The translations under genes and the position numbers were made by a program. A DNA stretch of 64,000 nucleotides from Novipirellula herctigrandis (lineage in GTDB: Bacteria > Planctomycetota > Planctomycetia > Pirellulales > Pirellulaceae), in NCBI GenBank assembly GCA_007859835.1, contig SJPJ01000001.1:7046504-7110503 (forward strand), written 5' to 3'. Of the stretch, positions 1 through 64,000 are shown piece by piece; positions within the stretch are counted from its first letter, which is position 1, and the number at the start of each line of letters is the position of its first letter. The notes beneath the pieces were generated by a model. It saw nothing but the letters and a program-made list of their open reading frames with translations. It was not told the origin of the DNA and searched no databases.

Positions 1-51
1 TCAACGGGTTACTCGTTCCACGCCGCGTCTGATCCCGGACGACTCGGGCAA

Positions 52-80
52 GCAACTGCAACCAACTGCAACCAACTGCG
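52..80. repeat. 10-bp tandem repeat
   Basis: The unit accaactgca is repeated nearly three times in a stretch where I find no convincing gene. From 1 to about 407 only one antisense reading frame is open, and it has no recognisable family and no good ribosome binding site, so this segment is left unannotated apart from the repeat. Confidence 0.5.
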
Positions 81-407
81 GGCCGTGTCGAGACCGGCGG
101 TGATCGGCTGCGAACTCGACCGTCCAGCATGGACAGAAGCGAAAATCAAGTGCCTGCAAAAACTCGTTTGCGCACACGCGCGTTAAGAACAATCTCAGCT
201 GAGCATTTACAGTAGATCGTGATTGTGCCTTGAACCAAGCAGGTCGATCGCCGATGCCAAGTCCACGAAGCGGATTTCCAAAACGGTGCTTGTCACGTCC
301 CATCAAGATCCGATCGTAGAAACCGCGTAGATCGAGCTGGCTCGCCAGCAAGACACCCGCGTCTTATCAACAGCAAATTTGAATCCATCAGCGTTCCGAT
401 CGAATTT

Positions 408-695
408 TCAGTACTCCAACCAACGCGAGTGAAACTGGCTTTCGATTTGCCGGGATCGCCATCGTTGCTCATCGCTCGGCAAGTCGGTTATCGCCAGATC
501 GTACGGGTCAATGACCGTGTTCGGGTCAATGACCGTGTTCGGGTCAATGACAAGGTGTTTTGCCGACACAATGAAGTAGCCGTCTGCGTTTCGCTCGGCC
601 AAAACGATTGATGCCTGAAGCAGCTGCCCCGGGTACAGTGCGCACGGCGGCGCAGCAAGGTTGGCTTTCTCTTTTCCGCAGCCGATCAGGGGCAA
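408..695 (-). CDS. small hypothetical protein with VIDPNT repeats
   Basis: An open frame of about 95 codons from a TTG start; the frame is open back to a stop at 732, so the true start is unsure. The middle reads like real protein (ASIVLAERNADGYFIVSAKH) and is followed by a six-residue unit VIDPNT present twice and then VIDPYD, created by an 18-bp DNA duplication. It overlaps the tail of the HNH gene in a different frame. I recognise no family. It could be an independent small gene or the shifted end of the neighbour. Confidence 0.35.
   Translation of the reverse strand: MPLIGCGKEKANLAAPPCALYPGQLLQASIVLAERNADGYFIVSAKHLVIDPNTVIDPNTVIDPYDLAITDLPSDEQRWRSRQIESQFHSRWLEY
504..551. repeat. 18-bp tandem repeat (2.7 copies)
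   Basis: The unit cgggtcaatgaccgtgtt occurs twice completely and once in part. Its length is a multiple of three, so the overlapping small gene stays in frame and gains VIDPNT hexapeptides. It is one of several 16-21 bp tandem duplications scattered over the window. Confidence 0.85.
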
Positions 696-1251
696 TGGTT
701 TGCTTGATATGAAAAGCGTGAAAGTCCGTCGTTACCGAAACGATGAACCCGTCGGATAACCTTCCACCAGCACGCTGGGCGTAATAGGAACGCTCAATAC
801 CCTCTGGGTGCGTGTTGCCTGGAGGCGTGAGTATCGATAGGTCTGGCATTTCGTCTGGGTAACCCATCAACGAAGCGAACAACTCCGGATCATTCTTTTG
901 GCATATATCGATTATTCTCATCCAAGTGAGCCGCCATCGAACCAAATTCGGCGAATTCAAACCCAGCACCGCAACGGTGCGTCGAGCATCGTCTGTTAAA
1001 CCCGAAAGTCGCCCGTCGAGATGCACACGAATGGACGGTTCCAATAGAACCTGCGTTGGGTCTGGCACCCGACGTTTTCCTTTGCGGAGATTCCAGGCAT
1101 GGCACGAATACACCAAGTTGTCGTATTCCAGTCTCGCGTCCGGCGAATTGGCTACCGGCTCGAAATGATCGAGGTCGAATTCACCGAGCCGCTTCCCCCA
1201 CTGCTCTCGAATTAAACAGTAGACGCAGCGAAACGAAAACTCGTCACGCAA
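544..1251 (-). CDS. HNH endonuclease-like protein
   Basis: Within the first 60 residues the protein shows CVYC, then LDHFEP, then an Asn and SCHAWN followed by basic residues: the zinc-binding and His-Asn-His core of HNH nucleases. The middle part, to about residue 168 (ERSYYAQRAGGRLSDGF), has the composition of a real protein and resembles the tail I would expect in this family. The last ~65 residues are rich in Arg, Cys and Ala and look like non-native read-through, so the original protein may have ended earlier or been shifted. Likely a nuclease of a selfish element or a defence system; the specificity is unknown. Confidence 0.65.
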   Translation of the reverse strand: MRDEFSFRCVYCLIREQWGKRLGEFDLDHFEPVANSPDARLEYDNLVYSCHAWNLRKGKRRVPDPTQVLLEPSIRVHLDGRLSGLTDDARRTVAVLGLNSPNLVRWRLTWMRIIDICQKNDPELFASLMGYPDEMPDLSILTPPGNTHPEGIERSYYAQRAGGRLSDGFIVSVTTDFHAFHIKQTIAPDRLRKRESQPCCAAVRTVPGAAASGINRFGRAKRRRLLHCVGKTPCH

Positions 1252-1345
1252 CCATGGCCGAAACGATTGAACGTCTGAATAGCCACTGGGGCCGTGTCGA
1301 CGAACAAGCGGCCCACCAGGGTATGTAAACGCAAGTCACGTCACG

Positions 1346-1690
1346 CTACGCATCCGGCTGAGACAGCAGCCGCTTGTGGAGCTTGAGAGCTTCTTCCATC
1401 GGTGGTGATGCAATCTCGTCGAAATGCTGTTCCGCCATCTTTTGCAAGACTGCTAGTTCAGCACGTTCAGGCACACTGATCGTGCCCTCAATTTCGTGAT
1501 CGATCAATTCACATCGGCGATCGTCTTTGGCCTGCGTCCACTGCACATCATCTCCATTCGCCCCGACTTCATCGGCCACAAACCGTGTCACGGCAAGTTG
1601 AATCAAATGCACAACGTCTTGACCGGTCTCGCTGGCGCGAGCGCTAAGGCAATGTTGAATGTCGGCGGGAAGATCGATTTCGTACTTCAT
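1346..1690 (-). CDS. hypothetical protein with ribbon-helix-helix-like N terminus
   Basis: A 114-residue soluble acidic protein starting MKYEIDLPADIQHCLSARA. This opening (a short beta strand with alternating residues followed by helices) is typical of ribbon-helix-helix antitoxins or regulators, and the C-terminal half is helical and rich in Glu and Leu. No toxin gene lies directly beside it; the nearest neighbour on this strand is the HNH gene about 95 bp downstream. Function is inferred from the fold guess only. Confidence 0.5.
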   Translation of the reverse strand: MKYEIDLPADIQHCLSARASETGQDVVHLIQLAVTRFVADEVGANGDDVQWTQAKDDRRCELIDHEIEGTISVPERAELAVLQKMAEQHFDEIASPPMEEALKLHKRLLSQPDA

Positions 1691-2552
1691 GCCCCCGTTG
1701 TATCACAGGAAACAGCGAATACACCAGCGATAACTACGATATCCATGCACGCTGGAAGCGTGACCAGAGCGTTTTCCCTACAAAGAATGGGATTTTTTTG
1801 CTTTCCGAATCCGCCAACTAGCGGTCCTAGGGCAGGAGGCCCGTAATGTCGTACGCCCAGCATGGCCATGATCTTCTGGAATGGAAGTCCCGTGTACTTA
1901 GTTCCGGTTTCTTTATGGGAGCCATGATACCAAATGAATAGCTCGTAAAGAAAAGTACGAGCCGAGGGCAACTGCGGCGAGGTGACAGACCGTGGAGAGG
2001 AAGCCTGCAAAGAATCGTCGCGGGACATCTTCTCGCGGAATTCGAAGGGGTAAGGGGTCGTTTCCGGAGGCAACTAGTTACTGCACCTGAGCGAAGCGAC
2101 ATTGAAACGGTAGCCTTTAGGCTCGACCCTTAAGTAACCTCGTTCGATCACTCCATAGCGTGAGACAGGATTCTTGTCTGACGCTTTCTTTTTGGCTGCT
2201 CAGCTTGTGCTGCTTGTGGCGGTGAGCGCACGTTGCCGAGTGTGACTTGTGCACTGCTCACACTTTTCTTGTGTGCCGGCAGACACGGCAGACACGGCAG
2301 ACACGGCGGTCGGCTTGGTTACCGGCAGTGACCTTGATTGACGCTGTATTTCCACTTTATTTTCTTGTGGAGTTAAGTAGGGCCGGTTCCTACTTAACTG
2401 CTCACGTCATGGCTGATTCCCTGTCCACGGGGTTGGACGAAACGGGTCAACGAAGCACTGTCCAAACGAGAATAGGACGCGGTTCGAGAGTGTGTTGTTC
2501 GTAACCGTCTTTTCGGCAGCGAAGAATGGACCGAGGAAACCTTTGACGAATT
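1691..2552. other. intergenic, no supportable gene; contains a 9-bp tandem repeat
   Basis: A minus-strand frame at 1687-2073 is open but rich in Pro and Ser and resembles no family I know. At 2280-2306 the unit cagacacgg is repeated three times. From about 2320 to 2550 all frames look non-coding. This is probably decayed sequence flanking the group II intron remnant. Confidence 0.5.
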
Positions 2553-2554
2553 GA

Positions 2555-2632
2555 CCATCGCGGTAGGAACGGCTGTTGCCAGCCGCCCCCCGGCACAGAT
2601 CCGTACTTGAAGAATTACCTCATACGGCTCTC
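2555..2632 (-). ncRNA. group II intron 3' end (domains V and VI)
   Basis: On the minus strand a hairpin starts GAGCCGTATGAGG and closes with AAGTACGGATC, the hallmark shape of group II intron domain V, including the AGC triad at its base. A second GC-rich hairpin (GGGGGGCGGCTGG with CAGCCGTTCC) follows directly and is in the right place for domain VI. After it the sequence CCTACCGCGAT is a plausible 3' splice end. The rest of the intron is not intact, so this is a ribozyme relic. Recognition comes from sequence and secondary structure seen by eye. Confidence 0.7.
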
Positions 2633-2830
2633 GCCTTGAGTCGATCGCGAAATCGTTGGTCTGGATAGGGGTGAATGATCTTCGGTGTCGGAAACACGCG
2701 GCGAACCAATCGCTGCATCCGAGACCACGAAGCAAACCGCTTCAACTCTACCTCGAGGAAGAAGCCAAAAAACTTCTGCCAATAAAACCGTTACGCCCCA
2801 ATGCAACCAAGGGCCATATAGAGGTTACCT
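2600..2830 (-). pseudogene. remnant of group II intron reverse transcriptase C terminus
   Basis: Two overlapping frames on the minus strand carry coding-like pieces: one with FFGFFLEVELKRF and RVFPTPKIIHPYPDQRF, the other running through domain V as REPYEVILQVRICAGG. The latter is the peptide that intron-encoded RTs of this class typically give where the ORF reads into domain V. No RT catalytic domain (YADD) is present, so only the last part survives, broken by frameshifts. Its position immediately 5' of domain V supports the assignment. Confidence 0.45.
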
Positions 2831-3024
2831 TCATCGCACCTCTGCCGGAGTCCAAAGTTGATGGCTCGTCGTTCTTTGTAAGAAACTTTCATTCTCTATC
2901 CAAAACCGGTTTCATCCCGGCGCACCCTTTCCCCTTTTGCCCCCCCAGATACAGGCCTGACCCCGAAAGGCTCGGCAGATCTCTCGTAGCAGATCGGGGG
3001 TAAGCGCAATTGCGTTATAGTCTA

Positions 3025-3366
3025 TCACTCTGATGCAGCGGAAAACTTGGTCAGGTTTAACAGTGTCTTGTCAGCAACCGGGTCTTTCGCCAGATTTTCG
3101 ACAAGCCGCAAAGCCGATAGGACAAACCGCCCCTCTCCCTGTTTCACAACGCCCAGGTCGGTTCCCCACCAGGCGGATTCAGGGCCAAGGTAATTCGGCT
3201 TGTTCCGTTTCAGCGGATAAAAGTCGTGGGTCACCGAACCCACGATGGGCTTGGTATCCAACCCAGTCAACGTTCTCTTGGCCCACACGTTTTCATAGGT
3301 CTGCCCCATCAGTCCGCCCGAAGGAAGTCCCGCGAAGATCGGATGTTCTTTAACCACATGCCCGTG
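3025..3366 (-). pseudogene. C-terminal fragment of GH2-type glycoside hydrolase
   Basis: The frame from GHVVKEHPIFAGLPSGG to the stop is nearly identical to the last ~110 residues of the intact GH2 gene at 17321-20170 (shared blocks: YENVWA, LDTKPIVGSVTH, AWWGTDLGVVKQGEGRFVLS, RLV, DPVADK). Nucleotide identity is also high, for example ggaagtcccgcgaagatcgg in both. No N-terminal or catalytic part is present. The fragment is joined at about 3366 to the head of a GH50-like gene, so it is the tail end of a recombination chimera. Confidence 0.85.
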
Positions 3367-4268
3367 ATCCCATGTGACCAGAAGAGTCAACCTTCGGGAT
3401 CGACCAGCCACCACTTCCAACGATACTTCTCCGTGCGAAAGTGGCCCGTCGCTTCGAGTTTCTTCCCCGCGGCCCAGCCTCCATATCGGTCCCAGTCGAC
3501 CGGGCCGGGGTGGGCGTCCAGGTCCACGAGCTCCGCCTGATGCTGGGCGGCAATCGCTCCGGCCGATCGCGTCTTGCCCGGCCACGTCCCGTGCATGTAT
3601 TGGCCGTACCGGTCGACGAACGGAAAGAACTCGGACCGTAGTTGCTGCTCACTCGGCGGCGCAAATCGATCGGTGGCGCGGATGTTATCGATCGAGAAAC
3701 GCATCGACTGGTTCGGACGCGACTTGCTGATCTCGATCGTGTCGAGCCTGGTCAGGTCCGGCGCCTACCAATGTGCAAGCACTCCGCCGGGCAAACCTCG
3801 CATATCCTGAAAGAACTTCTGCATGTACTCCGGCGGCTCACGACGAAAGAACGTCAGAAGCATCGTATCGGTCTCGCCAGGTTCTAGGCAGACGACGCTT
3901 CGGGAAGCTGTTTTTTCTTGACCGACCGTAATTTGAGCTAGGACAGCGATTGGCTGCGAGTCTCGATTCGTCACGTCGATCGCTACGCCGCGATAGGATG
4001 ACAGGTCCCAACCGGGTGAAGTAAGTCGAATGCGGGACGGCTTGCCCTTGCCGTGCAGCGTCACCTGCAGCGCGCGACCGGTCTCGCCTTGGACGAGTTC
4101 CGTATCGGCGTTCTGGTGGATAATGGACGTGGGATCGGATCCTTGATCGAAGTCGTAGAGGACATCGTCCGACCGAACCGTTCCCTGCGAGACGATCAGT
4201 ACGGAAATCAACAGTAGAGCCGAAAGGAAAGAAGGTGCACGCAGGATTGGCTCAAAACAAATACACAT
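3367..4268 (-). pseudogene. truncated GH50 agarase-like gene with two in-frame stops
   Basis: It begins with a good ribosome binding site (GGGGAAGAGATA before the start) and a signal peptide (residues 1 to ~33), and runs in one frame through sequence parallel to the intact GH50 gene at 11782-13617: LPGG, FFPFVDRYGQ, WPGK, YGGW, GKKLEATGHFRTEKY and KWWLVDPEG. A TAG at 3765-3767 and a TGA at 3387-3389 interrupt the frame. Homology continues past the TGA (LFWSHGITG) to about 3366, where it jumps into GH2 tail sequence. The catalytic half is therefore lost. The start overlaps the stop of the upstream sulfatase (TAATG), so it was once the last gene of that operon. Confidence 0.85.
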
Positions 4269-6082
4269 TATCTCTTCCCCGCTTCAAGCTCTTCTCGCGT
4301 CATGATCCCATCGTTGTTTCCATCGAGCTCTTCAAAATATTCGCTAGGGACATCTTCTTCATAAGGCTTCCCTTTTCTCGCGGCCGACTTTTTGTGCCAT
4401 GCCAGCCATTCGTCTTTAGTGACCTGTTTATTACGATTCGCATCCAGTGTATTAAACCAATCCCAGTTGTTGTTCTGGGCTTCCGGTGCTGCTTCAGCTG
4501 ATACCGTTCTTATCTTTGTGGAATCAATCATCGCGAACATCTGCCTCTTCAACTCCTGTTTGACGGCGGCGAGTTCAGGCGAACCGGCCAGATTATTCCA
4601 TTCACGTGGATCACTATCATGATCGTAGAGTTCCTCCACGCCATCGTTGTAGCGAATGTAACGCCAACGTTGGGTGCGGTAGGACCAATGCTGGTGATCC
4701 ACTAGGTTCTTTCCTCCGCCTTTGTGCTTCTCACCAAAGTAAATCATGGAAAGCGCGCCTTCAGGGCCGTCCCATTCGCCGGTCTGCGGATTTTCCAGGA
4801 AAGGTCGCACGCTGTGACCGTCAAGCGGAGCGCCGCTTCCATTCTTTCGCGTTTCCGAGGGAAGTCCGCAAAGATCCACAAGGGTCGGATAGAGGTCAAT
4901 CAAAGACACTGGATGCTCTGCAACAGTGCCAGGTTTTGCCACGCCCGGAGCGCGTACCACAAATGGAATGCGACAGCTTTCCTCCCACGGCGAGTTCTTG
5001 AATAGGTAGTCCTTCTGCCCCATCTGCCATCCGTGGTCGGAGGTCACAACGACAATGGTGTTGTCCTTCAGCGGGCTGTTGTCGATGGCGTCGACTACTG
5101 TGCCGATGCATTCATCAACCGCCGTAACGCATGCCAGATAAGCCTGCGTGAACACCTTAAGAGCCTTCTCCTCGTCGCCGTTATACGTTTCAACAAGCGT
5201 ACGGTAGTAGCGCAGTCCCTTGTGGCTCGGATCGAAGACTTCGCGATAATGGGTGTCGTCCGCATCGCCGGGCTTGATCGTCGGCAGTTCGAGTTCATCC
5301 AACGGATACATCTCGAAATATTTTTGTGAAACGTGCAACGGTGTATGAGGACGGATAAAACCAACGCCAAGGAAAAATGGCTGCCCGGCTTTCTTCTTTG
5401 CAAATCCCTCGATCATTTCCGCCGCCCAAGCAGCATTGCGTTCATCCGGGGTCGGATCGGTTTCAGGATTGAAAGGCGTGAGCTTGCTCCAGTCGCCATA
5501 GATCCAACCCGACTCGGAATTGCCGTCGTCGGCATAGGGCACATCCTCCAGTGCGCCCCAAGATCCATCGACAGCACCGATGTCCCCATAAGGTTTAGGC
5601 ACGGAAGGATGCGCCACGCGGTTTTCACCGTCGTAGACCTGCGGCCCATAGTCGGCTTTGTATTTGAACGTGCTCCACTCATCGGGTTTACCGTGATGCA
5701 TCAGCTTGCCGGAACCGGCCACGAAATACCCGTTCTGCTTGAAATGATCCATCAGACTTCGCGAATTCTTCAGCACCGGGTTCTGAAACCACTTGCTCCA
5801 GAAAAGGTTGCCGGACGTATGGCCGTAGATGCCCGTCAGGAAACTCGATCGTGACGGTGCACAGACCGGGTGGTTCGAATAGGCACGTCGGAAGGCTACA
5901 CCCGACAATGCCAGGCGATCCATGTGAGGCGTGATCGCCTGCGGATGCCCTGCTCCGCCGGGAATGCCGGTGATATAGTCATTGAGATCATCGCAGACGA
6001 TCAGCACAACATTGGGCTGGGTTTTGGCAAAGGCACTTGAAGCCCCCACTGCGATTACCAAAATGATCAGTATTCGTGTCAT
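4268..6082 (-). CDS. secreted sulfatase with C-terminal EF-hand pair
   Basis: A type I sulfatase of 604 residues, expected to remove sulfate esters from glycans in the periplasm or outside. A signal peptide covers residues 1-19, the metal-binding DD is at 31-32, and the formylglycine site CAPSR starts at Cys74. Later come GVGFIRPHTPLH and VVTSDHGWQMGQ. The overall pattern resembles iduronate-2-sulfatase or choline-sulfatase-like enzymes. Residues ~540-604 form an EF-hand pair (LDANRNKQVTKDEW and LDGNNDGIMTREEL), an uncommon calcium-binding extension shared with the next sulfatase. It sits in the minus-strand polysaccharide operon, 10 bp from its upstream neighbour. Exact substrate unknown. 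Confidence 0.93.
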   Translation of the reverse strand: MTRILIILVIAVGASSAFAKTQPNVVLIVCDDLNDYITGIPGGAGHPQAITPHMDRLALSGVAFRRAYSNHPVCAPSRSSFLTGIYGHTSGNLFWSKWFQNPVLKNSRSLMDHFKQNGYFVAGSGKLMHHGKPDEWSTFKYKADYGPQVYDGENRVAHPSVPKPYGDIGAVDGSWGALEDVPYADDGNSESGWIYGDWSKLTPFNPETDPTPDERNAAWAAEMIEGFAKKKAGQPFFLGVGFIRPHTPLHVSQKYFEMYPLDELELPTIKPGDADDTHYREVFDPSHKGLRYYRTLVETYNGDEEKALKVFTQAYLACVTAVDECIGTVVDAIDNSPLKDNTIVVVTSDHGWQMGQKDYLFKNSPWEESCRIPFVVRAPGVAKPGTVAEHPVSLIDLYPTLVDLCGLPSETRKNGSGAPLDGHSVRPFLENPQTGEWDGPEGALSMIYFGEKHKGGGKNLVDHQHWSYRTQRWRYIRYNDGVEELYDHDSDPREWNNLAGSPELAAVKQELKRQMFAMIDSTKIRTVSAEAAPEAQNNNWDWFNTLDANRNKQVTKDEWLAWHKKSAARKGKPYEEDVPSEYFEELDGNNDGIMTREELEAGKR

Positions 6083-6092
6083 CTATTGTTTC

Positions 6093-7763
6093 CTATTTCT
6101 TTTCGCGCGTTTCCAATTCATCACGCGTGATAATTTCGTCGCTGTTTCCATCGAGCTGTGCAAAATACTTTCTAGTAACCTCTTCTCGATAAAGCTCCCC
6201 TTTTCTCGCTGCGGACCCTTTGTGCCATGACAGCCATTCATCCTTGGTAACTTCGCCATCCTTGTTTTTATCAAGTGATTTAAACCAGTCCCACTCGCTC
6301 GCCCCTTTCTCCTTGGCGGCTCTCTGCCTCTTGAGCTTCGCCTGCCACTCGGGCGTATGTATCAGGCCGAGGAAGCGCGGTTCGATCAGCTCGGAATCCC
6401 ACTGCCTGCGAAGCTTCTCCAACTGCTGAATTTTCTCAGGATGCAGGCTGGCAATGTTGTTCTGCTCGCCAATGTCCTCTTCCAGGTTATAGAGCTGCGG
6501 ATTGTCCCCGCGCCACTCGGAGTGCAGCTTGTAATCGCCGCGGCGCACCGTGTATTTTTGGCTGTCAAATTTTCGCAGGTAAATCGCTTCGTGCGGCGCA
6601 TCGTTGTTCTGGCCCGTCAAATATGGAATCAGGTTAACTCCATCGAGAGGCCGCCTTGGATCAACCGGTGCGCCAGCAAGATCCACGATTGTGCCCATGA
6701 TATCGAGCGAACTAACGGGAAGATCGTAGACTGCACCGGAGGGAAGCGTACCTTTCCACTGCACGGCAAACGGGACACGGAAACCGCCCTCCCAGGAATC
6801 GCCCTTTCCACCTCGCAAATGCCCGTTATCTGAACCATTCTTTGACTCAGGCCCGCCGTTGTCGGATAGGAAAAACACAAGGGTCTCTTCGGTCAGGTTC
6901 AATTCATCCAGTTTGCTGAGCAACTGGCCGACACCATCATCGACACAGCTCACCATGGCAGCATAAGTCTGTCGCTTGCCTTCAAGTTTTGGGAAACGGG
7001 ATAGGTATTTTTCCGTCGCCTGTAATGGGCCGTGCGGCGCGTTGTAGGAGAGGAACAGGAAGAACGGATCGTTCTTGTGAACTTCAACGAATTCCACCGC
7101 TGCATCCGAAAACTCTTCGGTCAGATATTTGCGTGGTGGCACAGCCTCGTGGTTACGCATGATCCAGGTGCGGTAACTCTCACTCTCGTTCGTCGCGACA
7201 TAGCTATCCTTGATCTTGAGTTCTTCGGGAAAATACTGGTGTCCTCCGCCAAGATGACCGTAGAAAAAGTCGAAGCCGCGGTTAAGCGGATGGTTGCTCG
7301 GATGTGCACCCTGATGCCATTTACCGACGACACCCGATTTATAACCGACCTGCTTTAGTACCTCACCGAATGTCTTTTCCTCCTTGGGCAGCCCCATGTT
7401 TGGATCTTGAGTTCGATACTGCGGATTTCGCTCAAAACCAAAACGCTGACCATATCTTCCCGTGATGAAACCCGCGCGGCTCGGTCCGCAGACGGAATAG
7501 GCCGTATAGCCGCTGGTGCATCGCACTCCGCTCTCTGCAATGCGGTCAATGTTCGGCGTCGGGATGTCCCGGCACCCGTTAAAGCCCACATCCGCATAGC
7601 CCAGGTCGTCGCACATGATCACGACCAGATTAGGCTTGTCGGGCAGATTAGGCTTCTCGGCGCCGAAAACCGGCATAGCTCCGATCGTGAGCCATGCGCA
7701 AACAAATCCAAACTTTCTCATGTGCATTCGGCATCCACACTTACCTGATATTGGCTTAATCAT
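6093..7763 (-). CDS. secreted arylsulfatase A-like sulfatase with EF-hand tail
   Basis: The start at 7763 is chosen because AAGGGA lies about 8 nt upstream; the frame stays open to 7817 but without a site. A hydrophobic signal segment (residues ~16-35) precedes DKPNLVVIMCDDLGYADVG. The formylglycine motif CGPSR begins at Cys92, with SDNGGPESKNGSDNG in the middle. The C terminus (~490-556) carries an EF-hand pair (LDKNKDGEVTKDEW, LDGNSDEIITRDEL) very like that of the sulfatase at 4268-6082, with WHKGSAARKG versus WHKKSAARKG in the linker. The tails were probably copied from one another or came with a shared ancestor. Predicted glycan sulfate esterase. Confidence 0.93.
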   Translation of the reverse strand: MIKPISGKCGCRMHMRKFGFVCAWLTIGAMPVFGAEKPNLPDKPNLVVIMCDDLGYADVGFNGCRDIPTPNIDRIAESGVRCTSGYTAYSVCGPSRAGFITGRYGQRFGFERNPQYRTQDPNMGLPKEEKTFGEVLKQVGYKSGVVGKWHQGAHPSNHPLNRGFDFFYGHLGGGHQYFPEELKIKDSYVATNESESYRTWIMRNHEAVPPRKYLTEEFSDAAVEFVEVHKNDPFFLFLSYNAPHGPLQATEKYLSRFPKLEGKRQTYAAMVSCVDDGVGQLLSKLDELNLTEETLVFFLSDNGGPESKNGSDNGHLRGGKGDSWEGGFRVPFAVQWKGTLPSGAVYDLPVSSLDIMGTIVDLAGAPVDPRRPLDGVNLIPYLTGQNNDAPHEAIYLRKFDSQKYTVRRGDYKLHSEWRGDNPQLYNLEEDIGEQNNIASLHPEKIQQLEKLRRQWDSELIEPRFLGLIHTPEWQAKLKRQRAAKEKGASEWDWFKSLDKNKDGEVTKDEWLSWHKGSAARKGELYREEVTRKYFAQLDGNSDEIITRDELETREKK

Positions 7764-7817
7764 ATTTTTAATCCCTTGGGGGTTAGAAGACGCTGGCGAT
7801 GGGAGCAAGTCTGACAT

Positions 7818-9215
7818 CTAGAAAGAGGCCGGCGGTGGTTTGCGATACTCGTCGTAGAGACGCTGCCACAGCGCTCCTTCTTGGCGGCGAAGTTGAAAGA
7901 GAGGACGTTCCAATCCAAGCTCCCAATCGTGCAGCTTCTTGAACATCGTTCGCACACGTTCGGGGTGCGATTGGGCAAGGTTGCGCTGTTCTGCCGGATC
8001 TTCCGCGAGATTGAAAAGTTCGGCAGGTCGGTCGGGAGATCGGAGTAGTTTCCAATCCCCATCGCGGATCGTGCCACGTAGTTCCATCTTCCAATAGAGC
8101 GTCTGGTGTGGCATTCCCGATTTGCTTCCCGACAAGTACGGCTCCAAGTCCACGCCGTCCAGGTCATCAAGCGTCGATGTGTCTCCCTGGGCCGCTGCAA
8201 AGAACGTCGGCAGCAAATCCAGCGAGCTTGCCGGCGGCTCGTAGGTGGTCCCCGCCTTGAATCTAGCCGGCCATGAGACGATGCACGGTACGCGAATTCC
8301 ACCTTCCAAATGTGTCGCCTTCACGCCGCTCAAGGGATAGTTGCTGGAACGATTGCCAAACGTAGGGCCGCCGTTGTCGTTGGTGAACACGACCAGCGTG
8401 TTTTCACGCAGCCCCAGCGTTTCCAACTTATCGAGGATGCGGCCGCAGGCCCGGTCGAGGGACAGTGCCATCTGTGCCACTTGCTGGCGTCTTCCTTGCA
8501 ACTCGGGAAAGGCATCCTTGTCCGCGGGATCCGTATGCATGGGCGAGTGCACCGCATTGAACGACACGTACGCGAAGAAGGGTTGGTCTCGATTGCGCTG
8601 GATGAAAGCGCAAGCCTCGTCTGCCAGCACATTGGTCAGATAGCCTTCATGCTCCTGGAAATGGCCGAAGCCTCGCTCCAATTGATGCCCTCGGCTGGGC
8701 GCTTCGCCGGGTGCGTAGGCGAAATAGCTGCGTGCGCCGCCTCGAAAGCCAACAAATTCATCGAAGCCCCGCTTCGTGGGGTGATAGCGGGCGGCGACGC
8801 CCAAGTGCCATTTGCCGAAGATCGCCGTGCGGTAGCCGAGTTTTTTCAAGTGGTCGCCCATGGTGGACAAGTGCAGGGGCAAGCCCATCTCTTCGCCGAG
8901 GGCGCCACTTGCGCTCATGATCCCCGGCACATTGTTTTCCTCGAAGCCGAAGCGTTGCTGGTACTGCCCCGTCAGCATCCCGGCGCGTGATGGCCCGCAT
9001 ACACTCGCGCTCATGTAGAACTGCTTAAGCACCACACCTGATGCCGCCAACTGATCCAAGTGCGGCGTCTTGAAGTGGCGGCTGCCTTGGAAGCCGAAAT
9101 CGTTGTACCCCGCGTCATCCGCATACAGCAGTACGATGTTGGGTTGTCTTTCGGCCGCTGCGTGTGAACAGACGGCGCAGAGGCCTAATAATGTTATCCA
9201 CAAAGTGTTCTTCAT
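7818..9215 (-). CDS. secreted arylsulfatase A-like sulfatase
   Basis: A compact sulfatase of 465 residues with signal peptide (1-21), RQPNIVLLYADDAGYNDFG, formylglycine motif CGPSR at Cys73, KWHLGV and FTNDNGGPTFGN. There is no EF-hand tail. AAGGAG lies 9 nt before the start codon, and the upstream GH2 gene ends only 6 bp away, so the two are co-transcribed. The KWHLG and DNGG motifs place it with the arylsulfatase A/N-acetylgalactosamine-sulfatase type. It probably desulfates galactan oligosaccharides alongside the GH2 and GH50 enzymes of the locus; this role is inferred from neighbours. Confidence 0.93.
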   Translation of the reverse strand: MKNTLWITLLGLCAVCSHAAAERQPNIVLLYADDAGYNDFGFQGSRHFKTPHLDQLAASGVVLKQFYMSASVCGPSRAGMLTGQYQQRFGFEENNVPGIMSASGALGEEMGLPLHLSTMGDHLKKLGYRTAIFGKWHLGVAARYHPTKRGFDEFVGFRGGARSYFAYAPGEAPSRGHQLERGFGHFQEHEGYLTNVLADEACAFIQRNRDQPFFAYVSFNAVHSPMHTDPADKDAFPELQGRRQQVAQMALSLDRACGRILDKLETLGLRENTLVVFTNDNGGPTFGNRSSNYPLSGVKATHLEGGIRVPCIVSWPARFKAGTTYEPPASSLDLLPTFFAAAQGDTSTLDDLDGVDLEPYLSGSKSGMPHQTLYWKMELRGTIRDGDWKLLRSPDRPAELFNLAEDPAEQRNLAQSHPERVRTMFKKLHDWELGLERPLFQLRRQEGALWQRLYDEYRKPPPASF

Positions 9216-9221
9216 TTTAAG

Positions 9222-11684
9222 TTACTCCTTGCTCTCGATCTGGAGGCGGGCCTTACCCAGGCCATCCGACGTTGCCGACAGACGGATTTCGCCGGATTCG
9301 CCCGCGCGGGAACGGACGATGACGAGACAGAGGCCGTTGAACGCCTTGCGTTTGCTCGCTTGAAAGGATTCGTGACTGGTTGGATCGCCGCTGCCGACCG
9401 CGAGAATTTCGCCCGGCCCCTCGAGTTCGAATTGCACTTCATTATTGGAACGCGGGACGAGCAGCCCCTGGGCGTCGGAAATTTGGACCGTGATGAAGGA
9501 GAGATCCCGTCCATCGGAATCGATCAGCGAACGGTCGGCGCGAAGGTCGATCTTCGCCGGGGCGCCGGTCGTCTTCATGGTATCCTCGGCCCAACGTGCT
9601 GCGTCCTTGTAGGCGACGACCTTCAATTCGCCGGGCTGATAGACCACGTCATCCCAACGGAGGCGATATTCGAGATCGCCCTTCTTCTTCCGACCGAGAG
9701 ATCTTCCGTTCAAAAACAGTTCCGCTTCGTCGCCGGAGGTGTAGACGTGCACCGGCGTGACCTTCCCGATGCGTTCCGGCCAGTTCCAGTGAGGCAGGAT
9801 GTGCGCCATCGGCAGATCCGGACGCCAGCGTGCTTTGTAGATGTAGAACCGGTCTTTTTTGAAACCGCACAGGTCCAGGATGCCGAAGTAGGAGCTGCGC
9901 GGCGGGATCTTACTGCCCAGGCGTTCCAACTCTTTCTCCATGCGCTGGCGCTCTTCCGGGTCGGCAAAGTTGAGCAGGTTGGTGCTGTCCTTGTTGTACG
10001 GAGTTGGCTCACCAATGTAATCGAAGCCGGTCCATACGAACTCACCAATAACGTAGGGGCACCTGTCTTGCGCCTCGAACTCGATGTCCGGATTGTTGGC
10101 CCACGGCGGCGCGGTCAGGTCGTACGAACTCACTTGGAAGTACCCGCCCTGCCCCATGTGTTTTTCATCGGAGACAGGAAAGAAGTACTCGCCGCGTGAA
10201 CTGACGGTCGATGCGGTTTCGCTGCCGTATAGTGGTTGCTCCGGATTGTTCTTTTGAAAACTCTCGTACAGATGCGGCTTGTAGTTATATCCGAACACAT
10301 CCACGGTCTTTTGAAAGCCGTTTTTTCCCGAGTTCTGGTTATTGCAGCCAACCGTGGTTGGTCGCGTCGGATCAATGGAGCGAACAAGGTCGCTAAGCAT
10401 CTGTGAAACCGCGTGACCTTCCGGCTTGTTTTGCTCGCGCACTTCGTTGCCCGTGCTCCACATGACGACGGACGGCTGATTGCGATCACGGCGGATCATC
10501 GCTTCGATATCCCGCTTGTGCCATTCGGGAAAGAGCGAGGAGTAGTCGTTTTCCGTTTTGCCAGCCTTCCAACAATCGAACGATTCAACCTGCACGAGCA
10601 TCCCCATCCGACTGCAGAGGTCGACGTATTCCGGGGCGGGAGGATTGTGCGCCGTGCGGATGGCATTGCAGCCCATCTCTTTGAGCAGTTCGATCTGACG
10701 CTCGGCGGCGCGCGTATTGAACGCAGCGCCCAGCGGCCCGAGGTCGTGATGCATGCAGACGCCGTTCATCTTGACAGCGCGGCCATTGAGCAGAAAGCCG
10801 CGATCCGCAGTAAACTCGATCGTGCGAATGCCGAAATCGTTTTCTACAACATCGACGACGTTGCCTTCCTCGAGAACGGTCGTTCTCAGTGTATACAGAT
10901 GGGGCGACTCGATATCCCAGAGCCTGGGCGACGGAACGAGCAGCGTGCAGTCTTCACCCTCGCCGCGAGTCACGACATCGCCCGAACCTGACGGACGTAT
11001 TTCGTGGCGCACTGTGGTCGCGGCGGTCGCCCCTTCCAACTCGACCTGGGCTCGCACGTTCCCAAGATCTTCCCGCACCTCCGGCGTGGTGATGCACACG
11101 CCCCAGTGAGCAACGTGCACGGGAGCCGTCTTGACCAGCCAGACGTTGCGATAGATGCCGCCGCCCGGATACCATCGCGATGACTCGCCTGGGTTGTCGA
11201 GTCGCACGGCGATCGTGTTTTCTTCCCCAAACCGGATATGCTCGGTCAGTTCGATGCGGAAGGACGCGTACCCATAGGGCCACTGCCCTGCGTACTGGCC
11301 ATTGATATAGACCTGAGCCCGACTCATCGCGCCGTCGATGTCGATGAAGATCCTCTTGCCTCGATCGGACATGGGGACCGTGAAAGTCTTGCGGTACCAA
11401 CCAATGCCTTCATAGGGCAGCTTGCCCGTGCGATTCGGCAGATCGTCGCGAAAAGGTCCCTCGATCGCCCAGTCGTGAGGCAAGTACAACGGACGCCAAT
11501 CACTGTCGTCGAGCGTACCGTTCTCCAAGCCCTCGGGTTCGGCTCGGGTTGTGCCGTCAGGCATCGCGCCGAAGCGGGCGAATCGCCACCCGGAATTTAA
11601 GGACTCTCGCGAACGAGCTTCCAAACGGACCGAGTCTGTACACAGCAAGGTCAATAGGACACAGAAAACGAGAACGCGTTGCAT
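9222..11684 (-). CDS. GH2 beta-galactosidase-like enzyme
   Basis: An 820-residue secreted GH2 enzyme; the start at 11684 is chosen for the AGGAAA site and the signal peptide MQRVLVFCVLLTLL. In order it has a jelly-roll sugar-binding domain (DDSDWRPLYLPHDWAIEGPF, IGWYRKTF), an Ig-like domain, a TIM barrel (TAHNPPAPEYVDLC, then the acid/base Glu414 in STGNEV and a likely nucleophile Glu548 in VIGEFVWTGFDY), and C-terminal beta domains of the DUF4982/bacterial Ig type (VHVYTSGDEAELFLNG). This is the classical GH2 architecture, so retaining beta-galactosidase or a related exo-activity is likely. It may trim oligosaccharides released by the GH50 enzyme upstream. Confidence 0.92.
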   Translation of the reverse strand: MQRVLVFCVLLTLLCTDSVRLEARSRESLNSGWRFARFGAMPDGTTRAEPEGLENGTLDDSDWRPLYLPHDWAIEGPFRDDLPNRTGKLPYEGIGWYRKTFTVPMSDRGKRIFIDIDGAMSRAQVYINGQYAGQWPYGYASFRIELTEHIRFGEENTIAVRLDNPGESSRWYPGGGIYRNVWLVKTAPVHVAHWGVCITTPEVREDLGNVRAQVELEGATAATTVRHEIRPSGSGDVVTRGEGEDCTLLVPSPRLWDIESPHLYTLRTTVLEEGNVVDVVENDFGIRTIEFTADRGFLLNGRAVKMNGVCMHHDLGPLGAAFNTRAAERQIELLKEMGCNAIRTAHNPPAPEYVDLCSRMGMLVQVESFDCWKAGKTENDYSSLFPEWHKRDIEAMIRRDRNQPSVVMWSTGNEVREQNKPEGHAVSQMLSDLVRSIDPTRPTTVGCNNQNSGKNGFQKTVDVFGYNYKPHLYESFQKNNPEQPLYGSETASTVSSRGEYFFPVSDEKHMGQGGYFQVSSYDLTAPPWANNPDIEFEAQDRCPYVIGEFVWTGFDYIGEPTPYNKDSTNLLNFADPEERQRMEKELERLGSKIPPRSSYFGILDLCGFKKDRFYIYKARWRPDLPMAHILPHWNWPERIGKVTPVHVYTSGDEAELFLNGRSLGRKKKGDLEYRLRWDDVVYQPGELKVVAYKDAARWAEDTMKTTGAPAKIDLRADRSLIDSDGRDLSFITVQISDAQGLLVPRSNNEVQFELEGPGEILAVGSGDPTSHESFQASKRKAFNGLCLVIVRSRAGESGEIRLSATSDGLGKARLQIESKE

Positions 11685-11781
11685 CAATAATTTCCTTTCC
11701 TGAATTTGGTATCCGCATGCAACCCCTTGGGTTGCCTTCAGAGGGTAACCAACACGATGGGGACACCCACGCAAATGACAT

Positions 11782-13617
11782 CTATTTATAAAATCTTCTA
11801 AACTCGTAGAGTTTATTCCCAACCCGACGAGCTGCCTCAACGGTCTCAGCGTAAGGAGTATCCGTTATATCCAGAAACCCAATCTGACTGTTTTCCCCAT
11901 CCTGGCGACCGGTGATGGCCTGCCCGCGGAACTGGAACCAGTGTGTGCCAACGATGTGAGGATGCTTTAGAGCCTCTGTCAGGTAGTGCTCATAGGCATA
12001 AGCACGCTGCCGTTGATTTGAAACGCCCCGTAAGCCAGTATAAAACATGCCCCGATCCAGTGCACCGAAGTGGAACTCGCCAATAAGGATAGGCAGATCA
12101 GCACCTTCCACCATTTGGAGGTCAGCCGGTGAAAAGCGATAGCGGTTAATGCTGAGCACATCGCAGTATTTTGCTGCTGACTTTACGACGCTCTTCCTTG
12201 CACCTCCATACGGCTCGCTATGCCCATGCAGACGACTGCCCAGGTATAGCTTGCTGGGAGCAGCACGCCGGACCTCTTCGCTGACAATTTTGTAATAGAG
12301 TTCGCTATCCAAGCCTTTCCAATTGATTTCGTTATCGACGAAGTAACCGATGCACCATGGGTCCTCCGTGGTCCTTCCCTTTTCCCGCTCAAGACGCTCA
12401 CGAACAACAGACCGGAATGTCTCTGGGTCCTGCAGCAATTGCTTCAACTGTTCTTGATTCCCGTAATGGACAGCCACGGTATAGGGCGTTTTCTTCATCT
12501 GGTAAGTCTCAGCATCGGACCAGTTACCAATGGTATTCATACCCCAGCTTTTCAGCCTTGTATGAGACAAGTTTTTAACGGTCTTCTTCCAGTTCGTCCC
12601 ATATTTCATTTCAAGATTTACTTTAAGAAAACTCACCGTTTTAGATTTTGTCCAGGCTGCCGGAATCTTTTCAAAGTAATGCTCACGGTCCTTGGCTGAT
12701 GTGGCGTCCTTCTCATGAACCCCTGTGATGCCATGAGACCAGAATAGACACCCCTCGGGATCCACCAGCCACCACTTGCCTTCGTGCTTCTCGGTCCTGA
12801 AATGACCGGTCGCATTCAGTTTGGGGCCCTGCTTCCAGCCACCATACTTGCCGAAACTTTTGGGGCCAGGATTAGCCGCCAGATCCTTTTTTTCTTTTTC
12901 CAACCGAAGCGTTAATTCTTTTTCAGAAGACACTTTTCCCGGCCAGTCTTCATGCTTGAATTGCCCGAAGGTATCGACAAAAGGAAAATAGTTCTCAACA
13001 CCGGGCGCAGGAATCGTGCCATATTCTCCCACCGCACGAATTTTGCTGACGGAGACAGATTGACCAACGGAAGCACCATCCAGATCACGAATACACACGG
13101 CTTTAACACTGGCAGGGTCAATGCCTTGATAATGAGAAAGGTATCCCCCTGGGGTTCCATGCATTCCTGTAAATAGATTCGCGTTGGGGTTTTTCTGATT
13201 CCATCTGTTTCTGAGAATATGCAGCACCATGGTGTCAGATTCTCCTGGTGGCAGGTGTAAGAATCCCCGGCTTGGATATTGACCGTCCAGGTCCGCTACA
13301 ATCGTCACCGCTTTCTTTCCGATGTTTTGGACATCGATCGCCACGGCAACAAAGGAGCTGAGGTCTTGGTTAAACGGAACCTTTACCCCGGATCCAGTTT
13401 CCAAGAATTGCACCTGAAGACCTTGATCAATCGATGCTCTCGCGTTTACCGGCTCGATCGCGATCTGCTTATTAGCAAGGTCTACCAGATCGACACTGGC
13501 CTGCCCTACGGCCACCAGCGTCGGCGAATGTTGACTCTGTGTTTCCGCAACTGCACTGGCCAGTGTAAAGACGGCTGCGCACAAGATAACCAAAAGATTA
13601 ACAGCAAAATGGTTCAT
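11782..13617 (-). CDS. GH50-like secreted beta-agarase
   Basis: About 611 residues, with the start at 13617 set by AAGAGA 9 nt upstream; its 5' end meets the stop of the metallophosphatase gene. After a signal peptide (to ~residue 25) there is a beta-rich N-terminal carbohydrate-binding-like domain, then TGHFRTEKHEGKWWLVDPEG and a TIM barrel. The pair GYFVDNEINW (Glu430, acid/base candidate) and LIGEFHFGA (Glu514, nucleophile candidate) fits GH50 exo-beta-agarases. Agarose or porphyran-type galactan is the likely substrate, which agrees with neighbouring sulfatases and beta-galactosidase. GH50 membership is from motif memory, not a search. Confidence 0.82.
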   Translation of the reverse strand: MNHFAVNLLVILCAAVFTLASAVAETQSQHSPTLVAVGQASVDLVDLANKQIAIEPVNARASIDQGLQVQFLETGSGVKVPFNQDLSSFVAVAIDVQNIGKKAVTIVADLDGQYPSRGFLHLPPGESDTMVLHILRNRWNQKNPNANLFTGMHGTPGGYLSHYQGIDPASVKAVCIRDLDGASVGQSVSVSKIRAVGEYGTIPAPGVENYFPFVDTFGQFKHEDWPGKVSSEKELTLRLEKEKKDLAANPGPKSFGKYGGWKQGPKLNATGHFRTEKHEGKWWLVDPEGCLFWSHGITGVHEKDATSAKDREHYFEKIPAAWTKSKTVSFLKVNLEMKYGTNWKKTVKNLSHTRLKSWGMNTIGNWSDAETYQMKKTPYTVAVHYGNQEQLKQLLQDPETFRSVVRERLEREKGRTTEDPWCIGYFVDNEINWKGLDSELYYKIVSEEVRRAAPSKLYLGSRLHGHSEPYGGARKSVVKSAAKYCDVLSINRYRFSPADLQMVEGADLPILIGEFHFGALDRGMFYTGLRGVSNQRQRAYAYEHYLTEALKHPHIVGTHWFQFRGQAITGRQDGENSQIGFLDITDTPYAETVEAARRVGNKLYEFRRFYK

Positions 13618-13618
13618 G

Positions 13619-15439
13619 TTATTCATTCTCTTGTAACGACCATACCGAGACATCATCAATCAACCCGATGAAGTTGCTCACGGGCAGTTTTGTCATGATG
13701 CGGTGACCGTAACTCCGGCCTCCCACATTGAGACGGAAGGACTTCAAGACATTAACCGGTTCATCTTGACCTTGTAACGCGACCTCGACCCTCTGGCCAT
13801 CGACCTCAATGATCACTTCGGAGAGCATACAACCATGGTGTGGCATGCGAACTTGAACCGAGTGCCACTGGCCATCGTTGAGCTTTTCTGGTTGGGCGAT
13901 AAGAAACTGCTTATCGGATATGGCGACCACGGGAATGCCGTTATCCAGATAGAGGTTCAAAAAGTTCTTGCTCGCTTTGCTCCATATGCTGGCCGTGTTG
14001 ATCAGAATTTGATTTTCTTCTGATTGAGTATTGAAGGACAATTCATAAGCTACCGCCAACCCACCCTGCATAGGCCCCATGCCAAATACGCCCATGCGAG
14101 AATCATCCGTAAACTTTCCTGCCATGCCATTCTTGCCGGGAACCAGTTCAACATTGTAGTGAAGGGCATCATACTGAGGGCCAAACGTTCCGCAATTAGC
14201 GAACGATCGCGTGCAATAAGCACCATCTAAGGCCCGGTGCTTTTCTGCTTCCCCAAGTCCCAGAATCGTCCTCTGTTTAAGGTCGAAATTTTCTTCAAAA
14301 TTAAAATGCAAGAGTCGCGATGTAGTGTCAAAAAGTGCCAATCCACCTTCTGCATGAAAGGTTGTTTCTGATTCTGATTTATCGATGATCAACTTGCCTG
14401 TTTCCCGGTAGCTCCCTTTAGGTAAACTTTCACCGGAATGAGCGTAGAGTGTCATTTCAATCTTATCATCGCTGATATCGACGGTCTGAAAATTGGAAAA
14501 GCTGTTTCCTCGTGTGACAACCTGAAGCAACGATGACTCCGGGTCTTTTGTCACGGTATTCGCATGCACTTCACCGGCAAGGTACATGTCGACATCATGC
14601 TTTCTCAATACCTTCCAAAAATCGCACTCTGCATCATCATCAAAAACCATTCCGCTGCTGTTGACTTTACGGACGGGATAGAGCACAGGGAGGTGAGACT
14701 GCACGATAATATGTTTGATAGCCGCATCTTTTCGTGCCTCGCTCAACACCGATTCAAGCCACTCAAGATGCTTTCCCTCAACCGCTCCGGTAACGCTGCC
14801 CTCTTCTCCAATGGTCTTTGTGTAATGCTCTTGGTGAAAAGCATCTATCGTCACAAACAGGACGTTTTTGTGGACACAGGCAAAAGAGGTGTCTTCATAG
14901 ATTGTGCCAAGTGGACGCGCATCTGCCGCTCCGATTCTTCCTGAGTATCTAAAAACCTTGCCGTCTTGTGAATAGTTAAAGGCACGGGCAAAAGACTCTC
15001 TGAACTGTGGCTGACATCTCGCAACATCTGAACCCGCCGGCCATGGATTATCCCCTAACTCATGATCGCCAACCGCCATCAATAGCGTTGAGTAACCACC
15101 TTGTGCAAAGGTGTCGATCATTCCCTCATAACAGAGTTTGCCGGCCCGCAGGATGACGTCTTCCGGTTTAGAACCCGGACTGAACTTCTGAATAAAATCA
15201 GGTGTGTCCCAATGCCCACTATTGCTGTCCCCAGGCAATGTCATCAGCTCCCCGCCATACTCGTTTTTTATCCGCTTAATCGTTTGAATTTCTTTCTGAA
15301 CAGCTTCGTCATACCAACTCGCATCACGCATGACGAACTTTTCGGCTGAATGCCAGTCTGCCAGATTGATGAAACGCCAGGGCTCTTCCGCCTGAACGGA
15401 CAGGGTTGTCGTTAACAAAAAAATAAGAAACGTTCTCAT
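13619..15439 (-). CDS. secreted metallophosphatase with C-terminal LamG domain
   Basis: The start at 15439 has GGAGAA 8 nt upstream and gives a signal peptide (MRTFLIFLLTTTLSVQA). Residues ~20-330 show calcineurin-type phosphoesterase signatures: NLADWH, PGDSNSG, VGDHELGDNPW, VQSHLPVL and AGEVHANT. The last ~230 residues (SRLLHFNFEEN, GIPVVAISDKQF, GLIDDVSVWS) form a concanavalin-like LamG domain, often a glycan-binding module. It is the first gene of the operon that continues into GH50, GH2 and the sulfatases. The phosphatase substrate is unclear; a nucleotide or phosphoglycan role is possible. Confidence 0.85.
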   Translation of the reverse strand: MRTFLIFLLTTTLSVQAEEPWRFINLADWHSAEKFVMRDASWYDEAVQKEIQTIKRIKNEYGGELMTLPGDSNSGHWDTPDFIQKFSPGSKPEDVILRAGKLCYEGMIDTFAQGGYSTLLMAVGDHELGDNPWPAGSDVARCQPQFRESFARAFNYSQDGKVFRYSGRIGAADARPLGTIYEDTSFACVHKNVLFVTIDAFHQEHYTKTIGEEGSVTGAVEGKHLEWLESVLSEARKDAAIKHIIVQSHLPVLYPVRKVNSSGMVFDDDAECDFWKVLRKHDVDMYLAGEVHANTVTKDPESSLLQVVTRGNSFSNFQTVDISDDKIEMTLYAHSGESLPKGSYRETGKLIIDKSESETTFHAEGGLALFDTTSRLLHFNFEENFDLKQRTILGLGEAEKHRALDGAYCTRSFANCGTFGPQYDALHYNVELVPGKNGMAGKFTDDSRMGVFGMGPMQGGLAVAYELSFNTQSEENQILINTASIWSKASKNFLNLYLDNGIPVVAISDKQFLIAQPEKLNDGQWHSVQVRMPHHGCMLSEVIIEVDGQRVEVALQGQDEPVNVLKSFRLNVGGRSYGHRIMTKLPVSNFIGLIDDVSVWSLQENE

Positions 15440-15642
15440 GGTGTGTTCTCCAACATCCGCTTGACTTTGAGTTTCACAATAAATGTCCAATTACTAATCC
15501 TGCTATCCCTCTCATATCATTCTCCAGAAGTGGCACGCTGCTTGCAGATTCGAAATCATGTAGGTTCAAGGATTCCATCCGGCTTGCCCGGATGGTGAAT
15601 CAAATTTCTGAGCTAACAGTATATGCCTTCTCAACCCTCCTC

Positions 15643-15683
15643 CCTTTCCCTTTCGCCCGCCGGAGGCGGGCGAAAGGGAAAGG
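15643..15683. repeat. perfect 19-bp inverted repeat
   Basis: Arms CCTTTCCCTTTCGCCCGCC and its exact complement are separated by a 3-nt GGA loop. There is no T tract, so a classical intrinsic terminator is not clear. It lies at the left edge of the REP/RAYT island, 200 bp upstream of the metallophosphatase operon, and may be a related REP-type hairpin with different arms. Confidence 0.8.
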
Positions 15684-15727
15684 TGGGAAAGTAGTGCTTG
15701 TCGCCGTGTTAGCTTGTCAATCTCGTT

Positions 15728-15938
15728 CCCCACTGGGACAAGCCCAGTGGGGACGTCGTACTCATGTAGCTTTTCAGTCTTGCTTTCACCGGAGCAAGCC
15801 CGGTGCAGAGCAGCTTTTCCGAGCGTGAAAGCCTCCACCGGGCTTGTCCCGGTGGAGAATAGACTGACTGGGCTACAAGAGCTCCAGTGAATACCGATAA
15901 TGTACTTTCCCTGCCCCCCACTGGCCTTGTGCCAGTGG
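15728..15938. repeat. REP-like hairpin cluster, left side (4 hairpins)
   Basis: Four hairpins lie at 15728-15752, 15787-15805, 15833-15857 and 15918-15938. Each has 6-10 bp GC-rich arms around a short loop containing CAAG on one strand or CTTG on the other. Arms differ but stay paired: CCCCACTGGG with its complement, CACCGG, CTCCACCGGG and CCACTGGC. Such compensated variation suggests that the structure is maintained. They stand directly upstream of the RAYT gene and recur on its other side. Confidence 0.88.
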
Positions 15939-15981
15939 ACAAAGGACTCAAACACCAGCTAGGCAGCTTTTCTTCACTCCC

Positions 15982-16770
15982 ATGTCTCTGAAACCGATCT
16001 ACACACCCGAGCTCTGTCGTGCAGCATATCAGCTTCGTTGGTCGTTGGCATTGTTTCCGGGGCAGGCTCTTCCGCCAGCAGACGTGTGGATTGATCGGCT
16101 GAACGAAGCTGCCAAGCCGGACCACATTCGAGTCCTCGAACATGCGCGGCAAACCAACGGCACGGAACTTATTCTGGTGAGCACCACACCATCGGTAGCG
16201 CCGCCGGATATCGTTCGAGTGGTGAAAGGGCGACTGCAACACTTGCTCACAATCGATCATCCCGTTCGGTGGCAGCGGAACTTTCGGCTGACGAGTGTTG
16301 GCGACTCGACTGTCAATACGGTTGAGAACTACGTCGCCGATCAACTCTCGCATCATCCGTTGGCTGATCCGCACACGACGGCTTCGCTCGAGGAGTTTCA
16401 GCTGAGCTTCGATGTCGATGTGACCAAGGTCGTCAACAGTGCTCATGGGCAGTACGCGTTGGCTCTGCATATCGTGCTGGTTCATGCTGAACGCTGGCGC
16501 ACCGCAGAGCCGACCTTTCTTCGCACAACTCGAGATGCGATTCTCAACGCGGCACACAAGAAAGGGCATCGAGTGTCTCGGCTCGCGCTGTTGCCGGATC
16601 ATGTGCATTTCACTCTGGCGATCGACTACCTCAGTTCGCCGGAAACGATTGCTTTGTCGTATATGAATAATGTCGCGTTTCGCCATGGAATGCTGCGGAT
16701 ATGGATGGATAGTTTCTATGCTGGAACAATCGGTCGGTACGACATGGATGCGGTGAGACGCAGGTTGTAG
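15982..16770 (+). CDS. REP-associated Y1-type transposase (RAYT), two-domain form
   Basis: A 262-residue protein in which both halves resemble the Y1 (IS200-like) fold. Residues ~15-125 keep the strand AYQLRWSLALF, VVKGRLQHLL, FRLTSVGD and VENYVADQ, with Tyr117 as a possible catalytic tyrosine, but the HUH motif is replaced by ELILVS. Residues ~158-262 keep a HUH motif (DHVHF, His207 and His209), the helix SYMNNVAFR and the end FYAGTIGRYDMDAV with Tyr253. A single chain may thus mimic the usual Y1 dimer. REP-like hairpins on both sides fit a RAYT that recognises them. No Shine-Dalgarno sequence is obvious before the ATG. Confidence 0.75.
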   Translation: MSLKPIYTPELCRAAYQLRWSLALFPGQALPPADVWIDRLNEAAKPDHIRVLEHARQTNGTELILVSTTPSVAPPDIVRVVKGRLQHLLTIDHPVRWQRNFRLTSVGDSTVNTVENYVADQLSHHPLADPHTTASLEEFQLSFDVDVTKVVNSAHGQYALALHIVLVHAERWRTAEPTFLRTTRDAILNAAHKKGHRVSRLALLPDHVHFTLAIDYLSSPETIALSYMNNVAFRHGMLRIWMDSFYAGTIGRYDMDAVRRRL

Positions 16771-16801
16771 TCGTTTGTCTTTAGTCGTCTATGTTCGGTT
16801 T

Positions 16802-17282
16802 CCACTGGGACAAGCCCGAATGGCGTGGACTTAACCACTTGTGATTCGACCTGCCCCCGCTGGCCTCGTGCCAGCGGAGCAGTGACTGGGAAAATGTGAG
16901 GGTGGGTGTGTCATGCATGGTAGCTATCAAGTCGTGGCTTCCACCGACGCAAGGTCGGCGGGGGCCTTAAGTCCACGCCATTCGGGACAAGCCCAGTGGG
17001 GACGTGGCATTGATTGACACTTTGCTCGTAGCTTTTCAGTCTTGCTTTCACCGGGGCAAGCCCGGTGGAGAGCAGCATTCCCGAGTGCGGAAGCCTCCAC
17101 CGGGCTTGCCCCGGTGGAGCATAGACTGACTGGGCTACAAGAGTTCCAGTAAATACCGATAATGTACTTTCACCGCCCCCCACTGGCCTTGTGCCAGTGG
17201 ACAAAGGACTCAAACACCAGCCCGGTGGAGAACAGTGCTCGTGTAGCTTTTCAGTCTTGCTTTCACCGGGGCAAGCCCGGTC
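16802..17282. repeat. REP-like hairpin cluster, right side (about 8 hairpins)
   Basis: Hairpins at 16857-16877, 17049-17067, 17095-17119 and 17180-17200 are perfect. Those at 16802-16823, 16941-16961, 16978-17001 and 17264-17282 have one or more mismatches. Loops again are CAAG-type (ACAAG, GCAAG) or the complement (CTTGT, CTTGC, CTCGT). The part 17029-17220 is a diverged copy of 15768-15962, and a further partial copy starts at about 17242. The cluster ends about 40 bp before the stop of the next GH2 gene. Confidence 0.88.
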
Positions 17283-17320
17283 GAGAGCAGTATTCCAAGT
17301 GCGGAAGCCTTTAAAATTTG

Positions 17321-20170
17321 TTATTCGTTTGAACTTGCGAACCGGATCAGGTTCAGCAGGATAAGGTCTGCTACGGGGTCCTGACCAAGATGATCCACAA
17401 GCCGCAAAGTCGACAGGACAAATCGCCCCTCTCCCTGTTTTACAACGCCCAAGTCGGTTCCCCACCAGGCAGGATCAGGGCCAAGGTAACTCGGCAGGCC
17501 CCGTTTGGCTGGCCAATGGCCATGGGTTACCGAGCCAACGATGGGCTTGGTGTCCAGTCCAACCAACGTTGTCCTAGCCCAGACGTTTTCATAGGCCTGC
17601 CCCATCAGTCCATTGGAAGGAAGTCCCGCGAAGATCGGATGTTCTTTAACCACATGCCCAACTCCGACCCACAGTCCTTTGACAGGACGTTTTCCTCCGC
17701 GAACAGGTAAGCGGTTATCCCCGCACTCAAGAACGACTACGGAGCCGCCCTTTTCAGCAAACGCCTTTAGTTCGGTTTGTGTTTTTGCAGGTGCCGCACC
17801 AGCAACCAGTACCGGTGTAGAGACTTCGGTTTCGTTACTGAATTCGGAACAGTCGACTCCCTTCTGCCCGAGGAAAAAACGAAGGGCGCCAGCAGAATCA
17901 ACCAAAGCAATCTTTACGGAGGGTACGAGCAGTTGTTTTTTCGTAAACACCTCGAGGCCGACCGAATTCCGAGCAATCATTTTGCCCGAACGATCTACCA
18001 ACCGAACCTTCACCGAATAGCTGCCCGACCAGTCCTGCGTATCAAGCCTGAGTTCCACCAACGGTTCAATGCCCTGCTTCAGGACAACATCCTGTTCTTT
18101 CTCAAAAACGATCGCGTCATCCGTTGCGAGCACTTCAACACGAAGTTGACCTTCCGTTGCCGACAACTCATTGATCCCGTTTAACTGTAGCGTTGCTCCC
18201 TGTTCGGCATAGGCATTTCTAGGCAGTACATTCACAACAATATACTGCTCGGCATTGGCTTCTTTGGTTGCCTCATACAACTCAGGTTTGGAATTCCTGA
18301 ACAGATCCAACAGACCGGCCCCGACGACCCAATCGCCATCGGTCAGGGCATGGACGGCATAGCCGCAAGTGCTGCTATTGGAACGGATGCCTTCGATCAT
18401 CCGTTTATTGCCTTCGCCGTGGATTGTCTGCTGGTCCAGGCAGAAGTCGCGGAGATCGGGATAGACCGCATCCAAGCCGCTCTCCTGTAGCGCCGTGCGG
18501 TAGGTGTCTGCTAATTCGCGATGATAGCGATAAGCCGGCGCCAGCGGATTGCCATCCCGTTCAAAACGCTTGTTGTTGTCTACTAAGTCCGGAAGGCTGC
18601 CATAGCCTATCTCCGAAACATAAGTCAACCGTCCCGGCTTGATAACGCTCCTTGAATCAACGGCAGGTACGTCCAATCCCAGCTCACGAATTTGATCTTC
18701 CGTTTTGGCCAGCGTCAAAAAACCTTCATAGTCTTGCCGGCTCAATGGAGCACCCGGATAGATGTGAACATCGTTGAAAACTACCGGTTGCAGCTGATAA
18801 GGCAGGTAGATATTCGAGCCACCCGCAAATCCGCCTGACTCATCAAGAATGAGACGCGAGGGATCCAGCTCACGGGCCAGCAGTGAAACATCGTGCTTAA
18901 ACCGCCCCAGATCTTCGCGATAGATTTCATTGAAGATTTCCCACTGCACGATACAGGCACGATTGCGGTCGCGCATCATGCCTGAACGGACCTCGTTTTC
19001 AATCCGTTCCCTTAGATGCGGCGTCACGGTCGGCCAGCGTTTCATGCATTCAATCGGAAAGCCGCCGACCACCATCACACCCATCTCATCGCACAGATCA
19101 AGCCAAGCAGGCGGAGGCGGTTTTCGCCAGGGCCGGATCATGTTGAACCCGGCCTCTTTGGCCAACCGAATTTCACGCTTCGCCATTTCAAGGTTGTCCG
19201 GTAATGCCAGCTTGTGAGGGTAGAGCCCCTCGAAAAACGCAGCCTTGATATAGGTTGGTTTCCCGTTCAGCTCGAAGCGATTGTTGCGGATCGTTAGTTC
19301 CCGCATCCCGAAACGAACCTGTTCCTCATCCGATCCGGCAATCTTGACCGCGAGTGTGTAAAGGTTTGGCTCACCCGGCGACCACCGTTTGGCATCAGGA
19401 ATCTTCAGCACCCACTGAGCAAGGTTCTTTCCGGGCTTTAGGTTGATGGTCTCATCATGTTTGGCGACTACCTCGCCTTCATGCGAAATCGAAAGGGCAA
19501 CGTCCTGCATACCGCTCTTCGTGTTCGTATTGTCCAGCCGCAGCTGAACGTGCGCCGTATCGTCTTCGAGCTGCGGAATCACAAACACATCGTCAACCAC
19601 CACTTGGCCGGTGGCGACCAAACGCGCCGACTGCCAGATGCCGCCGGCAATGGCGCCGCGCCAGTGTGGCATGTCGTTCGGACCAACGCCATCGATCACT
19701 TGATCTGTATGAACAATCGGCCCAAGCACTCGGAGGCCGAGAAAATTGTCTCCTTCGAAATTCAATAAATCATCCACGCGGAATTCAAAAGGACCATATC
19801 CGCCTTCGTGCCGGCCGATGCAATGATCGTTCAGCCACACTTCGGCAATGTAGTTCACCGCATCAAACTGAAGCCGGATGGTTTTACCTTTCCAATCCTT
19901 GGAAACTTCAAACGTTTTGCCATAGGTGGCAAGCCCCTCGTAATCCTTTTCAATCTCCTCCCAGCAGCTCGGCACCTGGATCGCTCGTCTTTCCAATCCC
20001 TGGAACACGTCTCTGGTGTGCCACTTCGCTGCCCGACCTTCGTTGCCGGAATCGAACACGATCTGCCACGGGCCATCGAGCGACTGGAGGCGCCGTTCTT
20101 GCGCAACGCCAGACAGAGTGAACGTGAACAGCAGTGCAAATGAAAATAGGATTCTCTTGATGGTATTCAA
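17321..20170 (-). CDS. GH2-family glycoside hydrolase with C-terminal GATase-like domain (paralog 1)
   Basis: A secreted enzyme of 949 residues with signal peptide 1-23. The N-terminal sugar-binding domain has SLDGPWQIVFD, IQVPSCWEE and LQFDAVNYIAEVWLND; an Ig-like domain follows. The TIM barrel has FNMIRPWRKPPPPAWLDLCD, the acid/base candidate Glu415 in WEIFNEIY and the nucleophile candidate Glu520 in YVSEIGYGS. Residues ~740-949 are atypical for GH2: an alpha/beta region (LVPSVKIALVDSAG, PVLVAGAAP, GGSVVVLECG, EHPIFAGLP) resembling a class I glutamine amidotransferase-like fold. Its last ~110 residues recur as the orphan fragment at 3025. Substrate unknown; an exo-beta-glycosidase is likely. 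Confidence 0.85.
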   Translation of the reverse strand: MNTIKRILFSFALLFTFTLSGVAQERRLQSLDGPWQIVFDSGNEGRAAKWHTRDVFQGLERRAIQVPSCWEEIEKDYEGLATYGKTFEVSKDWKGKTIRLQFDAVNYIAEVWLNDHCIGRHEGGYGPFEFRVDDLLNFEGDNFLGLRVLGPIVHTDQVIDGVGPNDMPHWRGAIAGGIWQSARLVATGQVVVDDVFVIPQLEDDTAHVQLRLDNTNTKSGMQDVALSISHEGEVVAKHDETINLKPGKNLAQWVLKIPDAKRWSPGEPNLYTLAVKIAGSDEEQVRFGMRELTIRNNRFELNGKPTYIKAAFFEGLYPHKLALPDNLEMAKREIRLAKEAGFNMIRPWRKPPPPAWLDLCDEMGVMVVGGFPIECMKRWPTVTPHLRERIENEVRSGMMRDRNRACIVQWEIFNEIYREDLGRFKHDVSLLARELDPSRLILDESGGFAGGSNIYLPYQLQPVVFNDVHIYPGAPLSRQDYEGFLTLAKTEDQIRELGLDVPAVDSRSVIKPGRLTYVSEIGYGSLPDLVDNNKRFERDGNPLAPAYRYHRELADTYRTALQESGLDAVYPDLRDFCLDQQTIHGEGNKRMIEGIRSNSSTCGYAVHALTDGDWVVGAGLLDLFRNSKPELYEATKEANAEQYIVVNVLPRNAYAEQGATLQLNGINELSATEGQLRVEVLATDDAIVFEKEQDVVLKQGIEPLVELRLDTQDWSGSYSVKVRLVDRSGKMIARNSVGLEVFTKKQLLVPSVKIALVDSAGALRFFLGQKGVDCSEFSNETEVSTPVLVAGAAPAKTQTELKAFAEKGGSVVVLECGDNRLPVRGGKRPVKGLWVGVGHVVKEHPIFAGLPSNGLMGQAYENVWARTTLVGLDTKPIVGSVTHGHWPAKRGLPSYLGPDPAWWGTDLGVVKQGEGRFVLSTLRLVDHLGQDPVADLILLNLIRFASSNE

Positions 20171-20250
20171 GCCTAGGTTAGCTCGTCGATATTTTTGAGT
20201 TGACTTTGCGCCTGGCTACGCCGTCGAGACGCTCTTCAATAGACTCGTTT

Positions 20251-23187
20251 TCAGTTATCCGCAGTGAATTCGATGAGATTGAACAGGAGCTTGTCAGCTA
20301 CCGGCTCGCTACCAAGGTTTTCAACGATTCGCAGTTGCGAAATGATCACTCGGCCTTCGCCGTGAGGCACTATCGCGAGGTCCGAACCCCACCACGATTC
20401 GCCGGGGCCGGAATAGTGCAATTTGTGGTTCTCGGAAAACCACTTGAATCCGATCGAGGCGACAATCGGTTCGACTTCCATATCACGCAAGGACTGTGCG
20501 GCCCACACGTTTTCGTAAATGTCGCGCATCATACCGCCCGAGGGCAGACCCTTGAAAATCGGATGCTCGCGAACCAAATGCGGAATGCAGGACCAGAGAC
20601 CTTGGGCCGCCTGGACTCGCGCTGCAACGGGTACGGTCGATGATTGGACCTGATTCGAATCGCCTCGTTTGTAAAACTTTCCAACCCCTTGGACGTAGAC
20701 TGCCGTCCCGCCGGCTCTAATGAAACGCATCAGGTCGGCGAAGCGTTGTTGCTCAGCCGACGTTCCGGCTGCAACGCGGGTTACGAACACGGGAATCGAT
20801 CGTGGCGTCGAGGCATCGAATTCCATCGCGTCGACGCCCTGGAGCCTCAGCCAACGAGTCAAGCGTCCATCCAAATCCAATACGGCGATCTGTTCTTTGG
20901 GAATCGCCAAGTCCTGCTCGGCGAACACGTCGAAGGCGCCGGAGTTCTCCGTTACAATCGATCCGTCCTCTGCCGACAACGTCGCCGTGATCGTGTAACC
21001 GCCGCGCAAGCTCTGAGTATCAAGCTGCTCGGTGAAGAGCGTCGAGACGCCCTCGTTCCAATGCGTTCTTGTCTCGTTACTGAAGACTGTTTCGCCGGAC
21101 TTCGACGTCATTTGAACGGTCAAAATACCGTTCAGCGACGCCTGTTCATTGACGCCGACCACTTGCAGCTCGCTCCCTCGCGACGCGTAAACATTGCGAG
21201 GCGACATGCGAATCACCAGGATTCGCGGTTGGTTGGCCGCCTTCGTGGCTTCGTATGCGTGAGATTTGGGACGCCGCCAAAGATCGATGAGTCCGGCGCC
21301 CATAATCCAATCGCCGGCGGAGAGAGCGTGAATGCAGTAACCGCTCACGAGCGGATTCGAGCGCACGGCTTCGATCATCCGCTTGTTGGCCCCTCCGTGA
21401 ATTGACTGCTGGTCGAGGCAGAATTGTTCAAGGTTCGGATAGAATTCACCGAAACCGCTCTCTTCGAGCACGCGTCGCTGACCTTCCGCCAAACGATGAT
21501 GGTAACGGTACGCAGGCGTCAGCGGATTGCCTTCCTGGCGGAAACGCTCGTTGTTGTCGACCAGATTCGGCAGGCTTCCGTAGCCGAGTTCGGAAACAAA
21601 GGACATCAGACCGGGAACGACGTTCCTTCCGGGAGTCCTCGCATTTATGCCTCGGGCCTCCTTCTGCTCCTTGGTCAAACCGATGGAGAGAAAACCGTCG
21701 TGTAGCCGCTTGTTAATGAACGGGCCGGGGTAGTTGTGTATATCGTTGAAACGAATCGGTTCATGCTCGTTTGGCAGATACATCCGAGCTCCGTACGCCC
21801 AACCGCCCGATTCATCCAAAATCAGTCGAGTCGGATCCAATTCCCGAGTCAGCAAAGCCATGGGACGCATCATCTGCTTGAGGATCGGCCGATGGAGTTC
21901 ATTAAACAGTTCCCACTGCACCACGCACGCCCGATTGCGGTCACGAAGCACGGCTTCCCGGACCTCCCTCTCGACGCGGGCCGGTAAATAAGGCGTCGAC
22001 AGCGGCAACCGCATGCATTCGAGCGCCGGGCTGCCAACGACCAGCACGCCCAACTCATCCGCCAAGTCCAGCCACATCGGCGCTGGGGGGCGGCGCCACG
22101 GGCGGATCATGTTGAAGCCCGCCTCCTTGGCCAACTGAATCTCTCGGATCGCCATCTCGCGGCTGTCGGGATAGGCGATTCCATTCGGGTAGAGGCCCTC
22201 GAAGAACGTCGCTTTCAGGTAGATCGGCTCCCCGTTCAAGTAGAACTGTTTGTCGCGGATCGTGAACTCGCGCATACCGAATCGTGAAGTCCATTGGTCT
22301 GATCCCTCAAGCTCGACGTCGGCTTGGTACAAGTGAGGATCGTCGGGAGACCAGTAGCGTGCGCCGGGGACTTGGATCGTTTCGGTATGCATGCTCACGC
22401 CGGGCCGCAGGATAACTTCCCGAACGGACGTGCCCACGATATGATCGGGATCATTCGCCGACCGAATCGTTGTGACCAATTGGACGGACTTGCTTCCCGA
22501 GCCGGTGTTCTGCAATTCCAAATGAAACGTCGCGGTGTCGTTCTCGATTTTCGGAACGATGAAGACATCTTTGACCAGGGCCTCTTCGGTTGCGATCAAT
22601 TGGACGGACTGCCATACTCCGCCAGTGATTCCTCCTCGCCATTGAGGTGTTTCCAACGGTCCCACGCCATCAATGTTCTTGTTCTGGAGGATGATGGGGC
22701 CGACGACTCGCAGAATCAGCGTGTTTTGTTTGCCTGGCTTGAGAAGGCTGTCGACGCGAAACTCGAAAGGCGTGAATCCGCCTTCGTGAAAACCAACGAC
22801 TTCGCCGTTCAACCAGACTTCGGTCAGGTAGTTCACGGCATCGAACCGCAGTCGTACCGTCTTGCCGGCCCAACTCGAGGGAACTTCAAACTTCCGTCGA
22901 TAGAAGGCGACGCCTTCATAATCTTGCTCGATGAGTTCCCAGCAACTCGGCACGTGAATCGGGCGAGTGTTTGAGCGTTGGGAGAAGATATCGTCGTGAT
23001 GCCAATTCGCTTCTCGGCCTTCGTTCTCGGAGTCAAAGACGATCTCCCAGGTCCCATCAAGCGACAGCAATTCTCGTGATTCGGCATGAACCTCACTGAA
23101 AAATGACAAGACTGCAACGGCGGTCGTCGCTATGAACAAAGCGATCCTGCGGTTGATCGGCAAAGATATTCTCATTTCTTGGGGCAT
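20251..23187 (-). CDS. GH2-family glycoside hydrolase with GATase-like C terminus (paralog 2)
   Basis: The start has AGAGGA 5 nt upstream. The protein (978 residues) parallels its two neighbours along the whole length: SLDGTWEIVFDSENEGREA, VPSCWELIEQDYEGVAFYRR, GFNMIRPWRRPP, VQWELFNELHR (acid/base) and SFVSELGYGS (nucleophile). It has the same C-terminal alpha/beta domain ending in SWWGSDLAIVPHGEGRVIIS. The signal peptide covers roughly residues 5-35. The gap to paralog 1 is 80 bp. Tandem paralogs usually divide related linkages or chain lengths between them; that is inference here. Confidence 0.85.
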   Translation of the reverse strand: MPQEMRISLPINRRIALFIATTAVAVLSFFSEVHAESRELLSLDGTWEIVFDSENEGREANWHHDDIFSQRSNTRPIHVPSCWELIEQDYEGVAFYRRKFEVPSSWAGKTVRLRFDAVNYLTEVWLNGEVVGFHEGGFTPFEFRVDSLLKPGKQNTLILRVVGPIILQNKNIDGVGPLETPQWRGGITGGVWQSVQLIATEEALVKDVFIVPKIENDTATFHLELQNTGSGSKSVQLVTTIRSANDPDHIVGTSVREVILRPGVSMHTETIQVPGARYWSPDDPHLYQADVELEGSDQWTSRFGMREFTIRDKQFYLNGEPIYLKATFFEGLYPNGIAYPDSREMAIREIQLAKEAGFNMIRPWRRPPAPMWLDLADELGVLVVGSPALECMRLPLSTPYLPARVEREVREAVLRDRNRACVVQWELFNELHRPILKQMMRPMALLTRELDPTRLILDESGGWAYGARMYLPNEHEPIRFNDIHNYPGPFINKRLHDGFLSIGLTKEQKEARGINARTPGRNVVPGLMSFVSELGYGSLPNLVDNNERFRQEGNPLTPAYRYHHRLAEGQRRVLEESGFGEFYPNLEQFCLDQQSIHGGANKRMIEAVRSNPLVSGYCIHALSAGDWIMGAGLIDLWRRPKSHAYEATKAANQPRILVIRMSPRNVYASRGSELQVVGVNEQASLNGILTVQMTSKSGETVFSNETRTHWNEGVSTLFTEQLDTQSLRGGYTITATLSAEDGSIVTENSGAFDVFAEQDLAIPKEQIAVLDLDGRLTRWLRLQGVDAMEFDASTPRSIPVFVTRVAAGTSAEQQRFADLMRFIRAGGTAVYVQGVGKFYKRGDSNQVQSSTVPVAARVQAAQGLWSCIPHLVREHPIFKGLPSGGMMRDIYENVWAAQSLRDMEVEPIVASIGFKWFSENHKLHYSGPGESWWGSDLAIVPHGEGRVIISQLRIVENLGSEPVADKLLFNLIEFTADN

Positions 23188-23317
23188 GATTTCCTCTTTT
23201 CTAGTTCGACTTGTCGGCGACCGCGTCGTGCGGACGAACTTGTGTTTTGGGAAGCTTGGCTACAGGAGTTGTTCTTTGAAGAAGGCCTACCGGGCGACCG
23301 CCTTGGCGGGGACTGGG

Positions 23318-23400
23318 TCAAATCAGTGTCGGATAGAGATCGATGAGAGAAACAGGCTGTTTGTTACTTTCAACTCCCGCGTCTGTTGCAGACGCAGATT
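23318..23400 (-). pseudogene. sulfatase fragment
   Basis: A short stretch reads KQPVSLIDLYPTLI then stop, which matches HPVSLIDLYPTLV of the sulfatase at 4268-6082, a conserved element of the iduronate-2-sulfatase-like group. Nothing else of a sulfatase remains here. It is too short to be functional and is best read as debris in the 260-bp gap between paralog 2 and the Dabb gene. Confidence 0.45.
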
Positions 23401-23450
23401 TCCCAGTGACGTCAGCCGGCACATGATTTCCCCGAACGTGACTACTGTTT

Positions 23451-23756
23451 TCATGTCTGGTAGTCCACAATCTCTTCAGCCTCGGTAACGGATTGAATGT
23501 ACGCGACCACCGCATCGTGCTCAGGATAGACGCAGTAACGTTTGAAAGATTCTTCATCGGGAAAGGTCGAGATCAAGCTCACGTCGAAGAAAGACGCGCC
23601 ATAGGCCCCGATATTTACGCCGATCTCATACTCCTCAATCTCCGAGATGATGCTCGGCAGGGTCTCCAAACGACTCTTCACCTCGGTCGCGAGTTCTGAT
23701 TTTGAAGCTCCTTCGACCGTATTCTTCAATTTCCAAAGGACCACATGCTTATACAT
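23451..23756 (-). CDS. Dabb (stress-responsive A/B barrel) domain protein
   Basis: A complete small protein of 101 residues, MYKHVVLWKLKNTVEG onward, with the Dabb pattern: an initial HVVLWKLK strand, a helix with LETLPSI, then IGVN, DVSLISTFPDEESFKRYCVYPEH and a final helix. Dabb proteins are dimeric ferredoxin-like barrels of varied function. AGGAG lies 6 nt before the chosen ATG at 23756. It stands alone between GH2 genes and its role there is unknown. Confidence 0.85.
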   Translation of the reverse strand: MYKHVVLWKLKNTVEGASKSELATEVKSRLETLPSIISEIEEYEIGVNIGAYGASFFDVSLISTFPDEESFKRYCVYPEHDAVVAYIQSVTEAEEIVDYQT

Positions 23757-24030
23757 CACTGACTCCTGTATCGGTTAGTTGTTTGACTTCCACCGCGCCA
23801 GCGGCAAGTTGTTCCCAGTCTACGTTTTCCACAAGGTCTTTGCTCCACGTCACGCAGCTGTCCGAGCTTCTCCCACATGGTGACAATGGCTTCCTGGATC
23901 GCGTCGTCGACACCATTCCATTCAGAAAGAAGCGACCGGCAAAGGCGCGCAGGGCGTGCTCATTCTTGACGAAGAGCCGCATAAACTCGCCTTCGGAAAG
24001 CTGCCGGGAGTGATGGCTGAAGTTCGACAT
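23749..24030 (-). pseudogene. truncated ECF sigma factor
   Basis: MSNFSHHSRQLSEGEFMRLFVKNEHALRAFAGRFF resembles the opening of planctomycete/verrucomicrobial ECF sigma factors (region 2.1). After a shift the next frame gives NGVDDAIQEAIVTMWEKLGQL, which is region 2.2 (the core-binding DAIQE helix). The reading frame is broken at this point and no region 4 follows, so promoter -35 recognition is lost. Such sigma factors often control adjacent glycan-use genes; a lost regulator of the GH2 block is possible but unproven. Confidence 0.6.
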
Positions 24031-24180
24031 ACACCTACCTATTCGCGTCACCGCGCTAACCTGCCGGATTTTTTGTCTATTAGTATGTGAATGCGATGGA
24101 GACCGCACTCGACTCGTGCCCTCTAAGTTCCTGCCGGATCGAGAATTCTGGCATCTGAGGCACTCTTCATCAGGGGCCTC

Positions 24181-27165
24181 TCAGAGACTGATCATGTTGT
24201 AGAGCAGCTTGTCCGCAACCGGGTCCTTGCCCAGGTTCTCCAGGATCCTGAGGGTCGAGTAGAGAATCTTGCCGTCGCCCTCAGTCACGAGTAGCACGTT
24301 GGCTGCCCAAAGCACATCGCCGATGCCGTTGTAATGCCGTAGCGAACTATCCATGTTCTTCTGTTGGTCGTACGTAATGACGCCGCTGATGTATTGGCCT
24401 CTGTCAGGGCGACAGATCGATTCGCTTGCGCAAACGTTTTCGTAGACGCCACTCATCAGCACGTTTGTCGGCAGACCGTCGAACACGGGATGATCGGTCA
24501 CAATATGATTTCGGGAAGTATAGTTCCCTTGCGTTGTGTACAGTTTCCCGCTCAGCGGGAGTTGGTCCACGTCACTGTCGGCCAATACTCGTGGTACGAC
24601 CCAACTCCAACTGCCGTCGTCATCTTTCGGCTTTGGCTCGGGATTGGGAGCACCCCAAGTGAGGCTTGGCCCCGCGACATCAAGGCATATCGCGTATCCA
24701 CCGCGCCTAACAAACTCTTTGACCTCACCAACGGTCTTTCGGAAGTCGGGAGTCGCCTTGGTGATCGCTCCGATAACCACTGGGCATGACAGGTCCATTT
24801 CCGTAGAGAAAGGAATTGTTTCGATACCGTTTCTCTTTAGATGAGAACTCACCGTATTGCCGATTTCGACGACGCTAACCTGTCCTGTCGGCGTGCCGAT
24901 CCGTTCTCTCGTAAAGACATCAAATGCCCGTTCGTTGCTGGTGATCAGCCGGCCAGACGGATCCTTGACATCGACTCGAACACGGTAGCTACCGCTCATC
25001 GAGTCAGTCTTGAGCAGATCTGTGTAGAGGTCCGAGATCCCGCAGGGGAATTCCTTTGTGAGCGTCTCGGTGAAGACCGTGTCGCCATCGAGTGATTCAA
25101 CGCGGACGGCCACTACCGCTTGGGTGGACTGCAGTTCGTTGATTCCCGTAACCGAAACCTTGGCTTGTTGTCCCGCATACAGATTCCGTGGCAGGACACG
25201 AACGGAAACGATTTGTTGCTGGTTGGCCTGCTTGGTCATCTCGTAGGCCAAGGTCTTGGGGTAGCGCCACAGATCGAGAATCGCCGCTCCTAGAATCCAA
25301 TCGCCGTCGGTCAGGGCGTGAATACAGTAACCGCTGATCTCGCGATTCGCTCGCGTGGCTTCGATCATGCGTTTGTTGGCGATGCCGTGTATTCGTTGCT
25401 CTTCCATGCAGTAAGCTTGCAGGTCGGGGAATGCCTTGTCGAATCCAGTGCGTTGGAAGGCGTGATTGAGCTGTTTCTCCAAGTTCGTGGTCGTCACCGT
25501 CGCTGGCAGGATTGGGTTTCCACGCTCCCGAAACATCGCGTTGTTTCCCACGATGTCGGGCCAACTGGCGTAGCCGAGTTCCGACAGATAAGACATCAGA
25601 TTCGGTTGTACGTTCTTGCCAGGTATTTCCAGGCCCGCTAAGCCCATGGCTTTCTGCTCTTCCTCGGTCTTGCCGATCAGCAGGAGACGGTCGTACTGCG
25701 TCTGATTGACCTGTCCCCCTGGGTAGAAGTGGACATCGTTAAACTTCATCGGCTCCGATTCGTAAGGTAGATACATGTTCGCACCTTGGGCCCATCCGCC
25801 TGATTCATCGAGGATCAGCCGCGTCGGATCGAGTTGCCGCGCCAACATCGCCATCGGACGCAAGAGCTGCATCAGCACAGGCCGCTTGATTTCGTTGAAC
25901 AGCTCCCATTGCACCACGCACGCGCGATTCCGGTCGCGCAGAATGCTTTGGCGAACTTCGTTGGCCACCCATCCCGGTAGCCGCGCCGATTCAACCGGAA
26001 AATCCATGCACTCGATCGCCAGCGAGCCAACGGTCAGTACGCCCATCTCGTCGGCCAGATCAAGCCACATCGGCGGTGGTGGTTTCCGCCAGGGGCGAAT
26101 CATGTTGAAACCTGCATCCTTCGCCAACTGGATCTCTCGCACCGCCATCTCACGGCTGTCCGGATAGGCCACACCGTTCGGGTACAGACCCTCGAAGAAC
26201 GTCGCTTTCAGGTAGAGCGGCTCCCCGTTCAGATAGAACTTTTTGTCGCGGATGGTAAACTCGCGCATCCCGAATCGCGTCGTCCAATTGTCCGAGACCG
26301 CATCGCCTGACACCACGCTGACTTCGACCCGGTACAGATGTGGGTTGTCCGGCGACCAATACTTCGCGTCCGGGATATTCAGCTTCCAACTCTCTTGAGT
26401 CACGCCGGGTATCAGCGTTATCGACTTCCGCTGACTCACAACGGAATCCGCCTCCTTACCGGAAAGGACTCGGATCTCAACCTCCACAGTTTCAGCCTTC
26501 TCACGGGCGTGTTGGAGTGTGAGGTGAAAGGTCGCTGTATCGTCGGCGATCTTCGGCTCGATGAACACATCTTCGACATAGGAATCTCCGGTCGCGATCA
26601 GCCGAACTGGCTGCCAGATCCCGCCCGTGATGGCACCTCGCCACTGCGGCGTCTCCATCTTGCCGATCCCCTCGATCGTCTTGTCCGTCATCAGAATCGG
26701 CCCGGCCACGCGCACGGTCAGGGTGTTCTCCTCACCCGGTTTGAGCATCTGCTGCACCTGAAATGTAAACGGCGTGAACCCACCTTCGTGAAAGCCGACC
26801 GCTTGGTCGTTCAGCCACACCTCGCTGATGAAATTCACCGCATCAAACTGCAAGCGAACTACCTTCCCATCCCACTCCTTCGGAACGGTGAACTTGCGTC
26901 TGTAATAGGCCACTCCCTCGTAGTCTTTCTCAAACTCCTCCCAACAGCTCGGTACGCGAATCTCCTGTTTCTCAGCCAATGATGAAAACACGCCATCCAA
27001 GTGCCAATCCGCAGCCCGACCTTCGTTGTCCGCATCAAAGACGATGTCCCACGTTCCGTCCAACGATACCGGTTGCCTTGCGGCTGCGGTTCGTTCCGCC
27101 AGAGCAGAGTGACTAACAAGGCTGCACACTAATGCCAATGAGGTGGAATATCGGAGAAAGATCAT
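24181..27165 (-). CDS. GH2-family glycoside hydrolase with GATase-like C terminus (paralog 3)
   Basis: The largest of the three paralogs at 994 residues, with signal peptide 1-23. Conserved blocks include SLDGTWDIVFDADNEGRAA, VPSCWEEFEKDYEGVAYYRR, GFNMIRPWRKPPPPMWLDLAD, VQWELFNEIKR (acid/base Glu) and SYLSELGYAS (nucleophile Glu). The C-terminal domain contains PVVIGAITKA, GGYAICLDVAG and HPVFDGLPTNVLMSGVYENV. The ribosome binding site is weak. It is closer to paralog 2 than to paralog 1 in the barrel. No sulfatase or transporter directly adjoins it. Confidence 0.85.
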   Translation of the reverse strand: MIFLRYSTSLALVCSLVSHSALAERTAAARQPVSLDGTWDIVFDADNEGRAADWHLDGVFSSLAEKQEIRVPSCWEEFEKDYEGVAYYRRKFTVPKEWDGKVVRLQFDAVNFISEVWLNDQAVGFHEGGFTPFTFQVQQMLKPGEENTLTVRVAGPILMTDKTIEGIGKMETPQWRGAITGGIWQPVRLIATGDSYVEDVFIEPKIADDTATFHLTLQHAREKAETVEVEIRVLSGKEADSVVSQRKSITLIPGVTQESWKLNIPDAKYWSPDNPHLYRVEVSVVSGDAVSDNWTTRFGMREFTIRDKKFYLNGEPLYLKATFFEGLYPNGVAYPDSREMAVREIQLAKDAGFNMIRPWRKPPPPMWLDLADEMGVLTVGSLAIECMDFPVESARLPGWVANEVRQSILRDRNRACVVQWELFNEIKRPVLMQLLRPMAMLARQLDPTRLILDESGGWAQGANMYLPYESEPMKFNDVHFYPGGQVNQTQYDRLLLIGKTEEEQKAMGLAGLEIPGKNVQPNLMSYLSELGYASWPDIVGNNAMFRERGNPILPATVTTTNLEKQLNHAFQRTGFDKAFPDLQAYCMEEQRIHGIANKRMIEATRANREISGYCIHALTDGDWILGAAILDLWRYPKTLAYEMTKQANQQQIVSVRVLPRNLYAGQQAKVSVTGINELQSTQAVVAVRVESLDGDTVFTETLTKEFPCGISDLYTDLLKTDSMSGSYRVRVDVKDPSGRLITSNERAFDVFTRERIGTPTGQVSVVEIGNTVSSHLKRNGIETIPFSTEMDLSCPVVIGAITKATPDFRKTVGEVKEFVRRGGYAICLDVAGPSLTWGAPNPEPKPKDDDGSWSWVVPRVLADSDVDQLPLSGKLYTTQGNYTSRNHIVTDHPVFDGLPTNVLMSGVYENVCASESICRPDRGQYISGVITYDQQKNMDSSLRHYNGIGDVLWAANVLLVTEGDGKILYSTLRILENLGKDPVADKLLYNMISL

Positions 27166-27355
27166 GGTGCGCGCTCCTGCTCACTGCGATCGGTGGGGGC
27201 TTGGCTAGGTGGGACTTCAGCTTAAGCTGTTTTGCAATACTACAATAACACAAGTGCGAGGTCCATGCACCGGGCCGATTTGGCAGGGCGAATCAGTTTT
27301 TGAATCTGGATAAGAGTTTTAGTAGATCGGTTGGCTTGGTGGCGAAGGTTCGAAG

Positions 27356-27409
27356 AGAAGAAAAGGGGAACGGAGAAGAAAAGGGGAACGGAGAAGAAAA
27401 GGGGAACGG
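27356..27409. repeat. 18-bp tandem repeat (3 copies)
   Basis: The unit agaagaaaaggggaacgg is repeated three times exactly and followed by a run of seven T. Short frames cross it on both strands but none looks like a real protein. It lies upstream of the GH2 paralog 3 promoter region and belongs to the same class of short tandem duplications seen elsewhere in the window. Confidence 0.9.
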
Positions 27410-27542
27410 AGTTTTTTTCTGAGATGACGACAAAGCGAAAAGAAAAGCGGAACGCGAAGCGCGTAGAAAGGCTCGCGAAGAAGCCAAATCAAACAATCAG
27501 AAACACGCGGTTCTTGGTGATTGGCTTTCGCCTGGAGACGTC

Positions 27543-27680
27543 CTAAAGTGCCTCTTCCCCGCCAGCGTCGAAGGGTTCCTTGTGGCGGTACAAGGTGTCT
27601 CGCGAGTACCCCATGATCTTGTAGGCTTCCGAAACATTGCCGAGTTGCTTGGCTAAATCGAGGACCTCAGTCAACCATAC
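27543..27680 (-). pseudogene. IS481-type transposase N-terminal HTH fragment
   Basis: The frame gives EVLDLAKQLGNVSEAYKI, then MGYSRDTLYRHKE and FDAGGEEAL before a TAG stop. This is the characteristic first helix-turn-helix of IS481-like (integrase-core) transposases. The catalytic DDE part is absent and the upstream side is closed by stops, so only ~45 codons survive. It marks the edge of the mobile-element debris that extends to 36.7 kb. Confidence 0.6.
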
Positions 27681-27703
27681 TTCTCATGCGAGCGTAAACG
27701 ACA

Positions 27704-27737
27704 AAACCCTCGGCCACTACAGTGTGACCGAGGGTTT
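27704..27737. terminator. 10-bp stem hairpin, possible bidirectional terminator
   Basis: AAACCCTCGG and CCGAGGGTTT flank a 14-nt loop. The A-rich left and T-rich right ends of the stem fit an intrinsic terminator readable on either strand, though no long U tract follows. It separates the IS481 fragment (minus) from the integrase-tail fragment (plus). Confidence 0.5.
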
Positions 27738-27953
27738 ATGATTCGGATTGAGGCCAGAAGCTCCCCCGGCAGGAATAGCACGACCCTCGAAAACGCGGAA
27801 GAAACGGACGTTTCCTCCGCGGTGGGTGCAGTCTTGGGTGCAGCAAACGAAAGCGATGAGTTACTGCGGGAATTGATCGCAATTTGGGATGAGGTATCAC
27901 CCGATATTCGGCAAGCGATTCTTACGATCGTCCGACAGAGCAGGACGAGTTGA
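27738..27953 (+). pseudogene. probable C-terminal remnant of a planctomycete tyrosine recombinase
   Basis: The 71-codon frame carries a low-complexity linker (TTLENAEETDVSSAVG) and a helical end (LLRELIAIWDEVSPDIRQAI then LTIVRQ). This linker-plus-helix layout is what I remember at the end of large planctomycete integrases whose N-terminal type is found at 32155. No catalytic RHRY residues are present. It could instead be a small independent protein; the assignment is tentative. Confidence 0.35.
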
Positions 27954-27974
27954 CATCGCTTGTTACGCTCTGCG

Positions 27975-28526
27975 TTAAGAGCGTTCCGTCGCCAATTGCC
28001 AGGCTGCTGCAAGCTCCTCGGTGAGACCAAGTTGCTCAGCCCACTGATCGAGATACTCTCGATCGAGAGTTCCGTGATTGACGGCGATCACGCCCAAGAT
28101 GTCTTCCTGGTCTTTGGGGCGGGACAAAGTCAGCTTTTGCAAGATCACGTCTTCCGGTGTTGGGATCCAAACCTCGTCACCGCCCAGTGCGACCTTTCGA
28201 CGACGATCGAAGCGTGCTCGATCGAAGGGCTGGTCGGTCAACCGAAACAACTCGATCCGAAACGGAGTACCCTCGATCTGAATCTCGTTCTTCACTGAAC
28301 CGCCAAACGTCTCGAACGAGAGTTGCGGATCGAACTTAAATTCGTTGCCGAGCGATTTCGCGAGTGCTTGTGCATCCCAGTCGGACTTCCCGATGACAAA
28401 GTCGGCATCCGTCGTTGAACGGGGGAACGAGTAGTACATGCTGGAGAACGATCCCACGAGCATGAATTCGAGCCCCGCGTCATTCAGTGCGGCGATGATT
28501 CGCGATACCGCTTCTTGCAGCTTCAC
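27975..28526 (-). CDS. nucleotidyltransferase-fold protein (AbiEii/DUF6036-like)
   Basis: A 183-residue protein from a GTG start that overlaps the upstream gene's stop (GTGA). MLVGSFSSMYYSFPRSTTDADFVI holds the nucleotidyltransferase signature: a GS motif followed by the D-x-D pair in TTDADF. WIPTPEDVILQKLTLSRPKDQEDI matches the later helix with the K-x-x-D-x-x-D-I pattern common in AbiEii-type and DUF6036 proteins. With the 78-residue partner it makes a translationally coupled two-gene unit like toxin-antitoxin systems with nucleotidyltransferase toxins. Toxicity is inferred. Confidence 0.75.
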   Translation of the reverse strand: MKLQEAVSRIIAALNDAGLEFMLVGSFSSMYYSFPRSTTDADFVIGKSDWDAQALAKSLGNEFKFDPQLSFETFGGSVKNEIQIEGTPFRIELFRLTDQPFDRARFDRRRKVALGGDEVWIPTPEDVILQKLTLSRPKDQEDILGVIAVNHGTLDREYLDQWAEQLGLTEELAAAWQLATERS

Positions 28527-28759
28527 TTTTTCGCCAACGTACGATCTTGGATGCGACGCATCAGCTCAATCCGCTCGGCCAGCAACCGTGTGATCGTCGC
28601 ATCATCAGCAAGCGGATTCTGATCGCGAATTCCATCCTCGACCACGCGAATGGCAAGCTCCGAATGCTCCAGTCCAGCAAGCATTCGCTGCTCCGGCGAC
28701 GTGTTTGAGGCCTGAGCAACCCGAGAGCGAATTGGATCGAGTGGTTGCGGGGAAATCAT
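28523..28759 (-). CDS. small partner protein of the nucleotidyltransferase
   Basis: A 78-residue protein starting MISPQPLDPIRSR, largely helical and charged (SPEQRMLAGLEHSELAIRVV, LLAERIELMRRIQDRTLAKK). Its stop codon overlaps the start of the nucleotidyltransferase gene by two bases, so translation is coupled. I know no named family. By position it would be the antitoxin or accessory protein. A longer upstream open frame to 29116 has non-coding composition and is not used. Confidence 0.65.
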   Translation of the reverse strand: MISPQPLDPIRSRVAQASNTSPEQRMLAGLEHSELAIRVVEDGIRDQNPLADDATITRLLAERIELMRRIQDRTLAKK

Positions 28760-28926
28760 TTTACTGGCGTAGCTGAAACGAATTAAATGAGCTAGATCGC
28801 CGCTTAAGGAGGCTGAAGTCAATTGTATCCGAAAGATCAATGGACGAGAGTCGCTAAGGCGGTCAATGTCGCGATTGTCAAACAGTATTGGTGGCTCGGG
28901 ACAAGAATTCGCACCGAAACATTGAC

Positions 28927-29034
28927 AACAAGAGGGCGGACTACGGGGAACAGATTTTCTCGACACTGTCGAGAAAATTGAGCTGGAGCGATTTCGCTGA
29001 GCTTTTCCGCCTGAGAGGCGAGTTGACACGCTAA
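28927..29034 (+). pseudogene. DUF1016 (YhcG-like nuclease) N-terminal fragment
   Basis: The frame NKRADYGEQIFSTLSRKL then SWSDFAELFRL matches the N-terminal helical region of DUF1016/YhcG proteins (typically YG..I...LS..L.WSHF..L). It stops after about 35 codons. A further frame downstream (ELARQETANLREDDNYLL) looks like a broken coiled coil. The region 28760-29150 otherwise holds no intact gene. Confidence 0.4.
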
Positions 29035-29150
29035 GAGACAAAATCAATGGCATACTCTTCGAGCCGACGGCGCCAATCCGCAAACGGTAGGAACTCGCCC
29101 GGCAAGAGACTGCCAATCTGCGGGAAGATGATAACTATCTTTTGTAACAG

Positions 29151-29702
29151 TCATTCGGACGCGTGAACCGCCTTAGAGATTCGCTTCACAAAGCGATTCT
29201 CTGCCGTCTTTCGGACTTCTTCCGGCATGCCTGTCGCGCGAATCACGTAATCAACAACTGCCATTGCGAGCATTAGCGGCTGTTCTGCTTGCCGGTTGAC
29301 GTGTGGAAGAACCTCTCTATCACAGCACACATCAATCGAAGCGAGTTGCAGTAAATGCGGAACCTGAAAGGCTGCCTTGGGGTTCTCAAGGGACTTCCTG
29401 GTCAACTGGACGAACCTAGACCATTGTGGCAACGAAAGGTTGTCAGAATCTTTGGTTGGGTGTCCTTTAGCTTCCAATAGTTGGGCGCGTAGATCAGAGC
29501 AGAATCGGTATTGTTCTTTTCCGCCCCAAATAATCACCTTTAGACCATCTGAGAGCTCAAGCTCCGACTGAGGATGAAGCTGCCGCTGAAACACCGTTCC
29601 AGAACAGGCCGCAAGTCCGATTGAAAAGACTGCAGCAAGATTTAGCACCAACGCCATGTGCTCTTGATTTGTGTCAGCGGGAAGCGAGACTTTTTGAGAC
29701 AT
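29151..29702 (-). CDS. hypothetical protein
   Basis: A frame of 183 codons from the ATG at 29702 (MSQKVSLPADTNQEHMALVL); it can be opened further to 29780 but the extension looks like a non-native signal. A mildly hydrophobic stretch (LVLNLAAVFSIGLAAC) follows, with a soluble C-terminal part holding WGGKEQYRFCSDLRAQLLEAKGH in pieces and a helical end VRKTAENRFVKRISKAV. No family recognised. It sits alone between pseudogene fragments and the IS110 region. Confidence 0.5.
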   Translation of the reverse strand: MSQKVSLPADTNQEHMALVLNLAAVFSIGLAACSGTVFQRQLHPQSELELSDGLKVIIWGGKEQYRFCSDLRAQLLEAKGHPTKDSDNLSLPQWSRFVQLTRKSLENPKAAFQVPHLLQLASIDVCCDREVLPHVNRQAEQPLMLAMAVVDYVIRATGMPEEVRKTAENRFVKRISKAVHASE

Positions 29703-29780
29703 CGAGTCGAAGCTCGTTAGCGGGTTCAAAATTTGTAAACACAGAAAAAACTCGCATGTGGTCTTACAAGAGGGCAGCAT

Positions 29781-30240
29781 AAGACTTCCCTACGCTTATC
29801 GTCATCTTACGATATCTTGATTGAGCACTAAAGCCGACGGCGCATTCAGCTCAACCGAAGCGAAATAGGTCTCCACGCCGTCGGAACCACTCGGGATTCG
29901 CCGAAGGCACGGCGAGCACGGATGATCGCCGTGGAATGGGCCGCCGGGGCATGGATGCAGCCGTAGCGCAGGGCATGGAAGCGGACCAATACACGTGGAC
30001 GTCGAACCGCCAACGTATGCGGGCCGAAGCGATCACGTTTTGAATCACCAACCAATGACCGATGCCCGGAGCGGAAGCCGACCGTAGGGAGCCGCCGGCC
30101 CATCACCGAGGGAATCGTGAGCCGGCAGGGAAGCGACCAAACGATGCGAATCGGTTTGGAAGAAGAAAAGCACTGTCATTGCCGAATTTGCTTTTTGTGG
30201 TGAGCGCAGACGTTTAGCAGCTCTACCCATAAGGGTAGTT
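29781..30240. other. gene-free stretch, possible dispersed repeat
   Basis: Overlapping frames are open on the minus strand (for example GHRSLVGDSKRDRFGPHTL), but composition is Arg-rich and typical of a GC-rich non-coding element read as protein. I recall very similar translated sequence appearing many times as short hypothetical proteins in Rhodopirellula genomes, which suggests a dispersed repeat. That is memory, not a search result. Confidence 0.3.
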
Positions 30241-30485
30241 TTTGCGAACTCGGTTTTCCAATGGCTTGCGGCGTCAGAGCACGTTTCTGTCGCGTCAGTG
30301 GTTCAGTCTCGCCACCCTGGTAGATATCCGAAGCTCGAAGGCTCCACACTGTCTCATCCGGCGTTTGAACCGCGAACAGAGCATCACGCTTTTGCCACGG
30401 GCATGCTCAGCCAAGATGCTTCCGCATCAGCCGATACCCTCGGGGTCAAGACGACGTTGTTCTTGTGCTCTCGACGTCCATCAAG
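30241..30485 (-). other. non-coding flank downstream of IS110 transposase
   Basis: About 245 bp without a convincing gene follow the transposase stop. In IS110/IS1111-family elements a long non-coding end carries the bridge RNA that pairs with target and donor DNA. Whether the RNA lies here or upstream of the gene (32058 to ~32150) depends on the subgroup; I could not fold it or find the element ends. Confidence 0.3.
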
Positions 30486-32057
30486 TCAGCGGGAACTTCG
30501 AGCTTCGGACGTCTTTAGGTTTAACTCATCGGGGGCTTCAACTCCAAGTTGAATTAATAGCGGTGTGAGCAAGTCGGCGATCGGTTTGGCACCACGATGT
30601 TTCTTGCGAGCCAATTCGGACAGCGGTTTGGCTTCCTCAGCGTAGGCCGACTTGGGAAGCCATACGAACGCTTCTTGCATGTTAACGATCGACTGTTCGA
30701 TGGGCGTACCATGAGTCCGATGGAACTCTTGCAGCTTCCATAGCAAGTACTCTCGGTCAACTCCCTTGCCTCGCCAAAGCTGGCGACCGCTGACGATCTG
30801 AAACAACATCCGCATCGCGCGGTTGGCAATCCGACAGCGACGATCACGCGGGTCCACTTTTTGCTGCGCCCACGATCCCGATAAACCGCGATAGTACGGA
30901 TGGCACTTGATCAGGTTTTCGGCGACCCGCATTGCAGCGCCACGCAGTTTGCGATTGCACTGCCGAATCAAAGACCCGTCGGCATGATCAACTTCATCAC
31001 TCTGGTAACGCGATGGGTACGGGCCTGCGCGTCCGTTGATTGCACGAGCCGAAGCATAGTGCTCGATCGGCCCGGATTCACCGACCAATCGAGATGCCGA
31101 AACGACATTGATGCCGGTCACTGACAAAAGCAGAGCGTACGGTGTTTTAACCAGAAAACCCGCCATTTCCTGCTCCGATGCACGCACTTGCGTGTAGAAC
31201 GATTCTCGCAATCGGTTTAGGTCTTGCCATTGCCGCGTGTGCATCGCTGCCAATTCGCTTGGCTCCGCTGCGGTGCGTGCCCAACCCACGATTCGCTCAA
31301 GCGTTCGCATTTGAAAACGGATCTTGCTTTTATTCAGATGTTTAGAGATCCCATCGACACCGGCTTTGATGATGGCTTCGGAAGAGCTGAACCGGATCAC
31401 AATCGGGAGTGCCACCGATTGATGATAGAGCTTGTCATCTTCCCAAGGGTCAGCATAGCCGGGCATGGCTTCATGCATGATTCTGCGGATCTGAACTTTG
31501 ACGCGAGCCTGTTGTTTGACAAGGTTGTGTCGGTGTCTCGAAAGCGACTGAAGCGATTGGTACACTTCGCTGACGGGAAGTGATGCCAAGTCATACCCGT
31601 TGACTGCAGCATGAAAAATCGCTTCGAGATCGTTGTCGTCCGTTTTGGCATCAGGGTGCAATGGCGTTCGGTAGTGGCTCGACGCGAAGGGATGAACGAT
31701 TCGCGTATCGAATCCGGCTTTGCGGAAAGCACGTTGGACCGGTCGATGATAAATGCCTGTCATCTCGACGGCCGCGATCGTGTCGGTCAGCCCTTCAGCT
31801 TGACAAGCATCATTGATGTACGCGATCATGGCCGCGAAGTCGCCACGGCGATGTTCCACCGTGGTGGGTTCGATGATGACGCGCCCGAAAAAGTCGCACA
31901 GCATCCACTTGCTTCGACGCTTGGCACAATCGACTGATACAATGCCAAAGTGTTCTGGACCGCACTGTTTGACACGCTCCTGAATCTGTCCGTTGGGCTT
32001 GCCAATAAAGCGTTTCTTGGTGCCAGCAGATTTCCGTTGTTTTGCTTTTGTGACCAT
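30486..32057 (-). CDS. IS110-family transposase (DEDD type)
   Basis: The start at 32057 is preceded by AGGAGA at 7 nt. The 523-residue protein has the RuvC-like DEDD domain first (Asp43 in IVSVDCAKRRSKW, then AAVEMTG and DAKTDDNDLEAI) and the Transposase_20 domain in the C-terminal half (LLLSVTGINVVSASRLVGE, YPSRYQSDEVDH, CNRKLRGAAMRVAENLI). It is longer than the ~330-420 residues of many IS110 members, mainly through extra N-terminal and C-terminal segments. No stops or shifts, so it may be active. It borders a truncated integrase gene on the upstream side. Confidence 0.88.
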   Translation of the reverse strand: MVTKAKQRKSAGTKKRFIGKPNGQIQERVKQCGPEHFGIVSVDCAKRRSKWMLCDFFGRVIIEPTTVEHRRGDFAAMIAYINDACQAEGLTDTIAAVEMTGIYHRPVQRAFRKAGFDTRIVHPFASSHYRTPLHPDAKTDDNDLEAIFHAAVNGYDLASLPVSEVYQSLQSLSRHRHNLVKQQARVKVQIRRIMHEAMPGYADPWEDDKLYHQSVALPIVIRFSSSEAIIKAGVDGISKHLNKSKIRFQMRTLERIVGWARTAAEPSELAAMHTRQWQDLNRLRESFYTQVRASEQEMAGFLVKTPYALLLSVTGINVVSASRLVGESGPIEHYASARAINGRAGPYPSRYQSDEVDHADGSLIRQCNRKLRGAAMRVAENLIKCHPYYRGLSGSWAQQKVDPRDRRCRIANRAMRMLFQIVSGRQLWRGKGVDREYLLWKLQEFHRTHGTPIEQSIVNMQEAFVWLPKSAYAEEAKPLSELARKKHRGAKPIADLLTPLLIQLGVEAPDELNLKTSEARSSR

Positions 32058-32154
32058 CCAAGTGTCTCCTGTTTGAAGGTGTCGCAAATTCCTTCAGTCG
32101 AAGTGCTCGGATGGCCCTTTTCATTGATTTGCTCAATCCTGGGGACATACCAGG

Positions 32155-32601
32155 TGGTATGTCGCCGGCCTTGGAGTCGTCACCATATCCAACAACGTTG
32201 AAACGATCTCAGCCCAGTACCTCACTGCGAAGAAATTCTCCGGCGGGACACGCAAGGAATACAAATCAACCGTCACCAAATGGATTGCCTGGGGCAATGG
32301 CGTCGATGTCGACAAGATCAATCGAGCGCACATTCGCGACTTCTTGGATTTGGTACATGACAAAGCTGCCGCGGATGGCGGTTCCAATCCAGGACGCACT
32401 GCGAACAAGGCTCGAGATAATCTCCGAGCCATCATGTCGTGGGCCTGGGAGCAAGATTACGTTGCAAAGCTACCCCGATTCCCGAGTCCGAAACCGCAAC
32501 GGGATGTCGCTGGCCGGCACTATCTGACGAAACCAGAGCTCAACGCTCTGTACTTCGCCACTTACCAACTGCCAAACGTGCGACGGATGGCAAAGGCATA
32601 G
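32155..32601 (+). pseudogene. tyrosine recombinase N-terminal fragment
   Basis: The frame YLTAKKFSGGTRKEYKSTVT onward, INRAHIRDFLDLVHDKAA, NPGRTANKARDNLRAIMSWA and GRHYLTKPELNALYFATYQ is the SAM-like core-binding domain and the start of the catalytic domain of a large planctomycete integrase family. The sequence switches after YFATYQLPN (about 32575) to unrelated DNA and stops, so the catalytic residues are missing. The 5' end runs into IS110-flanking DNA without a clear start. It is a double truncation. Confidence 0.65.
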
Positions 32602-33009
32602 TCTCGGTTCTCCAAACATACCTCGGTCCAAACCAACGACTGGCCGGCGGCTTGGTGTTGTTTGAGCCAGAGGATCATGGTTCGCGGACGAGGTATTTGG
32701 GGCGGCGGCGTGAGACGTTTTGCAAGTTGATGCCAGCTTCGGTCAGAGCGGATCGCCATGTGCCGAAGTGTTCGATCGCGGCGTCGTAGAGACCGCGATC
32801 GCGAGAACGGTTAACCTTGGCCGCGAGTTCGTAGCCAGCCGTACACAAACGCCAGAGTTGTCTTTGACGCGCGCGGGCGACAACTCGCGAGACGCGGCCG
32901 ACGTGCGGTGACTGACGCCGGCGTATTCAAGTGCCGTTTCACATGGACCAAAACCGTCAATCGCTACAACATGCAAGAGCTCGTCATCATGGCGGACCTC
33001 GGCTTCCAT
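32562..33009 (-). pseudogene. HNH-repeat (homing-endonuclease-associated repeat) protein remnant
   Basis: One frame gives RRLWR-type helix LYDAAIEHFGTWRSALTEAG then INLQNVSRRRPKYL; after a shift another gives WLKQHQAAGQSLVWTEVCLE, NRDYAFAIRRTFGSW and a stop. The HFGTWRSALTEAG and TFGSW units are the repeat found in homing-endonuclease-associated (HNH_repeat) proteins. The frameshift and the abrupt end inside a repeat show it is broken. Its 3' end overlaps the truncated integrase end, marking the junction between the two. Confidence 0.55.
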
Positions 33010-33062
33010 TGAGCTGTTGCGGTCCTATCTCGCAGGACATCCGAACCGCTACATCATCGCCA

Positions 33063-34829
33063 TCAAGGAAGTTTTTCGAGCTTCGCTTTTTGTGCTTCTG
33101 CTTTTGACCGCCATCTGTCGGCCTCGGCTTTATCGCCAGCTCGGTCGAAAGCCTCGGCAACGACGGTATAAGCCTCGGCAAGTACCACAGGATCCCGAGG
33201 ATCGTCAGCCTCACGAAGCCGCCTTGCGAAATCGTTCATTCTTTCGCGAACCTCGGGTAGTGCACAGATTTGCTTGCCCTCGCGAGTGGAACAACCGAAG
33301 ACGACACCCGCAAGTTTGTCATACTCGCCGAGTGATTCGACACCAGGCGGTTCCAACTGCAAAGTAATCGAAAGCTTTTCGCCGGCCACCACGGTCACGT
33401 CGCAGTCTCTCCTCCCCATGAAGATCGGCAGTTGATACCCGTCGGCTTTGTCGTAAACGAAAAGGGATTGCTTACCCGGCGGCAAATAGATAATCGATTC
33501 GCCTTTTGCATCGCTATACTCAAAGAACGGCATGTCGTAGCCGCGAACCGAATCAGAATACCATGGTTCCTCCACGGTTGTTCCCGTCAGCCATTCGGTG
33601 GATCGCATCAGCGAATCGCCATAAACCTGTGACCCCCAATCCCACCAAAATACATTTGGGCTGGCACCGACCAAAACATTCGACAACGGATCATTATCGG
33701 GATTGACCACGGTAATTTGGCACCGAACCAATGGTGACATGCGGATCAAAATGGGTTGCTGCGGATTCGACGCAAACGTTTGAGGACGGCTGCATGGCCG
33801 ATGCGAAGGTCGCGTCAACTCCTCTGCTATTTCGGCCACTGCCTTCAGCCCGCCGAAAAAATCCGGCTTCGACGGATCATCCGGTTTTGGTTTTGCATTC
33901 GGGTCGCGACCGTTTCGAGCGATGAAATGGTCACACAGAGCAATGACTTGCAATGGTTCCGATCTTGGATAACCCTTGATCACGAACTCGCCATCTTCGT
34001 CAACCGGTGCCCATTGAGCCCAATCAAAGTTCGGCAGAGGATGCTTCCTTGGCGATGCAATCGCACAGACACGACCGGCGATCACCGGACGCGGCACCTC
34101 GTCGCCGAGTCGTCCGCGGATATCGATTGCCGGGTGCATGACTGCCTTGATCGCTTTGTTTTGACCGGACTTCAATTTCAATTCAATTGGTTCACTAAAC
34201 GCGGTGGCCTGCCCATCAACGAGACGGACTAGCATTGCGCGAAAAGGACCGGGGCTGAGCGTTTCGAGTCGTACCCGATCCGTAGTCCGCTTGATTGATT
34301 TGCTCAAAGCAGTCGATCGATCGGAAGAAACAACATGAATTTGAGCTGTTTCAAAATCCTGTGCACTGGATTCGGGAATGAACTCTAGCTGAGCCGCCCG
34401 TACCATTTCAATCTTTTTCGGCTCGTCGTCCAGAAGCGGCACGTCAATGTGAATCGAATCGGCGATCGTGAAATCGGGGTGACTCAAATTCACTGAAACA
34501 CTAAACGTTCGCGTCTCCTCTTTCACGTTGCGATAAAAAGGATAGCGAATTGTCGCAACGCCTTTCGCGTCAGTCGTCACCGCCACCGGTGACATTTCAG
34601 CGAACTCGTCACCGTCGTTCCAACGTCCGTGGCCTTGAGAAGATCGAAGCGCCCACGGTGTAACCGTCACGTTTTTGATCGGCTGTTCATCACTGTCATG
34701 GATCAAGACCTCAAAGTTTTTGAAAAGTTGACCTCCGCTGAGCTGTGCCCGAATACCGTCAAACGCATCGTCTGCCAAGGCAAAAACCGCAAACAAGCAT
34801 CCGGTCAGGGGTAAGACAAAACGTAACAT
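33063..34829 (-). CDS. large secreted hypothetical protein with carboxypeptidase-regulatory-like domains
   Basis: The start at 34829 is chosen for GAGGAA upstream and the signal peptide MLRFVLPLTGCLFAVFALADD; the longer open frame has non-coding composition. The ~588-residue product is beta-rich, with segments such as VLIHDSDEQPIKNVTVTPW, DAKGVATIRYPFY and PAIDIRGRLGDEVPRPVIAG that look like carboxypeptidase-regulatory or Ig-like folds. A C-terminal helical region is rich in Ala, Glu and Arg (DFARRLREADD, DKAEADRWRSKAEAQKAKLE). Typical of planctomycete surface or periplasmic proteins; function unknown. Confidence 0.7.
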   Translation of the reverse strand: MLRFVLPLTGCLFAVFALADDAFDGIRAQLSGGQLFKNFEVLIHDSDEQPIKNVTVTPWALRSSQGHGRWNDGDEFAEMSPVAVTTDAKGVATIRYPFYRNVKEETRTFSVSVNLSHPDFTIADSIHIDVPLLDDEPKKIEMVRAAQLEFIPESSAQDFETAQIHVVSSDRSTALSKSIKRTTDRVRLETLSPGPFRAMLVRLVDGQATAFSEPIELKLKSGQNKAIKAVMHPAIDIRGRLGDEVPRPVIAGRVCAIASPRKHPLPNFDWAQWAPVDEDGEFVIKGYPRSEPLQVIALCDHFIARNGRDPNAKPKPDDPSKPDFFGGLKAVAEIAEELTRPSHRPCSRPQTFASNPQQPILIRMSPLVRCQITVVNPDNDPLSNVLVGASPNVFWWDWGSQVYGDSLMRSTEWLTGTTVEEPWYSDSVRGYDMPFFEYSDAKGESIIYLPPGKQSLFVYDKADGYQLPIFMGRRDCDVTVVAGEKLSITLQLEPPGVESLGEYDKLAGVVFGCSTREGKQICALPEVRERMNDFARRLREADDPRDPVVLAEAYTVVAEAFDRAGDKAEADRWRSKAEAQKAKLEKLP

Positions 34830-34918
34830 CGAATCATTCCTCGAACTTGGGCCCAGATCTGCTTCGGATCGCACCACAAGTGTAACCGAACGGAGGGTGC
34901 AAGTCAGGGATTGAAATT

Positions 34919-36190
34919 TCAGGCGGCGATAGTGGCAATTTGATTTGCCTTGCGGATTCTTGCGGAGCCGGGGCGGCGGGCCAGGAAGCGGGCCAGGCGA
35001 TCGTCGTCGCTCAGCGAAGCCGCTCGGATTTGCAGGATCGCTTCGGCACCGGCCGGATGGTTCCAAAACATCTCCGTCCCCTTCGTTCGGTAGTTGATTT
35101 CCTTTACCGCCGACTCCATCCACGCACTCGTCGTCGGTAGACCCTCGCAGCGATATCGAGCGTAGTGCATCCGATCGAGGTTGTTTTTCAAGTAGCCGAT
35201 GATCTGCCGAAGCTGCGCGCGCGGATCATCCTCGCCCGCATCGGCCGGAGCCTCTCCCAGTCGAGATTGATGAACCAACCGTTCCTCGATCACCTCGGCG
35301 ACCTTACCCTGCCAAGTTAGAATCATCCAACGCTTATAGTTCTCCCAAGCCTCGACGCCTTGTCCAAAACAGGCGATCGAACCACGGTGGAGGTAACTCA
35401 CCGCGTGAGTGAAATCGAGAATCGCAACGTCGCCACGGAAGTGCTCGGCGTGGATCGTCCAGTTACAACTCAAACCGTCCGCGACGAACACACGGCGTGA
35501 CGCTTGGTCGAACTTGCGACGCCTCGCTTCCCGGTCCATTTGCACGCCGAACACTCTCGAGTTTCGCATGCTTGAGATCAACGTCCTGTGAATCTTCTTG
35601 GGTTTGTGTTTGGGCTGCCTGCGTTTGCCGGGTTGCTTCGGCGGTGATTTCTGACTTCCAAGCAACGGGCTGTCTCGACCGGCGTTTTCCTTGGTTTTTG
35701 CAGTCTCAGTCAGTCCCGCGACGTGATTGCGATTGAGAAAGCATGAGGGCGGACGTGGCTGAGGATCGCTACTGGACGTGTCGCTCGATGCGCTGACGAA
35801 GATCGCGTTCTTGGTTTCGTTCCAGCCGGTGCATTCGAGATGAATGCCGGGACCACAATTGGCTTTGCGAGTCCGGATGCGTCCCCCATCACAGCTGACG
35901 ACCGCGACTTGCGGCAGCACCGCTTCGCCATCGAGAATGCCTTGCCAGTCGTGCTCGGCGGCGGAGGCCAATTCATCGCCGACTTCCATGCAGATCCGCT
36001 CGATGGTGTTGGCCGAAACTTTCAATCCATTGACACGCTCGAGCAAGAGCGAGGCCCGTTTGAACGATCGGGTTTCGCCGTTGGTGAAGATGAGTTGGCG
36101 CTTGAATCCCGGGGTGGAGTGGCGGCTATCGAAGCCCATTTTTGTCCGCTGAGGGAAAAATAGACCGTCGACAGCGACGGCAGTGGGCAA
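34919..36190 (-). CDS. ISKra4-like transposase, catalytic part (orfB)
   Basis: The frame begins effectively at FFPQRTKMGFDSRHSTPGF, continuing in the next frame the protein encoded by the upstream orfA. It carries QVAVVSCDGGRIRTRKA, DFTHAVSYLHRG and TTSAWMESAVKEINYRTKG then TEMFW, the catalytic and C-terminal signatures of ISKra4 transposases. The two frames overlap by 65 bp and a one-base change at ATTTTTCCC would join them. This is either programmed frameshifting, reported for parts of this family, or a mutation. Confidence 0.72.
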   Translation of the reverse strand: MPTAVAVDGLFFPQRTKMGFDSRHSTPGFKRQLIFTNGETRSFKRASLLLERVNGLKVSANTIERICMEVGDELASAAEHDWQGILDGEAVLPQVAVVSCDGGRIRTRKANCGPGIHLECTGWNETKNAIFVSASSDTSSSDPQPRPPSCFLNRNHVAGLTETAKTKENAGRDSPLLGSQKSPPKQPGKRRQPKHKPKKIHRTLISSMRNSRVFGVQMDREARRRKFDQASRRVFVADGLSCNWTIHAEHFRGDVAILDFTHAVSYLHRGSIACFGQGVEAWENYKRWMILTWQGKVAEVIEERLVHQSRLGEAPADAGEDDPRAQLRQIIGYLKNNLDRMHYARYRCEGLPTTSAWMESAVKEINYRTKGTEMFWNHPAGAEAILQIRAASLSDDDRLARFLARRPGSARIRKANQIATIAA

Positions 36191-36512
36191 CCGGTTCGGT
36201 CAGTTCGATGGGGCCGTCCATCGAACTGACCGGGCGAGGTTCGATCTCGACCTTGCACTGTTTCTTGCAGTCGGGGCAGTACACCCGGCCGAGTTCCTGC
36301 AAGGCGACTTCACGGGCACGTTCTTCTTGAATGGCGCGGCTGAAACGTTGCCCGAGTGCGTGAGCGGGCAGCTCGATCTGATCAAAGTGTGGGACTTCGT
36401 CGCCTTGCTCAAGGGCTTGGATTTCCGCCGCAACCCGGGTGGCTTCTTTGAGGTGGTGGTCGAGTTTTTCCTTCAGCCGTGCTTCGTTCGCGTCCATGCG
36501 ATTGTCTCCCAA
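36126..36512 (-). CDS. ISKra4-like transposase, N-terminal part (orfA)
   Basis: A 128-codon frame with a coiled N terminus (LKEKLDHHLKEATRVAAEIQ) and a zinc-ribbon-like region (YCPDCKKQC and HCRRCRRS). CRRCRR directly before FFP is the usual order in full-length ISKra4 transposases, so the protein is split exactly after this ribbon. With orfB it makes about 520 residues. It may still be translated as one protein by shifting in the T run at about 36157. Confidence 0.7.
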   Translation of the reverse strand: MGDNRMDANEARLKEKLDHHLKEATRVAAEIQALEQGDEVPHFDQIELPAHALGQRFSRAIQEERAREVALQELGRVYCPDCKKQCKVEIEPRPVSSMDGPIELTEPVAHCRRCRRSIFPSADKNGLR

Positions 36513-36793
36513 TGGTTACCTGGTCCCTGTCAACTCACGCAGTTTAACCGAAGAACCTGGAAAACTCCTATTGCAAATTTTGCACGATCCCGGGGCACTG
36601 CAAAAGCTGACACGCACCCCTCAAGCCAATACATGATCGTGTCGGCTTAAAAGGAGATGGACCTGAAAAGTGTTCCCCATGTCCCGGCACCCCTGTTACC
36701 TATGTCCCAGGTCTATACATAGGAATTGGCCACGTCGGGGATGACCAATGCCGGTCGCAACCGGCCTCACTCGCTGCGAGTGTTTCGTTCTAT
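36513..36793. other. intergenic gap with possible IS-end remnants
   Basis: No gene is seen. The stretch around 36670-36720 (gttccccatgtcccgg and cctatgtcccaggtc) looks like leader or end sequence of IS21- or IS481-type elements. It separates the ISKra4-like insertion from the last gene of the ten-gene operon, so any former downstream operon gene may have been lost here. Confidence 0.35.
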
Positions 36794-37543
36794 TCAGAGT
36801 GTTCCGCAAACAGGACAATCGGGGCGGCGAACTGCCGGGATGCGTTGAAAAGTCATGTTACGTGAGTCGTAATACAGGAGCGTTCCCGCCAGTGTTTTTC
36901 CCAATCCGGTGATCACCTTCACGCCTTCCACCGCCGCAATCGAGGCGGCCATGGCTGACACCGCACCAAGCACCGGGAATTGCCGTTTCCATTGTGGAGG
37001 ATTTTTGGGATAGAGACACGCCAAACAAGGCGTTTCTCCTGGAACAATTGTGGTTACCTGACCCTCCATATCAAACATCGCAGCTTCGATCATCGGCTTT
37101 CTCAGCTCAACGCAGGCCCGGTTCATCGCAAACCGTTCGGGAAAAAGTGGCGCACAGTCAAAGACGATGTCCGCCTGAGAAACCAGCGAACAGGCATTCT
37201 CATCGGAGATATTTTCTGGGATCGCGACAACATCCATCCGAGGATTCAGTTCCAGCAGACGGCGCCGAGCACTTTCGACCCGCGGCTTGCCGAGCCAATC
37301 GTGCGTCATAAGAATCTGACGATTGAGGTCGCTGGGTTTGACGTTCCCGGCGTGGGCGATAATTAGTCGGCCAATTCCTGCCGAAGCAAGATGGTAGCTA
37401 AGCGGACTGCCGAGCCCGCCGCAGCGACTCACAAGCGCAGTCGCACCCTTCAATTTCTGCTGCCCCGTTTCCCCAAAGCCATCAATCCACATCTGCCATT
37501 CGTAGACAGCTTTTTCTTCTTCATTCAAAGCAAGCGGATTCAC
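36794..37543 (-). CDS. E1-like adenylyltransferase (MoeB/ThiF family)
   Basis: The GTG at 37543 is taken as start because AGGAGG lies just before it, inside the end of the MoaD gene. The product (~249 residues) has the Rossmann nucleotide loop CGGLGSPLSYHLASAG, DLNRQILMTH (the arginine that contacts ATP), and a zinc site from CLAC and CPVC. MoeB and ThiF enzymes adenylate the C-terminal glycine of MoaD or ThiS. The gene lies 1 bp after a MoaD-like gene ending in Gly-Gly, its likely substrate. Last gene of the operon. Confidence 0.88.
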   Translation of the reverse strand: MNPLALNEEEKAVYEWQMWIDGFGETGQQKLKGATALVSRCGGLGSPLSYHLASAGIGRLIIAHAGNVKPSDLNRQILMTHDWLGKPRVESARRRLLELNPRMDVVAIPENISDENACSLVSQADIVFDCAPLFPERFAMNRACVELRKPMIEAAMFDMEGQVTTIVPGETPCLACLYPKNPPQWKRQFPVLGAVSAMAASIAAVEGVKVITGLGKTLAGTLLYYDSRNMTFQRIPAVRRPDCPVCGTL

Positions 37544-37544
37544 A

Positions 37545-37814
37545 TCAACCTCCTGCCACGGGGCTGAAGACTTGCACCTGGTCACCATCACTTAGAACAG
37601 CATCCTGCGGTGCGGGCACATCATTGATCACAAACATGATAACCGGACGCAGTGCCCCCGAATCATCAAACAGCATCGCATTGAAATCTTCTCCATGGTC
37701 AACAGCTTGAAGGGATTGCAGTGCGGTCGCGCCGTTTGGAACCTCAACCGTTTCGGACTCGGTGCCTGCCTTCTGTCGGATTTGAGCGTAATAGCGAAGT
37801 GTTATTTTTGTCAT
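37545..37814 (-). CDS. MoaD/ThiS-like sulfur carrier protein
   Basis: An 89-residue ubiquitin-like protein, MTKITLRYYAQIRQKAGTES and on, ending SPVAGG. The C-terminal di-glycine is needed for adenylation and thiocarboxylate formation, and VFVINDVP/LSDGDQVQVF-type blocks match MoaD. The start at 37814 overlaps the stop of the preceding ThiS-ThiF gene (ATGA). It differs from housekeeping MoaD in lying between two E1 enzymes and far from other moa genes. MoaD of molybdopterin synthase would need a MoaE, which is not in this operon. Confidence 0.85.
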   Translation of the reverse strand: MTKITLRYYAQIRQKAGTESETVEVPNGATALQSLQAVDHGEDFNAMLFDDSGALRPVIMFVINDVPAPQDAVLSDGDQVQVFSPVAGG

Positions 37815-38617
37815 ACGGTTCCTTCTACAATTAAGCGCAAAGCCAAATTGGCTTGCATGGAGGCGGCAATTCCAACTCGCGGCGCCATCAGTCCACACCC
37901 CGGTCTCGCACCGGTTTCGAGATCACCCACCACAAAAATGTTCTTGCCCATTTTCTGAACGCCAATGGTTTCTTCCGGCCCCAAACCAGCAAGTCCGGAA
38001 GCGGCGATCAGCGGAATATTGGGACGGCCTGCGGAGAAGTTTTGCATTAGCATCACCTTCTGATCGGCGCGATCAAATGCCTCGACCATCACATCGATTT
38101 CTCCAAAGATTGGAAAGAGATTCTCGGGCGTCAGTCGGACGGGATGAGCTTCGAGCTGAACATACGGGTTAATTCGACGCACATTGGTAACAAGGGCATC
38201 GGTTTTGAGCAACCCAATTTGATCCACAAAGTATTGTTGGCGGTTTAGGTTACTTGGTTCCACCACATCGAAATCGGCGAGAACCAATTTGCCAATTCCG
38301 ACACGAGCAAGAGCGACCGCGATGACCGAACCAAGTCCACCAAGCCCCGCAATGCCGACCGTAGCGGATTTGACTTTTTCATGAACACCAGGCGTGTGAC
38401 GCGCGGCGATAAGCGATTCGAGTTCATCTTCGGACGGCACCACACCACGTTGAATAAGGCAGACCTCATCGCCGTTGGACAACCGCACATCCTGACTCAT
38501 TGCTGCACCATTGAGGATCACAATGTCAGCCTCTGGTCTAACCGCATCGCGCAGGCCAAACAGGGTTGCGCCGTCCTCTGCTTCAAAGGTTCGTTCATTC
38601 AGCTTGATGTTCAGCAC
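37811..38617 (-). CDS. ThiS-like domain fused to ThiF adenylyltransferase
   Basis: Residues 1-~65 (MLNIKLNERTFEAEDGATLF, DIVILNGAAM, LSNGDEVCLIQRG) have a ThiS-like ubiquitin fold but lack a terminal Gly-Gly. Residues ~80-268 are the ThiF domain: GIAGLGGLGSVIAVALARVG, ADFDVVEPSNLNRQQYF, VMVEAFDRADQK. No CxxC zinc pair is present. Fused ThiS-like/ThiF proteins are known in thiamine-type pathways of some anaerobes. Here it overlaps MoaD at one end and TauE at the other by 23 bp, so expression is strictly coupled. Which carrier it serves is unknown. Confidence 0.85.
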   Translation of the reverse strand: MLNIKLNERTFEAEDGATLFGLRDAVRPEADIVILNGAAMSQDVRLSNGDEVCLIQRGVVPSEDELESLIAARHTPGVHEKVKSATVGIAGLGGLGSVIAVALARVGIGKLVLADFDVVEPSNLNRQQYFVDQIGLLKTDALVTNVRRINPYVQLEAHPVRLTPENLFPIFGEIDVMVEAFDRADQKVMLMQNFSAGRPNIPLIAASGLAGLGPEETIGVQKMGKNIFVVGDLETGARPGCGLMAPRVGIAASMQANLALRLIVEGTV

Positions 38618-39014
38618 TCGGCGTCTCCCCTTCCGGACGATTCCGACATGAATTCACAAGGATGTTGATTCCCACCACGATTATAAAGCAGGCAAACATT
38701 CGCTTAAGCACTATATCGGGAATGCCGAAGACAATTTGGGAACCGACAATCGCACCCAACACCCCGCCGACGGCGACAATCGCCGCTACGGACAAATCGA
38801 GGTGAATGTCGGGATTAAAGTGATAGCGCATCGCCCCAGCAAATGCCATTGGCACCATGACCGCAAGCGCCATCCCCTGCGAGTCTTTTTGGCCAAACCC
38901 GAACGCGATGCTCAATAATGGCACTAGCAGGATTCCTGCCCCGACACCGAACATGGAACTTAGAAGTCCGGCCGCGATGCCGCCCAATACATACCAAACC
39001 CACATATCCATCAC
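38595..39014 (-). CDS. half-size TauE/SafE family membrane protein
   Basis: A 139-residue protein with four hydrophobic segments (VWYVLGGIAAGLLSSMFG, GILLVPLLSIAFGFG, LSVAAIVAVGGVLGAIVG, MFACFIIVVGINILV). The motif GGIAAGLLSSMFGVGAGILL is the repeat signature of TauE/SafE exporters of sulfite and organosulfonates, which normally contain two such repeats in ~250 residues. This protein is one repeat long and would have to dimerise. It overlaps the ABC ATPase gene upstream by 4 bp and the ThiS-ThiF gene downstream by 23 bp. Confidence 0.82.
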   Translation of the reverse strand: MMDMWVWYVLGGIAAGLLSSMFGVGAGILLVPLLSIAFGFGQKDSQGMALAVMVPMAFAGAMRYHFNPDIHLDLSVAAIVAVGGVLGAIVGSQIVFGIPDIVLKRMFACFIIVVGINILVNSCRNRPEGETPSAEHQAE

Positions 39015-39655
39015 GCTCCTTCCTTTTGTATTTTCCCGTCTCGCAAAACGAAAACGACATCGGCCATCTCTCGGGCTTCCTCTGCATTATGCGTAACATG
39101 CAGCACCGTGACTCCCGATTGTTTCTGCACTCGGCGGAGTAGTTCATACATTTCGCCGCGTGTCTCCTCATCCACTGCACTGAGTGGTTCATCGAGTAGT
39201 AAGATTGCTGGATAGAACGACAAGGCACGCCCCATAGCAACACGTTGGCGTTCCCCACCGCTCAGCCCGAAGGGGCGACGCGTTAGCAAATGTTCAATCC
39301 CAAGCCACTGGGCCAACTCATCTACACGATTTTGAATCTGATCTTTAGGAAGCCGGCGAATCTCAAGGGCGAAGGCTAGATGATCGCGAACCGTCATGGT
39401 CGAAAAGAGTGCTCCATCCTGCGGAACGTAACCGATTCCTCGTGCCGCCGGGCGTTCATGCGTCACATCTCTCTCTCCGATCTGGATGGCCCCACCTTGA
39501 ACTTGCTTCAGCCCAATGATTGCTTCGAGCAGTGTCGTCTTGCCGCACCCCGTGCGTCCCATCAGCGCACCATACTCGCCAGCATTCAGCTTGAATGAAA
39601 CATCGCGTAGCACAAAGTCGCCGGCATGAACCGTTATGTTATCGACCACGATCAT
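39011..39655 (-). CDS. ABC transporter ATPase, molybdate/tungstate type
   Basis: A 214-residue ATPase with Walker A GRTGCGKTT, Q loop GYVPQDGALF, signature LSGGERQRV, Walker B ILLLDEPLS and the switch histidine in HVTHNAEEA. It is short, lacking the C-terminal MOP regulatory domain of E. coli ModC, as in Wtp/Tup transporters. It lies between the permease gene (4-bp overlap) and TauE. With these partners it powers uptake of an oxyanion. Confidence 0.87.
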   Translation of the reverse strand: MIVVDNITVHAGDFVLRDVSFKLNAGEYGALMGRTGCGKTTLLEAIIGLKQVQGGAIQIGERDVTHERPAARGIGYVPQDGALFSTMTVRDHLAFALEIRRLPKDQIQNRVDELAQWLGIEHLLTRRPFGLSGGERQRVAMGRALSFYPAILLLDEPLSAVDEETRGEMYELLRRVQKQSGVTVLHVTHNAEEAREMADVVFVLRDGKIQKEGA

Positions 39656-40512
39656 ACCATCACATCCCTTGCGCCCCAGACGCGAGTGATGAGCAATACC
39701 GATACAGCAGCGAAAACCATAATCAGCGAAACGGCGACTGCTGCTTCAAGGTCGCCAATGCTAAGTTCAAGATAAACGGTCGTCGAAAGCACTTCGGTCT
39801 TATTGCGTGTCGCTCCTGCGAAGATCAACAACGGCCCAAACTCGCCAAGGGCTCGAGCCCACGCCAACGTGAAGGCCGTAAGCATACCGCGTCCCGCTTC
39901 AGGGAGAGTTACTCGCATAAACGATTGCATGCGAGAACACCCGAGGGTAAGTGCAACCTGTTCGCAGCGTGGATTGATCTCGTCAAAAGTCGCTTTCATG
40001 GTTCGCACCGCGAACGCAGCCGCAACGGCGAACTGTGCAAGAATAACAGCCGGTATCTGATACACGACAAACTCGTTCAACGACATTCCAACAAACGGTA
40101 ATCTCGCAGTGAGCGGCCAGAATTGAAATAGAATCAACAGACTCAAACCGACAACCAACGGCGGCAGAACAATCGGAATGTCGAGGATCGCATCCAACAA
40201 GTTGCGACCGCGAAATCGGAATCGAGAAAGCAACCAACCAATGGGAACAGCGACCAACAGAGAAAGAATTGCCGAGAGCGTACACGAAATGAGGCTGAGC
40301 ATGATGGAGTAGCGGATTTCTGGCTTAGCAAGGGCCAACACCATCGGGTTTTCAAAAACAACCTCGCCCCAGCTAGCGCCCTGAACCATATAGGCGATAT
40401 CGGCAACAAGAAGAAGCAGAATCAGCAAGACATAGGATCCGCCGATGATTCCCATGCTCAGAAAAAACACGGAATCCGTTAGTCCCACGCGTTTCGTGGA
40501 TATATCTTTCAT
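39652..40512 (-). CDS. ABC transporter permease, molybdate/tungstate type
   Basis: A 286-residue membrane protein with about six helices and the MetI-like inner-membrane core: PIVLPPLVVGLSLLILF, then VRTMKATFDEINPRCEQVAL (the EAA loop that docks on the ATPase) and ARALGEFGPLLIFAGAT, a block characteristic of ModB, WtpB and CysT permeases. It overlaps both neighbours by 4 bp. Predicted to carry molybdate, tungstate or sulfate. Confidence 0.87.
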   Translation of the reverse strand: MKDISTKRVGLTDSVFFLSMGIIGGSYVLLILLLLVADIAYMVQGASWGEVVFENPMVLALAKPEIRYSIMLSLISCTLSAILSLLVAVPIGWLLSRFRFRGRNLLDAILDIPIVLPPLVVGLSLLILFQFWPLTARLPFVGMSLNEFVVYQIPAVILAQFAVAAAFAVRTMKATFDEINPRCEQVALTLGCSRMQSFMRVTLPEAGRGMLTAFTLAWARALGEFGPLLIFAGATRNKTEVLSTTVYLELSIGDLEAAVAVSLIMVFAAVSVLLITRVWGARDVMV

Positions 40513-42053
40513 TCCGTATTTTCAATGACGCTTTCACTTGGAACTATTGTGCCTTGGCTTCCCAATCGAAAGCGAAAGCCAGCTTTGACAAAGCGTTCTT
40601 CGGCTGCCGAAATATCTTTGAATAATCGACGACCGAGAAACTTATAGTCGCTTGAACATGCAATGCTAAACGGTTGGATCGCTTTGGCGTATAGCGAGTC
40701 GATGCGAACAGAATCGACCTTGTCACTTTCCGCCTTCGTGTCGGTGATGTACGAAATGGTTGCATCAACGGAGTTAGTCGATACGGTCGGCACGAGCATG
40801 GATGATGAGGCTGTTTGCATCACAACATTTTTCATAACTTGGTCATAAACGCCCATCTTTTCCAGCATGATGCGGGTCAGCGCTCCGATGGTGCATTGTT
40901 CAGGCTGACCGACGGAAATTCGCATTCCGTCTTTCGCTAGATCCGCGATACCCTGAATATTTTTCGGGTTGCCTTTTGGAACCGCAATCACGATATCAGC
41001 CTCGGAAATGTCGACGTCTTCCTGGAACCAGTCGCGAACGTTCTCCAAATAATATCGATCGCAGGCCATGTAAACATCCGGAAACCCTGAGCCGGTTTCC
41101 TGGTTGATCGTGCGCATTTGGCCGGTCAAAATTCCGCACCCGTTATAGATCGTGTTGACCGTGGCTCCCTCGCGACATTCAAACGCTTTGATCACATCGT
41201 CCACCGCACGACGATTCACGGATCCGCAAAAGAACGTGAGCTCCGGATGCCATGCCCACTGGTCACCTTCAACGGCTTCAAACCCACGCTCTGCGAATAC
41301 GGCATTGCCAACTCGACTGTTGAGATAGCGGGCAAAACGCAGTGCGGCGGTCGGCTGTTTGCTTGAAGCGAGTACTGCCACACTAATTTGCTGGCGTGCT
41401 TCCTCGAACAACTCCACTTTCACCGCTTCAAGCTCTGGATACTGCGCCACGGTGGCGTCCCAAACGATTCCGGCGGCCACGGCACCAAGCTTGACATCAT
41501 TAGCCACCTCCGACACCGTCGGTTTAAAGACGCCGTTTTGTTCGACCTGCTTTTTCACCTGGCCCCAAACTCCCGCACTCTCAAGCAGCTTTTGAGTCTG
41601 CCGCCCAATGGAAGCAGTCCCTGGGTTTCCTAATGCAATTCGAACATCCGATCGTTTTAGATCTTCCAGGCTTCGAATGTTTTTTGGATTCCCCTTCGCC
41701 ACAACGATCACGGGACGCAGCCAAGCCAGCGGTAGTGTTTCCGCAATCAGTTCCTTCTGTGCGGCCATTTCAATATAACTCTGGTCCGCCGCAATGTAGA
41801 GGTCACCTTGGGGGGCTACCTGGATGTTGCTAAGCAGTGTGCCTGAGCCACCATACATCAACTGCACTTTCTGACCGTATTCGCGTTCGAACTGCTGTGC
41901 AAGCGGAACAACTGCGGGCTTAACACCAGCCGCGCAGTACAGCACCAGATCGGCTTGGGCCGCTCCCGTCGACTGGTCCTTCGTGGACAGCAAATACAAC
42001 GAAGCGACAAGAAGCAATGCAATACCAACGAAAGCAATTATTCCCTTATTCAT
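40509..42053 (-). CDS. tandem double ModA-type periplasmic binding protein
   Basis: A 514-residue protein with an N-terminal signal anchor (residues 1-~30) and two consecutive ModA-like domains. Domain 1 spans ~34-265 (ADLVLYCAAGVKPAV, YGGSGTLLSNI, IVVAKGNPKNIRSLEDL, ALGNPGTASIGRQTQ). Domain 2 spans ~270-490 (LTFFCGSVNRRAVDDVI, YNGCGILTGQM, IVIAVPKGNPKNIQGIADL, SVGQPEQCTIGALTR). ModA is normally a single domain of ~230 residues. The shared KGNPKNI blocks show duplication inside the gene. Two linked binding sites per transporter, perhaps with different ligands, are implied. Confidence 0.88.
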   Translation of the reverse strand: MNKGIIAFVGIALLLVASLYLLSTKDQSTGAAQADLVLYCAAGVKPAVVPLAQQFEREYGQKVQLMYGGSGTLLSNIQVAPQGDLYIAADQSYIEMAAQKELIAETLPLAWLRPVIVVAKGNPKNIRSLEDLKRSDVRIALGNPGTASIGRQTQKLLESAGVWGQVKKQVEQNGVFKPTVSEVANDVKLGAVAAGIVWDATVAQYPELEAVKVELFEEARQQISVAVLASSKQPTAALRFARYLNSRVGNAVFAERGFEAVEGDQWAWHPELTFFCGSVNRRAVDDVIKAFECREGATVNTIYNGCGILTGQMRTINQETGSGFPDVYMACDRYYLENVRDWFQEDVDISEADIVIAVPKGNPKNIQGIADLAKDGMRISVGQPEQCTIGALTRIMLEKMGVYDQVMKNVVMQTASSSMLVPTVSTNSVDATISYITDTKAESDKVDSVRIDSLYAKAIQPFSIACSSDYKFLGRRLFKDISAAEERFVKAGFRFRLGSQGTIVPSESVIENTE

Positions 42054-42114
42054 TTTCTTATATCAAATCCCAACAGCACGCTGTAAATCCAGTAATTCAT
42101 CATCTTTATCTCGA

Positions 42115-42792
42115 TCATTCTTTAATTCGTCCATCGACGAGTGACACTTTTTGCGAGGCATGTTCGAGAGCCCGGTCATCGTGGGTCACCATGACCACGA
42201 CACCGCCATTGCCGGCAAACTCTTTCATATAGTCAAGCACGATGGTCGCGTTATCCCGATCCAAGTTGCCCGTCGGCTCATCCGCGAAAAGGATGGATGC
42301 ATTGGCAAAGACAGCTCGCGCCAAGGCCAACCGCTGTTGCTCACCGACACTCAGTTCCGAAGGATGGTGCCCGGCACGAGCGGCCATGCCAAACTGTTCG
42401 AGAATGGCTTCGGCACGCTTTTTCGCATTTGCCGATTGCCCCGTCGCTACCTCAGTGACCATCAAATTACCCAACACATCGAGATAGGGTATCAAATGGA
42501 ATTGTTGGAATACAAAGCCAAGGTTGGCGGCACGAAACCTCGCTCGGTTTGAATTGTTCAGCGAATAGAGATCCTGGCCATTAATCGCAATCGTTCCAAC
42601 ATCAGGCCGGAGCAATCCACCAGCGGCCAACAACAACGTGGACTTTCCGCATCCGCTCGGTCCGTGCAGCGCCACAAACTCGCCTTTGCCAACCGACAAC
42701 GACACACCACGAAGAGCATGAACTTCACCGCGACTCCCTTTGCCGGGATAGCGTTTTTTAACGCCATTCATTTCCAACACGGACTCACTCAT
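42115..42792 (-). CDS. MacB/LolD-like ABC transporter ATPase
   Basis: A 225-residue ATPase with Walker A GPSGCGKST, signature LSVGEQQRLALARAV, Walker B ILFADEPTGNLD and the H-loop MVTHDDRALEHA. The PTGNLD block and size place it in the MacB/LolD group, which acts by mechanotransmission instead of substrate translocation. Its gene overlaps the FtsX-type permease by 8 bp, so the two form a pair. A 61-bp gap separates it from the ModA-like gene, the widest in the operon. Confidence 0.9.
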   Translation of the reverse strand: MSESVLEMNGVKKRYPGKGSRGEVHALRGVSLSVGKGEFVALHGPSGCGKSTLLLAAGGLLRPDVGTIAINGQDLYSLNNSNRARFRAANLGFVFQQFHLIPYLDVLGNLMVTEVATGQSANAKKRAEAILEQFGMAARAGHHPSELSVGEQQRLALARAVFANASILFADEPTGNLDRDNATIVLDYMKEFAGNGGVVVMVTHDDRALEHASQKVSLVDGRIKE

Positions 42793-44062
42793 TTCTCAAC
42801 ACCTCCGCAGGATCACATTGCGCGGCGGCAAAAGCAGGGATCCAAGATGCGATGGCTGCGAACAATGGCATGCAGACCAAAACCAGGCCAAGCTCTACAG
42901 CAGATGTTAGTTCGTTGGCTGGATAGCCCGCAAACAGCGAGCCTCCTTTTTCGATGAATAGCAATGATGCCCCGATGCCGATCATGCCTCCAACCCATCC
43001 GCCAACGGCAGCCTTAAGCAGAAACGCTGTCAGAATCTTAAACGAATTCACTCCCAGGGCCAGCAGCAAGCCTACCTCGTAGACGCGTTCTTTTGCATTT
43101 AGAAACACCAACAAACCAATGCCCGCCATACAGAAGATGCCGATCAGTGGAATCAATATCGATGCCAAAGCCTCCCGCTTTTCTTTCAATCGACTCCGAC
43201 TCTCTTTCATGGATTCGATCTGTTGCCGCGCTGTGGTCTGGCCCGACTTTCGTGCCTCGGCTCTCGCCAACGCCTTACTCTCTTGCTCAATGATTTTCGT
43301 CCCTGGCAAAATCTCGCCGAGCTCTGCACGAATCTCACTCAGACGATCGATCGTTGCACAGTTGCATTCCAGTGCCAAGATGGAATTGATCTGCCCCTCT
43401 TTGTCAAAAATTTCCTGCGTCTGCTTCAGACTCATCCAAACTGTAATGTCATCTTTCGAACCGCGTTCGCCATAACACTCACGAATCTTGAACTCTCGCC
43501 CTTTCAGCGTCACCTGATCGCCGACCTCGAGTTCCAAACTGTTTTGCAACTCATATCCGACGATTAACTCGCCTTCGGGGACCGGATCCAACAGTGGCTT
43601 TTTGTTGCTTCCATGCAGTTTCGGAACTTCACCACGAATCCCAATCAAGACAATTTTTCGTTTGTATTCCGGCCAATCCGTGACTTGCGTCAATGTCGGC
43701 AACAGATGGTTCACTGTCACAATTTCCGATTGAGCCAAACGAGTAACATATTCTTCTGGCATTGTCTTTGATGCGTAGCCTTGTTCGTAGACTTCGCTCA
43801 AATCCTGTCCCTCCGGGAAAATATGGATATTGAAGCCAAGCCCTTTCATCGATACGCGAAGCTCGTCCTCTAGCTTGGCCATCTCTGCTTCGGTCTCTGC
43901 CACTTTCTCATTAATCAACCGGCTGGTTTCCAAATCCGTACTGCGCAGTAGCGATATTGATACGAGAAAGGTTGCCGCGGCGACCGCTGCCGCCAAAATC
44001 GAAAGCGCAAAGTTAAGCTTTCGATGTCCGATCTCCTTTCGGATCAGAGTGAAAACATTCAC
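42785..44062 (-). CDS. MacB/FtsX-type ABC transporter permease
   Basis: 425 residues with the FtsX layout: one N-terminal helix (FALSILAAAVAAATFLVSIS), a large periplasmic domain of ~270 residues containing a coiled segment (INEKVAETEAEMAKLEDEL) and a Cys pair (LALECNCATI), then three C-terminal helices (LIPLIGIFCMAGIGLLVFLN and on) with ERVYEVGLLLALGV. The last helix ends CDPAEVLRNE, as in MacB-type permeases. It works with the preceding ATPase and probably the secreted protein encoded just upstream. Confidence 0.88.
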   Translation of the reverse strand: MNVFTLIRKEIGHRKLNFALSILAAAVAAATFLVSISLLRSTDLETSRLINEKVAETEAEMAKLEDELRVSMKGLGFNIHIFPEGQDLSEVYEQGYASKTMPEEYVTRLAQSEIVTVNHLLPTLTQVTDWPEYKRKIVLIGIRGEVPKLHGSNKKPLLDPVPEGELIVGYELQNSLELEVGDQVTLKGREFKIRECYGERGSKDDITVWMSLKQTQEIFDKEGQINSILALECNCATIDRLSEIRAELGEILPGTKIIEQESKALARAEARKSGQTTARQQIESMKESRSRLKEKREALASILIPLIGIFCMAGIGLLVFLNAKERVYEVGLLLALGVNSFKILTAFLLKAAVGGWVGGMIGIGASLLFIEKGGSLFAGYPANELTSAVELGLVLVCMPLFAAIASWIPAFAAAQCDPAEVLRNE

Positions 44063-45315
44063 AGTGGCCCCTTTTTCTTTTTAGCAATGATGAGACTTGC
44101 ACCGACAATTAAACAGAGGACTGTACCAAGTAGGATGATCATGTTTCGCCGGAGTAGGGAGGACGGTTTTGGCACCACCTGCTCTGTGAGACTCGACTGT
44201 GGCGCATCCGCCTCGGTTGCATTAGCCATTAGCGCGTCGTCCGCCGGCGCATCATCCGCCGAAACATACATCTCCGGTGCATCTGCCTCCACGTCGACCA
44301 AGTCAGCTGTTCCCGTTAACGGTGGAAGTTCCCGGTCATGCACTATTTCACTTCCTTCAAGATAGCTGTACCAATCCACGTGACTCAGCAGGTCAACGCC
44401 TGGATTCCCCGACTTGATCTGGCATGAACAGATGCCGCAGACATACATGGTCGCCATCTCGACATTGTCAGCACTGATCCCCTCGCCCACCAATGGCAAT
44501 AGAAAGCGACCGCGTCCGAAAACGGGAAACGCCATAGGCTCATCTTTGTATTCCACCAAATCCTCTTCACTGCTCATCAAAATCGCGCGAAACACCGGTT
44601 CAGCCTGCGCTTTCGTCAAACGCTTGACAGCGAAACCAATCTTCAGTGGTATGACCGAACGCAGAAAATTGGCGGGATCATAATTCGCCATCACTTCGGA
44701 TTGGGTCATCCCTCCGGTAATCTCGCCTGAAGTTTCGATCACACCGGCCGGGAGTGGAACTTCATCGGACAACCACTCCAATTTTTCGAGCAACACATCG
44801 TAGGCCTTGTCATCTCGTTCGGGGTTGCCGGAATCCACCAGCACCCATACGGCGGACGTCCCCTTCAGGATTTCCAGCGTCAGCTCTTTTACAAAGGCAC
44901 TTGAAGTCAATTTCTGAACCGTCTGATCGGTAAACGGTTCGTGGAGAATGACGGTCGGTAGATAAGAACCAAGCGGATAGAGCAGAAAAGCGGTTGGCTC
45001 GGTAATTTCCGCCACCGCCGGATAAGCCTCCAACACATCGCTATTTTCTTCATCGGTGATGTCTAGCACATGCACCATCAGGTTACAAAACCCTTCTTCC
45101 CGAACGCATTGTTGGCGAAGATCTTCCACCCATTTTTGATGTTCTTCGGACAATTCGCCGCTGACTGCTACAATCAGCCGATATTCATCGCGTTCCCAGC
45201 GTTCCAATGCATAGCGGAACACTGGCACACTGCAAGCATAGAGGTTCGTTGTTAAACCCCAAGCCAAAAGGCCCGCAAACGCAACAAATAACTTTCGATT
45301 TCGATATCTATTCAT
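44059..45315 (-). CDS. secreted membrane-anchored protein with CSVPVFRYALERW motif
   Basis: Start at 45315 with GGAGAA 3 nt upstream. Signal peptide to about Ala26 is followed at once by CSVPVFRYALERWERDEYRL, a block I recall from uncharacterised proteins of planctomycetes and related phyla. The middle contains a thioredoxin-like-sized alpha/beta region (TSAVWVLVDSGN) and a cysteine group VCGICSCQI. A long acidic linker (VDVEADAPEMYVSADDAPAD) leads to a C-terminal helix (NMIILLGTVLCLIVGASLII) with a positive tail. It is the first gene of the operon and overlaps the permease by 4 bp. Function unknown; possibly the periplasmic partner of the MacB-like transporter. Confidence 0.75.
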   Translation of the reverse strand: MNRYRNRKLFVAFAGLLAWGLTTNLYACSVPVFRYALERWERDEYRLIVAVSGELSEEHQKWVEDLRQQCVREEGFCNLMVHVLDITDEENSDVLEAYPAVAEITEPTAFLLYPLGSYLPTVILHEPFTDQTVQKLTSSAFVKELTLEILKGTSAVWVLVDSGNPERDDKAYDVLLEKLEWLSDEVPLPAGVIETSGEITGGMTQSEVMANYDPANFLRSVIPLKIGFAVKRLTKAQAEPVFRAILMSSEEDLVEYKDEPMAFPVFGRGRFLLPLVGEGISADNVEMATMYVCGICSCQIKSGNPGVDLLSHVDWYSYLEGSEIVHDRELPPLTGTADLVDVEADAPEMYVSADDAPADDALMANATEADAPQSSLTEQVVPKPSSLLRRNMIILLGTVLCLIVGASLIIAKKKKGPL

Positions 45316-45449
45316 GGTTCTCCAAGATTGCAATGTGATTGCTTCTTGAGGATCTCGGTCGGCAATTCAATTATGCACAGTTTACTGGTTTTGGGCGTTT
45401 CCAGCAGGTGCCTGGATTGTGGAATTCCTCTCCACAAATCCCGGACCCT

Positions 45450-46055
45450 TCAACGCTCGATTTTTTCCAGTTGCACTCGGTCAGTTCCATAGTGAATTCG
45501 GAACGTCTGTCCGCTACATCAAACAAGCCCGCCAGGATTTTTGAAAGTTCCCGTGACGGAAGCCCCCGCAAGGATCGTAGTCCGCTTGCCCATCGGGATG
45601 GCGGCTCCATCCGACGAACTGCACTTCAAGGTTCCATTGAGCGTGACCGCTCCTTTGACCGTTAGTGGGAGATGTTTCCCAAGTTCCAACTCGAGGGTGC
45701 CGCTCGTCGACTGATCATGGCTGCGACCATTCCGGTCCGCCCAAGTATGCCAGAGTTGAAATCCGGTCTGTTGGCAGGAACGGGAAGGCGAACAAACCGG
45801 TTTGCCATATGCATGCGAGAAATTGGTTCCTCGTTCTGCCAATGCGTCAATGTTGGGCGTAATCAGCTTTTTAATCTCGGTGGTATCCACCCCGTTGGCG
45901 GCCGCCAGTGTCTGGTTGGCCCTGATCGTGCCCCAGCCCATAACGTCCGCAAAATAGCAGACAATGTTAGGACGCGGCGCGGGTTCATCTGCCCGAGATA
46001 ATGCAAAGGACAATAGCATTAGCCCAAAGATCATTCCGATTCGCCTGGCTTTCAT
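45450..46055 (-). pseudogene. deleted sulfatase: N-terminal head joined to beta-domain tail
   Basis: It starts with a signal peptide (1-22), RPNIVCYFADVMGWG and an intact formylglycine motif CSPSR at Cys88, but after about residue 112 the sulfatase core is missing. The frame goes straight into GTLELELGKHLPLTVKGAV and TILAGASVTGTFKNPGGLV, a beta-rich tail. A TGA then interrupts the frame, after which FRIHYGTDRVQLEKIER continues to the final stop. The metal-binding C-terminal half of the sulfatase fold is absent, so no activity is expected. An internal deletion of roughly 1 kb is the simplest cause. Confidence 0.75.
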
Positions 46056-46090
46056 TGACTCGACTTCTTCGCGGTTACGGGGTTGTTGCT

Positions 46091-46157
46091 AATACGGGGA
46101 TGTTGCGATCACGGGGATGTTGCGATCACGGGGATGTTGCGATCACGGGGATGTTGC
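46091..46157. repeat. 17-bp tandem repeat (3 exact and 1 partial copies)
   Basis: The unit gatcacggggatgttgc is present at 46107-46123, 46124-46140 and 46141-46157, preceded by a 16-bp variant starting aatacgggg. It lies just upstream of the sulfatase pseudogene start, in a non-coding stretch of about 250 bp that ends at the stop of the HzsA-like gene. Confidence 0.9.
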
Positions 46158-46303
46158 CACTAGGAGAGAGGCCATCCGCAGCGTATTGGATCGATGAAAC
46201 GACATTCGATAGCAATCTTCTGCGCTGCGCATAAATCCGAAGAGATTCCGCCCGCTGTTTGGAAAAATAGAATGAACAGTTCGTGCTGATTGAAAAATTG
46301 CCG

Positions 46304-49033
46304 CTATTTGAACTGATAGTATTTCTTGTTTTTGATCAGTGCTTTGACCGCCTTTGCATTCTCTCTTTGAGTTGTTTTCAAACGTTCTGAGTTGTGAAGG
46401 TCCATCTCCGACTCCGCAATGCCCTCATTGCTTTGATCCTCGCGTGGACGCTTCTTTAACAACGCACCGGCGTCCTTTAGGTATGACAATGCCAATGCGC
46501 GATGCTGGTCATCTTCCATCAACGCCAACGCTGGACTTTTTTCCGGACGAGTGAAATTCACGAGATGCCCGTTCTCAAGCAGATACGGTAAGAGGCTCCC
46601 CCGCTTCGTATACTTGCCGTAGACAAGCTCGCGTTTTCGTGCGCCGTCTTCCAAAGCCAACAATGGACTACGCCCTGGATAATACGACTCATAGCGTCCG
46701 TAATAAACTGCATTGATATCGATCCAACTGGTAATCCGCTGCATCTCTTTGTCGGAGAGCTTCACATCATAATGCCCCTCCTTTAGAACGCGAACCAGTT
46801 TGCTGCGATGCGACCCCCAAGCATACGCAGGCAGAACACCGGGAGGACCGTCGCCGACAAAGTTGACCATTTTCTCTTCGGAGCCTTCGTAGCGTTGACC
46901 GGATTTCGACATCAGTTCGGTATAGGAAACATTGAACGGATAGCTCAGGTCGCCACACAGGTTCAGCTCTTTTCCGGCTTCTTGGTCGTAATCGTGACAG
47001 GCGACACAGTGCCGATCGAAAACCGGCTGCACGTCGGTGAGATAGTTGAACGGTTTGGCTTCTTCGACGCTCGGCGTGTCCAGCCAAGGCTCTAGCCGAC
47101 TCGTTGGCCGGCGCATGGCCATTGGCAATGCGTTATTGGGCATCGGCGTGGAAACACGATTCTCGTGGCAACCAATGCAACCCTGTGTTTCGCCGGGTCG
47201 TACGATGGTTGCTGATCGCATCGCTTGAATCATCTGCTTGTTTTCATCCAACGCGTGAATTTGAACGAAGGTATCAGCTGGCAATTCAAAATAGGCCGAT
47301 CCATCTTCCTCGACAGGCACATCGCCCAAGATACGTTTGTTATTGGTCAGGTTCCAATTCATGGCACCGACCTGCTGAGCATCCGTATTCCAATAGCCAC
47401 GTTCATCATAGGTCTGACGCGGTGGCGCCTCGATGATGCGTAAATACTTGATCGAGCCCCGCGAGACGTTTGTCATTTCATCTCGATCACCGATATAAAC
47501 GTCGTTTACATACAAAAAACCGTGATCCATCGTATAGTCGACCGCATCAGGAATCGCAGGAGCACGCTTGCGTGCCGCCAATGGGACGGCACCGTAAGCG
47601 CCTAACACCTCGTCGCCGGTTTCATAAACGACAATTTCGTTCCCGAAGATATCAGCGAGCATGATTGCCATCTTCCCGTTCATTTTCGAGCTGCGGTTCT
47701 CGCGTTTCCCAACCCGTTTGGACACTAAAAAGAACTGACCGCCACCGGTACCTGCTTCCAAGTCATGCACAGGATAAGGATCTTCATAGCGGGTCGGCAG
47801 CTTCTTAAAATTGTCGATAGAACCTCTAAATTTCATTGATCGATTGATTGCATCATCGCTGGGAGTCACCAACTTGCGTCCCGATTCTGGCCACATCTCG
47901 ATAATCGGCTCGAGTCCATCCATGCCCTTGGATCGATCCACCACGGCCATTGCGCCCCACGGCAGATCATGCGTGGCACCATACACACACACCACACTAT
48001 CCGTTCCCGGAATGGTCCGAGCATCGAGCATCGCGCCAGGACTCCAAGCATTGTTACCCATAAAGAGCTGATGCCGTGTGCCGTCTGGATTGCTGGTCCA
48101 AAGCCCAAGCGACGGTCCAAATTGGCGGTCCACATATTCCCAGCGGCTATAGAGAACCGTTCCATCGGGTCTTAAGCTTGCATGGAAATCGGCTAGATCA
48201 TTTTTGCTGACCTGTACAATATTTGCCCCGTCCGATTCCATCGTAAACAAGTTCAATGAAATGTGACGGTTACATTGGCAATACTTTGGATCACGCGTGG
48301 AACTGAACAAAATTTTTCCATCCGGAAGATAGATGGGATCCACATCCGAAATCATGCTTCCGAAAGTTAGCTGTTTCAAATTGCGACCGTCCACATCGAC
48401 TTCATAAAGGTGATAATCATCCGCTTTGTTCCTGCGCATGCTGAACAGAATTTTCTGCCCGTCAAAACTGACATCCGCGTCCCTGAAAATCCCGTCCGGC
48501 TCTTCCGCCAGCACCTGCTTTCGCGTCACAACCCCCGAATCTTCGATTGAGATGACATCCAATCGCCCCCCCAGACTGTGCCAGCTTTGGATTCCTCCAC
48601 TGCCGGCGGCCCGATGAATGTCACCGTTCTGGAACATGGTGTTGATCGGACCGTGATTACCCCAATATTGGTCACGTACTTCAATCAGCCAGTCGTGCCC
48701 TTTGATATGCGGATGGCTCAGCAAAGCCTCTCGCTGCAACTGATCGTAACTCTCTGATGTCGCGTCCGAGATGCTTTCAAGCCGCTTCAGGTAGTCCGTC
48801 CCGCTAGGATATTGCGTCCCAAACGTATCTTTCAAGAAAACAATCGCGTCCCGCAGCGATTCAATTGTGTTCACCCCCCGCGTCTGGGACGTATCCACCC
48901 GCGTCTGGGACGCATCCACCCGCGTCGACTCCGACGCCTTTGTCTCTCTGGATTGCTTCGCGATTCCGAAGGCCAATCCAAGCAACACGACGCAAATCGC
49001 TGGTAACCATTTTCTGTAACTGTTCATATCCAT
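46304..49033 (-). CDS. hydrazine-synthase-alpha-like c-type cytochrome with beta-propeller
   Basis: A 909-residue secreted protein; signal segment WLPAICVVLLGLAFG near residue 10. Residues ~170-400 are TolB/PD40-type propeller blades (DADVSFDGQKILFSMRR, DPIYLPDGKILFSSTRD, ASLRPDGTVLYSRW). Two c-type heme motifs follow, CIGCH and CVACH, near residues 625 and 680. This order of propeller plus diheme region is that of hydrazine-synthase alpha-like proteins, frequent in non-anammox planctomycetes. A 21-bp tandem repeat near the N terminus adds TRVDASQ/TRVDTSQ. It lies between sulfatase genes; its redox partner is unknown. Confidence 0.8.
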   Translation of the reverse strand: MDMNSYRKWLPAICVVLLGLAFGIAKQSRETKASESTRVDASQTRVDTSQTRGVNTIESLRDAIVFLKDTFGTQYPSGTDYLKRLESISDATSESYDQLQREALLSHPHIKGHDWLIEVRDQYWGNHGPINTMFQNGDIHRAAGSGGIQSWHSLGGRLDVISIEDSGVVTRKQVLAEEPDGIFRDADVSFDGQKILFSMRRNKADDYHLYEVDVDGRNLKQLTFGSMISDVDPIYLPDGKILFSSTRDPKYCQCNRHISLNLFTMESDGANIVQVSKNDLADFHASLRPDGTVLYSRWEYVDRQFGPSLGLWTSNPDGTRHQLFMGNNAWSPGAMLDARTIPGTDSVVCVYGATHDLPWGAMAVVDRSKGMDGLEPIIEMWPESGRKLVTPSDDAINRSMKFRGSIDNFKKLPTRYEDPYPVHDLEAGTGGGQFFLVSKRVGKRENRSSKMNGKMAIMLADIFGNEIVVYETGDEVLGAYGAVPLAARKRAPAIPDAVDYTMDHGFLYVNDVYIGDRDEMTNVSRGSIKYLRIIEAPPRQTYDERGYWNTDAQQVGAMNWNLTNNKRILGDVPVEEDGSAYFELPADTFVQIHALDENKQMIQAMRSATIVRPGETQGCIGCHENRVSTPMPNNALPMAMRRPTSRLEPWLDTPSVEEAKPFNYLTDVQPVFDRHCVACHDYDQEAGKELNLCGDLSYPFNVSYTELMSKSGQRYEGSEEKMVNFVGDGPPGVLPAYAWGSHRSKLVRVLKEGHYDVKLSDKEMQRITSWIDINAVYYGRYESYYPGRSPLLALEDGARKRELVYGKYTKRGSLLPYLLENGHLVNFTRPEKSPALALMEDDQHRALALSYLKDAGALLKKRPREDQSNEGIAESEMDLHNSERLKTTQRENAKAVKALIKNKKYYQFK
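48878..48925. repeat. 21-bp in-frame tandem repeat in the HzsA-like gene
   Basis: A unit of about 21 bp (cgcgtctgggacgyatccacc, allowing one variable base) is repeated a little over twice near the 5' end of the gene. It encodes the heptads TRVDASQ and TRVDTSQ just after the signal anchor, in what is likely a flexible linker, so copy number changes would be tolerated. Confidence 0.75.
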
Positions 49034-49440
49034 CGCAATACGTCTTCGTCGAATACTAAGCTAAGCAACTGAACTGGGCGGCCCCCCAACATCATTTGCG
49101 GCCAAACGAACATTGAAGCGAACGGCGATTGCCCCCTTTTGCCGCCGTTGCAACATTTCGGAATCACCAGTCTACTCGTAATTCGCCTGTAAGTCTGACG
49201 CCCCCCGCCATGGCAACTTGGAACAATCCCATCGGTTAGTTCACTTACGAATATAACCATAAGATTCCCAACGATCGAATTCCGTCTCGTTGCGGACGCG
49301 CTGGCACGCGTCAGGCCGCCTTCAAATCCCCACTTCTCAGCTCGGCATGCCCTCACACCACGAATTTCCCGCGCGGATTGCCATCGCAGCCACCATCCAA
49401 ACGTATTTCATTCTATTGGATCGCAATGGCGTCTCTCCGA
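49034..49440. other. intergenic region without recognised gene
   Basis: About 400 bp between the HzsA-like gene and the downstream end of the sulfatase gene. A minus-strand frame at 49024-49356 is open but lacks family resemblance and a ribosome binding site. It may hold the promoter of the HzsA-like gene; no clear terminator was seen. Confidence 0.5.
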
Positions 49441-51048
49441 TTACTTGGCTTTCTTTCCGCTGATTGGATCGGCCATCTGCGCTCGCCAATCAGTGTAGAG
49501 TTGTTTCATTTTGGCGACACGTTCAGGGAATTCTAAACTGAGATTCTTCGTTTCACCAGAATCATTCGCCAAATCATAGAGCTGCAATCCGCTTCGTATA
49601 TTGACATCGGAAAGTGTGGGTTTGACCAATCCGTTTTCGTCTAGGTCGTAAGATTGATACGTTTTCCCGACTTCTCTGTAGACAAGCTTCCAGTCGCCCA
49701 ACCGAGCGACCCAATTGTTCTGTCTCGGTCCCGAGTCCCAAAACATAGGCTCCGACGCATGCAGTTGGTCCACATCGCCATGAATCAACGGAAGCAAACT
49801 CTTACCGTCAAGCTGTTTTTGCGGCGTCATGCCGGTAATTTCTGACAAAGTTGGAAATAGGTCACGATGTGTGACGGTGGCATCGATATGTTTGTTCGCA
49901 AAAGCGGATGGCCACGAAACGATCATCGGCACTTTGATTCCGCCGTCCATCAGGCAATATTTGTAGGCATTGATCGGTCCATTGTTCGCATAAGACTGGT
50001 CCGAACCACCATTGTCGGACGAGAAAAAGATGAAGGTGTTCTCACGCACGCCTTGTGCTTCAAGTGCGTCCAATAGGTCACCAATCATCGTGTCCATTAA
50101 CTCAAGATGCGCCAAATAGATTTTTCTGCCATAAGGATCGGGGATACCGAGATGACACGTTTGGTCGTACCACTGACCATAGTCGGGCTGAGCAACAGGG
50201 TCCCAGTAAGGGTATTCCCAAACGGCGGCATCGCGATCAAACGGTCTGGCGGGAATTCCAAACTTCTTTCTCAATTGTTCCGGCCCTCGCGTCAACGGAG
50301 TATGCACCGCATTGAATTCCAACTGCAAGTAAAACGGCTTGTCACCCTCGGCCGAAATGAAATGGAGTGACTCTCGACCAAACACCTCCGTGGTGGTCGT
50401 GTTCTCATACGATTCAAGTTCCCCATTGTCGCGTGTCAGTGGACCGATCGGTGCCATCCGTGCCTTCGCGATGCTGCCTTTCTGTTTTTTTTCATAAGCG
50501 GCAACGTCCTTTTCACTGATCAGATTGAAATCCCAAGAATGGTGTTTGAAACCCAAGTAATGGTCGAACCCGTGTTTCATCGGGTCGCTCTTGGGGCCGT
50601 TATTCAGATGGGTCTTCCCAATTTTCATGGTTCGATAACCCCCATCACGCATCATCTCGGCAATGGTGTGCTCGTTGGACGGCAATCCCCCCTGGCCGTA
50701 GTAGTAGGCTCCCCAACGATGCTGATATCGCCCGGTGGAAAGCGCTAGACGTGAATTGCTGCAAACCGGCGCCGATGCGTAAGCATTTCGGAAGACAACA
50801 CCTGATGCGGCCAATCGGTCGAGGTGAGGCGTGTTGACTCCATCAGCAACCACATCATGAAAACCAACATCAGCGTAACCAAGATCATCGGCAAGAATCA
50901 CGATGACGTTCGGCCGATTACCGCTGGGGTCTGAAATTCCTGCGGCAACCTTCTCACCAGCAGCAAACGCAGTGCTTGAGATGACCAGGGCCATTATCAA
51001 TGTGACCTGCAAACGTGCAGGTGTGTGAAATAATCGAATCGGTTGCAT
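49441..51048 (-). CDS. secreted sulfatase with atypical CSNSR active-site motif
   Basis: 535 residues with a signal segment (~12-30), RPNVIVILADDLGYADVGFH, KIGKTHLNNGP and SSDNGGSDQSYANNGP, all standard for type I sulfatases. The formylglycine site reads CSNSRLALSTGR at Cys96: the usual Pro or Ala at the third position (C-x-P-x-R) is Asn. The other residues, including the Arg and the STGR helix cap, are kept, so activity is possible if the maturase tolerates Asn. It follows the interrupted GH29 gene by 6 bp, suggesting a former fucose-sulfate pair. Confidence 0.88.
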   Translation of the reverse strand: MQPIRLFHTPARLQVTLIMALVISSTAFAAGEKVAAGISDPSGNRPNVIVILADDLGYADVGFHDVVADGVNTPHLDRLAASGVVFRNAYASAPVCSNSRLALSTGRYQHRWGAYYYGQGGLPSNEHTIAEMMRDGGYRTMKIGKTHLNNGPKSDPMKHGFDHYLGFKHHSWDFNLISEKDVAAYEKKQKGSIAKARMAPIGPLTRDNGELESYENTTTTEVFGRESLHFISAEGDKPFYLQLEFNAVHTPLTRGPEQLRKKFGIPARPFDRDAAVWEYPYWDPVAQPDYGQWYDQTCHLGIPDPYGRKIYLAHLELMDTMIGDLLDALEAQGVRENTFIFFSSDNGGSDQSYANNGPINAYKYCLMDGGIKVPMIVSWPSAFANKHIDATVTHRDLFPTLSEITGMTPQKQLDGKSLLPLIHGDVDQLHASEPMFWDSGPRQNNWVARLGDWKLVYREVGKTYQSYDLDENGLVKPTLSDVNIRSGLQLYDLANDSGETKNLSLEFPERVAKMKQLYTDWRAQMADPISGKKAK

Positions 51049-51054
51049 ATTTAC

Positions 51055-52486
51055 TCACCACTGTTTTTGAAAAAAAATTCGAAAGGCATAAGCCGCTTCG
51101 TTGGGCTTATTGCCATTGGTTTGGATCACCAAGCCTTCGTTTGTCTGTCTCCATCTCACCTTTGTATTGCCACTAACGAAGCCCACTGATCGGATTGCAC
51201 GAGATTCTTGCGGGTTTCCCTTCGCCAGCGACTTGATGGTAAAGACACCGTCTTGGGGCCAACCGAGCGACGTGGCGTAAAGTGTGTCGCCTTTGGTGGT
51301 AAAGCGAATATCCGCCGCGATATTTTCCGCGTTCTCACTTTCAGCGTAATGCCCGGCGACAACTTTTGTCGGACCTTCACCGTAAATTCCCCATGGCCGA
51401 GTCTCATGAACCGCCTCACCATTGAGTTTCAACCTCTCACCCATTTCTTTTTAAATCGCGGTTTCCTCTTCGCGGATCGTACCGTCTGATTTTGGACCGA
51501 CATTCAGCAGCAAGCAGCCATTTTTGCTGACTGTATCGATCAGTTCATCCAGCAGGCTTCCGGACGTCTTGAATTCCACTCTCTCAATATAGCTCCACGC
51601 ATTCTTTCCAGTGGCAGTATCCGTTTGCCAGGGATACTTATTGATCTTGTCCATACGCCCACGTTCGATGTCGAGCACCATCAGACCTTCCGGGACCGAC
51701 TCGCGGTTCATGTTCTTGTCTTGGAAAACCACCTCTTTTTTCCATTCAAGTCCCTTGTTGTAGAAATAGGCGAGAATTTTGGGATGCATCTCTTCGTAAC
51801 CTGGTTTGTCGATGCCGAAATCAAACCACAGAAGGTCGGGTGCAGATTGATCAATGATGTCCGTTGTGCGAGTCCACCAAAGGTCGAGAAAATCCTGACT
51901 TGGCAACTCGTCCTTGCTTTTCTTGGGCTTCATATAGAGATCCTGAAACTCAGGATTGTTCGTATCAAAGGCACGGTCCTTCTTGCTGTAGAAACCGCGG
52001 GCGGTGGCAAAGTGTGATGAGGCTGCAAACTTTAGGCCCGCCGCCCGAGTTGCATCGGCCAGCATCCGCATCGTGTCTTTCTTGGGTCCCATGTTCACAA
52101 CATTCCATCACGTATGGTTGGAATTGTACATGGCAAAGGCATCGTGATGTTCGGCAACAGGGACCACATATCTCGCTCCTGCCTCCTTGAACAGTTCCCC
52201 CCATGCCTCGGCGTCAAATTTCTCGGCTTTGAACATCGGTATAAAATCTTTGTAGCCGAATTCCGAATGCTCTCCGTAGGTCGCGAGGTGATGTATATAC
52301 GCCGACTTCCCGTTTCGTTCCCACCCCATGTAGTACTTGTATTTGCCGTACTTCGTTGTTGCGTCGGCTGGAACGGTATACGGCCCCCAGTGCAGAAAGA
52401 TGCCGAACTTGGCATCGCGGAACCACTCGGGACACTGATAGTGGCTACGAATCGAGTCCCCGTCTGCTTGGTAGCGAAAACCTTCC
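51055..52486 (-). pseudogene. GH29 alpha-L-fucosidase-like gene, interrupted by IS1380 (main part)
   Basis: All parts lie in one frame. [19 protein letters not shown] and [29 protein letters not shown] (nucleophile Asp), SKNGCLLLNVGPKSDGTI, HETRPWGIYGEGPTK and AAYAFRIFF follow the GH29 order of the intact copy at 54526. Two nonsense codons break it: a TGA directly after SNHT (52108-52110) and a TAA after EEETAI (51451-51453). The 5' end, encoding the signal peptide, lies across an inserted IS at 54331-54392. Removing the IS and one 6-bp repeat restores the frame, giving about 497 codons. Confidence 0.92.
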
Positions 52487-52492
52487 GCTAGT
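52487..52492. repeat. 6-bp flanking direct repeat, left copy (GCTAGT)
   Basis: GCTAGT directly abuts the left inverted repeat of the IS1380-like element, and the same six bases abut its right end at 54331-54336. They are best explained as the target-site duplication made on insertion into the GH29 gene. Four to five bases are typical for this family, so one or two flanking bases may match by chance. Confidence 0.85.
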
Positions 52493-54330
52493 CCTCAATC
52501 AAGCGACTGCTAAGTCGCGAATATTTTATAAAACTCGAAAACCCTTGGCGTTTTACGCGTCTATTGGAGGTTACTAAGACTTCAATCCACGCACGCTACA
52601 AGGGGTTTCGAGTGAACATCAGGGTACGTCAACAACTGCGAAAACGCAAACGGAGATTATTACGCAGAATTTCAGTCCAGCATGGAGCGTGGAAATCGCC
52701 CATGATTCGTCCTTCCACCACGAAACTCGAACTCGCCGAGAAACAGCAGGCGGTCTCCTGCGGCGGTATCGCAGTGATCCTCGAACTGATCAAGAAGCTT
52801 GGTCTGCGGAAGGAACTCAATCGTTCGGCAAAGGTATTCAAGCTCCACCTGCCCTACGACGAAACTGACCACATTCTCAACATTGCCCTGAACCTGCTCG
52901 CCGGTGGAACGTGCTTGGATCACATCGAACAACGACGCAACGACGAAGCCTATCTCGATGCACTCGGTGCGGAGCGCATACCCGACCCGACTACTGCTGG
53001 AGATTTCTGCCGGAGATTCAGTCACCTCAAGCTGCTCATGGTCATGCAGGCAGTCAATCGCGTTCGGCAAACCGTTTGGAAGCAGCAAGAGGACAGCTTT
53101 CTCGATTGCGCCACGATCGAAGCAGACGGAACGATGGTGGAAACAAGCGGTGAAAAGAAATCCGGCATCGGCATCAACTACAAAGGCCAATGGGGCTACC
53201 ATCCGCTGGTCGTCACGCTCGCGGAAACTCAGGAGCTGCTTTACCTGCACAATCGTAGCGGCAATCGTACCAGCGAGGAAGACTCCGCATTTTTCTATGA
53301 CTTGGCGATCCAACAATGCACACAGGCGGGCTTTCGAAAGATCGTTCTTCGTGGCGATACGGCCTTCTCGTCGACGGAGCACTTGGATCGCTGGGACAAC
53401 TCAGGTGTGAAGTTCATTCTTGGCTATTCCGCTCATCGGAACCTCTGCCGCATCGCTGATTCGCTTGCAAAAACCGCATGGAAACGGCTTGACCGTTCGA
53501 GGCGAAGCACGCCGGACAAGGCAGAGCGTGCCTGCCGTCCGAACGAGAGAGAACGAATCGTCCAGACCAATGGCTACAAGAATCAACGACTTACCGGAGA
53601 GAGTTACGCTGAATTCGAGTATTGTCCCACCGCATGCGAGAAGACTTATCGAATGATCGTTGTTCGCAAAGACATTGATGTAACCAGTGGGCAACAGCTA
53701 CTGTTCTCCGAAGAGCGATACTTCTTTTATATCACCAATGAAACAGCAGGAACTTTGCCAGCGAGGGAAGTGATTCGCGGCAGCAACCAGCGTTGCGACC
53801 AAGAAAACACGATCAGCCAATTGAAAGCCTGTGGAGCCTTGACCGCTCCGCTGGATAACCTTGAAAGCAACATGGCGTACATGCTGTTCGCCTCCTTGGC
53901 TTGGACGTTGAAGATTTGGAGCGGGTTGCTGGTTCAAGTCAAGGGCAACGAAAGTCAGAAACGTGTTCGCCGGGAAGCTCGCAACCGAATTATTCGGATG
54001 GAATTCTGGACGTATTTGAATTCGCTGATCCTTCTTCCCGCTCAAATCATCCGTTCGTCACGGCAGCGCGTCTTCCGGTTGTTAACCTATCGCCCTACGG
54101 TGGACCTACTGATGACCCTACACGATCACATCCGCAAGCCACTGCGATGTTGACGACTCAGCACCAACGAAGCCGAGGTCTGGACGTCTCGGTACCGCTC
54201 AAACGCCTAACTCAAAGAACACGAGCCATGCGAAGATCAAGATCGAAAATCAAAAAGCCTGGCCACCGGTCTGCTCGCATCGCACAAGCGAAAAACCCGA
54301 AAACGTCACGCGTGGATCGCTTGATTGAGG
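52493..54330 (+). mobile_element. IS1380-family insertion sequence (1,838 bp)
   Basis: The left end starts CCTCAATCAAGCGA and the right end, read inwards on the other strand, starts with the same 14 bases: terminal inverted repeats. Direct repeats GCTAGT flank both ends. One transposase gene fills the interior. The element is complete and lies opposite in orientation to the gene it splits. Its insertion point is just behind the signal peptide cleavage region of a GH29 gene. Confidence 0.93.
52702..54153 (+). CDS. IS1380-family transposase
   Basis: The ATG at 52702 is preferred (MIRPSTTKLELAEKQQAVSC); the frame is open from a TTG at 52564, giving a basic extension of unclear reality. The ~483-residue protein shows GGTCLDHIEQRRNDEAYLDA, DPTTAGDFCRRF, ATIEADGTMVET (first catalytic Asp), LRGDTAFSS (second Asp) and GSNQRCDQENTISQLKACG (catalytic Glu region), the DDE pattern of IS1380/DDE_1 transposases. 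No disruption, so it may be active. Confidence 0.93.
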   Translation: MIRPSTTKLELAEKQQAVSCGGIAVILELIKKLGLRKELNRSAKVFKLHLPYDETDHILNIALNLLAGGTCLDHIEQRRNDEAYLDALGAERIPDPTTAGDFCRRFSHLKLLMVMQAVNRVRQTVWKQQEDSFLDCATIEADGTMVETSGEKKSGIGINYKGQWGYHPLVVTLAETQELLYLHNRSGNRTSEEDSAFFYDLAIQQCTQAGFRKIVLRGDTAFSSTEHLDRWDNSGVKFILGYSAHRNLCRIADSLAKTAWKRLDRSRRSTPDKAERACRPNERERIVQTNGYKNQRLTGESYAEFEYCPTACEKTYRMIVVRKDIDVTSGQQLLFSEERYFFYITNETAGTLPAREVIRGSNQRCDQENTISQLKACGALTAPLDNLESNMAYMLFASLAWTLKIWSGLLVQVKGNESQKRVRREARNRIIRMEFWTYLNSLILLPAQIIRSSRQRVFRLLTYRPTVDLLMTLHDHIRKPLRC

Positions 54331-54392
54331 GCTAGTGCAGGCGTACATAACATCGAGACCCCAAGAACGATCACTGAAACCAGTTTCTTCAT
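54331..54392 (-). pseudogene. 5' end (signal peptide) of the IS-interrupted GH29 gene
   Basis: From the ATG at 54392, with GAGGA 8 nt upstream, the sequence encodes MKKLVSVIVLGVSMLCTPAL then Ala before the IS boundary. Joined to the part beyond the element it continues [18 protein letters not shown], placing the signal peptidase site (ALA) at the insertion point. 54331-54336 is the right copy of the GCTAGT repeat. Confidence 0.88.
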
Positions 54393-54525
54393 CGCAATCT
54401 TCCTCGCTGCAAAAAGTTCTGCAATCAAGTACTCGGTGATACGCCAAGAGGCAACCAGGACACTCGTTTTCCGTGCCGCCGTGATTTTCGGTGGAGGACC
54501 AACAAGCTAAGATTTCCCATCCTTA

Positions 54526-56061
54526 TCATGGCTGTTTTTCTTGTTTACTGACGCGGGGATGGAGACTCGTTTTAAAACCGTTCAGTTTAAAAGCGACGGC
54601 GTGCTCCGAAGGAAATTCCAATTCACCCAACTTTGGCAACCGAAGAACCAACTGTTTGGAATCGTTGATGATGTAGTCCACCAAGCCATCATGCCCAAGC
54701 ATTTGGACCGTGGCCGAATCCGCCGCCTGCTCAACTTGGACCGAACGAAGCGTGACATCGCCTTCCGCTCGGTCAAGCAGAATTGCATACAGCGTGCTAC
54801 CGTCTTTGCTGCGTGTGTACCGAATATCGGACGCTGTGTAGTGGAACCCATCCTTCTCACTGAACCCGCCGCTCTTCGTCATCTGGGTTGGCCCCTCACC
54901 GTACACAAGCCAAGGTCGCGTCGAGAAGATCGCTTCCGAATTAGCTTCAAGCCATTTGCCGATGCCACGTAATAACGCAGCAGCCTCGGGCGGAATCTCA
55001 CCCGCGGCTGTCGGCCCCACGTTCAACAACATGCAACCGTTCTTGCTGACAATATCCACGAGGACATCAACCAAGTCATTTTCCGTTTTGAACTTGACGG
55101 ACTTTTGATTGAACCATGGTCCAACCGACGTGTCAGTCAGCCAAGGGAATTCAGGCAAGTAATCCAAACGACCGCGTTCAAAATCGATGATGCCGGTGTT
55201 TTCGTGAATATCCCAGTGCTTGTGGGCAACTCCAACTTGGCGATTGTGTTTCGCTGCCCAATTGTAGTAGTCGGCAAACATGCGCTGCTGGTACTCGGGT
55301 GTAACACAATTGCGTTCTCCGAGACCAAAGTCGAACCAAATCATGTCAGGTTCATAATTCACAACGACTTCATTGATCTTGGCAAGCCACTGATCGAGGA
55401 AACGCGGTGTGGGAGGGGCATCAGCCTCGTGCGCATCGCCATAGAGATTGACGTACTTTGGATCAGAACCATCAAATTTGTAAGACGGCTCAAAATACCG
55501 CCAGGTGAACGAATGATGAAACGTTGCAATGAACTTCAACCCTTGAGCCCGAATCGCTTTTTCTAACTCCGCAGTGACATCGCGTTTGGGACCTTTGTCC
55601 ATCGTGTCCCACTCCGTGACTTTCGAATCCCACATTGCATAGTTGTCATGGTGGATGACAACGGGCCCAGCAAACTTGGCTCCCGAAGCAGCAAACAACT
55701 CCGCCCATTTTTCAGCATCGAATTCCGGGGCAGTAAACCGTTCCACAATATCCTTGTAGCCAAAGTCTTTCTGCTCGCCAAATGTCTCGCGATGAAAATC
55801 AAAGGCAGGGTTTTTCGGTTCGTACATACGCATACCGTACCACTGAACTCCACCCTTTTCTGCGTTTTCAGAACCGACCGTAACGGGCCCCCAGTGCGTG
55901 TAGATTCCGAACTTAGCATCTTTGAACCACTCCGGAGCAACATGCTTGCTCAATGATGTCCAATCGGCCTCGTAGGGTTGATCGGCCATGGCAGAGCGAT
56001 CGGGTGTGAAAATGAGACTGCAAAGTACGAGCACACCAGACAGAGTTAGCCGGAACATCAT
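54526..56061 (-). CDS. GH29 alpha-L-fucosidase
   Basis: An intact secreted enzyme of 511 residues, signal peptide to ~residue 26. WFKDAKFGIYTHWGPVTV, VIHHDNYAMWDSKVTEWD, FIATFHHSFTWRYFEP and DMIWFDFGLGERN (nucleophile Asp in WFDFG) are GH29 hallmarks, followed by IVSKNGCMLLNVGPTAAGEI and a C-terminal beta-sandwich. It hydrolyses alpha-L-fucosyl linkages with retention. AAGGAAAGG-like sequence precedes the start. It is the only complete GH29 of the three traces here, with sulfatases on both sides, pointing to fucose-containing (perhaps sulfated) glycans. Confidence 0.92.
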   Translation of the reverse strand: MMFRLTLSGVLVLCSLIFTPDRSAMADQPYEADWTSLSKHVAPEWFKDAKFGIYTHWGPVTVGSENAEKGGVQWYGMRMYEPKNPAFDFHRETFGEQKDFGYKDIVERFTAPEFDAEKWAELFAASGAKFAGPVVIHHDNYAMWDSKVTEWDTMDKGPKRDVTAELEKAIRAQGLKFIATFHHSFTWRYFEPSYKFDGSDPKYVNLYGDAHEADAPPTPRFLDQWLAKINEVVVNYEPDMIWFDFGLGERNCVTPEYQQRMFADYYNWAAKHNRQVGVAHKHWDIHENTGIIDFERGRLDYLPEFPWLTDTSVGPWFNQKSVKFKTENDLVDVLVDIVSKNGCMLLNVGPTAAGEIPPEAAALLRGIGKWLEANSEAIFSTRPWLVYGEGPTQMTKSGGFSEKDGFHYTASDIRYTRSKDGSTLYAILLDRAEGDVTLRSVQVEQAADSATVQMLGHDGLVDYIINDSKQLVLRLPKLGELEFPSEHAVAFKLNGFKTSLHPRVSKQEKQP

Positions 56062-56180
56062 TTCTTTTACCTTTCCTTTTTCTTCGATTCAATACCGTCG
56101 ATTCGTTGAGCAAGTTCCCACGTTGGCGGTTGTGTTTAATCAACACATCCAACACAAACGCGGGGGACGGCCATCCGCAG

Positions 56181-56236
56181 CCGCCCAGGCGTTGGGCCGC
56201 CCAGGCGTTTGCTCGAACAGGCGTTTGCTCGAACAG
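56181..56236. repeat. compound 16-bp tandem repeats
   Basis: Two adjoining duplications: ccgcccaggcgttggg followed by a variant copy, and gcgtttgctcgaacag repeated exactly at 56205-56220 and 56221-56236. They lie upstream of the GH29 gene, in its likely promoter region. Confidence 0.85.
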
Positions 56237-56368
56237 ACCTCATCAATGAATCATTGACATGTCCAACACGCGTTGGAACAGGCAAATGGGTAGCAGGAAT
56301 CGAGCTACCATGATAACCGAAAACGAACCTCCGCATCAGCAACGGTGCGTTCGTTCTCGCGTTGTAGG

Positions 56369-56765
56369 TTACCGTTCCTCTTTGAACTCAATACGGAAGG
56401 CATAGGCTGCCTCGCACGGTTTGCCACCCGTTTGCCACCGGTCGCTTGTATGGTCAAACCATGACGGCTCCGTTCCCAATCAAGAGAGTTCTCGACACTT
56501 AGAAATTCCACCGGCTAACTGGCGCGAGTTTCCTACGAATTGCCCTGGCCAAGTGACTCGATCGTGAACATGCTATCCTCGGTGATTGGCAAAGTGAGAG
56601 GAGACGTCGAACTTCAAGCCCGCCGGCTGGGACGCATCGGCCAACATTCGCATCGTGCCTTGCTTTGGCCCGCTGTCCACCACGTTCCAACGAGTGTGCT
56701 TGGGTGCATGCATTGCATCGCCATCGTGGTGTTCCGCGACTGGCACCACATCGGGTCGCCCACAC
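56369..56765 (-). pseudogene. second GH29 remnant with internal deletion
   Basis: Pieces in several frames match the IS-interrupted GH29: [13 protein letters not shown], then RWNVVDSGPKQGTMRMLADA and GLKFDVSSHFANHRG; after a large gap TIESLGQGNS (compare TIKSLAKGNP), WERSRHGLTIQATGGK and, shifted, CEAAYAFRIEFKEER before the stop. The whole barrel with the nucleophile is missing. It is closer to the gene at 51055 than to the intact one at 54526. Confidence 0.8.
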
Positions 56766-56826
56766 GTTTAGCTGGAAAGCTAAATTGACAAGATACGAAA
56801 ACGATCGTTACAAAACGGACAGTGAC

Positions 56827-58503
56827 CTATTTTGCTCGATTTTTCTTACCATCTCGATCCGCCCTCGATTTGTCAGCAGTTTCAAGATACCGGTGCGAAA
56901 TTTCAACCGCCTGCTCCCGCTCCGCAGGGCCATAGTCCCAATACTTGTTGATCACGTTGTTGAAAGGAAACTTCGGATCGTCTTCTCCGAGTTCGGCGCG
57001 ACGTTCTTTCAATTGCTCTTTTAGTGACGCAACAACCGGAGCGTATTCCGGATTGTCATAGACATTGTTGTCTTCGGATGGGTCGTTCAGCAGATCATAC
57101 AGCTCCCATCCTGGCGGAGTCTGCGCTTCATCTTCATTCATCGGAGTACCGTAATACTGGATCAGTTTGAATTGTTTGGTACGGATCGCGATGTTGCCGG
57201 GATTGTCGTGTGATGCCATATGCATCCAGTAGTGGTAGTAAGCCGACTGTTTCCAGTCCTCAGGCTCTTTGCCGGTTTCGAGGATGCGTTTGAAACTTCG
57301 CCCATGCATGTAGTCCGGCGTTTTCACACCAGCAAAATCGAGCATGGTTGGAGCGTAATCAATATTCTCGACGATTGCATCAATGCGCCCCGTATTCACC
57401 GTTTTCGGATAGCGGACAATGAAAGGCATTCGCATCGATTCATCATAGGGCCAGCGTTTATCCATGTAATCATGTTCGCCGAGGTAGAAGCCTTGGTCGC
57501 CCGTGTACATGACCACAGTGTTATCATAGAGTCCCTCGGCCTCCAGATATTCGATGACCCGGCTCAGGTTGTCATCGACGCCTTTCACGCAACGTAGATA
57601 CGCTTTCATGTAACCTTGATAGGCATCGCCGATAATTTCTTGGTCACTTTTAGTTTGATCGAGCGTCTTAATCCACTGGCCACTGTTGGTGTAGTTGCGG
57701 CGTGGATTGCGACGACCGATGGAGGTGCCAATGTATGGAACCAATTCATCATTATCGCCACGCGTGGCGATCGAACCATGGTTTTTACGATCGCGCATGT
57801 TCTTCGGCTCCGGAATCTCAACATCCGCTAGATAGTTTTCATACCGAGGCGCATATTGAAACATGTCGTGCGGCGCCTTGAAGTGCAATTTCAAGAAGAA
57901 AGGACGGTCCGGATCACGTCGATTCTTGAACCACTCCAACGCTGAATCAGCGATGCAGTCAGACGAATGCCCCTTCATTTGCACGCCATCGGTAACTTCG
58001 CCCTTGCGGATGCGAAACACTCCGGTCGCCCCAAGTTCATGAAAGACAGGATCGAAATAGGATCCCTGGCCCGGCAATACCTTGTAGTAGTTGAACGCTT
58101 CCGGCCGAGCGTGCAGATGCCACTTTCCAATCACCGCAGTTTGGTAACCAGCCTTACCCATTTCGATGGCCAGATACTGTCGCTCGGGCGGCAAAATCCC
58201 GCTCAGGGTCGGACATCCGTTCACAGCACTGCTCTGGCCCGTCATGATACTCGCGCGACTCGGTGTGCAGATCGCGTTCTGACAAAACGCGTTGTTCATC
58301 AGCATGCCTTCTTTGGCAATCGAGTCGATCGTCGGCGTGGGATTTAGCGGGGCCAAACGCCCACCATAGACACCAATCGCCTGGGACGTGTGATCATCCG
58401 ACATAACAAACAGAATATTTGGACGCTCGACAGCGTGAATGGTGCTCGCCATCAGCATTCCCAAACAGGCAACATAGAGTCGTTCGATACAGATGTTTTT
58501 CAT
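56827..58503 (-). CDS. secreted sulfatase (N-sulfoglucosamine/choline-sulfatase-like)
   Basis: The start at 58503 has GAGGA upstream; the longer frame to 58620 is not used. 558 residues: signal peptide to ~24, RPNILFVMSDDHTSQAIGVYG, formylglycine motif CTPSR at Cys79, GKWHLHARPEAFNYYKVLPG, FFLKLHFKAPHDMFQYAPRY and YTGDQGFYLGEHDYMDKRWPY. The GEHDYMDKRWPYDESMRMPF block is typical of the sulfatase group containing heparan and iduronate-type enzymes. First gene of the second sulfatase/fucosidase region; exact substrate unknown. Confidence 0.92.
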   Translation of the reverse strand: MKNICIERLYVACLGMLMASTIHAVERPNILFVMSDDHTSQAIGVYGGRLAPLNPTPTIDSIAKEGMLMNNAFCQNAICTPSRASIMTGQSSAVNGCPTLSGILPPERQYLAIEMGKAGYQTAVIGKWHLHARPEAFNYYKVLPGQGSYFDPVFHELGATGVFRIRKGEVTDGVQMKGHSSDCIADSALEWFKNRRDPDRPFFLKLHFKAPHDMFQYAPRYENYLADVEIPEPKNMRDRKNHGSIATRGDNDELVPYIGTSIGRRNPRRNYTNSGQWIKTLDQTKSDQEIIGDAYQGYMKAYLRCVKGVDDNLSRVIEYLEAEGLYDNTVVMYTGDQGFYLGEHDYMDKRWPYDESMRMPFIVRYPKTVNTGRIDAIVENIDYAPTMLDFAGVKTPDYMHGRSFKRILETGKEPEDWKQSAYYHYWMHMASHDNPGNIAIRTKQFKLIQYYGTPMNEDEAQTPPGWELYDLLNDPSEDNNVYDNPEYAPVVASLKEQLKERRAELGEDDPKFPFNNVINKYWDYGPAEREQAVEISHRYLETADKSRADRDGKKNRAK

Positions 58504-59169
58504 TAAAAATCCTCGTGTTGCTCGCTTACGAAAAAAAGGGCAATTCGTTTGATGCTTTTGACTGAAACCAAAACATCGTCGATAGAGTGTCTTGGCGACT
58601 TCCGCACAGCTTGGTTTCAAGCAACCACTTTAATCTTAAACGGATGACTACTGGCCATCATTTTTTCAAAAGTCCCCACGTCAATCGTTTCTGGTCGCAC
58701 GCGAATACGATGAAGTTGTGGAAGTGATTCAAGTTCTCAACGCCCGTAAGCGTTTCAGTATCGTGCTGTGAACGGCGGGGCAAGATCCGATGCCGTTCTC
58801 GTCGCTTCCTGCTAAAAATGGAGTTCTGCTATAAATTGGAGGTTTTGTTCCTCTGCAGAAAACGCCACCAACTGGAAAGAGGAATCCACCAAGGCGACTT
58901 GAATTACGGACCCCATGAGCCAAAACACGCATGCATCATGCGGGTACCATTTCCTCGTTTGAACGCTTAGTCTACAACACCTTTGGGGCTTCTGCGGTCA
59001 GCCGCTGATGCCCCGGTGTATCGAAACATCTCGAACAACTCGATAATCCGCTGGGTTACAATGAAATAGGGGCGTGGATTTTTAAAGTACATCGGACTCG
59101 AAGGATCGCGGCGTTTGGAATCATCGGATTAATGCTAGTTGGTGAAAAAAATTGGAAACAAATATAGAA
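58504..59169. other. divergent intergenic region
   Basis: About 670 bp between the minus-strand sulfatase and the plus-strand MoxR operon, so it should contain promoters for both. No clear -35/-10 pair was identified. A short plus-strand frame near 58690 (REYDEVVEVIQVLNARKRF) looks coding-like but stops quickly and has no recognised family. Nothing else is seen. Confidence 0.5.
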
Positions 59170-60150
59170 ATGTCGATGGGGACCCAACCGATGGACTGCG
59201 CTGAAAAGCTAAATGAGGTACGAAGTGAGATAGGGCGATCCGTGGTTGGGCAACAGACGCTGATTGATCGGCTGCTGCTAGCACTCCTTTGCGACGGGCA
59301 TGTGTTGCTAGAAGGCGTTCCTGGAATTGCGAAGACATTGACCGTGAATTGTCTGGCAAAAACGATCCATGCCGATTTCAGTCGCATTCAGTTCACTCCT
59401 GATTTGCTGCCAGGCGATCTTACCGGCACGTTGGTCTATGACCCTCGCAATCATACATTCAGCCCCGAGAAGGGCCCGGTGTTTGCCAATCTACTTTTGG
59501 CCGACGAAGTGAACCGCGCACCTGCGAAAGTCCAGTCCGCTCTGCTCGAAGCGATGCAAGAAAAGCAGGTTACACTCGGCAAGGAAACCTTTGACCTTCC
59601 ATTACCGTTCCTTGTGCTTGCAACGCAAAATCCGATTGAACAGGAAGGCACTTATGCGCTACCAGAAGCGCAGGTCGATCGTTTCATGTTCAAACTGAAG
59701 ATTGGCTATCCGTCGATGGATGAAGAACTGCTAATCATGCAGCGAATGGCGACGACCAAAGAGGCCTACGACATTAAGCCCGTTCTAACGCTGGATGAAC
59801 TGATGCAAATGCGGGACGCCTTGGAGGCGACGTTCTTAGATGAAAAAATCGAGCGGTATATCGTTCGGTTGGTCGATTGCACGCGAAACCCCAGTCATTA
59901 TGGCATGGACATCGATCGGTATCTTCGTTTTGGTGCTTCGCCACGAGCTTCGATTTATCTATCCCTGGCAGCGCGAGGCAATGCGTTGATGCAAAAACGC
60001 GACTACACCGTTCCCCAAGATGTGAAGGACGTGGCGCACGACGTGCTTCGCCATCGCTTGGCGATTTCTTATCGTGCCGAGGCAGAGTCCATCACTTCGG
60101 ACGATTTGCTCGATCAGATGCTATCGACGGTTCCGGTTACTCAAACATGA
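59170..60150 (+). CDS. MoxR-type AAA+ ATPase
   Basis: The ATG at 59170 is preferred over an upstream TTG. Walker A GVPGIAKT (49-56), FTPDLLPGDLTGTLVYDPRN, Walker B LLLADEVNR, sensor 1 VLATQNPIEQEGTY and the sensor-2 region RFGASPRASIYL match MoxR proteins throughout, and the length (~326) is normal. MoxR ATPases act as chaperones with VWA proteins. Its stop overlaps the start of the DUF58 gene, opening a five-gene operon of the classical MoxR-DUF58-Bat order. Confidence 0.95.
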   Translation: MSMGTQPMDCAEKLNEVRSEIGRSVVGQQTLIDRLLLALLCDGHVLLEGVPGIAKTLTVNCLAKTIHADFSRIQFTPDLLPGDLTGTLVYDPRNHTFSPEKGPVFANLLLADEVNRAPAKVQSALLEAMQEKQVTLGKETFDLPLPFLVLATQNPIEQEGTYALPEAQVDRFMFKLKIGYPSMDEELLIMQRMATTKEAYDIKPVLTLDELMQMRDALEATFLDEKIERYIVRLVDCTRNPSHYGMDIDRYLRFGASPRASIYLSLAARGNALMQKRDYTVPQDVKDVAHDVLRHRLAISYRAEAESITSDDLLDQMLSTVPVTQT

Positions 60151-61016
60151 TCCAAGACGCCGTTACCCAACTATCGCTGTTAGAACTAAAGTGCCGCCGA
60201 CCGGTCGAACACCTACTGGCCGGTGAGTACCGATCCGTGTTCCGAGGCCAGGGCATCGAGTTTGAAGATGTACGGCAATATCAACCGGGCGACGATGTTC
60301 GATCGATGGATTGGAAGGTGACCGCACGTACGGGCGAACCGCACATCCGAAGGTATATCGAGCAGCGTGAGCAGTTTCTGTATCTGCTGGTGGACGTGTC
60401 GTCGTCCATCCTTGGTGCATCCGGCGGTCTAAAACGAGCGATGGTCGCAGAACTTTGTTCGTTGCTGGCTATGGCAGCTTTGCGGAACAACGACCGAGTG
60501 AGCCTAATCCTATTCTCTGATCGCGTTGAATTGATTGTCCCACCGGGAAAGGGATCGTCACACGCGATGCGTATCATGGATGCATTGTTAAATTTCCAGC
60601 CAGAAGGCCGCGAAACGAAATTTGCGAACGCGCTATCGCATTTCGGACATATCGCACGTAAACACTCGATCGCGTTTGTGTTATCGGATTTCTTCGCTGC
60701 CGACTATCTCGAAGAGCTACGAGCGCTTTCAAACCGACACGACATCAATGCCGTGAACGTGCTTGAAACGCCGAGTCAATTGACATCGAGTACAGAACTG
60801 GTGCATCTCCAAGATGCCGAATTGGGAGTGCGTCGGTTCGTTGATCTACGCCGCCGTCGTCTCCAACACCTGGAACACCACGTGGCTCTCCAGGAAGAAA
60901 TGCTGCAAAGCGGAGTTGACCTGATGGAGATTGCCGTAGGAGAGGATTGTGTGTCGGCACTGGCAGGTTTCTTTCATTCACGACAACGACGCGTGGCGGA
61001 CGAAACAGGAGGCTGA
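60147..61016 (+). CDS. DUF58 domain protein
   Basis: A 289-residue protein with ATG overlapping the MoxR stop (ATGA). GEYRSVFRGQGIEFEDVRQY and GDDVRSMDWKVTARTGEPHI are the DUF58 signature; YLLVDVSSSI is a MIDAS-like motif of a degenerate VWA fold. A longer open frame in the same phase extends upstream inside moxR but has no independent evidence. DUF58 proteins are partners of MoxR. Confidence 0.93.
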   Translation: MIQDAVTQLSLLELKCRRPVEHLLAGEYRSVFRGQGIEFEDVRQYQPGDDVRSMDWKVTARTGEPHIRRYIEQREQFLYLLVDVSSSILGASGGLKRAMVAELCSLLAMAALRNNDRVSLILFSDRVELIVPPGKGSSHAMRIMDALLNFQPEGRETKFANALSHFGHIARKHSIAFVLSDFFAADYLEELRALSNRHDINAVNVLETPSQLTSSTELVHLQDAELGVRRFVDLRRRRLQHLEHHVALQEEMLQSGVDLMEIAVGEDCVSALAGFFHSRQRRVADETGG

Positions 61017-61019
61017 TGC

Positions 61020-61769
61020 ATGTTACGTTTCATCCTGCTGTTGTTTTGCCTGCTGCCAATTTCGGCCAAAGCAATGGAACACTCGGGAATCACGGCGCGT
61101 TTCGAACCGCCCCAAGTTCACCCCGGGGACGTTTGCACACTGATCGTTGAAATGGACCGCGATACGTTTGGCCAATTTGAATTGCACGTTCCAGCTCACT
61201 CACAACTTCACGTCGTATCTGTGCTGCGAGTGCCAGTGTCACTTGCCAATGGGAGATATCGACAACGCCAATGCTTACAGTTGCAACCTTTGTCGTCTGG
61301 GGAAGTGACCATCAACGAAGCGCAGGTGGAGCTAACCGATGCCAATGGGACTCAGACAATTTCACTTCCGATGGTGATGCTACAAGTTCTTCCGTTGGAA
61401 GCTACCGACCTCAACGACGCGCCGGAATCGCTTCCAGGTACTATCGACGAGAGTAATGGTAAGTCACCGGCGTTTCTGATTGGCGGGATTCTTTTGTGTG
61501 GAATTCTGCTGGTAGCGGTGACAATCCTCTGCAAACGCCTGCTTCGCGATTCGAATTTGGAAGCCCATTTGAAATATGATCCTGCACTGGAAGCGGTCGA
61601 GAAATTACAGTCGGGCGTTGTTCCGAAACGAAGCTTAGAGCAAATCCTTGCGCAGCGTGATTTTCACATTTCGCCTGAATTGCGCTGCGAAATCGAAGAA
61701 GCTGTCTATGGGCAACACTGCCAACCAGCGGCCCTTCTTGCCTCGCTGCGCAAGGAGTTGATGCATTGA
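61020..61769 (+). CDS. BatD-like membrane-anchored protein
   Basis: 249 residues with signal peptide (MLRFILLLFCLLPISAKA), a beta-sandwich region (ARFEPPQVHPGDVCTLIVEM, LSSGEVTINEAQVEL) and one transmembrane helix (FLIGGILLCGILLVAVTILC) followed by a helical cytoplasmic tail. The place between DUF58 and VWA genes and the VHPGDVCTL-type strand fit a short BatD or aerotolerance-related protein. Sequence conservation is weak, so the name is by context. Its stop overlaps the next start. Confidence 0.7.
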   Translation: MLRFILLLFCLLPISAKAMEHSGITARFEPPQVHPGDVCTLIVEMDRDTFGQFELHVPAHSQLHVVSVLRVPVSLANGRYRQRQCLQLQPLSSGEVTINEAQVELTDANGTQTISLPMVMLQVLPLEATDLNDAPESLPGTIDESNGKSPAFLIGGILLCGILLVAVTILCKRLLRDSNLEAHLKYDPALEAVEKLQSGVVPKRSLEQILAQRDFHISPELRCEIEEAVYGQHCQPAALLASLRKELMH

Positions 61770-62797
61770 GTTTTGCGCACCCTTGGCTGTTGTTGCTTGC
61801 ACCCATTCCGTTCGTACTGGCTCTGTTGTGGCGTCGTCAACGGGGTAGCCTGACAGTGCCGTCGCTTCAGTTATGGGACAATACCAGCCTTGGACGGGCT
61901 CGTTATCTCTGGGTTCTTCCGACTTGTCGCGTCGTTGCTTTAACACTGCTGATAATTGCAATGGCGCGTCCTCAAGCAGGTTCGACTCAGTCAATCCAAG
62001 TCTCTGAAGGAATTGCCATTCAGCTACTCGTGGACGTGTCGAGCAGCATGAGCATGAGCATGCAAATGACGGATGGAAAGAATCGTAGCCGCATGGAGGT
62101 CGCCAAGGTGCTAGTCGAAAAATTCATCGCGGGAGATGGAGACGAACTTCACGGCCGAGAAGGCGACCTGCTGGGATTGATCACGTTTGCACGTTATGCC
62201 GATACGCGAAGCCCGCTCACTTTTGGCCACGATGCCTTATTGGAACTGGTTCGGGATCTCGAAATCCAGGAACGCCCCAATGAAGACGGAACAGGCTACG
62301 GTGATGCGTTGGCCGTCGCTGCTGCACGGCTAAAGCAACTTGATGATCCCGAAATCCGGCAAATGCGGTCGTTAGAAGGAGAAGTCGCCAGTCGCGTCAT
62401 CATCCTTTTGACTGACGGAGAAAACAACTCGGGTCAACACATGCCCGTTGAAGCTGCTGGATTGGCCAAAGAGTGGGGGTGTCGTGTTTATAGCATCAGT
62501 CTTGGTGAACACCCTCAAGAATTTTCGGGGCAGGCACTTGAGTCACCGCAACTTTCGGAAGCAGAGCGAGTGCTCGAGCACATTTGCATTGAAACCGGCG
62601 GAGTGTTTCGAACAGCCTTCGACTATGATTCGCTGCTAGCGGTTTATGCTGAAATTGACCAACTTGAACGATCCCGCATCGCGACTCGAGACTTCGCACA
62701 GATTGCCGAATGGTTCTGGCTGCCACTTGCCAGCTCGCTGCTATTGCTGTTCACTGCATTTTTAGTCGAAGCGACTTGGCTGAGGGCAGTGCCATGA
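61766..62797 (+). CDS. BatA-like VWA domain membrane protein
   Basis: From a TTG start overlapping the previous stop. Two N-terminal helices (WLLLLAPIPFVLALLW, VVALTLLIIAMARPQ) precede a VWA domain with the MIDAS motif LLVDVSSSMSMSM, the GTGYGDAL threonine loop and ILLTDGENNSGQHM; a last helix (FWLPLASSLLLLFTAFLV) closes the protein. This is the BatA layout (343 residues). It likely displays the VWA domain in the periplasm. Confidence 0.92.
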   Translation: MSFAHPWLLLLAPIPFVLALLWRRQRGSLTVPSLQLWDNTSLGRARYLWVLPTCRVVALTLLIIAMARPQAGSTQSIQVSEGIAIQLLVDVSSSMSMSMQMTDGKNRSRMEVAKVLVEKFIAGDGDELHGREGDLLGLITFARYADTRSPLTFGHDALLELVRDLEIQERPNEDGTGYGDALAVAAARLKQLDDPEIRQMRSLEGEVASRVIILLTDGENNSGQHMPVEAAGLAKEWGCRVYSISLGEHPQEFSGQALESPQLSEAERVLEHICIETGGVFRTAFDYDSLLAVYAEIDQLERSRIATRDFAQIAEWFWLPLASSLLLLFTAFLVEATWLRAVP

Positions 62798-64000
62798 CAC
62801 CCGTTACATTCCAAAATCCGATTCTGCTGTTGCTGATGCTGCTGTTGATTCCACTTGCAGTAGTGCTGAAACACGCGCGGTATCGCAGGAACGTGGTGTT
62901 GTCAGAGATGGGGGCCGACGCTTCATTACGGCGCAGCGTTTGGACGGACCGACTACGGCTAGCTGCCATGACACTACTAATGCTAGCCCTCGCTCGACCG
63001 GGCTATAGTCCGCGGCGACATTCAGTTTCAAAGAGTGGGCGTGATGTGATTTTCGTCCTTGATGTCTCTCAGAGCATGCTAGCCGAGGATGCCTATCCGT
63101 CTCGGTTGGAAGCCGCAAAGAATGGCATTCGTGATGCACTAGACAGTTTTCAAACAGAGCGAGTTGGATTTGTTATTTATGCCGGCAGTGCAAACATCCT
63201 ATGCCCGCTGACTTATGACTATGATTTCGTTCGTTACATGATCGACCAAGCCACCACGCGAGCGGTCGACTTTGGTGGAACAACGCTGCTTTCGGCGGTT
63301 GAAAAATGCACAGACAGCATGTTATCGGATAATCGAAAAGGAATGCAGGACTTGATCGTTCTGACGGACGGCGAGGAACATGGTTCGACCAATATCCGTG
63401 TTGCGGAATTACTGAAAGAACGCGACTTGGGACTGCTGGTGATTGGACTCGGCGATGCAACCTCGGGCTCTCGGATTCCTATCGAGGACGAAGAGGGAAA
63501 GACCGTTTACTTGAAGCACGAAGACCGCATTGTCACTACTCGTCTGAATGAACAAGGCTTGCGCGAGTTGGCCTCGAGTTCAAACGAAGCCATCTATCGT
63601 CCCATTGGGACCGCCGCGTTCGATCTCGCAGACATCTATTCAAGCTACGTTGTCGACAAACCGGTTGCGGGAACCGCGGGCACCGATACCTACCTCGTGT
63701 ACCGAGAAGCCGGTTTTGTGTTAATCGGGTTCGCGTTGATTCTTTTACTTTTCGCCGAGCGGAAGCTTGTCCGACCGCGTTCTCTTGGCTTGGCTATGAT
63801 CGTGCTGTTTTGCACGACTCTCACGAACGTGCATGCGGCTGATCCTGAGACGGCACAACGATTTGCTGAGGCCATGCAACTTCAGCAACAAGGAAGACAT
63901 ACGGATGCATTGGAAGCATATGATCTTCTCGAATCCGAATCATCTGGGCGCAGTTGGCTGCCTGCGGAAAAGGCTTCGCTGAGGTTCAATCAGGGGCTTT
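62794..64000 (+). CDS. BatB-like VWA protein with TPR-like tail (cut by window end)
   Basis: The ATG overlaps the BatA stop (ATGA) and the frame runs open to the window edge, giving 402 codons. Helix FQNPILLLLMLLLIPLAVVL, then ALARPGY, MIDAS motif FVLDVSQSMLAED, and IVLTDGEEHGS, with a helix at ~306-325. After a second helix (LGLAMIVLFCTTLTNVHAAD) a TPR-like region begins (RFAEAMQLQQQGRHTDALEA). BatB and BatC are thus probably fused. The 3' end is outside the window. Confidence 0.92.
   Translation, partial: MTPVTFQNPILLLLMLLLIPLAVVLKHARYRRNVVLSEMGADASLRRSVWTDRLRLAAMTLLMLALARPGYSPRRHSVSKSGRDVIFVLDVSQSMLAEDAYPSRLEAAKNGIRDALDSFQTERVGFVIYAGSANILCPLTYDYDFVRYMIDQATTRAVDFGGTTLLSAVEKCTDSMLSDNRKGMQDLIVLTDGEEHGSTNIRVAELLKERDLGLLVIGLGDATSGSRIPIEDEEGKTVYLKHEDRIVTTRLNEQGLRELASSSNEAIYRPIGTAAFDLADIYSSYVVDKPVAGTAGTDTYLVYREAGFVLIGFALILLLFAERKLVRPRSLGLAMIVLFCTTLTNVHAADPETAQRFAEAMQLQQQGRHTDALEAYDLLESESSGRSWLPAEKASLRFNQGL

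Follow-up and report, generated by a model that had tools for sequence, protein, structure and literature searches.

What purpose could be served by an operon in which a MacB-type ABC pair, a molybdate-type importer and a set of sulfur-carrier genes lie side by side? This question is raised by a block in Novipirellula herctigrandis, located in a 64-kb stretch of DNA that we analyzed as a whole (hereafter the window). The preliminary description had reported ten tightly packed genes on the minus strand, and our analysis bears this out, since all 10 ORFs are intact and the overlaps and the single larger gap are present. In order from g1 to g9, the overlaps measure 4 and 8 bp (g1/g2, g2/g3) and then 4, 4, 1, 23 and 4 bp (g4/g5 to g8/g9), while the coordinates give a 1-bp gap for g9/g10 and a 61-bp gap for g3/g4. 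The features are as follows.

44059..45315, minus strand: g1, the 'CSVP' protein, 418 aa, with a signal peptide and a C-terminal membrane helix; no family
42785..44062, minus strand: g2, permease of the FtsX/MacB type; a conserved CxC (C233, C235) lies between the first and the last of its membrane parts
42115..42792, minus strand: g3, LolD/MacB-type ATPase (Pfam/NCBIfam)
42054..42114, no strand: intergenic gap between g3 and g4, 61 bp
40509..42053, minus strand: g4, double ModA-like binding protein: N-terminal membrane helix and two tandem SBP_bac_11 domains
39652..40512, minus strand: g5, ModB-like permease with C77 and C192
39011..39655, minus strand: g6, WtpC/ModC-like ATPase, 214 aa, without the C-terminal part of those families
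38595..39011, minus strand: g7, half-size TauE/SafE transporter, a local extra
37811..38617, minus strand: g8, ThiS-like domain fused to ThiF (thiF_fam2), a local extra
37545..37814, minus strand: g9, MoaD/ThiS-like carrier with a terminal GG
36794..37543, minus strand: g10, MoeB/ThiF-like E1 with both CxxC pairs, which we take to be the zinc pairs of the MoeB/ThiF family

All matches of the FtsX permease (g2) and the LolD-type ATPase (g3) lie below equivalog cut-offs, and the FtsX match of g2 (25.0 bits) falls just short of the Pfam cut-off of 25.5. The pair is thus of the MacB/LolCDE kind, yet not MacB or LolCDE itself. An oxyanion importer had also been claimed, and g4-g6 are indeed Mod-type; however, g4, which scores 133 bits against modA TIGR01256 (cut-off 62.5), is a double and not a single binding protein. 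g5 and g6 match importer families but fall below the NCBIfam equivalog cut-offs. Two ubiquitin-like carriers had been proposed. One of them, g9, is among the three ThiS-family matches in the genome; the other is a domain of g8, a protein scoring above cut-off for TIGR02354 and PRK08644, and since this domain is fused and has no terminal GG, only g9 is a conventional carrier. The ISKra4-like element placed downstream could not be confirmed, as neither of the two ORFs there matches Pfam at E 0.001. No Rfam family reached its gathering score anywhere in the window, and a Moco riboswitch is therefore absent at that threshold. The 61-bp gap coincides with a border, seen in identities and in the tree, between Lentisphaerota-like g1-g3 and family-like g4.

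The neighborhood analysis revealed that the block is conserved as a unit and is no accident of one strain. Eight of the ten genes form a recurrent system, while the TauE half-transporter and the ThiS-ThiF fusion are local extras, found in 2 and 0 of 116 other loci, respectively, so that the unit does not extend to all ten genes. These loci, all fetched by g1 or g4 matches, were counted after removal of 5 identical ones; the near-identical pairs L102/L107 and L108/L109 were kept. MoeB is present in 29 of them, and g1-g6 occur together, in several gene orders, in 25, 17 of which also carry MoeB (neither near-identical pair is in the 25 or the 17). The genes also co-occur when adjacency is left aside: of 78 genomes, selected in part for the presence of g1 or g4, 40 encode the tandem ModA-like binding protein, all within the 42 that have a g1 match, and 36 had neither (Fisher p 3e-20, uncorrected for kinship or genome choice). 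A tandem hit was defined, after the results had been inspected, as a match with E no higher than 1e-20 that extends to query residue 225, a rule that leaves out G257 (E 6e-23, ending at residue 186, in a 300-aa frame). The g1 matches include weak ones in G416 (2e-11), G405 (4e-6) and G353 (3e-4), and dropping that of G405 would place one tandem genome outside the g1 set. In a set of 80 g1 loci, ModB is not near g1 in 55 (many cut by contig ends) and neither FtsX nor ModB is near in 30, while MoeB accompanies 18 of the 25 ModB-bearing loci. The E1/MoaD pair is therefore a frequent but dispensable module.

A scan of genome contigs with the single g1 sequence found no relative, and a profile of 35 rows recovered hundreds; at least 579 of the 592 pattern matches listed from the species collection encode g1 relatives. 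The system is common to bacteria of the Planctomycetes-Verrucomicrobia-Lentisphaerae (PVC) group and apparently undescribed, the preliminary description having reached the same view, as our literature searches found no account of such a system. Clustering of neighbors, together with inspection by eye, gave no convincing recurrent extra cytoplasmic enzyme adjoining the core. Neighbors which we take to be DUF1501, cytochrome and cyclophilin genes look like lineage background.

To judge from the alignments, the system has cysteines of its own in the binding protein, both permeases, g1 and a propeller partner discussed below. In g1, C28 (motif C28-x-VPVFRYALERW) and C296 and C298 (C296-x-C298...NPGxD) are conserved in 58 of 58 relatives. 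A tandem thioredoxin-like fold is tentatively predicted for this protein; by sequence, its profile matched no solved structure up to E 1. The two cysteines of the g2 CxC are found in 56/56 and 55/56 relatives (48/48 and 47/48 with near-copies removed), and six permease-like ORFs from two other clusters lack the motif. By sequence g2 and g3 resemble MacB, LolCDE and FtsEX but differ in having a single permease with a near-invariant CxC that is tied to g1. In g4, domain 1 carries S70 at the ligand-site Ser, equated by motif with AbModA S66, and solved molybdate binders are its best structure matches. Domain 2 has a Cys at the same place (C306) plus C331, each conserved in 49 of 51 relatives (48 of 50 with near-copies removed). 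C77 and C192 of g5 are each present in 29 of 30 relatives, and Cys is absent from these places in all seven ordinary ModB proteins compared. g4-g6 belong to the ModABC/WtpABC/TupABC superfamily but depart from it in the double, membrane-anchored binding protein with Cys in its second pocket, the two permease Cys and the short ATPase. The same genome holds a separate ordinary Mod operon without the domain-2 and ModB Cys, and so g4-g6 need not serve Moco.

The preliminary description missed one partner, a secreted propeller of the PQQ type that has conserved Cys. In 52 of 80 loci a match to it lies no more than 10 kb from g1, a count that includes weak, partial and distant matches on either strand, and in the other 28, many cut by contig ends, it is not matched; the N. 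herctigrandis propeller lies 33 kb away. That genome has 10 places matching the propeller in 9.5 Mb, from which we estimate chance proximity at roughly 2%. The fold is PQQ-type (PF13360; Foldseek hits to BamB, E 1e-16, and to PQQ dehydrogenases), as in BamB, quinoprotein dehydrogenases and tetrathionate hydrolase. However, the partner differs from these in its size (mostly 1,200-1,500 aa), its Rossmann-like insert, and five Cys and seven His that are invariant in 17 of 17 aligned propellers, although two of the Cys belong to the motif by which these 17 were selected and their invariance is circular. The two stretches with the highest conservation rank among the worst modeled in the predicted structure, as would be expected if they wrap a cofactor that was not modeled. 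Tat export was considered and rejected, a simple pattern finding the motif in 0 of 45 propellers with a readable start (31 of 76 ORFs without one were dropped); the propeller is therefore unlikely to be exported already folded around a cofactor.

Taken together, we tentatively favor, as plausible but short of probable, a dedicated supply route in which a thiophilic metal center (Mo/W or other) would be imported, loaded with sulfur and re-exported for the propeller; both the cargo and the direction of transport are what we infer from the genes. g4-g6 would import an oxyanion, most simply molybdate or tungstate, and MoaD-thiocarboxylate would turn it into a sulfur-bound thiophilic form in the cytoplasm. 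The FtsX/LolD pair may then move this form, or its sulfur, over the inner membrane via the CxC; we know of no FtsX-type pair that carries metals. g1 would accept the cargo on C28/CxC and deliver it to the propeller, the putative final acceptor, at its Cys site. Speaking against this route are the 28 loci without a propeller match and the 33-kb distance in N. herctigrandis, the 30 loci with neither FtsX nor ModB near g1, and genome G284, described below, whose core operon comes without any ThiS/MoaD match. The earlier suggestion that the block links oxyanion uptake to the assembly or export of a sulfur-containing product is thus retained as the best reading, minus its aldehyde oxidoreductase part. 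The logic is similar to that of NosDFY/NosL serving nitrous oxide reductase, for which it has been proposed that sulfur is supplied across the membrane (PMC6530538). In both, an ABC pair and a membrane-anchored factor with Cys serve a secreted beta-propeller, but here the permease is of the FtsX/MacB type, the propeller is of the PQQ/BamB type, and a Mod-type importer and MoaD/MoeB are added. No NosD, NosL or NosZ appears among the Pfam/NCBIfam matches listed for g1-g10 (for g3, g5 and g6, the best 25 NCBIfam matches).

The route could also run in reverse, which we consider unlikely though deserving of attention. The propeller would capture a thiophilic metal, which the FtsX/LolD pair, together with g1, would release mechanically, as LolCDE and FtsEX are thought to work, and the metal would pass from g4 domain 2 to domain 1 and the Mod-type permease, MoaD/MoeB serving its use in the cytoplasm. 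The importer's own Cys (g4 domain 2, g5) fit a thiophilic ligand arriving from outside, the tightest co-occurrence is that of g1 with the binding protein, and MoaD/MoeB are dispensable. However, domain 1 of g4 keeps by sequence an oxyanion-type pocket, needless for a naked metal cation, and the 55 loci with no ModB near g1, many of them cut, also speak against this direction.

A role in thiol housekeeping seems quite unlikely. Here g1, PDI-like, and the g2 CxC would keep the propeller Cys reduced or paired, FtsX/LolD would export a thiol as CydDC does, and the Mod and MoaD/MoeB genes would form an adjoining separate module. The weakly predicted thioredoxin-like fold of g1 is consistent with this, as are loci with FtsX but neither ModB nor propeller (14/80) or with FtsX and propeller but no ModB (11/80). 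Nevertheless, g1 has a CxC and a lone C28 and not a CxxC redox motif, and its near-perfect co-occurrence with the tandem binding protein leaves little room for regarding the Mod module as separate.

An ordinary second outfit for the Mo/W pterin cofactor, with an extra importer and MoaD/MoeB beside unrelated g1-g3, is very unlikely, although MoaA and MoaE were each found in 60 of 62 genomes and MoaD/MoeB gene clusters linked to aldehyde oxidoreductase (AOR) and the tungsten cofactor are known (PMC1779556). The present operon shares with those clusters a dedicated extra MoaD and E1 that stand apart from the main Moco set, in this case next to a Mo/W-type importer, but has no AOR and adds g1, the FtsX/LolD pair and the secreted propeller. 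The claimed link to tungsten aldehyde oxidoreductases found no support, as AFOR_C has no match in the N. herctigrandis genome (of 14 control genomes, 5 gave a match), and no AOR-like enzyme was seen by eye, from size and first residues, among the recurrent neighbor clusters. An AOR was thus discarded as the partner, the one found being the PQQ-type propeller. The separate ordinary Mod operon of this genome also argues against such an outfit, as does a ThiS-family gene adjoining moaE in G048, G227, G392, G397 and G121; in G048 and G227 the block has its own MoaD in addition, so the extra MoaD is distinct from the main Moco genes. Moreover, the core operon is present in G284 (96% complete), in which no MoaA, MoaE, ThiS/MoaD or PF00384 match was found. 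On the evidence of this one genome, the core is not confined to genomes with MoaA/MoaE and, unlike the AOR-linked clusters, can persist where pterin cofactor genes are missing; its importer can serve an end other than the pterin cofactor, and the sulfur step there is dispensable or otherwise supplied. G284 has two separate binding proteins without counterparts of C306 and C331. In a search for Moco-free genomes, 11 of 62 lacked MoaA, G284 and G357 among them, but as the majority are incomplete or have no stated completeness and seven of the 11 have a PF00384 match, only G284 is used as evidence.

Finally, a copper-sulfur variant, in which Cu(I), by itself or within a Cu-Mo-S cluster, would be the thiophilic cargo and the propeller would act as a copper enzyme, is highly improbable: Cu(I) suits two-Cys sites, and the propeller has invariant His and Cys, as nitrous oxide reductase has both, but the importer is ModABC-like, with g4 domain 1 closest to solved molybdate binders, and no copper gene was seen by eye among the adjoining genes listed.

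Returning to the dedicated supply route, to our knowledge Mo and W are used in known enzymes, nitrogenase aside, almost only via the pterin cofactor. It is conceivable, if doubtful, that a Cys-lined import-sulfuration-export route, PVC-wide and persisting in a lineage without that cofactor, builds a protein-thiolate metal center on a Sec-exported multi-cysteine propeller, which would constitute pterin-independent use of Mo/W or of a Mo/W-sulfur cluster. A ModABC-type importer that is retained in a genome without pterin synthesis, whose presence follows, across genomes, that of the uncharacterized periplasmic protein g1, and that is often near the multi-cysteine propeller, points toward a metallocofactor route unnamed so far. 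As the system occurs in cultured bacteria, e.g. Lentisphaera marina, it can be tested, and it offers a testable role for a PVC propeller family of so-far-unassigned function.

All ten genes described for the minus strand at 36794-45315 proved to be intact ORFs, and their coordinates bear out the spacing given in the preliminary description. The genome containing them is 9.5 Mb. Each of g2 (FtsX/MacB-type permease), g3 (LolD-type ATPase), g4 (double ModA-like binding protein), g5 (ModB-like permease), g6 (ModC/WtpC-like ATPase), g7 (TauE half-transporter), g8 (ThiS-ThiF fusion), g9 (MoaD/ThiS carrier) and g10 (MoeB/ThiF E1) was matched in Pfam and NCBIfam, while neither database holds a family for g1 (the CSVP protein). 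For an AlphaFold2 model of g1 (58 rows; pLDDT 83.9, pTM 0.73), Foldseek ranked highest several multi-domain proteins with thioredoxin folds (ERp57 complex, PDI-like, QSOX1 and calsequestrin), none at E ≤0.001. A double thioredoxin-like fold is therefore tentatively predicted for g1.

The g1-g6 system is a conserved unit. Comparison of neighbourhoods, proposed earlier as a check on the block, placed g1-g6 together in 25 of 116 loci (40 from a first set and 80 from a profile search, less 5 identical ones, plus locus L182), and 17 of the 25 also carried MoeB. In these 116 loci g1 was counted in 105, the propeller (a secreted PQQ-type partner) in 68, FtsX in 63, LolD in 56, ModA in 55, ModB in 53, ModC in 45, MoeB in 29, MoaD in 20, TauE in 2 and ThiS-ThiF in none. 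Gene order varies, with Mod genes on either side of g1-g3 and MoaD/MoeB before, after or divergent, and thus the genes remain together despite rearrangement. The search with a 35-row g1 profile against one genome per species matched at least 592 stretches, 579 being g1 relatives, and the best 80 were kept for the neighbourhood survey; their record titles include Verrucomicrobiota, Lentisphaerota, Planctomycetota, Omnitrophota and KSB1. Counting partners no more than 10 kb from g1 in the 80 loci, as far as each contig extends, we found the propeller in 52, FtsX in 48, LolD in 41, ModA in 26, ModB in 25, ModC in 20, MoeB in 18, MoaD in 14 and TauE in 2. L109, titled Deltaproteobacteria, shares at least 95% identity with Verrucomicrobia record L108 over 11,309 bases, and its title is probably misassigned. 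Within the phylum, a single-sequence search detected g1 in 51/392 genomes and 34/267 genera; the g4 query matched 29/40 relatives, ordinary ModA included.

Among 78 genomes, partly picked for g1 or g4 presence and counted without correction for kinship, 42 carried g1 (by profile) and 40 the full tandem binding protein, all 40 within the 42; 36 had neither. One of the 40, G405, was scored for both on a weak g1 match (E 4e-6). The two genomes with g1 only were G353 (weak match, E 3e-4) and G284, which has two separate binding proteins. Eight further genomes, G284 included, matched the binding-protein query with proteins classed as ordinary or separate single-domain. G137 and G194 have two copies of both genes.

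Conserved cysteines run through the system. In g1, C28, C296 and C298 are present in 58/58 and 35/35 sequences (partly overlapping sets). The g2 CxC cysteines occur in 56/56 and 55/56 and H119 in 56/56 (48/48, 47/48 and 48/48 with near-copies removed); in two other clusters, none of six permease-like ORFs, four of them close kin, has CxC. In g4, C306 and C331 are each kept in 49/51 and C40 in 46/51. C306, in domain 2, aligns with S70 of domain 1, which by motif we would equate with S66 of AbModA, the ordinary-ModA serine position; in the part of PMC11734730 covered, the S66 backbone contacts molybdate. C77 and C192 of g5 occur in 29/30 each and in 0/7 ordinary ModB from our own and related genomes. 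A distinct Mod operon is also present in the own genome; at the aligned positions its ModB and ModA carry none of these cysteines. The GG of g9 (22/22) and both CxxC pairs of g10 (24/24) are invariant.

The PQQ-type protein adjoins g1 in many loci and mostly measures 1,200-1,500 aa when whole. The own-genome copy (1,431 aa) lies 33 kb from g1, with 59% identity across query residues 47-1214 of 1323 and, by eye, a Sec-type signal and a Rossmann-like insert. In 17 aligned propellers five cysteines (C111, C945, C983, C1003 and C1005, L116 numbering) and seven histidines are invariant; as the 17 were chosen by a CxC..YQNQ motif, C1003 and C1005 are circular, but the other residues are not. By eye, a C...C...CxC pattern is kept in longer divergent propellers, mid-protein in some. 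Structures similar to the propeller model (pLDDT 70.5) include BamB, tetrathionate hydrolase and PQQ dehydrogenases. Invariant-residue density peaks at 0.45 and 0.40 in two stretches, against 0.10-0.17, and these are among the worst-modelled parts, which would be compatible with a missing cofactor but also with too shallow an alignment. Further observations on propeller loci are:
L116 13362-16952 and relatives, insert resembling a Rossmann or methyltransferase domain (by eye and structure model); SAM is not expected outside the cytoplasm, yet the insert-bearing propeller is secreted
L172 38-1246, immediately preceding the own-genome propeller gene, a gene that by eye encodes a fasciclin-like protein
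L127, L150, L155, L159, L163, L164, L169 and L171, propeller apparently divided between two adjacent genes immediately upstream of g1; Verrucomicrobiota groups by record title, plus one Planctomycetes genome (L155)

Regarding origin, the g1 tree unites the window row with one Verrucomicrobiota and three Lentisphaerota rows (5-row set, 99/90). For g2, identity reaches 57-59% with three Lentisphaerota loci, against 27-53% at the others, whereas for g4 it is 59% with a genome of the same family and 28-42% with Lentisphaerota. The operon looks like a mosaic, with g1-g3 closest to Lentisphaerota and g4 to the same family; the seam coincides with its only wide gap (61 bp). Around it lie:
34919-36512 (-), previously called an ISKra4-like element; neither of its two ORFs matches Pfam at E 0.001
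45519-46055 (-), just upstream of g1, short sulfatase-like ORF of 178 aa (PF00884, E 3e-6), which looks like a remnant of a larger gene
46304-49033 (-), upstream of the operon, 909-aa protein containing the middle domain of hydrazine synthase alpha (PF18582, E 3e-36)

No description of such a system was found in the literature searched, judged by titles and abstract openings. The part of PMC1779556 covered describes AOR-linked MoaD clusters and no operon of this kind; in the portions covered of two other papers, worX and thiF adjoin a tungsten oxidoreductase (PMC13328260) and sulfide supply by NosDFY is suggested (PMC6530538). Conservation as a unit, co-occurrence, cysteines and families are observed features of the system, from which we infer its cargo, the transport direction and the propeller as acceptor.

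A link to the pterin cofactor was also considered. MoaE and MoaA were each found in 60/62 genomes, both being missing from G357, which also lacks g1, and from G284 (3.1 Mb, 96% complete). A further MoaA-like stretch in the own genome (G000:C1:7836173-7836541) contains an in-frame TGA. In G284 one strand carries binding protein-g1-g2-g3-binding protein-ModB-ModC-propeller. Since moaA and moaE may be neighbours, as in G048, one assembly gap could hide both; this account is less likely given that G284 has no match to ThiS/MoaD, found in 16/17 genomes, or to PF00384, the Mo enzyme family searched, present in 14/18. Its g1, FtsX and propeller retain their cysteines, while its binding proteins have no counterparts of C306 and C331; MoaD/MoeB and those pocket cysteines are thus not essential everywhere. 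The gene content of this one genome suggests that, at least once, the system is not tied to the pterin cofactor.
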